Source of the DNA: an uncultured Cytophagaceae bacterium
GTDB taxonomy: Bacteria; Bacteroidota; Bacteroidia; Cytophagales; Spirosomataceae
NCBI GenBank assembly: GCA_903960725.1
Contig: CAJCBY010000409.1
Location: 1-26,854, forward strand
Reading direction: 5' to 3'
Length of the DNA: 26,854 nucleotides
Shown: piece after piece, positions 1-26,854 of the stretch
Layout of the letters: each line of letters opens with the position of its first letter
Numbering within the stretch: the first letter of the stretch is position 1
Position numbers and translations under genes: made by a program
The notes under the pieces: generated by a model
What the model was told of the DNA's origin: nothing
Database searches by the model: none
The model's input: the letters and a program-made list of their open reading frames with translations, nothing else

Positions 1-1
1 A

Positions 2-259
2 GAGGTAGTTGAGAAAGCAAAAGATATGGTGCGTGCCCAGTTTGGCGGTTATTTATCGTCTAACGAGCCAGGTATCGAAGAAATGATCGAGAAAATCGCG
101 ATGGGTTACTTGAGCGATAAGTCGAAGTCGGATAACTTCATGAACTTATACAACCAAGCTTTTGCGGACAAAGTTTCAGCTGCGATCGTGGCGAACGTTC
201 CTCACAAAGTGACAAAAATCGACGTAGACAAGTTTAAAGAAATCGCTGCGGCGCTTTAA
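2..259 (+). CDS. tig: Trigger factor, C-terminal fragment (5' end outside window)
   Basis: This is the last 85 codons of a gene that enters from the left edge; the frame is open from base 2 to the TAA at 257-259. The visible part is a helical, charged tail with a run resembling the C-terminal chaperone domain of Bacteroidota trigger factor (for example the segment around MVRAQFGGYL followed by MIEKIAMGYL). Trigger factor is a ribosome-associated prolyl isomerase and holdase that receives nascent chains in the cytoplasm. The position just before clpP and clpX supports the call, since tig-clpP-clpX is a common order in bacteria including this phylum. Only the tail is seen, so the isomerase and ribosome-binding parts cannot be checked. 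Confidence 0.78.
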   Translation, partial: EVVEKAKDMVRAQFGGYLSSNEPGIEEMIEKIAMGYLSDKSKSDNFMNLYNQAFADKVSAAIVANVPHKVTKIDVDKFKEIAAAL

Positions 260-286
260 TTTTAAAATTGTCCTGATATTTTTTGG

Positions 287-310
287 AAGCCCCGCACATT
301 GCGGGGTTTT
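287..310 (+). terminator. Rho-independent terminator after tig
   Basis: CCCCGC (290-295), a five-base loop and GCGGGG (301-306) form a GC stem that A-T and G-T pairs can extend outward from 287 to 309, ending in TTTT (307-310). It lies 28 bases past the trigger factor stop codon and should end that transcript before clpP. Confidence 0.85.
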
Positions 311-366
311 CTGTGAACAAAGGTTCTTATATTTGTGTTCTAGGTAGTATAAATTCTAAAAAAGTC

Positions 367-374
367 TAAATTTG
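367..374 (+). promoter_or_regulatory. Candidate -7 promoter element of clpP
   Basis: TAAATTTG matches the Bacteroidota -7 element TAnnTTTG and ends 20 bases before the clpP ATG, downstream of the tig terminator. A second match, TATATTTG, lies at 328-335. No well-spaced TTG (-33) is seen for either, so which one is used is not settled. Confidence 0.45.
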
Positions 375-394
375 ATTTTTAAACATTAAAATCT

Positions 395-1102
395 ATGTAT
401 CCAAAGGAGTTATCATCAGAAGAGTTTCGTAAGTACGCGGTTCACCACAGAGGTTTGAACGGTCTTGCGGTTGATCAATATATGAATAACATCGGCAGTC
501 GCCCGGTGCCCCAAATCGACGATATGACACAATACATTATTGAGGAACGCCCGATGCGTTTTGCTCAAATCGATGTATTCTCTCGTTTAATCATGGACCG
601 TATCATCTTTATGGGTGTTCCAGTAGATGATTATATGGCAAATATCATAGTCGCGCAATTGTTGTTTATGGAGTCTACGGATGCCAAAAAAGACATTGTA
701 ATGTACATCAATAGCCCAGGCGGATCTGTTTACGCTGGTTTAGGCATCTACGATACGATGAACTATATCCGTCCAGAAGTAGCAACGGTATGTACGTCGT
801 TAGCAGCCTCTATGGGAGCGGTTTTATTAGCCGGTGGTGCAGCCGGAAAGCGTTCCGCTTTAGAGCATGCACGTGTGATGATTCACCAACCGTCAGGTGG
901 TGCGCAAGGTCAATCACGTGATATCGAGATCACCGCACGTGAAATCGTGAAAATTCGCCAAGAATTATACGAAATTCTTGCTAAGCACTCGGGTAAATCA
1001 TTCGAAGACATCGAGCGTGATTCAGATCGCGATTATTGGATGAAGGCAGCTGAGGCGAAGGAATATGGTTTAATTGATGAGATTTTAACGAGAACTGTCT
1101 AG
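395..1102 (+). CDS. clpP: ATP-dependent Clp protease proteolytic subunit ClpP
   Basis: ClpP is the serine peptidase that forms the double-ring chamber of the ClpXP protease in the cytoplasm. The 235-residue product has the complete triad: Ser139 in SLAASMGA, His164 in MIHQPSGG and Asp213 in SDRDYWM. Their spacings (25 and 49 residues) match E. coli ClpP. About 35-40 residues precede the core; such an N-terminal stretch is usual in this phylum and may be a propeptide. The ATG at 395 has no Shine-Dalgarno sequence. The stop codon TAG shares its final G with the GTG start of clpX, so the two are transcribed together and probably translationally coupled. Confidence 0.97.
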
Positions 1103-2346
1103 TGGCTAGTAAAAAAACGAGTTGTTCTTTCTGCGGTCGTCCTAAAAACGAAGTTGGTTTATTGCTTTCTGGTATTGATGGCCATATCTGTAACAACTGC
1201 TTGCAGCAAGGTTACGAAGTAGTCAAAGAGGAGATGGGCGTGGCGGCAGCAGCTAAATCAGGTACAAAGCATTCCTTCGAATTAGTAAAACCGAAGGACT
1301 TGAAAGAATATTTAGATGGATACATCATCGGTCAAGAAGAGGCGAAGAAGCATTTGTCTGTGGCGGTTTATAACCACTACAAACGTTTGATGCAGTCTCC
1401 TTCGAATGACGATGTGAAGATTGAAAAGTCCAATATATTGATGGTAGGGGAGACCGGTACGGGAAAAACGTATTTGGCTCGCACGCTAGCCCAAAAATTA
1501 CAAGTTCCTTTCTGTATCGCCGACGCGACCGTCATTACGGAGGCTGGTTATGTGGGAGAGGACGTAGAAACGATATTAACGCGTCTATTGCAAGCAGCAA
1601 ATTATGACGTGGAGAAAGCTGAATGCGGCATCGTTTTCATCGATGAAATTGATAAAATTGCACGTAAATCCGACAACCCGTCGATTACGCGTGATGTGTC
1701 TGGTGAAGGAGTACAGCAGGCTTTGTTGAAATTATTAGAAGGTTCGATTGTAAATGTTCCGCCACAAGGTGGTCGTAAGCATCCGGACCAAAAAATGATC
1801 GCCGTCAACACCGAGAACATCTTGTTCATCTGTGGTGGCGCATTCGATGGCATCGACCGCCACATAGCGAAACGGTTAAACTCCCGTCCGATCGGTTTCT
1901 CTGGAGATGATACCTTCCATGAATCGTTCGAGAAGGATCAAATCATGAAGTATGTAACGGCCCAAGATTTAAAATCATTCGGTCTAATCCCAGAATTACT
2001 AGGTCGTCTTCCCGTTGTTACCTACTTGAATCCATTGGATACGAAAGCTATGCTATCGATTTTAACGGAGCCTAAAAATGCGCTTGTGAAGCAATATGAG
2101 AAGCTTTTCGAGATGGAAGGGGTTTCGTTGACTTTTCAGCAGGATGCACTCGTGTACATGGTAGAACAAGCGATGCAGTTTAAATTAGGTGCGCGTGGTT
2201 TACGTTCAATCATGGAAGCTGTGATGATAGATGCCATGTATGAAATTCCGTCTCAAACGGGAATGAAGAAATTTGAGGTGGATTTAAATTATGCGAAGTC
2301 TAAGTTCGAACGAACGGTATTCCATCAAATGAAAGTGGTCGCTTAA
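1102..2346 (+). CDS. clpX: ATP-dependent Clp protease ATP-binding subunit ClpX
   Basis: ClpX is the AAA+ unfoldase that delivers tagged proteins to ClpP. It starts at a GTG that overlaps the clpP stop codon by one base. The 414-residue product has an N-terminal zinc-binding domain with Cys8, Cys11, Cys30 and Cys33. The AAA+ core has Walker A GETGTGKT (116-123), pore loop GYVG (149-152), Walker B FIDE (179-182), an RKH loop (GGRKHPDQ), the IGF loop that docks on ClpP (RPIGFSGDD) and sensor 2 (GARGLRS). Length and motif order are normal. The Walker A has Glu where most relatives have Pro (GPTGSGKT), which should not prevent nucleotide binding. Confidence 0.97.
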
Positions 2347-2347
2347 T

Positions 2348-3040
2348 ATGCCAGCTACTCAGCTTGTATTTTTGCACGGTTTTGGGGAAGATGAACGGGT
2401 TTGGTCAGATTTTTTGCCTTTCCACTCCTGGTCATTTTCTACCATCTGTCCTAGCTACGTCGATTGGACTGATTGTGCCACGCTAGCGGATTATGCGCGT
2501 AAAATCATCGCTTTCTTGCCTCTTTTTGATAATTTCATTCTAGTGGGTCATTCGATGGGCGGATATATAGCCTTGGAAATAGCCTCTAAATTTCCAGAAA
2601 GAGTCCAGAAAGTCGTGATGCTACATTCCACTTTTGTGGCTGACACGCAGGAAAAGAAAATCAATCGAGATCGAACAGTAGAATTGCTTGCGAAAAAAGG
2701 AACCTCGTTTTTTATAGGTCCTTTTTTGCCTAATTTGTTTGCCTCTGCATCTCAAGAACTCATTTCCACATTAGCATCCAGGTACCGAGAGTTACCTGCT
2801 GCCGGATTAATTGCCGCCACCAAAGCGATGCGGAATCGTACCGATTTTACCTCCTTTATTCAAACGACTGATATTCCCGTCCTATTTATCTTAGGAGAAC
2901 AAGACGCCTTGATTTCTCCGGAGTCGATTACTCGGTTTGTAACGAAATCGGTTGTAATTTTGCCAAACGTAGGCCATCAAGGTACCTATGAAGCGCCTGA
3001 AGCGGTAGCCATGGCCATTAATCAATTTGTGCATGTCTGA
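2348..3040 (+). CDS. Alpha/beta hydrolase fold protein
   Basis: A 230-residue single-domain alpha/beta hydrolase without a signal peptide, so probably cytoplasmic. The oxyanion-hole motif is HGFG (10-13), the nucleophile elbow is GHSMGG with Ser69, and the acid and base are Asp186 (GEQDALIS) and His210 (NVGHQGTYE), so the triad is complete. The family covers esterases, lipases and C-C hydrolases, and nothing in the sequence fixes the substrate. The ATG is one base after the clpX stop, and the end overlaps cmk by 8 bases, so it belongs to the same transcript. Confidence 0.88.
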   Translation: MPATQLVFLHGFGEDERVWSDFLPFHSWSFSTICPSYVDWTDCATLADYARKIIAFLPLFDNFILVGHSMGGYIALEIASKFPERVQKVVMLHSTFVADTQEKKINRDRTVELLAKKGTSFFIGPFLPNLFASASQELISTLASRYRELPAAGLIAATKAMRNRTDFTSFIQTTDIPVLFILGEQDALISPESITRFVTKSVVILPNVGHQGTYEAPEAVAMAINQFVHV

Positions 3041-3719
3041 TATTATCATTGCCTTAGATGGCTTCTCTTCTTGTGGAAAAAGTACGACTGCGCGCCATGT
3101 GGCGTCCGCTCTGCATTATGCCTTTTTAGATACGGGTGCCATGTACCGAGCGGTAGCACTTTATTTCGATCGGCAACAAGTGAATTTAGCTAATTTGCAA
3201 GAGGTGAAAGACGCGTTAGCGCATGTAGAAATTACCTTTCAATTCAATCCAGCTAAACAGGCCTCTGATACCATTTTGAATGGGGAGAATGTGGAGACAG
3301 AGATTCGCAAAATGCATATTTCTGATTTAGTGAGTCAAGTGGCCGCTATCCCAGAAGTAAGACATGCGATGGTGGCTCAGCAACAAAGAATGGGGGAGAA
3401 GAAGGGAATTGTAATGGACGGCAGAGACATAGGAACGGTGGTTTTTCCTCAGGCAGAATTAAAGATATTTATGACGGCAGAGCCACATATTCGGGCTCAG
3501 AGACGCAAATTGGAGCTTTTGCAAAAGGGCGAAGATCTTCCTTTGGAAGAAATTGTCGAAAACTTGCGTAAGCGTGATGAGATTGATTCGAACCGAAGCG
3601 AAGGCCCCTTAAAGCGGGCATCGGATGCCATTGATTTGGATACATCTTATCGGACAATGGATGAGCAGGTAGAATTTGTTTTAGATCACGTTCGACGCGT
3701 GCAAGGTGAAAAACGCTAA
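3033..3719 (+). CDS. cmk: Cytidylate kinase (CMP/dCMP kinase)
   Basis: Cmk phosphorylates CMP and dCMP with ATP in pyrimidine nucleotide synthesis. The 228-residue product has the P-loop GFSSCGKST (10-18), the substrate-site motif DTGAMYRA, the characteristic MDGRDIGTVVFP and the lid region with KRDEIDSNR. An in-frame TTG six bases upstream could also start it, but the ATG at 3033 gives the expected N-terminus (MSDIIIALDG), so I chose it. It overlaps the hydrolase by 8 bases and the next gene by 14 bases. The P-loop is a variant (FSSCGKST rather than PSGAGKST) of a type I associate with this phylum. Confidence 0.95.
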   Translation: MSDIIIALDGFSSCGKSTTARHVASALHYAFLDTGAMYRAVALYFDRQQVNLANLQEVKDALAHVEITFQFNPAKQASDTILNGENVETEIRKMHISDLVSQVAAIPEVRHAMVAQQQRMGEKKGIVMDGRDIGTVVFPQAELKIFMTAEPHIRAQRRKLELLQKGEDLPLEEIVENLRKRDEIDSNRSEGPLKRASDAIDLDTSYRTMDEQVEFVLDHVRRVQGEKR

Positions 3720-4680
3720 TCCTTTTATCATTGTAGGCCAGGGTCTAGCTGGCACCATTCTAGCACACCATTTTTTGGAGGCAGGAATATCTTTTGAAAT
3801 CTGGGATTCGCCTCAGACCCATTTTAATTCATCTCAAGCTGCGGGTGGAATTTTCAATCCGGTTACGGGCCGAAAATTAGAACAAACCTGGCTCGCCGAT
3901 GAGTTATTTACTTATCTTTTTGAGTTTTATCCTAGATTGGAAAAGACCTTAGGGTCACGATTTTTCTTTCCCATGCCCCTTTTTCGCCCCTTTGCGAATG
4001 AAGAGATGAAGGATTGGCTAATTGCCCGAAAAGGCGATATTCACCATGATTATTTGCGCTGGGATTCGGATGGTGTTTGGGTGGAAAAGGCGGGATGGGT
4101 TGATGTGGCTACATTATTGCTAATGTCTCGTGCGTATTTTTCTTCTCTTGATTTGTTGAAAGAATCGGAGTACACGGGTAGTCAGGCTATCTTTTGTGAA
4201 GGATTCCATGGGCAACAAAATCCACTTTGGTCTTGTTTACCTTTCTTGCCAGCGAAAGGGGAGTTAATGGAAATAGCCTCGAATGAACCCTCAGAGGAGT
4301 TTATTTTGAATAAAAATGGTTTCTTGCTGCCATTGGGTTCTCATCAATTTAAAGTGGGTGCGACGTATGGTTGGCAAGAGTTTACGAACGAAACGACTCC
4401 GGAAGCTTTAGAAGAATTAACAAAAAAGTTAGCCTCGATGGGTTGCACAGAATTTGAGTTAGTAGTACAAAAGACGGGTATCAGACCTGCCACTCAGGAT
4501 CGACGACCCTTTGTAGGTTTTCATCCGCTTTTTGAGGCAGGAATATTTAATGGATTTGGCTCAAAAGGGGTTTCTTTGAGTCCTTATTTTGCCAAACAAT
4601 GGACAGATGAAATCCTTACCAACTCATCTGTTCACCCGGAGGCATCAATTCGTAGATTTTATCATTTATTTTCCGTTTAA
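3706..4680 (+). CDS. FAD-dependent oxidoreductase, D-amino-acid oxidase (DAO) type
   Basis: A 324-residue flavoprotein. The N-terminus carries the Rossmann dinucleotide-binding motif VGQGLAG (GxGxxG at 11-16), followed by an acidic residue ending the second strand (EIWD). A GGIFNPVTGRK segment, and near the C-terminus GIRPATQDRRPFVG and FNGFGSKGVSLSP, are typical of the DAO/MnmC-C-like fold. Substrate is not predictable; amine or amino-acid oxidation is the family theme. It starts at a GTG inside the end of cmk (14-base overlap), with no nearby ATG that would keep the Rossmann motif, so it is probably coupled to cmk translation. Confidence 0.8.
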   Translation: MKNANPFIIVGQGLAGTILAHHFLEAGISFEIWDSPQTHFNSSQAAGGIFNPVTGRKLEQTWLADELFTYLFEFYPRLEKTLGSRFFFPMPLFRPFANEEMKDWLIARKGDIHHDYLRWDSDGVWVEKAGWVDVATLLLMSRAYFSSLDLLKESEYTGSQAIFCEGFHGQQNPLWSCLPFLPAKGELMEIASNEPSEEFILNKNGFLLPLGSHQFKVGATYGWQEFTNETTPEALEELTKKLASMGCTEFELVVQKTGIRPATQDRRPFVGFHPLFEAGIFNGFGSKGVSLSPYFAKQWTDEILTNSSVHPEASIRRFYHLFSV

Positions 4681-4685
4681 ATCTG

Positions 4686-4693
4686 TAAATTTG
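4686..4693 (+). promoter_or_regulatory. Candidate -7 element before the propeller/barrel gene
   Basis: TAAATTTG matches TAnnTTTG in the gap after the FAD oxidoreductase. It ends 6 bases before an ATG at 4700 and 21 bases before the ATG at 4715. Transcription would begin very near 4700, which favours initiation at 4715. No matching TTG is seen upstream. Confidence 0.45.
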
Positions 4694-4714
4694 GTTTTAA
4701 TGTCTTTAGGCAAA

Positions 4715-7700
4715 ATGCGTATTTTAAAATCACTTTTTGTAGTCATTTTGATTTTGACTTTAGCTATTCAAGAGCTAAGAGCCCAAGGTTCGCATTGGGT
4801 GCCAGAAAATCACCGGATTCAATACCAAAAATTTGATTGGAAATTTGTCGCAAGCTCAAACTTTGAGGTGTATTACTTAGAAAAAAGTGAGCCTTTAGCT
4901 AGAACTACATTGTCCTATCTGGAAGCTGATTTTGTACGATTGACGGAGCTAATTTCCTATTCTCCAGTTCAAAAAATAAAGATTTTTATTTACCCTAATC
5001 ATGAGACTTGGTTACAAAGTAACGGGGGTATTTCCTTAGTGAATGTAAAAGAAATTGAAGAACAAAATCTTTCTAAATTTCACATAGAAATCCCATTCAA
5101 GGATAATTTAGCCACATTCAAGCAGGAATTGACCAAACAAGTGGCGCGTGTTTACTTGCAAGACTTATTGTACGGGGGTAGTGTCAGAGATATTTTACAG
5201 AACTCCTTGCTACTTTCGGTTTCCGATTGGTATATTTTAGGAATGGCTGCATATATCGCTTCAGGAGATACACCTGAAGTGAGGCGATTTACGTATCAAA
5301 TAATTAGTGAGAATAAAATCCGGAAATTACAATTAGCAAAAGACAAAGAGGCAGAATTGTTAGGTCAATCGATTTGGTCCTATATTTCTGCGACCTATGG
5401 TAAGCAAGCCATCGGGAACATCCTAAATTTGACTCGGATTATCCATAATGAACAATCCAGTATTTCTAGCACGATTCGAAAACCATTCTCTAAGTTTTTG
5501 AAAGAATGGTATGAGTATTATTTGAATGATGCGAAGCAGTTAGAAATAAATTCAAAGAAAGTATTCGCCCAGTCGGAATTTATACCGTCGCAAACCTCTC
5601 TAAATACCTATCGTCTCAGCCCGGATGGATTATACGAAGTGTGGGTTTCAGATGAATCTGGACGCTACAGCGTAAATTTACACCCGATAGCCTCTAAGAA
5701 AACTCAGGTGATTATGCAATCCGGGTTGAAGGATGTGAATCGGCTATCATCTGGCAAAGGTCCACTATTATCCTGGATTGGTTCGAATCAATTAGCAGTG
5801 CTGTTTTCTGATCAGGGTTTTAGCTGGTTGAAGATATTCCAAATCGATAAAAAGGGTGGGGTAAAAGGAGAGGATAAAAAGAAAATTGCGAACCTGTCCT
5901 ACCTGGACATGGAAATGAATAAGAATGGGACGAAGATGTTGGTACGGGTTTTGGAAAAAGGCCAAGTAGACGTCGGAATTTATGACCTAAAAAGAAACCG
6001 CTTAAATCCTGTCACGAAAGATGCTTTCGATGAATCTGAGGCACATTTAATGCCGGATAATCGGGTGTTATATTTGACTAATAGGTACATTGATTCACTT
6101 CCAGCGCCTGCTGCGCCCTTTACCTCAGTGATGGTTTGGAATCCTGATGAGCCTGAAAATCCTACCCGTCTTTTTACTACCTCAGGTAAAGTTTCGAATT
6201 TTCAATTTAGGTCTGATTCACTAGCCTATTTCTTGCATGCGCAGAGTCAAGGAAATAGACTTATTCGGTACTCTTTAGTTGATTCTAGTTTTCAGCAATT
6301 AGCGATTCGCACGGTAGCTTGGGATAATTTTGAGATTTCTCCTTCAGGGATTTCTAGTAAAGAGAACTCGATTTTGATAGAAAAAATTGAACGTTATCCT
6401 TGGGAAAGTTTGGATGAAATAGGAGGATCTGCGTGGATTCCGGGGATTGTTAATCCTGATGAGGAGAAAGCAGTTAGTCCCGTTCTAGCGGAAACGAACA
6501 CCGATTTGGCAAAAAAATCAAGGCGTGCTCGTCTAGATCGCCAGCAAAGTATTCGCTTAAAAAGAGAGCCTAGTAAGTTGATTGGCCCTTTAGACTATGA
6601 GAATTCACTCATTATGAATAGTTCAGAGGGACTCTTTAGTTCAGATCCTATCCGAGGAATTGGATATGCTTATGAGTTAAAGGCTAATGATTTATTAGAA
6701 AATCACCTCTTCAAAGCAGGAGGTTTCTTGACGGCAAATCTCCGCAATACGGATCTTTGGGGTGAATACAGTTATTTAGCGAACAAGCTTGATTGGAAGT
6801 TTCGGTATGACAGAAAAGTATTAGATCAGGATACGGAGTCTGATGCCCAAAAGATTCGCTTCAATCGCTTTGCCTTAAGTGCAACCTATCCTTTCAGCTT
6901 GTTAAGTAAAATTTCGGTGACAGGAATGTATTCCACGAACCGATTGTATAGTCAATATTCTTTAACAAATCAGGAAGACTATGCTGGTTACGCAGGCGCT
7001 CAAGTCAATTATGTGTTCGATAACACTGTTCCTGTATTTGAAAATATCAGGACTGGATTGCGATTCAGTTTCTTAGCTGAGGCGAATCAAAATATAATCA
7101 ATGAAGGAAATTTTGTTCGCTTAGGGATGGATGTCCGCTATTATAAGAAGCTTACGAATTCATTCTATTTTGCGTCTCGTTTTTCAGCCTCTCATCAACT
7201 GGGTTCTGCCACACAGGCTTCGATGTTAGGGGGTATGGACAATTGGTTCTTTAATCAAGTGGAGCCTCGTACTCAAAATACCCCCCTTGGTAGTTCAAAT
7301 TTAGCTACGAGGGATGTGTTTATGAGTCAATTTATTGCTCCATTGCGCGGATTTAACTTAAATAAATTGAGTGGAAACAGTCATCTGCTTTTAAATATGG
7401 AGTTACGAATGCCATTAAAATCCTTGATGTCGGTGGAATCCTCTTCTATATTGAGTTCTGTTCAATTAGTCGGCTTTACGGATGTGGGTTCTGCGTGGTC
7501 TGGTTCCAGCCCATTTGAAAAATCGAATGGATTTAATACAAATGTCTATGGAGGTAATAGGAATCCATTTCAAGCGACTGTCACAGATTACCGTAATCCT
7601 TTTTTAGTGGGCTACGGTTTTGGGGTGAGAGCAACTGTTTTAGGCTACTTTGTTAAATTAGATTATGCTTTTGGATTAGAAAACAAGGAATTGAAATCCC

Positions 7701-7735
7701 CTGTGACTTACCTTACTTTAGGATACGATTTTTAG
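4715..7735 (+). CDS. Exported protein: inactive peptidase-MA-like domain, TolB-like propeller, Omp85-like barrel
   Basis: A 1006-residue envelope protein starting with a signal peptide (MRILKSLFVVILILTLA... ending LRAQ). I chose the ATG at 4715; ATGs at 4700 and 4589 are in frame but add residues before the signal peptide. Residues about 45-200 resemble the gluzincin-type peptidase domain found in similar Bacteroidota proteins. However, the HExxH site reads QELTK (137-141) and the later WxxEGxAxY site reads WYILGMAAY, so zinc ligands are missing. Next come propeller-like repeats (RLSPDGLYEVWVSDESG; MEMNKNGTKMLVRVLE). From about residue 650 there is a beta barrel with an Omp85-like segment (PLRGFNLNKLSGNSHLLLNMELRMP) and a C-terminal Phe. 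Function is unknown; a surface or outer-membrane assembly role is inference. Confidence 0.75.
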   Translation: MRILKSLFVVILILTLAIQELRAQGSHWVPENHRIQYQKFDWKFVASSNFEVYYLEKSEPLARTTLSYLEADFVRLTELISYSPVQKIKIFIYPNHETWLQSNGGISLVNVKEIEEQNLSKFHIEIPFKDNLATFKQELTKQVARVYLQDLLYGGSVRDILQNSLLLSVSDWYILGMAAYIASGDTPEVRRFTYQIISENKIRKLQLAKDKEAELLGQSIWSYISATYGKQAIGNILNLTRIIHNEQSSISSTIRKPFSKFLKEWYEYYLNDAKQLEINSKKVFAQSEFIPSQTSLNTYRLSPDGLYEVWVSDESGRYSVNLHPIASKKTQVIMQSGLKDVNRLSSGKGPLLSWIGSNQLAVLFSDQGFSWLKIFQIDKKGGVKGEDKKKIANLSYLDMEMNKNGTKMLVRVLEKGQVDVGIYDLKRNRLNPVTKDAFDESEAHLMPDNRVLYLTNRYIDSLPAPAAPFTSVMVWNPDEPENPTRLFTTSGKVSNFQFRSDSLAYFLHAQSQGNRLIRYSLVDSSFQQLAIRTVAWDNFEISPSGISSKENSILIEKIERYPWESLDEIGGSAWIPGIVNPDEEKAVSPVLAETNTDLAKKSRRARLDRQQSIRLKREPSKLIGPLDYENSLIMNSSEGLFSSDPIRGIGYAYELKANDLLENHLFKAGGFLTANLRNTDLWGEYSYLANKLDWKFRYDRKVLDQDTESDAQKIRFNRFALSATYPFSLLSKISVTGMYSTNRLYSQYSLTNQEDYAGYAGAQVNYVFDNTVPVFENIRTGLRFSFLAEANQNIINEGNFVRLGMDVRYYKKLTNSFYFASRFSASHQLGSATQASMLGGMDNWFFNQVEPRTQNTPLGSSNLATRDVFMSQFIAPLRGFNLNKLSGNSHLLLNMELRMPLKSLMSVESSSILSSVQLVGFTDVGSAWSGSSPFEKSNGFNTNVYGGNRNPFQATVTDYRNPFLVGYGFGVRATVLGYFVKLDYAFGLENKELKSPVTYLTLGYDF

Positions 7736-9391
7736 ATGAAAAAAAGCCTTGTTTTCTTTTTACTACTACTGCCTGTAGCACTTTATTGCCAAAGTCTCAG
7801 CGTTTCAAACCTGCCCATCATCCGGATCAATACAAAAACCCGAGTCATTCAGGATGAGCCTAAAATTCCCGTATTGATGGAGGTGTTTGACAAAGGAAAT
7901 GGGCAATTAAATCAACTTTCGTCGAGCCCGACCATAACCACCGTTGCAGGGGTTGAGTTTCGAGGTTCAACTTCTCAAGCGGATTTTTATTTTCTCCCGG
8001 GCTATGTAAAAAAGCCTTATGGTATTGAGTTATGGACAGATTCAACGGGGGTGAATGCAAAGCGAATGTCGCTGATTCAAATGCCTGAGGAATCAGATTG
8101 GGTACTGAATGCCTCCTATAATGATCGTTCCTTTATGCGAGATTTTATGGCCCATCAAATAGCTGGCCGTTTAGGTTTGTTACATAGTGAGACTAAATTT
8201 GTGGAATTAGTTATCAATAATGAATACCGTGGCGTTTATATGCTAATGGAAAAAATTAAGCAAGGTAAAAACCGGGTGCCTATTTCTGATTTGTATCCTA
8301 CAGAAAATGCAGGGGATGATGTTACCGGTGGGTATTTATTGAAAATTGATAAGACGAGTGGTTCACCTTCTACCACTTGGAAAAGTAATTATACCTCAGG
8401 TATAAGCTCGACTCAAAAATGTGAATTCCAAATTGAATATCCGAAATTCGGAATCATCACGCAGCAACAGATAAATTACATTCGGAATTACATTAATAAC
8501 TGGGAGCAGAAATTAATGACAGAAGACATGAATGATCCGAAGGCTAGCTTTAGGGATTTTATGGACATGCCTTCTTTCGTTAATTACTTTATTTTGAATG
8601 AAGTGACTCGAAATGTGGACGGATATCGATTAAGTTCCTATTTGTATAAGGATAAGGAATCTCTAGGAGGGAAAATTAAGATGGGACCTGCCTGGGATTT
8701 CAATATTGCCTTTGGGAATGCAGATTATCTAAATGGCTGGAAGACAGATGGGTTTGTGTATAAGGCGATGGAAACGGATGCGGGTTCGAAAGATTACTGG
8801 CAGGTTCCATTTTGGTGGAATAAATTAATTCAAGATGCGAGTTTCCGGAAGGCTTTGGCATCGCGTTGGAAGGCTGTTAGGTCCAGCTTTTTAAATACAA
8901 ATACGCTCTATGCCTCTATCGATTCTGCACAAGTTGTTTTAAAGGATCCGTTAACGCGGAATTTCCAAAAATACCCGTTGATGGGTAAGAAGATTTGGCC
9001 TAATTATTACGTCGGTGCAACCTTATCGGACGAAGTGAATTGGTTAAAAAACTGGATGCAAGGACGTTTGACCTGGTTAGATGCCCAAATGGCCTTATTT
9101 GATAGCCCTATTTTAGGCAATGAACCTAAAGAGGCTTCAGCCACCATCTACCCGAATCCATCACGTGGATTATTTAATTGGAAATTTAACCTCGCTAAAC
9201 CTGCCGAGGTTTCCTACCAAATTATAGATGGCCAAGGCCGAATGTTACTTTCTTCTAAAGTCCTTAATTTTGGTTCAGGAGAGCAAATTCACTCGGTGGA
9301 CCTCACAAATTTATCCGCTGGAACTTACTTGTTTCAATGGAGTTCATCGGAAGGATCCGCTGAAAAAATCAGATTGCTTTTAACAAAATAA
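7736..9391 (+). CDS. Secreted CotH-family kinase-like protein with type IX secretion sorting domain
   Basis: A 551-residue secreted protein. It has a signal peptide (MKKSLVFFLLLLPVALYCQ), then a CotH-type atypical kinase domain with FRGSTSQ (75-81), SDWVLNASYNDRSFMRD (120-136), EKIKQGKNR (172-180), a GGYLLKIDK strand (198-206) and PAWDFN (318-323). The last 80 residues (from about 470, TIYPNPSRG) form a type A C-terminal domain that directs export by the type IX system and surface anchoring. CotH of Bacillus phosphorylates spore-coat proteins; targets of Bacteroidota members are unknown to me. The ATG follows the barrel gene's TAG without a gap, so the two are probably made together and may act at the same surface. 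Confidence 0.85.
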   Translation: MKKSLVFFLLLLPVALYCQSLSVSNLPIIRINTKTRVIQDEPKIPVLMEVFDKGNGQLNQLSSSPTITTVAGVEFRGSTSQADFYFLPGYVKKPYGIELWTDSTGVNAKRMSLIQMPEESDWVLNASYNDRSFMRDFMAHQIAGRLGLLHSETKFVELVINNEYRGVYMLMEKIKQGKNRVPISDLYPTENAGDDVTGGYLLKIDKTSGSPSTTWKSNYTSGISSTQKCEFQIEYPKFGIITQQQINYIRNYINNWEQKLMTEDMNDPKASFRDFMDMPSFVNYFILNEVTRNVDGYRLSSYLYKDKESLGGKIKMGPAWDFNIAFGNADYLNGWKTDGFVYKAMETDAGSKDYWQVPFWWNKLIQDASFRKALASRWKAVRSSFLNTNTLYASIDSAQVVLKDPLTRNFQKYPLMGKKIWPNYYVGATLSDEVNWLKNWMQGRLTWLDAQMALFDSPILGNEPKEASATIYPNPSRGLFNWKFNLAKPAEVSYQIIDGQGRMLLSSKVLNFGSGEQIHSVDLTNLSAGTYLFQWSSSEGSAEKIRLLLTK

Positions 9392-9392
9392 T

Positions 9393-10640
9393 ATGGCGTC
9401 GGTAGTAGAACAATTTGCTCGTACTCGTGCAGCAGCCTCGACTTTAGCAATGGCTAGTGGGGAGTCTAAAAATGCTGTTCTTCGTAGCATTGCGTCATTA
9501 ATTAGCCAAAATTCAGCTGAAATTTTACGTGAAAATCAAAAAGATTTAGATCGGATGGCAACAGATCATCCGATGCGTGATCGATTAAAATTAACCCAAG
9601 AAAGACTTCATGATTTAACCGAAAGTGTACTTTCGGTTACCCATCTTCCCGATCCGACAGGGCAAGTTTTATCGCATAGAACGCTTTCGAATGGTTTGAT
9701 ACTATCTAAAAAAACGGTACCGCTAGGGGTTGTGGGAGTCATTTTTGAGTCACGACCTAATGTTACTATTGATGTAGCAGCCTTATGTATTCGCTCTGGC
9801 AATGCGGTAGTCTTACGTGGCGGTTCGGATGCTTTGCACACGAATACTATTTTAGTGGAATTAATTCATCAGGCATTAGTTCAGAGCGGAATTTCAACGG
9901 ATGTAGTCTACTTAATGCCCACAGATCGGGAGTTAGTGACAACTTTGTTAACTGCTGTAAAGTACATTGATGTAATCATTCCTCGAGGATCAGAGGCTTT
10001 GATTCAGCGTGTTAGAAAAGAGTCTTTAGTGCCTACGATAGAAACGGGCGCTGGCGTTTGTCATACCTATGTGGCCGCTAATGCTGAAATTGATATGTCA
10101 GTTGCCATAGTGGTGAATGCCAAAGTCTCCAGGCCATCTGTCTGTAATTCATTAGATACAATTGTAGTTCACCAGTCCAAAGCAGCCGAATTTTTAGCGA
10201 AGCTTGTTGACCCATTTACGAACTATCATGTCAAGATCTATGCGGATGAAACATCGTATGCTATTTTAGCCTCCTTGTCTTACCCCTTTTTAGAAAAAGC
10301 AAAATTGGCTGATTTTGGACGGGAATTTCTAGATTTTGCCTGCTCGATCAAGGTTGTTAACGACTTTGAGGAAGCTCTTACTCATATTGCATCCTATTCT
10401 TCTAGGCATTCTGAAGCGATAGTGACTTCGGATGAAGTGGAAGCGTCCTATTTCCTTTCTGCAGTGGATGCTGCAGCCGTTTATTGGAACGCGTCTACAC
10501 GATTCACAGATGGAGGGGAATTTGGTTTAGGCGCTGAAATAGGTATTTCAACTCAAAAATTACACGCACGTGGTCCGTTTGCTTTAGAGAAATTAGTCAC
10601 AGAGAAATGGATTGGAATAGGGCAAGGTCAAACCCGTTAA
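9393..10640 (+). CDS. proA: Gamma-glutamyl phosphate reductase
   Basis: ProA reduces gamma-glutamyl phosphate to glutamate 5-semialdehyde with NADPH, the second step of proline synthesis. The 415-residue product belongs to the aldehyde dehydrogenase superfamily and has normal length. Visible family segments are GVVGVIFESRPNVT, SGNAVVLRGGSDA, VIIPRGSEALI, the catalytic Cys251 in SRPSVCNSLDT, and the C-terminal WNASTRFTDGGEFGLGAEIGIST. It starts one base after the CotH stop codon. The partner gene proB is not in this window, although proB-proA pairs are common. The last 4 bases overlap the end of dnaX on the opposite strand. Confidence 0.96.
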   Translation: MASVVEQFARTRAAASTLAMASGESKNAVLRSIASLISQNSAEILRENQKDLDRMATDHPMRDRLKLTQERLHDLTESVLSVTHLPDPTGQVLSHRTLSNGLILSKKTVPLGVVGVIFESRPNVTIDVAALCIRSGNAVVLRGGSDALHTNTILVELIHQALVQSGISTDVVYLMPTDRELVTTLLTAVKYIDVIIPRGSEALIQRVRKESLVPTIETGAGVCHTYVAANAEIDMSVAIVVNAKVSRPSVCNSLDTIVVHQSKAAEFLAKLVDPFTNYHVKIYADETSYAILASLSYPFLEKAKLADFGREFLDFACSIKVVNDFEEALTHIASYSSRHSEAIVTSDEVEASYFLSAVDAAAVYWNASTRFTDGGEFGLGAEIGISTQKLHARGPFALEKLVTEKWIGIGQGQTR

Positions 10641-12394
10641 AATTCATAATCTAATCCCATTCTTTGCTTCATTTCGGCCAGAATAGGGTGTTTTTGGGAA
10701 AGGAATTCATATTTATCCGATTGCGTATAAATCATTTTTTTATCGCTTACTTCCCCCTCAATTAGGTCTAAACTAAGATCAATTGAATCATTCTTTAGCT
10801 TTTCACGTAATTGAGTAATTAATTCTAATTTCAGAGAATCATTGAACTGCTGTATCTGAACTTCACCTTCTACCTTAATGTGAACAATGGAATCGACTAG
10901 ACTGATCTCACGATTCATCATCACGTACTTATTGATGAAATTAGCTTGCTTGAATCCTTGTGCAATCTGTGTCCAAACAAAATTTAGCTCCTCAAATGTA
11001 AAAGTCTCATTTTGCACTTTGCCTTGAGTGCTAGTCTGCTCGGAACTCTCTGATTGATTTGAGTGAGCAACTTTTTTCGCACTTCGCAACCCATGACTGG
11101 TGGGCCTCACGGCAGGCGTTTCCTCAATAGGTGTTTCTTCTATCACAGCGATAGGAGTCACAGGTACTGGGGCAGTCGAAGGAACGGGTGCCGCTTCTGT
11201 CACTGCAGTTGAAACCGCAGCCGGAGCTATCGGTTTAGGTTCAGGCTTTTTTCCGGCGCCACCCTCCGCCGTAGGTTGAGCCGAAGTGGGTTGGTAAACC
11301 GACGGCAAGTAATTTATTTTTAATAGGGTTAATTCCACATGTAGACGGGCATTCTTCGCTGCTTTGTAATGTATCTCGCATTGAGAGCACAGGTTCATAG
11401 CTGAAAGCAAGAACGAAGCCGACGTCTTCCCACATTGCGCTTGAAATTTAGCCCGATTCTCTTCGCTTAATTCCATTAAGGCAAGCGTCTTTGGATCTTT
11501 GGCAAATAACAAATTACGGAAATGCTCAGAAAGGCCTGAAATAAACTGCTGGCCATCAAAACCCTTGCGCATAATCTCGTCTAACAAAACGAGTGCCTGT
11601 GAATGGTCTTGATTCACGAAGTAATCCGTTAGCTGGAAGTAATAATCGCTATCTAAAATGTGCAAATTCTCTAATACACCAGCGTATTTCAACGAATTAT
11701 CCGTTGAGAATGTCACATTCAGGTCAAACATAGAAAGAGCGTCGCGAAGACCTCCATCAGCTTTGATTGAAATCAATTCTAAAGCAGCCGGCTCAGCTGT
11801 AATCCCTTCTTTCTCCGCAATGGAAGACAGGTGGGATGCCATATCCTTCCATTGAATTCGATTGAAGTCGAAGATTTGGCAACGAGAAAGAATGGTAGGT
11901 AAAATCTTATGTTTCTCCGTCGTCGCTAAAATGAATATGGCGTAGGATGGAGGCTCCTCTAACGTCTTTAAAAAAGCATTAAATGCGGATGCCGAAAGCA
12001 TATGAACCTCATCAATGATGTAAATCTTGTATTTCCCGCTTTGAGGTGGGTAACGAACTTGGTCGATGAGGTTACGAATATCATCTACGGAGTTATTCGA
12101 GGCAGCATCTAATTCATGAATCGTTAAGGAGGTATTTTCTTGGAAGGATTGGCAAGAGGCGCATTTACCGCAAGCTTCCCCATCGGATCCTAAATCAACA
12201 CAGTTTATTGTCTTCGCTAAAATACGTGCACAAGTAGTTTTACCTACTCCTCTAGGGCCACAGAAAAGAAATGCTTGAGCTAAGTGGTTGGACTTAATCG
12301 CATTCTTTAAGGTGGTGGTTATGTGACTTTGGCCTACCACTGAATCAAAGAGGGTAGGGCGGTATTTACGTGCTGAAACAACAAAATTTTCCAT
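10637..12394 (-). CDS. dnaX: DNA polymerase III subunit gamma/tau
   Basis: The clamp-loader ATPase of the replicative polymerase. The 585-residue product has Walker A GPRGVGKT (46-53), a zinc module (Cys65, Cys75, Cys78, Cys81), Walker B IIDEVHML (about 127-134), and the sensor 1/arginine finger stretch LATTEKHKILPTILSRCQ. A Pro/Ala/Thr-rich linker runs from about 365 to 435, followed by a C-terminal tau-like domain. An in-frame TTG two codons upstream is possible, but the ATG at 12394 gives the standard N-terminus (MENFVVSARKYRP). It has its own promoter three bases upstream. An A6 run near codons 440-441 is treated in the findings. Confidence 0.96.
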   Translation of the reverse strand: MENFVVSARKYRPTLFDSVVGQSHITTTLKNAIKSNHLAQAFLFCGPRGVGKTTCARILAKTINCVDLGSDGEACGKCASCQSFQENTSLTIHELDAASNNSVDDIRNLIDQVRYPPQSGKYKIYIIDEVHMLSASAFNAFLKTLEEPPSYAIFILATTEKHKILPTILSRCQIFDFNRIQWKDMASHLSSIAEKEGITAEPAALELISIKADGGLRDALSMFDLNVTFSTDNSLKYAGVLENLHILDSDYYFQLTDYFVNQDHSQALVLLDEIMRKGFDGQQFISGLSEHFRNLLFAKDPKTLALMELSEENRAKFQAQCGKTSASFLLSAMNLCSQCEIHYKAAKNARLHVELTLLKINYLPSVYQPTSAQPTAEGGAGKKPEPKPIAPAAVSTAVTEAAPVPSTAPVPVTPIAVIEETPIEETPAVRPTSHGLRSAKKVAHSNQSESSEQTSTQGKVQNETFTFEELNFVWTQIAQGFKQANFINKYVMMNREISLVDSIVHIKVEGEVQIQQFNDSLKLELITQLREKLKNDSIDLSLDLIEGEVSDKKMIYTQSDKYEFLSQKHPILAEMKQRMGLDYEF

Positions 12395-12397
12395 AAT

Positions 12398-12429
12398 CAA
12401 ATTTACCTTTTAAAGCCTTAATTCCCAAA
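12398..12429 (-). promoter_or_regulatory. dnaX promoter, TTTG-N20-TAAATTTG
   Basis: On the minus strand TTTG (12429-12426) is followed by a 20-base spacer and TAAATTTG (12405-12398). This agrees with the Bacteroidota two-part promoter (-33 TTG, -7 TAnnTTTG) in both sequence and spacing. It fits entirely within the 39-base gap before dnaX, and only ATT separates the -7 box from the ATG, so the start of transcription should fall at or next to the start codon. Confidence 0.7.
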
Positions 12430-12433
12430 TGCT

Positions 12434-13870
12434 CTACGGGATTCTAACGACAGCACTCACAGGGAAATGATCCGTTGGATATTTATTTCCCCAGGTTTCA
12501 CTATGAGTCGTATGCTGTAAAACGGATGGGCCATTTTTGACGAAAATATAATCAATATGTCTGCCATCTTGTTCTTTCACAAAGCCATTAAATGAACTAT
12601 ATGGCCCATAATGCCCATTTTTGCTTATTTTTTCTGCGTCAATCACGCGCTCGGGATTCTTCTGATCGACTAAAATTTGAATCGGTTCATCGTCTGGGGT
12701 AGCATTGAAATCCCCTGTTAAAATGGCGGGGGACTTGCCGGCAATTTCAGTGATTTTTCGTAGAACTAGCTTGGCACTTTCTCTTCGCGCCACTTTCCCT
12801 AAATGATCAAAATGGGTGTTAAACACATAGAATTTCTTCCCCGTTTTGATCTCTTGAAAGTGTCCCCAGGTTACCACCCGACGGCAAGCGGCATCCCAGC
12901 CAAAGCCAACTTTATCACAAGAGTCTGATAACCAAAAAGTACTTTCTTTGAGTAACTTAAATTTTGATTTACGGTACATTAAGGCAGAAAATTCGCCCTC
13001 TGCTTTGCCATCATCACGGCCTTTTCCAAACCACCCAAAACCAGGCAATTCTTTCTCTAAATCAGTTATTTGGTGTAGGTAAGCTTCTTGTAATCCAACA
13101 ATATCAGCCTCGTGGTAGCGAATCAATTCTCCACAGTGCTTCGCACGGTATTTCCACTGATTTAACCCATCTGAATCGGTATCTAAACGCACATTAAAGG
13201 TCATGGCTTTTAGTTGGGCAGAGGCCGCTGGAAATTGGGCTGATACCGCTGGACCAGCTAATAAAAGCACAAAACAGGTAAAGGCTTTCAAAATGTTCAT
13301 TACCTGTGGGAAAACGCGGTCGTTCTTCCCATTTTGAATGACAAAATCAGCCCCCCATAAATAATTCTTCGGTTTTGGCTGTAAATCAATCATTTGCATT
13401 GTTTCCATATAGCTCAAGTGACTTCGTTGTTGAATATGTTGAATTCGTTCGTTTAAAGGACAGTCGACCGTGATGATTTGGTCGATGTGTTCTGGCTTTG
13501 TACGTGGTGTGATCAGGGCGGATTCGTATAAACAAAAAGGGGCTTCTGGGGTATTTAATATCCATTCTGCCGCCTTAGATCGAACAGCGGGATGAATTAT
13601 GGCATTTAGCTGTGCGACGTCACCTGGGTATTTTTGAAGCAGGCCTTTTATCCAAGCTCGATTGTAGGATCCATCAGGATGGTAGGCTTTCGGACCAAAT
13701 TCGGCAATGATGGCTTCTTTCACCTGGGAGTCGTTCTCACAAATTTCGCGCGCTGCTGTGTCCGCTTCAAAAATAGGAATTCCAAGACACGAAAAAATCC
13801 GGCAAATGGTTGATTTGCCGGATCCTATTCCGCCTGTTATTCCGATGAAAGGTTTCAGGCCTATTTGCAT
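12434..13870 (-). CDS. coaE: Dephospho-CoA kinase fused in frame to an endonuclease/exonuclease/phosphatase protein
   Basis: One 478-codon frame holds two proteins. Residues 1-190 are CoaE, which phosphorylates dephospho-CoA in the last step of CoA synthesis: P-loop GGIGSGKST (13-21), EADTAAREI, LNAIIHPAVR and the typical end ADFVIQN...FPQV. Residues 191-478 look like a complete exported EEP-fold phosphatase or nuclease beginning with Met191 and a signal peptide (MNILKAFTCFVLLLAGPAVS). EEP sites present are FNVRLD (Asn226), GLQEA (Glu262), NTHFDH (351-356), LTGDFN (Asp387), HIDYIF and TDHFPV (Asp467, His468). Usual CoaE length is about 200, so the kinase should have ended near the signal peptide. 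A true fusion, an extra internal start, or a lost stop codon are all possible. It lies 4 bases after yajC. Confidence 0.85.
   Translation of the reverse strand: MQIGLKPFIGITGGIGSGKSTICRIFSCLGIPIFEADTAAREICENDSQVKEAIIAEFGPKAYHPDGSYNRAWIKGLLQKYPGDVAQLNAIIHPAVRSKAAEWILNTPEAPFCLYESALITPRTKPEHIDQIITVDCPLNERIQHIQQRSHLSYMETMQMIDLQPKPKNYLWGADFVIQNGKNDRVFPQVMNILKAFTCFVLLLAGPAVSAQFPAASAQLKAMTFNVRLDTDSDGLNQWKYRAKHCGELIRYHEADIVGLQEAYLHQITDLEKELPGFGWFGKGRDDGKAEGEFSALMYRKSKFKLLKESTFWLSDSCDKVGFGWDAACRRVVTWGHFQEIKTGKKFYVFNTHFDHLGKVARRESAKLVLRKITEIAGKSPAILTGDFNATPDDEPIQILVDQKNPERVIDAEKISKNGHYGPYSSFNGFVKEQDGRHIDYIFVKNGPSVLQHTTHSETWGNKYPTDHFPVSAVVRIP
13235..13300 (-). other. Internal start codon and signal peptide inside the coaE fusion
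   Basis: The ATG at 13300-13298 (codon 191 of the fused frame) begins a typical export signal: Lys195, a hydrophobic core and an AVSAQ cleavage region ending near codon 212. Starting here would give a 288-residue secreted EEP protein, the usual form of this family. The ATG sits within TAATG, so a TAA is present in the neighbouring frame but not in the CoaE frame. Confidence 0.6.
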
Positions 13871-13874
13871 TGAA

Positions 13875-14174
13875 TTACTCTTCTAAGCGAGAGGATGCGT
13901 CTTTAGAGATCGCTGTTTTCTCGAATACCATACGAACACCTTTGCTCGAATCCACTTCCACTACGATCGTTTTTTCGCGGATGCTTACCACGGTTCCGTG
14001 TGCTCCACCAATGGTCACCACTTTATCGCCCGTTTTTAATTCTTCAATGAATTTTTTCGCTTCTTTTGCTTTTTGCTGTTGTGGGCGAATCATGAAAAAA
14101 TAAAATACGACGAAAATACCTCCAAAAAGGATGATTTGCATGTAGGCAGGACTCTGTGCTTGTAATAATAACAT
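13875..14174 (-). CDS. yajC: Preprotein translocase subunit YajC
   Basis: YajC is a small inner-membrane partner of SecDF that assists Sec-dependent export. The 99-residue product has one N-terminal membrane segment (about residues 13-30, with ILFGGIFVVFYFFMI) followed by the diagnostic RPQQQKAKEAKKF and a cytoplasmic domain with LKTGDKVVTIGGAHGTVVSI. Length and layout are normal. It lies between the DUF1573 lipoprotein gene and coaE with 4-base gaps, in an order I know from other Bacteroidota, though a YbbR/CdaR-type gene often found beside it is absent here. Confidence 0.95.
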   Translation of the reverse strand: MLLLQAQSPAYMQIILFGGIFVVFYFFMIRPQQQKAKEAKKFIEELKTGDKVVTIGGAHGTVVSIREKTIVVEVDSSKGVRMVFEKTAISKDASSRLEE

Positions 14175-14178
14175 TTGT

Positions 14179-14619
14179 TTATTTTTTAGGTAATACTTCT
14201 ACTTTAAAGCCCATTCTGTTCTCCGCTGGAAGCGTGTTACAGTAGGCGGTAATTGATTTTTTTAATTTTCCTTCTTTACCTTTTGAATCAAATTTCACTC
14301 GAATGTATCCCTTTTTTCCGGGCTGAATCAACTCTGTACTCCATTCAGGTGTGGTACATCCGCAAGAGGCATTTACAGAGATGATTTTCAAAGGTAAATT
14401 CCCCGTATTCTTAAAATTAAAGGTATGAAAAATACTATCCCCCTCCACTATGCGCCCTAAGGAAACATGGGAATCTTTTATTTCTAGAACGGGGTGTTTT
14501 TCCGGAGTCGGTTTTAAAGCTGCCGGGATGGAATTCTCCGTTGCATTATTTGCCTCTTTTGGCTGATTTTTGCAGGATAGAATCCCGAGTAAACAGAAAA
14601 ATAGGAGGGTAGAACGCAT
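14179..14619 (-). CDS. DUF1573 family lipoprotein
   Basis: A 146-residue predicted lipoprotein: a short signal peptide ends in the lipobox LLGILSC (Cys16). A low-complexity linker follows, then an Ig-like DUF1573 domain with the hallmarks VSLGRIVEGDSIFHTFNFKN, GNLPLKI, SVNASCGCTTPEWS and PGKKGYIRVKFDS. DUF1573 proteins are abundant in Bacteroidota and their function is unknown; envelope location is the only safe statement. One base separates it from the ytxH-like gene and 4 bases from yajC, so all are on one transcript. Confidence 0.9.
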   Translation of the reverse strand: MRSTLLFFCLLGILSCKNQPKEANNATENSIPAALKPTPEKHPVLEIKDSHVSLGRIVEGDSIFHTFNFKNTGNLPLKIISVNASCGCTTPEWSTELIQPGKKGYIRVKFDSKGKEGKLKKSITAYCNTLPAENRMGFKVEVLPKK

Positions 14620-14620
14620 T

Positions 14621-14917
14621 TTATTTGGCCTTAATCTGAGTCATCATTTTCTCCACGTCCTCAAGTAATTTTTCCGCTTTCAATTTCGCATCCTGAACTA
14701 CTTTTTTTCCCTCTGATTTCGCTGAGGTTTCGATTACTTCTTTACCGTCCACGATGTCATTGATCAACTGTTTTAATTGATCGCGGTATTTGTTCAGTTG
14801 GTAATATAATTTACCTCGGGTATTTTCCCCTTTGTCAGGAGCATATAAAATACCGACTACAGCTCCAGCCGCAGCGCCTACTAAAAAGGCCCAAAAAGAT
14901 CTAGATGATTTGCTCAT
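14621..14917 (-). CDS. YtxH domain membrane protein
   Basis: A 98-residue protein with one N-terminal glycine/alanine-rich membrane segment (about 8-25, FWAFLVGAAAGAVVGILYAP), the PDKGENTRGKL motif that defines YtxH-like proteins, and then a long charged helix probably forming a coiled coil (about 35-98). The family is linked to stress in Firmicutes, but its role in Bacteroidota is not known. It starts one base after the nusB stop codon and is followed one base later by the DUF1573 gene. Confidence 0.85.
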   Translation of the reverse strand: MSKSSRSFWAFLVGAAAGAVVGILYAPDKGENTRGKLYYQLNKYRDQLKQLINDIVDGKEVIETSAKSEGKKVVQDAKLKAEKLLEDVEKMMTQIKAK

Positions 14918-14918
14918 T

Positions 14919-16082
14919 TTATTTGTTAGCTATGTCGATTAATCCTCGACCTGATTTATTTATCACTTTTTCGTGAACTAGGCGATTCGATACTACGTCT
15001 AATATACCATTAATAAACTGGCCAGACTTAGGCGTAGAATAGTTTTTCGCTAGTTCTATGTACTCGTTAATACTCACTTTTACTGGAATGCTGGAGAATT
15101 TTACCATCTCGGCTAAGGCCATTTTTAAGATGATAAAGTCCGAAACCGCTAGGCGATCTGACTCCCAGTTCTTTGTTTGGTCCCCTACCCAAGCACTTAA
15201 TTGCTTGTCTTCGGAAACGCTGTAATCGAATAATTCCTCAAAGAATAATTTATCGTCGTCCCATTGGAGAGCGAGTGGTTGTAAGCTTAAGTCTTCCAAG
15301 GCCTCTATTTTAAAGGTCTTATTCGCCATGCTCTTCACCACATCTTTATTCAAAGACCAATTTAAATCTTTTTCCTCAAAATACTCTGTCATCGACTCGT
15401 GTTTTAAAAGGAAATTTTTCAACACGTAAACGACGAAAGCTAAATCATCCTCAAACTTTTTGCCCGCCGTAGGAAGGTAAGTTAAGAAGGTTTCGTCCGT
15501 CAAGATGTTTTCAATAAATAATTTTTTGATTAAATTTTCATCCTCTTCCGACCAGCCAATGTGGTTTTTGTCAAAGGCGCGTTGCAAATCGCTCCATTTG
15601 GACAGAATATACAATACCTTATTTTTAGCCAGCAAAGAGGTCTTTGTATTGTTTTCTAATAAGCGTCTATTCTCATCCCAAAGCGCAATTAAGGGCAATT
15701 GCTGTAAGTAATATAGGATTTTAAGGTATTGCTTGTTGATGGATTCCACCTCAGTCACCATATCTTGCTTCAATTTCTTCGCGATTTGCTTCACGTTCGC
15801 TTGATACAAGGCAAAAACAGATTGGGCTGCATCTTGCGACTCTACTGGAATTGTTTCTTCAGATGTAATCTCTTGGAAATACTCTTTTAATTGAATTTCG
15901 GCTAGTTGTCGCAGGCCCTCTAAACGAGGCATTTGGTCTTCTTTTGAGACCATAAGGGATAAATCAGGCTGAAAAATGGTTGTTAAGCCATCAAAAGCTA
16001 ATTGATATTGGGCACGTTCTTGAATGTAGAAAGCATACAATTGCTGAAATGCTTTAACCCGTAGTAATCTCCTGTTAACCAT
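14919..16082 (-). CDS. nusB: Transcription antitermination protein NusB, enlarged form
   Basis: NusB binds boxA RNA with NusE (S10) and supports antitermination of rRNA operons. The N-terminus (MVNRRLLRVKAFQQLYAFY) and the C-terminal helices (SDFIILKMALAEM, then KVSINEYIELAKNYSTPKSGQFINGILDVV) are clearly NusB. The product is 387 residues against about 140 in E. coli. The extra part is a charged helical middle (about 40-290), and Bacteroidota forms are generally longer, near 300, so this one is at the high end. It is the first gene of a minus-strand run continuing through ytxH, DUF1573, yajC and coaE. Confidence 0.9.
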   Translation of the reverse strand: MVNRRLLRVKAFQQLYAFYIQERAQYQLAFDGLTTIFQPDLSLMVSKEDQMPRLEGLRQLAEIQLKEYFQEITSEETIPVESQDAAQSVFALYQANVKQIAKKLKQDMVTEVESINKQYLKILYYLQQLPLIALWDENRRLLENNTKTSLLAKNKVLYILSKWSDLQRAFDKNHIGWSEEDENLIKKLFIENILTDETFLTYLPTAGKKFEDDLAFVVYVLKNFLLKHESMTEYFEEKDLNWSLNKDVVKSMANKTFKIEALEDLSLQPLALQWDDDKLFFEELFDYSVSEDKQLSAWVGDQTKNWESDRLAVSDFIILKMALAEMVKFSSIPVKVSINEYIELAKNYSTPKSGQFINGILDVVSNRLVHEKVINKSGRGLIDIANK

Positions 16083-16113
16083 CCGAAATAAAAGAGCGTC
16101 TTGTTTTGAATCC

Positions 16114-16121
16114 CAAAATTA
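16114..16121 (-). promoter_or_regulatory. Candidate -7 element of the nusB operon
   Basis: TAATTTTG on the minus strand matches TAnnTTTG and ends 31 bases before the nusB ATG, in the 88-base gap shared with the divergent ABC transporter gene. No spaced TTG is apparent. Confidence 0.45.
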
Positions 16122-16144
16122 AGAATTTTAATTGATAAAGGTCC

Positions 16145-16152
16145 TATCTTTG
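16145..16152 (+). promoter_or_regulatory. Candidate -7 element of the ABC transporter gene
   Basis: TATCTTTG matches TAnnTTTG and ends 18 bases before the ATG at 16171. It lies back to back with the nusB element, giving two divergent promoters within about 40 bases. Confidence 0.5.
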
Positions 16153-16170
16153 TAGTCAATAAATCAATAC

Positions 16171-17973
16171 ATGGGCGCACTCAGTCATATCAATCAGTAT
16201 TTTTGGAAGTACAAATGGCTTTTAGTCCTCGGAATTCTTTTCACGCTTTTTTCTAATTTTTTTGGCGTTTTTCCTGCTCAACTGGTTCGTTATGCACTCG
16301 ATTTAGTGACGGAAACGATTGATATTTATTTCCTCTTTAAAGGTTTTAGTCTCCAAAAAGCCTTCTATGAAATCTTCGGTTTTACTTTATTTTTCTATGG
16401 TGGTTTGATCATTTTAATGGCGATTATGAAGGGGGTATTCCTCTTTTTGGTCCGTCAAACACTCATCGTCATGTCCCGTCATATTGAGTTTGAATTGAAA
16501 AACGAGATTTACACCCATTACCAAACCTTGCCTCTGTCATTCTATCGCCAACAAAATACGGGCGATTTAATGGCGCGTATTTCTGAGGATGTAGGGAAGG
16601 TTCGTATGTATGTGGGGCCCAGCATGATGTATGGGTTGAATTTGATTACTGTCTTTATACTCGTGATTTATGCGATGTGGCAGGTGAATCAGAAATTGAT
16701 GTGGTATGTGTTGATGCCTTTACCCATCTTGTCATTGAGTATTTATTACGTGAATTCGCTTATAATTCGTAAATCTGAAGAAATTCAAGCTGCTTTATCG
16801 CAAATCTCCACTTTTGCGCAAGAAGCCTTTTCGGGGATTCGAGTATTGAAGTCTTTTGTTCGGGAGAAGAAGTCATTGGAATCATTTACAGAGGCATCCT
16901 CCGCTTATCGCGCTAAATCGCTAGGTTTAGTGAAGGTTGATTCGCTTTTTACTCCTTTGATTGCTCTTTTAGTCGGTTTTTCTACCATTTTAGTGGTGTA
17001 CATTGGTTCCAAAGAAGTGATTGCTGGCCGGATGACCGTGGGTAATATCACCGAGTTCATTATGTATGTATTTATGTTGACCTGGCCGGTGACTGCCTTG
17101 GGATGGACGAGTTCACAGATTCAACGGGCTGCAGCTTCGCAGAAGCGTATTAATGAGTTTTTGGAAGCTAAATCTGAACTGACCCTAGGTAAGCAAATTC
17201 GCCAAGAAATCTTGGGTAATTGGGAGTTTACCGATGTTAGCTTTGCCTACCCGGGTTCTGAACGCCTAGTTTTAGAAAATGTTAATTTAACTATTGCCGC
17301 TGGGGAGTCCGTGGCATTATTAGGCCAAACAGGCTCTGGTAAATCGACCGTAGCCTTGCTGATGGCTCGTTTTTATGACCCTAGTTCTGGAGAGATTTTA
17401 TTGGATGGTATTTCTTTGAGAGATTGGGATATGGCCTGGGTGCGCTCTTTTGTGGGTTTTGTGCCGCAAGACGTATTTTTGTTCTCGACCAGTATTTCGG
17501 AGAACATTCGATTTGGTAATGATACTTTAACCCAAGATGCAATTGAAGTAGCAGCCAAACAAGCGGATGTTTACGATAATATTATGGAGTTCCCCGATCA
17601 ATTCGAGACGATTTTAGGGGAGAGGGGAATTACGCTTTCTGGAGGTCAGAAACAAAGAGTGTCGATTGCACGTGCTTTGGCTAAAAATCCAACTATGTTA
17701 ATCTTAGACGACTGTCTATCGGCAGTAGATACGCATACGGAACATACGATTTTGGAAAATTTAAAACGGGTCACTCAGGGGAAATCCTCGTTGATTATCT
17801 CACACCGCGTTTCATCCGCTCGCTTGGCTAATCGAATCTTCGTTCTTTCCGATGGAGCAATCGTTGAAAGTGGATCTCACGAATCATTGATGAATCGAAA
17901 AGAACTTTACTTTGAACTCTACCAGCAGCAATTAAACGAGGAATTACAGCAGGTTTCCGCTCAAACGAATTAA
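16171..17973 (+). CDS. ABC exporter, fused membrane and ATPase domains (MsbA/MdlB type)
   Basis: A 600-residue half-transporter. Residues 1 to about 320 form the type 1 exporter membrane domain with about six helices. The ATPase domain has Walker A GQTGSGKS (385-392), Q-loop FVPQDVFLFS, signature LSGGQ (489-493), Walker B LILDD (Asp513) and H-loop His545. The residue after the Walker B Asp, normally the catalytic Glu, is Asp514, as in one half of many heterodimeric exporters. Substrate is unknown; lipid, peptide or drug export are family options. The ATG at 16171 follows a good -7 element. Its last 30 bases overlap the end of the convergent TolC-family gene. Confidence 0.92.
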   Translation: MGALSHINQYFWKYKWLLVLGILFTLFSNFFGVFPAQLVRYALDLVTETIDIYFLFKGFSLQKAFYEIFGFTLFFYGGLIILMAIMKGVFLFLVRQTLIVMSRHIEFELKNEIYTHYQTLPLSFYRQQNTGDLMARISEDVGKVRMYVGPSMMYGLNLITVFILVIYAMWQVNQKLMWYVLMPLPILSLSIYYVNSLIIRKSEEIQAALSQISTFAQEAFSGIRVLKSFVREKKSLESFTEASSAYRAKSLGLVKVDSLFTPLIALLVGFSTILVVYIGSKEVIAGRMTVGNITEFIMYVFMLTWPVTALGWTSSQIQRAAASQKRINEFLEAKSELTLGKQIRQEILGNWEFTDVSFAYPGSERLVLENVNLTIAAGESVALLGQTGSGKSTVALLMARFYDPSSGEILLDGISLRDWDMAWVRSFVGFVPQDVFLFSTSISENIRFGNDTLTQDAIEVAAKQADVYDNIMEFPDQFETILGERGITLSGGQKQRVSIARALAKNPTMLILDDCLSAVDTHTEHTILENLKRVTQGKSSLIISHRVSSARLANRIFVLSDGAIVESGSHESLMNRKELYFELYQQQLNEELQQVSAQTN

Positions 17974-19251
17974 TTCAATTTCCGCTGATTTCGCAGCAAA
18001 TTTTGCTTCAATTAAACGGGTCTCGGCAGCCACTGCATTGCGTTGTACCTCGCGTAACTCATATGAGGTGGCAATACCTACTTTGAATCGATCAAAGGCA
18101 ATTTCGATATTTTGTTTCGCTATCGCATAATTTTCGGTTTCTAACTGAATTAGATTCAGGGCATTCTCGTAGGTGATATAGGTTCTTTCCAGCGAGGATA
18201 GTAGATTGTTTTTTAAATCTTCTATTTGCAAGGCTGCGATTTCTGCATTGATCTTCGCGTTTTGAATTCTTCGTTTTTGGTTATAGCCATCGAAAATATT
18301 GATACTAGCTCTAAGTCCATAGTTGAATACATTACTGCTACCCCTTTCCACACCAAAACCAGCTCCATTCGCCACATTATTCAGGTTATAGCCTGCTAAT
18401 AGATCGATTTGAGGTTTTTGTTGACTCTGTACAGTCTTGGTATCTAAATCGTTAATTTTTTTCGTCAAAATGGCAGATATGAGTGCAGGATTCTGAGACA
18501 AGGCACTCATTTTTAGTTCGCTTAGCGTTAATTTCGGTAGCAAATCGATGAGGTAAGCGATTTCAAAATCAGCTTTGTAATCTTTCACTAAGAGTGTGTT
18601 GAATCCAATCTTCGTGTTCGTAAACGATTGCTCTTGGGCGATTAAAAGTGCTTTATCTTCGTTGTAATCGACTTGTGCGGAGTAATAGTCCACTTTAGAA
18701 CCTTGTCCTACCTCATAGCGATCTTTCGCTAATTTCAAACGGTCATTCGAGATTTCTAATCCTTTTTTGAAGTTATTAACGCGAAGATTTTGGCGAATGA
18801 TATCGTAGTAGGTAGTGGAAATCAAGGCAATTAGATTTTCAATATTGCTCTCTGTTTGCTTGGCGCCTAAATTTTGTAATTCTTTGAATCGATCACGTAG
18901 GAAAAACATGCCTTTCCCGTCATACAATGTCCAAGCCATGGCCATTCCAGCATTACCTGAATTTGAACGAACGCCTGATTGAACTAAAGGCGGTCTTAAT
19001 CCTCCAAAGAATGATTGGTCAAGTCCCGAAATGGTATAATTTTTCGAAAGTGCCCCTGTAATTGTGGGTAAAAATCCAGCGTTCCCTAGGGTATTTTCGT
19101 TAGCAGCAATTTGTTCTCTCTGCCTCGAAATTTGTATGGCATATTGCTTTGTTATTCCTTGTTGAATCGCCTCTTCTAGTGTCAATAATTGCTGGGCTTC
19201 TGCCGCAAGCGGACATAAAAATACGAAAAAGGCTAGGCGAAATTGTTTCAT
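17944..19251 (-). CDS. TolC-family outer-membrane efflux protein
   Basis: A 435-residue outer-membrane channel of the OEP/TolC family. It has a signal peptide (MKQFRLAFFVFLCPLAAEAQ), then the usual LTLEEAIQQG opening helix and two duplicated alpha-hairpin halves with the recurrent RLKLAKDRYEVGQGSKVDYYSA and RFKVGIATSYELREVQRN motifs. These proteins are the outer duct for type I secretion or RND/ABC-driven efflux. No membrane fusion protein is encoded beside it, so its pump is not clear. The ABC exporter facing it is a possible partner, but being convergent and overlapping by 30 bases they are not in one operon. Confidence 0.93.
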   Translation of the reverse strand: MKQFRLAFFVFLCPLAAEAQQLLTLEEAIQQGITKQYAIQISRQREQIAANENTLGNAGFLPTITGALSKNYTISGLDQSFFGGLRPPLVQSGVRSNSGNAGMAMAWTLYDGKGMFFLRDRFKELQNLGAKQTESNIENLIALISTTYYDIIRQNLRVNNFKKGLEISNDRLKLAKDRYEVGQGSKVDYYSAQVDYNEDKALLIAQEQSFTNTKIGFNTLLVKDYKADFEIAYLIDLLPKLTLSELKMSALSQNPALISAILTKKINDLDTKTVQSQQKPQIDLLAGYNLNNVANGAGFGVERGSSNVFNYGLRASINIFDGYNQKRRIQNAKINAEIAALQIEDLKNNLLSSLERTYITYENALNLIQLETENYAIAKQNIEIAFDRFKVGIATSYELREVQRNAVAAETRLIEAKFAAKSAEIELIRLSGNLL

Positions 19252-19279
19252 AGGTATAGGTTACAGACAATCAATAAAA

Positions 19280-19287
19280 CAAACTTA
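19280..19287 (-). promoter_or_regulatory. Candidate -7 element of the TolC-family gene
   Basis: TAAGTTTG on the minus strand matches TAnnTTTG and ends 28 bases before the ATG at 19251. No correctly spaced TTG is visible. Confidence 0.45.
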
Positions 19288-19314
19288 ACAAAATCATGCC
19301 ACAATAAGAAGCCC

Positions 19315-19344
19315 AAAGCCTACAAGTACCCATAGGGCTTTTTT
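19315..19344 (+). terminator. Weak candidate terminator before the MOSC gene
   Basis: AAAGCC (19315-19320) can pair with GGCTTT (19336-19341) around a 15-base loop, followed by more T (six T in all, 19339-19344). The stem is short and the loop large. If real it would stop plus-strand read-through that crosses the TolC-family gene in antisense. Confidence 0.25.
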
Positions 19345-19356
19345 CAAAGAATAGAT

Positions 19357-19364
19357 TACATTTG
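19357..19364 (+). promoter_or_regulatory. Candidate -7 element of the MOSC gene
   Basis: TACATTTG matches TAnnTTTG. Only TTT separates it from the ATG at 19368, the same three-base distance as at dnaX, so the message is predicted to be leaderless. No TTG at the usual spacing. Confidence 0.5.
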
Positions 19365-19367
19365 TTT

Positions 19368-20183
19368 ATGATTTCGCAACTATATATATATCCCATTAAG
19401 TCTTTAGGTGCCGTTTCTTTGACGGAGGCAGTGGTGGAGAACGAGGGTTTACGCGGTGATCGTCGCTTTATGTTAGTGGACGTGGATGGTAAATTTATTA
19501 CACAAAGGACACGACCCGAGTTAACTAGGTTTTGCTTAGAGGAATCATCTAATGGTTTTTTGGTCAAAGATTCAGCCACTAACCTGGAGAAGGAGTTAGT
19601 TTGGGAGCCTACATTAGGGAATTTAATCCCGGTTGAGATTTGGGAGGATCAATTGCTAGCTCATGAAGTGGAGGATGGTTGGTCTGATTGGTTTTCTGCT
19701 GCCTTGTCTCAAGAGGTTAAGTTAGTTCGAATTTCAGCGGAGAATCCGCGGGCCATGGAAGCGAAATACCAAACGGATCTCGCAAAAAATACCTCTTTTG
19801 CGGATGCATTGCCCTTACTTTTGATTAGTTCTGGGTCCTATACTGCCTTGGAGGAACGAATGGAGGAATCCTTTGACCATTTAAGGTTTAGACCTAATAT
19901 CATAGTAGATGTTTCCGAGCCTTTTGTGGAGGACACTTGGGCAGAAATTAAGCTAGGTAGGGTGACTCTTTCGGGTGCCAAACCGTGTGCCCGCTGCCCA
20001 CTAGTGAATGTTAATCCACTTTCAGGGGAGTCCGATAAGGTGATTTTGAAAACCTTAGCGTCTTTTCGCACAATTAATCACAAGGTCTACTTTGGTCAAC
20101 AGTTTGTTCCTAGTTCTTTGGGGAAAATAAGAGTAGGGATGGAGGTTCAACTCATTCGATCGAAGGATGCACTTTATTCGTAA
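19368..20183 (+). CDS. MOSC domain protein (molybdenum cofactor sulfurase C-terminal/mARC-like)
   Basis: A 271-residue protein with an N-terminal MOSC_N beta-barrel (LYIYPIKSLG, GLRGDRRFMLVD) and a C-terminal MOSC domain (SFADALPLLLIS, LRFRPNIIVD, then AKPCARCPLVNVNP). Cys210 of that last motif aligns with the molybdenum-ligating Cys of mARC/YiiM-type proteins; Cys207 is close by. Such proteins carry molybdenum cofactor and reduce N-hydroxylated compounds, so a similar reductase role is inferred. A TTG six bases upstream is in frame, but the ATG at 19368 gives the family N-terminus. Its end overlaps the next gene by 17 bases. Confidence 0.9.
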   Translation: MISQLYIYPIKSLGAVSLTEAVVENEGLRGDRRFMLVDVDGKFITQRTRPELTRFCLEESSNGFLVKDSATNLEKELVWEPTLGNLIPVEIWEDQLLAHEVEDGWSDWFSAALSQEVKLVRISAENPRAMEAKYQTDLAKNTSFADALPLLLISSGSYTALEERMEESFDHLRFRPNIIVDVSEPFVEDTWAEIKLGRVTLSGAKPCARCPLVNVNPLSGESDKVILKTLASFRTINHKVYFGQQFVPSSLGKIRVGMEVQLIRSKDALYS

Positions 20184-20910
20184 TTTATCTTTAGAGGTAG
20201 TCATTGGAGCCATTTTGTATCAATTATTCCTGTTTAAGGTATATTTCCACTTTTTTCCTCCACCTGTTGAAGTTGTACTTTTAGCCTTAGTCGTTTGGTT
20301 TTTGTATTTATTAGATCGCCAAATAGATACTATTTTTCAGCCTGTTCAAGACGAACGACATCAGATCCATTTGAACTACCGCAGATCTTTTTGGGTCATT
20401 ATCGGGATTTTAGGTGTTATCATTGCCTGCTTGTTACCTTTTCTGAACATCCGAATTTTACAAGCGGGCGTCTGTTTATCACTCCTAGTCTTAGCCTATG
20501 CGTTTGCATGGCATAAAGGGATTCTTAAGTTAGAAAAGGAATTGTTTACGGCCATTTTGTATGGATTAGGGGTTGGTTTGGTGGTTTGGGTGCGCGAACC
20601 CAGATCAGTTGTACTCGTACTGCCTTTAATCACATTAGCCTACCAAAACCTCTGTTATTTTAATTTAATCGAGTCCCCGAGCGATTTTTATGCAGGTCGT
20701 TTACGAAAAACTGAATGGATCTTGATTGGACTCATAAGTGGAATATATGCAGCGACAAAGGATCTATTCATCGTCTTGCCATTTTTAGTTACCTTTGGGT
20801 TAACGTTTTTATTATCTCGCCGGCCCCTCACTGAAGGGATGCGTTTCTGGGGAGATTTAGCGTTTTGGAGTCCACTTTTTTATCTAGTTTATGGGGTTTT
20901 TTCAGCATAA
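20167..20910 (+). CDS. Multi-pass membrane protein, divergent UbiA-superfamily-like
   Basis: A 247-residue very hydrophobic protein with about seven to eight membrane segments. Two polar loops fall where UbiA prenyltransferases have their Asp-rich motifs: LLDRQIDTIFQP (Asp50, Asp54) and NLIESPSDFYAGRL (Asn161 region to Asp173). The first resembles the DxxxD half of the UbiA motif but lacks the preceding Asn-Asp, and the second keeps few of the acidic residues. It may be a UbiA relative with altered or lost activity; I cannot assign a substrate. The ATG lies inside the MOSC gene (17-base overlap), and the end overlaps the MFS gene by 20 bases. Confidence 0.6.
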   Translation: MHFIRNLSLEVVIGAILYQLFLFKVYFHFFPPPVEVVLLALVVWFLYLLDRQIDTIFQPVQDERHQIHLNYRRSFWVIIGILGVIIACLLPFLNIRILQAGVCLSLLVLAYAFAWHKGILKLEKELFTAILYGLGVGLVVWVREPRSVVLVLPLITLAYQNLCYFNLIESPSDFYAGRLRKTEWILIGLISGIYAATKDLFIVLPFLVTFGLTFLLSRRPLTEGMRFWGDLAFWSPLFYLVYGVFSA

Positions 20911-22150
20911 GGATGCCTACAAAGCGTTGCAATTTCCTGAGTTTCGGGCTTATGTGACGGGCAACACCCTGTTTACGATTGCCTTGTTAATTCAAGAAGT
21001 GGTCTTGGCCTATGAAATTTACAAGATTACCCATAATCCCCTCGCCTTAGGTTTGATTGGCCTGGCGGAAGCTGTTCCGTTTATTTCACTCGTTCTTTTT
21101 GGTGGGCACTTTGCAGATAATCGAGATAAGAAGAAGATTATGCAGGTCACCTTGTCGTTGATTATTGCCTCTTCCATCTTTCTGCTCTATTCGAGTACGC
21201 AGCTTCATTCAGCAGATCAAGATTTTCATATTTATTCGATCTACGCGGTTATCTTTATTATAGGTCTTTCCAAAGGTTTTTTCAGCCCTGCTGCCTCCTC
21301 TTTAAACCCATTTTTAGTACCAAAAGAAGTTTTCGCGAACGCAGCCACGTGGAATAGTTCTTTTTGGCAATTAGGTTCTATCCTAGGTCCTGGTGTGGCT
21401 GGGTTTTTATATGCCTACGCTGGATTATCGGGTTCATTGATTACTGTGATTGCCTTGTTGCTAGGGGTTATGGTGTGTATTTTCCAAATTGACAATCGCC
21501 CAGTACCAGTGAAAACAGTCCAGCATGAATCCATTTGGCAAAGTTTGCGGGAGGGAATCGCCTATGTTTTTAAGACTAAAATTATCTTGTATTCTATTTC
21601 TTTAGATTTGTTCTCTGTGCTATTTGGAGGCGTAATTGCCATTTTACCCATTTTCGCCGAAGATATCTTGAAAGTGGGAGCGGAGGGTTTAGGTATCTTA
21701 CGGGCAGCTCCGTCTGTAGGTGCAGTAGTAACCATGATCACCTTAGTTTACTTCCCTCCACTGAAACACGCTTGGAGAAATTTGATCTTAGCCATTGCCG
21801 GTTTTGGATTAGCTACGCTGGTTTTTGGTCTTTCCACTAATTTTTGGCTTTCAGTAACCGCTTTGTTTTTTACGGGAGCATTTGATTCCATCAGTGTAGT
21901 CATTCGACAAACTGTACTACGTTTCTATACTCCCGATGAAATGCGGGGGAGGGTATCCTCCGTGAATGGAGTTTTCGTTAGTACTTCGAATGAATTAGGC
22001 GCTTTTGAGTCAGGAGTAGCAGCCAAAATATTCGGTCCGGTGCCCTCCGTTCTTATCGGAGCAGGCGTAACCCTAGTGTTAGTCAGCCTGGTAGCGATTA
22101 CCTCGAAAGAACTCTTTGATATTCAAGTAGACCAAAAAGTGAACGAATAA
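20891..22150 (+). CDS. Major facilitator superfamily transporter (EntS/MFS_3-like)
   Basis: A 419-residue MFS protein with about 10-12 membrane helices. It begins with the QFPEFRAYVTGNTL segment seen in EntS-type exporters, and has motif A as GGHFADNRDKKKI between helices 2 and 3 and a second-half counterpart near RFYTPDEMRGRVSSVNG. This branch exports siderophores, drugs or other small molecules; the cargo here is unknown. It starts at an ATG 20 bases before the end of the membrane-protein gene, so translation is probably coupled. Its stop codon abuts the stop of the opposite-strand gene with no base between. Confidence 0.9.
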   Translation: MGFFQHKDAYKALQFPEFRAYVTGNTLFTIALLIQEVVLAYEIYKITHNPLALGLIGLAEAVPFISLVLFGGHFADNRDKKKIMQVTLSLIIASSIFLLYSSTQLHSADQDFHIYSIYAVIFIIGLSKGFFSPAASSLNPFLVPKEVFANAATWNSSFWQLGSILGPGVAGFLYAYAGLSGSLITVIALLLGVMVCIFQIDNRPVPVKTVQHESIWQSLREGIAYVFKTKIILYSISLDLFSVLFGGVIAILPIFAEDILKVGAEGLGILRAAPSVGAVVTMITLVYFPPLKHAWRNLILAIAGFGLATLVFGLSTNFWLSVTALFFTGAFDSISVVIRQTVLRFYTPDEMRGRVSSVNGVFVSTSNELGAFESGVAAKIFGPVPSVLIGAGVTLVLVSLVAITSKELFDIQVDQKVNE

Positions 22151-22663
22151 TTAAACGTCCTCGTTTGTTATTTTTGCTTTGTTCTTTGAGATTTGCTCAG
22201 GCCATTCCTTTAGGATTTCTGTTAACGCTTTCTTGGATTCTTGAGCCCATTGAATACTTTGGATAGCTTGCACATTGCTAGCGTTCTCGCCTAAAAGACA
22301 AGGAAGTATTTTGATGTGGTGATCCACCATTTTTTTCGCTGAGACAATCACCGTAGCGTCGCAAGACAAATGGTGAATAATTCCATCCGGCGTTTGACCT
22401 TCAGATACATAAAAATGGTCTAATTGACCTAGTTGAATGGTATTTTCAGCAATCAAGTCTTCGCCTTGGAAATGTAGTTGGGTGATGAAATCATCCCCTA
22501 CTGCGACATAGGATACGCGATTTTTGCCTGATTTTTCCGAAAAATAATCTCCAATGGATTGGAAGAAGTTTCGTTTAGATAGCGTGGTGATACCTAGGCC
22601 TTTGGTATTCGAAGGAAGGTGTTTCTGTATAAATTGAAAGGTGCTGGGCAGCTGTAGCGACAT
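22151..22663 (-). CDS. Protein of unknown function next to an ArsR-type regulator
   Basis: A 170-residue soluble protein I do not recognise. It has no signal peptide or membrane segment. The sequence looks like a mixed alpha/beta fold: a helical start, then alternating strands (VSYVAVGDDFITQLHF, LDHFYVSEGQ, CDATVIVSAK), two Cys (about 100 and 122) and a charged, helical C-terminus ending in a Lys-rich tail. It starts 11 bases after the stop of the ArsR-like gene, so it is the second gene of that transcript and may be its effector, target or partner; this is inference from position only. Codon use resembles its neighbours. Confidence 0.75.
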   Translation of the reverse strand: MSLQLPSTFQFIQKHLPSNTKGLGITTLSKRNFFQSIGDYFSEKSGKNRVSYVAVGDDFITQLHFQGEDLIAENTIQLGQLDHFYVSEGQTPDGIIHHLSCDATVIVSAKKMVDHHIKILPCLLGENASNVQAIQSIQWAQESKKALTEILKEWPEQISKNKAKITNEDV

Positions 22664-22674
22664 AATAAAACAGA

Positions 22675-22968
22675 TTAAATTTCGATTCTAATTTTAGGCT
22701 TAGGGAATTCAAAGTATTTAGAGAATGATTGAAACCAGGAATGAATAACTTCAAAACCTGATTTATCTAGTTTATATTCAATGAATTGCCCTTTCTTTTC
22801 TGCTTGGATCAATTTTGCTTGCTTTAATAAATCCAAGTGATGCGAAATGCTCGGCTTGCTCATATCAAATTGATCGGCAATTTTTCCTGCATTCTGCGGG
22901 CCATTGACTAGAAATTGCAATATCTCTCTCCGGGTAGGATCGTTGATTGCTTTGAATTTTGCGTCCAT
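22675..22968 (-). CDS. ArsR/SdpR-type winged-helix transcriptional regulator
   Basis: A 97-residue regulator with one winged-helix domain: FKAINDPTRREILQFL (helix 1), AGKIADQFDMSKPSISHHLDLLKQAKLI (recognition helix) and a wing EKKGQFIEYKL. The opening and the SKPSISHHL helix resemble SdpR-like autorepressors. There is no Cys at all, so it is not a CxC-type arsenic, cadmium or zinc sensor; the signal is unknown. A perfect 18-base palindrome begins right at its start codon and is the likely operator. It is followed after 11 bases by a gene of unknown function, the probable regulated partner. Confidence 0.92.
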   Translation of the reverse strand: MDAKFKAINDPTRREILQFLVNGPQNAGKIADQFDMSKPSISHHLDLLKQAKLIQAEKKGQFIEYKLDKSGFEVIHSWFQSFSKYFEFPKPKIRIEI

Positions 22969-22986
22969 CTTAATTAGATAATTAAG
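22969..22986 (-). promoter_or_regulatory. Perfect palindrome, likely operator of the ArsR-type gene
   Basis: CTTAATTA-GA-TAATTAAG is an 8+8 perfect inverted repeat with a 2-base centre, directly abutting the regulator's ATG. Size and symmetry suit a dimeric winged-helix repressor and its position would allow autorepression. Confidence 0.6.
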
Positions 22987-22991
22987 CGAAA

Positions 22992-23027
22992 GTCTAAATT
23001 AATTTTAATAAAACCAAAAAATTAGAC
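22992..23027. repeat. Imperfect inverted repeat GTCTAAATT / AATTAGAC
   Basis: GTCTAAATT (22992-23000) and AATTAGAC (23020-23027) form an imperfect inverted repeat with a 19-base AT-rich spacer, in the likely promoter region of the ArsR-type gene. The right arm reaches into the last codons of the neighbouring isomerase-like gene. It could be a second operator or chance in AT-rich DNA. Confidence 0.3.
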
Positions 23028-23915
23028 ATCTGATTTTCGGTACGCCTCTATTAAAGCCATTTCACCCTCCTTTCCGGGCTTAGAATTTCCGTGTTCCATG
23101 CCTAAAACGCCAGAATATCCTTTTTGTTTTAAGTGCCTGAAAATATGTTGGTAATTGACTTCTCCTGTCGTAGGCTCTTTACGTCCTGGATTATCCCCTA
23201 TTTGAATGTAGGCAATTTCGTTCCAACACTTATCCATGTTTGCGATCAGATTCCCTTCATTTCGCTGCATGTGGTAAATATCGAAAAGTATCTTGCAGGA
23301 AGGGGAGTCTACGGCCCGACAGATGCTGTATGTTTGATCCGAATAGCGTAAAAATAAGTCTGAATTATCACTTAATGGTTCTAAAACCATCGTTAATCCC
23401 GCTGGTTCTAAAATTTCTGCAGCGCGTTTTAGGTTATCTATTACGTTCCCAGTTTGTATTCCCATGGGTAGGTCTCTTGTAAAATTACCAGGTACCACTG
23501 TCGCCCATTTTGCATTCACTCGTTTAGACGTTTCTACTGCTTGCTTACATGAGGATAAGAATAAATCGGTCCATTCTTTTTTACCGGTTGTCATCGTTTG
23601 TTTGTCAAAAAAACCATCAAACTTGATCACAAATACACCCATTTTCATGTTGAGCTTAGCCAATTTCTCACCTATTTTTTCTTGAAGCGCTATGGGTCTC
23701 CCCATTAACTCATTATCCTCCAGTGCGGTAAAACCTTGGTCATACATGAATTGTAGTTGATCTAATTCTGACGGCCCTGCATGATTTTTAAACATGCCAA
23801 AATGAGGAGCATAATTCAATTCAAATGGTTTTTCACGTGCAATAGGGGAGCCTTTTGAGAATGATGGCACTAATAAACTAGCTCCTAAGATCGAGGCAAA
23901 ATCACGGCGATTCAT
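23022..23915 (-). CDS. Tat-exported hydroxypyruvate isomerase-like TIM barrel protein
   Basis: A 297-residue member of the xylose-isomerase-like/AP endonuclease 2 TIM-barrel superfamily, nearest in motif to hydroxypyruvate isomerase (Hyi). The N-terminus is a twin-arginine signal (MNRRDFASILGASLLVPSF, Arg3-Arg4), so it should be folded in the cytoplasm and exported. Likely metal and catalytic residues are Glu179 (MVLEPLSD), Asp212 and His215 (FDIYHMQ), Gln238 (YIQIGDNPGR) and Glu274 (GMEHGN). The ARKEPxTGEVNY-like stretch (GRKEPTTGEVNY) is a Hyi hallmark. It lies one base after the large dehydrogenase gene and was probably moved and expressed with it. Real substrate is uncertain. Confidence 0.88.
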   Translation of the reverse strand: MNRRDFASILGASLLVPSFSKGSPIAREKPFELNYAPHFGMFKNHAGPSELDQLQFMYDQGFTALEDNELMGRPIALQEKIGEKLAKLNMKMGVFVIKFDGFFDKQTMTTGKKEWTDLFLSSCKQAVETSKRVNAKWATVVPGNFTRDLPMGIQTGNVIDNLKRAAEILEPAGLTMVLEPLSDNSDLFLRYSDQTYSICRAVDSPSCKILFDIYHMQRNEGNLIANMDKCWNEIAYIQIGDNPGRKEPTTGEVNYQHIFRHLKQKGYSGVLGMEHGNSKPGKEGEMALIEAYRKSDV

Positions 23916-23916
23916 C

Positions 23917-26854
23917 TTATTTCTTTTTTAAAGTGGATAAATATTCAATTAAATCAACTAATTCTGTTGTATTCATTCCATCGGCTAAACCTTCTGGCAT
24001 TAGGGACTCTGGTATTTGTTTGTAAGATTTCAAGGCAGATGTTTTAAAGCTTTTTATCAATCCCCCCGGAATTCGTAATACAATATCAGTCTCGTTTTTC
24101 GAAACGATAATTCCTTGGTAGGTATCCCCCGATTTTGTCTTTACTTCGAAGGTCTCGTAGCCAAAACCAATCCCGGCGTTTGGATGCAAAATAGACATAT
24201 ACAATCCTTCTTTTGATAATTTGGATCCTATTTCAGATAGCTTAGGTCCTAATTCAATACCCTCATTATTTACCACATGACACATCGCGCACGAATTAGT
24301 AAATACAACCTTACCTTTCACTGCGTCTCCAGACATTTTAATTAATTCGGCTGTCGCTGGATGTGTTTTTTTGGTTTCTATTTGATGTTTGTCTAAATAA
24401 CTATTTGCTTTCATTCGAATCGACTTTCTCCAAGCCTTTTGAAGGCTTTCCACCACTAGAGGAATGTAAGCAGGGGCGATTTTCTTTTTATCTAATAAAT
24501 CCAAAACAAACTCTTCCGTTGGATAGGCATTCCCAATAACTCTTGCAGCTTGCATTTGAACGGCTTTACCTAGTTTCGGATTCGAGGTAGCCTCAAACAA
24601 TAATTGAGCTGATTCTGTCTTTCCTTGGTAACGCAAGGACTCAATTAAGGCTAACTGTTCCGATTCACTGCCTGAAAGAAATTTAGATCGAATTAATGCT
24701 GAACCACCGGGCAGATTATATAACACTTGGCCAGCTTTAGTGGACTCGGTACGGGAAAGAACCATTCCTAACACTCGATTACTTTCTTCTTTTAACTGAT
24801 AGTAATCTACTAACTCTAAGTATTGCTTACTAGTAGTTTGCTTTAACAAGCTTAATAACATTTGTTTAACCTCTAGATGGCTGGAAATATAGGCGGGTTT
24901 CATATGCCGAACAGCCTCTAATTGCGAGATCGCGTCAGTTGCGAATGGACCTTGAATAAGGCCAAACAAAGCCTCTGATTTCTGATCCCCGGGCATAAAA
25001 TCCAAGGCACGGAAATAGGCAGGCGACTTAGTTTTTCCAATCATGTCGATTAGTGCCGGCAGTGCTTTCTCAGTTCTCGCTCTCCAAACAATATCTGCAT
25101 ATCCTTTGGAATTCTCCGGTTTAAGAGCAGAATAAGCTGCAAAGCGTTCATCCCAATTTCCATCGGCTCCAATTCCTAACGCTTCTAGATACCATCGATC
25201 TGTACCATTGTGTCGCATGGCTAAAGTCGCCCAAAGTTTATTCACATCCTCTCCTGAGAGATGGCGTAACGCAATCGCTAATTCACGTCTAACCGAGGCA
25301 TGTTGGTCTTTAACCGCTTTTGCTGCTAATGTAGACCATTCTGCGAACGGCTTTTGTTTCGCAGCCCGAATGGCCATCGCTTTTAAATTTGGATTAGCCT
25401 GTTCGTAGGCTTTTTGAATAAATTCAGTAGATCGAGGGCCCTTATTTAATACCCAGAATGCACGTGCTCTAAATCGCGGATTTTCGTTCGTTGCAAATTC
25501 ATTTTCCAACACTGCATCAGCCTTAGTGCCCATTTTTTGCAGGGCTTGGAATGCAAGGAAACGAGTTTCTAAATTCGGGTTCTCGAGTGCTTTCAAAGCT
25601 GATTCTGGCGTGCTTAGGTCGATAGGGGCTGTTTTGTATGCATGTCCTTTGGGGGCGATTCGGTAGATGCGGCCTTTGGCCTGATCCCCTGCTTGATGCC
25701 CACCTACGCCTGGATCATACCAGTCAGCAACGAAAAGCGATCCATCCGGAGCAGCTGCCACATCAGCGGGTCTAAACCATTGATCCCGAGAGGTAATTAA
25801 ATTATTGATTCTGGCTTCATATCCTGCACCCCAGGGAGTAGTGGCATAAGAACGTACCACATTAGGTCCTGCATCGGTGTGGATCATCTGATTTTGGAAG
25901 ATGGATGGCAATAAGTTACCCTCATAAATAATCATTCCGGTAGGTGATCCCGCGCCTGTTTGTAATAAATTGGGTACTACGCCTGGATCGTTCAAATGCC
26001 AGTGACGCAACGGAATTTCTTTTTCCAAGTTTGTGCGATTTACTGACCAGCCCTCGCCCGTCATCTCATCCACATAACCATAGTTTCCGTGCTCGAATAC
26101 GGCATTAATACGCACCCCTTTATTGCCATCATCATCATTATCTGATTGCCAAAGTGCCCCATAGGAGTCCACCGCTACTTCAAAATTGTTTCTAAAATTA
26201 TGTCCTAAAACCTCGACTTGGCTACCATCTAGATTGCACCGAAAAACCATACCTTGGCGGTATTTCTTAGGCCCGATGGGGTCACCGTCTTGATCCAGGA
26301 CAGGATTTCCTTTTCCATCTAAAAGCTGTTTGCCTTCATTTCCGATATTAAAATACAGTTTTCCATCTGGACCAAAAGTAAAGGCATGCGCCCCATGATC
26401 ATGTTGATCACCACCAATTCCCGAAAACATCACCTCTTTTCGGTCTGCTTTTCCATCTCGGTTGTCATCGAACATTTTCCAGATGTATGGACTTTGGGAG
26501 ACTATGACCATCGAATCCAAGACAGCGATCCCTAAAGGAGCATTGAGTTCTGGTGATTGATAAAATACTTTCCGACTATCTGCCTGACCGTCCCCATTCG
26601 TATCTTCTAAAATGATAACCCGATCCCCTTGCGGATTCGTCGGGTTGCCATTGATTCCAGGTCGGTAATTATACGCTTCTAATACCCATACTCGCCCTTT
26701 CGAATCTACATCGATATTCGTTGGGTTAATGAGCATAGGCTCCACTGCGAAGGGTTTGAGTTCTAATCCCTCCGGAACTTGTAAAGTAGAAACCTTTACT
26801 TGCACGGAATCAGACGCTAATTTCTTGGGCTGATTTATAGAAGGGATGCCTAAG
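23917..26854 (-). CDS. PVC-type membrane-bound dehydrogenase with HEAT repeats and cytochrome c domain (5' end outside window)
   Basis: At least 978 residues are visible and the frame stays open to the right edge, with no ATG there; a GTG at 26805 is in frame but the homology seems to begin further out. The first part is a sugar-dehydrogenase-like propeller (PEGLELKPFAVEP, DVDSKGRVWVLEAYNYRP, GDQHDHGAHAFTFGPDGKLY, HNFRNNFEVAVDSYG). A stretch of HEAT-like helical repeats follows (for example ESALKALENPNLETRFLAFQAL and DQHASVRRELAIALRHLSGE). The C-terminal domain has a single heme c site CAMCH (24277-24291), with a MPEGLADGM segment that may give the distal Met. This architecture is described for Planctomycetes and Bacteroidota; substrate unknown, location presumably periplasmic or envelope. 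Confidence 0.9.
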   Translation of the reverse strand, partial: LGIPSINQPKKLASDSVQVKVSTLQVPEGLELKPFAVEPMLINPTNIDVDSKGRVWVLEAYNYRPGINGNPTNPQGDRVIILEDTNGDGQADSRKVFYQSPELNAPLGIAVLDSMVIVSQSPYIWKMFDDNRDGKADRKEVMFSGIGGDQHDHGAHAFTFGPDGKLYFNIGNEGKQLLDGKGNPVLDQDGDPIGPKKYRQGMVFRCNLDGSQVEVLGHNFRNNFEVAVDSYGALWQSDNDDDGNKGVRINAVFEHGNYGYVDEMTGEGWSVNRTNLEKEIPLRHWHLNDPGVVPNLLQTGAGSPTGMIIYEGNLLPSIFQNQMIHTDAGPNVVRSYATTPWGAGYEARINNLITSRDQWFRPADVAAAPDGSLFVADWYDPGVGGHQAGDQAKGRIYRIAPKGHAYKTAPIDLSTPESALKALENPNLETRFLAFQALQKMGTKADAVLENEFATNENPRFRARAFWVLNKGPRSTEFIQKAYEQANPNLKAMAIRAAKQKPFAEWSTLAAKAVKDQHASVRRELAIALRHLSGEDVNKLWATLAMRHNGTDRWYLEALGIGADGNWDERFAAYSALKPENSKGYADIVWRARTEKALPALIDMIGKTKSPAYFRALDFMPGDQKSEALFGLIQGPFATDAISQLEAVRHMKPAYISSHLEVKQMLLSLLKQTTSKQYLELVDYYQLKEESNRVLGMVLSRTESTKAGQVLYNLPGGSALIRSKFLSGSESEQLALIESLRYQGKTESAQLLFEATSNPKLGKAVQMQAARVIGNAYPTEEFVLDLLDKKKIAPAYIPLVVESLQKAWRKSIRMKANSYLDKHQIETKKTHPATAELIKMSGDAVKGKVVFTNSCAMCHVVNNEGIELGPKLSEIGSKLSKEGLYMSILHPNAGIGFGYETFEVKTKSGDTYQGIIVSKNETDIVLRIPGGLIKSFKTSALKSYKQIPESLMPEGLADGMNTTELVDLIEYLSTLKKK

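What the first reader, a model, noticed from the sequence alone, without database searches (positions are those of the whole stretch)
12434..13870. CoaE joined in frame to a secreted EEP phosphatase that keeps its own start and signal peptide
The sequence shows one uninterrupted frame running from dephospho-CoA kinase straight into an endonuclease/exonuclease/phosphatase domain. The boundary contains Met191 and a good signal peptide. CoaE motifs are intact to the expected C-terminal PQV segment, and all EEP catalytic motifs are intact. A cytoplasmic kinase with an internal export signal makes little sense as a simple bifunctional enzyme. One message may therefore give two products: a membrane-anchored CoaE-EEP and, by internal initiation, free secreted EEP. 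If real it would couple CoA synthesis to an exported phosphodiesterase-like enzyme.
Basis: partly seen in the sequence, partly recalled or inferred. Interest (0 to 1): 0.75.

Follow-up and report, generated by a model that had tools for sequence, protein, structure and literature searches.

The report
CoA kinase fused to exported phosphatase
In a genus of freshwater bacteria, the gene for the last enzyme of coenzyme A synthesis is joined without a break to an exported phosphatase-like enzyme, so that one protein chain seems to serve both the inside and the outside of the cell, probably after being cut in two at the membrane.

Summary
The 478-aa minus-strand frame holds an intact CoaE and an intact EEP domain. 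It is no assembly artefact: the fusion runs full length in 28 of 38 Aquirufa genomes, partly (contig edge) in one more, and in G196 of another genus, 30 in all, including a single-contig genome and the isolate A. antheringensis. Among the other 183 family genomes no fused match is listed. The fused copy is the only CoaE found in 15 of 15 fused genomes checked. At least two separate deletions, with readable scars, later removed EEP plus its hydrophobic segment and kept CoaE.

Conserved instead are the open frame, a short hydrophobic run growing out of CoaE's last helix, and an A/G/S|Q site like that of stand-alone exported EEPs. Best reading: a cellular polyprotein with an internal signal peptide, cut into cytoplasmic CoaE and exported EEP. 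Export and cut are inferred.

The parts
12434..13870 (-). whole fused gene, 478 codons plus stop
13328..13849 (-). CoaE (dephospho-CoA kinase) domain, residues 8-181; P-loop GGIGSGKS at 13-20
   Evidence: P-loop invariant but for I/M at residue 15 in 29 aligned chains
13244..13315 (-). residues 186-209: one predicted helix that carries CoaE's C-terminal PQV stretch straight into the hydrophobic run
   Evidence: AlphaFold2 model
13298..13300 (-).
13238..13285 (-). uncharged hydrophobic run, residues 196-211 (h-region of a presumed internal signal peptide)
   Evidence: comparable run in 30 of 30 fused genes
13214..13240 (-). two possible signal peptidase I sites: A211|Q212 and A218|Q219
   Evidence: pattern only; A/G/S|Q 4-5 residues before the EEP core in 30 of 30
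12467..13204 (-). EEP (Exo_endo_phos) domain, residues 223-468
13875..14174 (-). upstream neighbour, yajC-like (name recalled from the sequence, not from a call); 4 bases before the fused gene
   Evidence: same order in the relatives
10637..12400 (-). downstream neighbour, dnaX-like (name recalled); directly behind CoaE in the genomes that lost EEP

Best explanation
A genus-wide cellular polyprotein. Shown: behind the single coaE, an EEP gene with its hydrophobic leader is fused in frame onto CoaE's last helix in 30 genomes of Aquirufa and genus g52; the fused EEPs form one clade; two lineages later lost EEP by deletion. Inferred: the ribosome makes one chain; CoaE folds in the cytoplasm; its C-terminal helix with its K/R serves as the n-region of an internal signal peptide; the Sec machinery passes the EEP part outward; signal peptidase I cuts at the A/G/S|Q site. 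Products: CoaE with a short hydrophobic tail in the inner membrane (perhaps trimmed free later) and an exported EEP, probably a sugar-phosphate phosphatase or a phosphodiesterase. The join itself may be neutral or mildly useful (one promoter, 1:1 output), since EEP has been lost twice while CoaE was kept.
For: Fusion in 30 genomes without a stop; six linker lengths in 29 genes, all in frame; dN/dS medians 0.094 CoaE, 0.18 joint, 0.038 EEP (15, 14 and 13 usable of 15 pairs); hydrophobic run plus small-residue|Q site in 30 of 30, as at the end of the N-terminal leaders of stand-alone EEPs (17 of 21 by the same rule); 12 of 30 lack any start codon before the run and G196 has none up to the EEP core; helix 186-209 continuous in the model; deletions in G001/G004/G009 and in G008/G024 removed EEP and the run together and left CoaE at a normal length; one CoaE per genome in 19 of 19; signal peptidase and M50 protease families present in 5 of 5 genomes.
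Against: No protein-level data. The signal peptide was judged by pattern, not by a trained predictor. The -3 residue is not always small (L in G019, M in G032, V in several). 9 of 30 have an ATG before the run and those of G023, G031 and G035, as well as one just inside the run of G059, have good start context. The model's domain placement is uncertain (pTM 0.58). CoaE-EEP adjacency before fusion was not found in the listed rows, so the fusion step itself is not seen.
Confidence: 0.68

Rival explanations
1. Uncut membrane enzyme: the hydrophobic run is a signal anchor; CoaE stays inside and EEP outside on one lasting 53 kDa chain.
For: One open frame in 30 genomes and a continuous helix at the joint fit this as well as the cut version does.
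Against: The run is short for an anchor (11-18 uncharged residues) and is followed by a small residue and Q in 30 of 30, as in stand-alone EEP leaders.
Confidence: 0.17
2. Two products by internal initiation: a full chain plus EEP started at Met191 or its counterparts.
For: ATG before the run in 9 of 30 fused genes; good start context in G023, G031, G035 and for one ATG just inside the run in G059.
Against: No start codon near the joint in 12 of 30; Met191 itself has poor context and is confined to one clade, with TTG in G015; it would not explain why stops and frame shifts are absent from the joint.
Confidence: 0.13
3. Sequencing or assembly error that removed a stop codon.
For: The window's own genome is a draft of 519 contigs, 84% complete.
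Against: The same open frame in 29 other genomes at 58-90% identity or, for G027, 62%, including one on a single contig and a named isolate record.
Confidence: 0.01

Closest known systems
Hepatitis C virus core-E1 junction (PMC5402940; search listing, abstract and passages seen)
   Same: A cytosolic protein ends in the signal peptide of the next, exported protein; signal peptidase separates them and leaves the first anchored by the signal peptide.
   Different: Viral and eukaryotic; proven there, inferred here; the first protein here is a metabolic enzyme that is also found unfused in relatives.
Staphylococcal LtaS cut by signal peptidase SpsB (PMC10865820; search listing and passages seen)
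   Same: A bacterial signal peptidase releases an extracellular enzyme domain from a larger membrane protein.
   Different: The N-terminal part of LtaS is a multi-span membrane domain, not a soluble cytoplasmic enzyme.
Bradyrhizobium FbcH cytochrome b/c1 precursor (recalled only; one search listed no paper that holds the term fbcH)
   Same: One bacterial gene, two proteins, separated at an internal signal peptide (recalled).
   Different: Both products are membrane respiratory proteins; no soluble cytoplasmic enzyme.
Stand-alone exported EEPs of Bacteroidota: PDB 3g6s, 3mpr, and 4c1r Bt3783 mannosyl-6-phosphatase
   Same: Sequence (E 1.5e-58 to 4e-47) and fold (TM-score 0.87-0.95 by target length) of the EEP half.
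   Different: These are separate chains; the substrate of the fused EEP is unknown.
Other CoaE fusions (COASY: CoaE with PPAT; mycobacterial CoaE with UPF0157; PDB 2f6r and the paper PMC2765170 seen only as listings; details recalled)
   Same: CoaE joined to a second domain.
   Different: The second domain there is cytoplasmic (recalled); here it lies behind a hydrophobic export-like segment.

Membership tests
Dephospho-CoA kinase (CoaE) | Family profile over its curated cut-off | tested here: met
   PF01121 119.8 bits (cut-off 27) and TIGR00152 88.5 bits (65.55)
Dephospho-CoA kinase (CoaE) | Intact P-loop and catalytic Asp (roles recalled) | tested here: met
   GG(I/M)GSGKS and D37 in 29 of 29 aligned fused chains
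Dephospho-CoA kinase (CoaE) | Kinase activity | not testable with these tools
   needs an assay or complementation
EEP (Exo_endo_phos) superfamily | Family profile over its curated cut-off, and fold | tested here: met
   PF03372 68.3 bits (24.5); Foldseek 3g6s E 1e-32
EEP (Exo_endo_phos) superfamily | Conserved catalytic motifs (roles recalled) | tested here: met
   TFN, Q-E262, H353, GDFN, D467-H468 invariant in 29 of 29 aligned fused chains
Mannosyl-6-phosphatase (Bt3783-like) | Activity on mannose-6-phosphate | not testable with these tools
   similarity only
Protein cut by signal peptidase I | Basic n-side, uncharged run, small residue at -1 | tested here: met
   30 of 30 by pattern; -3 residue larger than usual in some
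Protein cut by signal peptidase I | Observed cleavage | not testable with these tools
   needs N-terminal proteomics
Polyprotein with an internal signal peptide (HCV core-E1-like way of working) | Conserved unbroken frame through the signal segment | tested here: met
Two-product gene by internal initiation | Start codon before the signal segment conserved across the family | tested here: not met
   ATG in 9 of 30; no start codon in 12 of 30

The most novel reading that the evidence does not exclude
A bacterial cell makes its only dephospho-CoA kinase as the cytosolic head of an exported protein. The kinase's last helix is the n-region of the signal peptide, and signal peptidase plus an intramembrane protease free it, as at the HCV core-E1 junction. 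Supply and location of the kinase would then depend on the Sec pathway and follow, one to one, the output of an exported phosphate-releasing enzyme.
Probability: 0.33. Interest if true: 0.8.

Novelty: new variant of a known kind. Interest (0 to 1): 0.6.

Why it matters
Cellular proteins that join a soluble cytoplasmic enzyme to an exported enzyme through an internal signal peptide are, as far as I recall, rare. This one is old (CoaE halves of fused genes down to 44% identity to the window's), sits on the only CoaE copy found in the genomes checked, and has been undone at least twice by deletions whose scars can be read. It offers a natural series (never fused, fused, fused then lost) for asking how a signal peptide works behind a folded domain of about 190 residues and whether CoaE tolerates or uses a membrane tail. 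It is also a warning for annotation: the export signal of this EEP lies in mid-protein, where tools that look only at N-termini would miss it.

Tried and rejected
Assembly artefact: rejected by the relatives. Internal start as the general mechanism: rejected on absence of start codons and on context, not excluded for single clades; the start matrix uses mechanically chosen ATG starts (some may be misplaced: the nusB-like gene has a median of -5.75), separates only moderately (medians -1.37 for gene starts, -3.59 for internal ATGs), and its internal set includes ATGs of the fused genes themselves.

Two separate genes at this place: in the 38 Aquirufa genomes, none seen; G014 and G027 are cut by contig ends and G011, G029, G030 have no match, so these five cannot tell. 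Fusion elsewhere: in the family search (222 genomes) only Aquirufa and G196 among the listed rows (list cut at about E 1e-66, where a fusion should score better than EEP alone); order sample of 390, none beyond 8 Aquirufa and G196 in the listed rows (list also cut); phylum sample of 395 at E<=1e-75, the window and 5 genomes that match in the EEP half only (a weak distant fusion could miss this threshold). CoaE and EEP side by side but unfused in other genera: I compared listed rows by eye, both lists cut; the nearest pair I noticed was G108, about 13 kb apart. A two-gene precursor was therefore not found and not fully excluded.

EEP moved elsewhere in CoaE-only genomes: G001 and G004 have 2 EEP-family matches against 3 in each of the 14 fused genomes checked that are at least 90% complete (the window's draft has 4), so no replacement was seen; G008 and G024 are too incomplete to tell. 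G027: two CoaE ends on contigs C46 and C29 overlap by 222 bases at 96% identity, perhaps two alleles; undecided. Tree: rooting on G196 is an assumption; its label CoaE-only for G014 only reflects a contig end; G034 (fused) falls beside G004 (CoaE only, support 95) although G001, G004 and G009 share one deletion junction, so exchange of the locus or tree error is likely there. Literature on a CoaE-EEP fusion: searches listed nothing of the kind; the library lacks most subscription journals. A search for work on the Bt3783 phosphatase found nothing of use.

Full report
What was checked. The window is a whole contig (G000:C409) of a draft genome. Its relatives by this gene include the isolate Aquirufa antheringensis, 89% identical over the whole chain, and I take the genus to be Aquirufa on that ground. 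The frame 12434-13870 (minus) is open for 478 codons, with CoaE at residues 8-181 and Exo_endo_phos at 223-468, both over their cut-offs.

Is it real in nature? Of the 38 genomes of the genus held, 28 carry the fusion full length without a stop, G027 carries it from residue 115 on at a contig edge, 5 have CoaE only (G001, G004, G008, G009, G024), G014 is cut by a contig end inside CoaE, and 3 (G011, G029, G030; 81-90% complete) show no match. In the family search of 222 genomes the only further full-length match listed is G196, the one genome of genus g52, 60% identical. No other full-length match is listed in a 390-genome sample of the order, and none appears in a 395-genome sample of the phylum at E<=1e-75. 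In a CoaE search of the family, the listed unfused CoaE frames are at most 296 codons, too short to hold an EEP (list cut short).

Origin and loss. The gene order nusB-ytxH-DUF1573-yajC-coaE(-EEP)-dnaX (names recalled from the sequences) is shared by the window, the CoaE-only genomes as far as their contigs reach, and G196. In a tree of 30 fused EEP halves and 21 stand-alone EEPs of the family, fused and stand-alone ones are separated by a branch with support 100; under midpoint rooting the nearest stand-alone EEPs are those of G148 and G167, 67% and 61% identical to the window's. On a tree of eight neighbour proteins, rooted by assumption on G196, CoaE-only genomes are nested among fused ones. 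Their DNA shows how. In G001, G004 and G009 CoaE ends in ITGLT or IAGLA with a new TAG, followed by a remnant of the EEP gene's last bases (CATCTACCCTAA or a near variant), which in the fused G034 still encode the end of EEP. In G008 and G024 CoaE runs into the old spacer behind EEP and stops there after three or four codons. The junctions differ, so there were at least two deletions. Both leave CoaE 12-14 residues beyond and including the P of its PQ motif, within the 12-19 residues of the ten unfused CoaEs read from other genera, and both removed the hydrophobic run together with EEP. This suggests that the run serves EEP, not CoaE.

The joint. In the fused chains the CoaE tail, with its K/R, leads into an uncharged run of 11-18 residues that begins at the 9th to 14th residue from the P of PQ; a small residue (A, G or S) followed by Q lies 4-5 residues before the EEP core in 30 of 30, and in G000, G007, G020 and G022 a second such site lies 7 residues earlier. 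The stand-alone EEPs begin with an ordinary N-terminal leader; the same rule finds the site in 17 of 21. Of the four misses my motif search had misplaced the core; three of them show A or G followed by Q just beyond the cut segment and one (G242) has PQ. The -3 residue of the fused chains is not always small (L in G019, M in G032, V in others). The AlphaFold2 model gives one helix from 186 to 209, low confidence at 208-214, and two well-folded domains whose relative placement is uncertain (mean pLDDT 88, pTM 0.58).

Does EEP have its own start? Of the 7 fused members of the window's clade, 6 have ATG at this place and G015 has TTG; the other clades have other codons there. An ATG anywhere from 3 codons before PQ to the start of the run occurs in 9 of 30. 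From 8 codons before PQ to 3 codons into the run, 12 of 30 have no ATG, GTG or TTG, and G196 has none up to the EEP core itself. A position matrix from 269 gene starts puts the window's Met191 at the 0th percentile (rounded) of gene starts scored with their own gene held out, and at the 5th percentile of 2154 internal ATGs; its five clade mates with ATG lie at the 1st-6th percentile of gene starts. Against this, the ATGs of G023, G031 and G035, and one just inside the run of G059, score at the 62nd-96th percentile of gene starts. The matrix separates only moderately. Internal starts may thus occur in some species but cannot explain the conserved arrangement.

Constraint. Over 15 close pairs the median dN/dS is 0.094 for CoaE (15 usable), 0.18 for the joint (14) and 0.038 for EEP (13). 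Six linker lengths occur in 29 genes, all in frame. If EEP were made apart from CoaE, stops and frame shifts in the joint would do little harm; none is seen in 30 genomes. The P-loop (I or M at residue 15), D37 of CoaE, and the motifs TFN, Q-E, H353, GDFN and DH of EEP are invariant in the 29 chains aligned (their roles are recalled).

What each half does. One CoaE and no second was found in 19 of 19 genomes searched with the Pfam model, 15 fused and 4 CoaE-only, so a fused cell should get its dephospho-CoA kinase from this chain. EEP is closest by sequence and fold to 3g6s, 3mpr and 4c1r, the last titled B. thetaiotaomicron mannosyl-6-phosphatase Bt3783. Of six stand-alone loci from which I scanned nine neighbours, three have glycan genes beside EEP (TonB-plug plus SusD in G167; GH31 and alginate lyase in G127; GH20 in G171), while the scanned neighbours in G148, G060 and G149 were OmpA, a purine synthesis enzyme and an HGSNAT-like protein. 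An exported enzyme for sugar phosphates or phosphodiesters is the likeliest role. I have no sign that its substrate is CoA, and a link between the two activities is not needed to explain the join.

Mechanism. I take the chain to be a polyprotein: CoaE inside, internal signal peptide, EEP outside, cut by signal peptidase I. A signal peptidase and an M50 protease that might trim the leftover tail are encoded in 5 of 5 genomes checked. The same layout is described for hepatitis C core-E1 (PMC5402940, abstract and passages), and release of an extracellular enzyme from a larger membrane protein by signal peptidase for LtaS (PMC10865820, passages). The export, the cut and the fate of the CoaE tail are inferred here, not shown. 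The main rival is an uncut chain lying across the membrane.

Verdict. Observation confirmed, interpretation partly supported; a new variant of a known kind with an unusual and testable mechanism.

Noticed in passing
L054:9330-9530 (G196): The dnaX-like gene behind the fusion reads as two ORFs (382 and 218 aa) meeting at A AAA AAG followed at once by TAA, with a hairpin right behind (-14 kcal/mol, z -2.3, 5 of 200 shuffles as good): it looks like a programmed -1 frameshift of the E. coli dnaX type (motif recalled). In the Aquirufa loci the gene is one frame.
   Followed up: partly
L049 and L050 (G027, contigs C46 and C29): Two contig ends carry overlapping CoaE pieces, 96% identical over 222 bases; perhaps two alleles of this locus in one population.
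   Followed up: partly
G034 versus G004 (tree): A fused genome groups with a CoaE-only genome (support 95) inside a set that shares one deletion junction; hints at exchange of the locus between species.
   Followed up: no
G117:C111 and G507:C11: Distant EEP relatives lie in much longer open frames (709 and 1092 codons), so this EEP may be joined to other partners elsewhere.
   Followed up: no
L040 (CAMCXW010000010.1): The record is titled Spirosoma fluviale, but its fused gene is 70% identical to the window's and it matches G012, held here as the window's genus; the label looks wrong.
   Followed up: no
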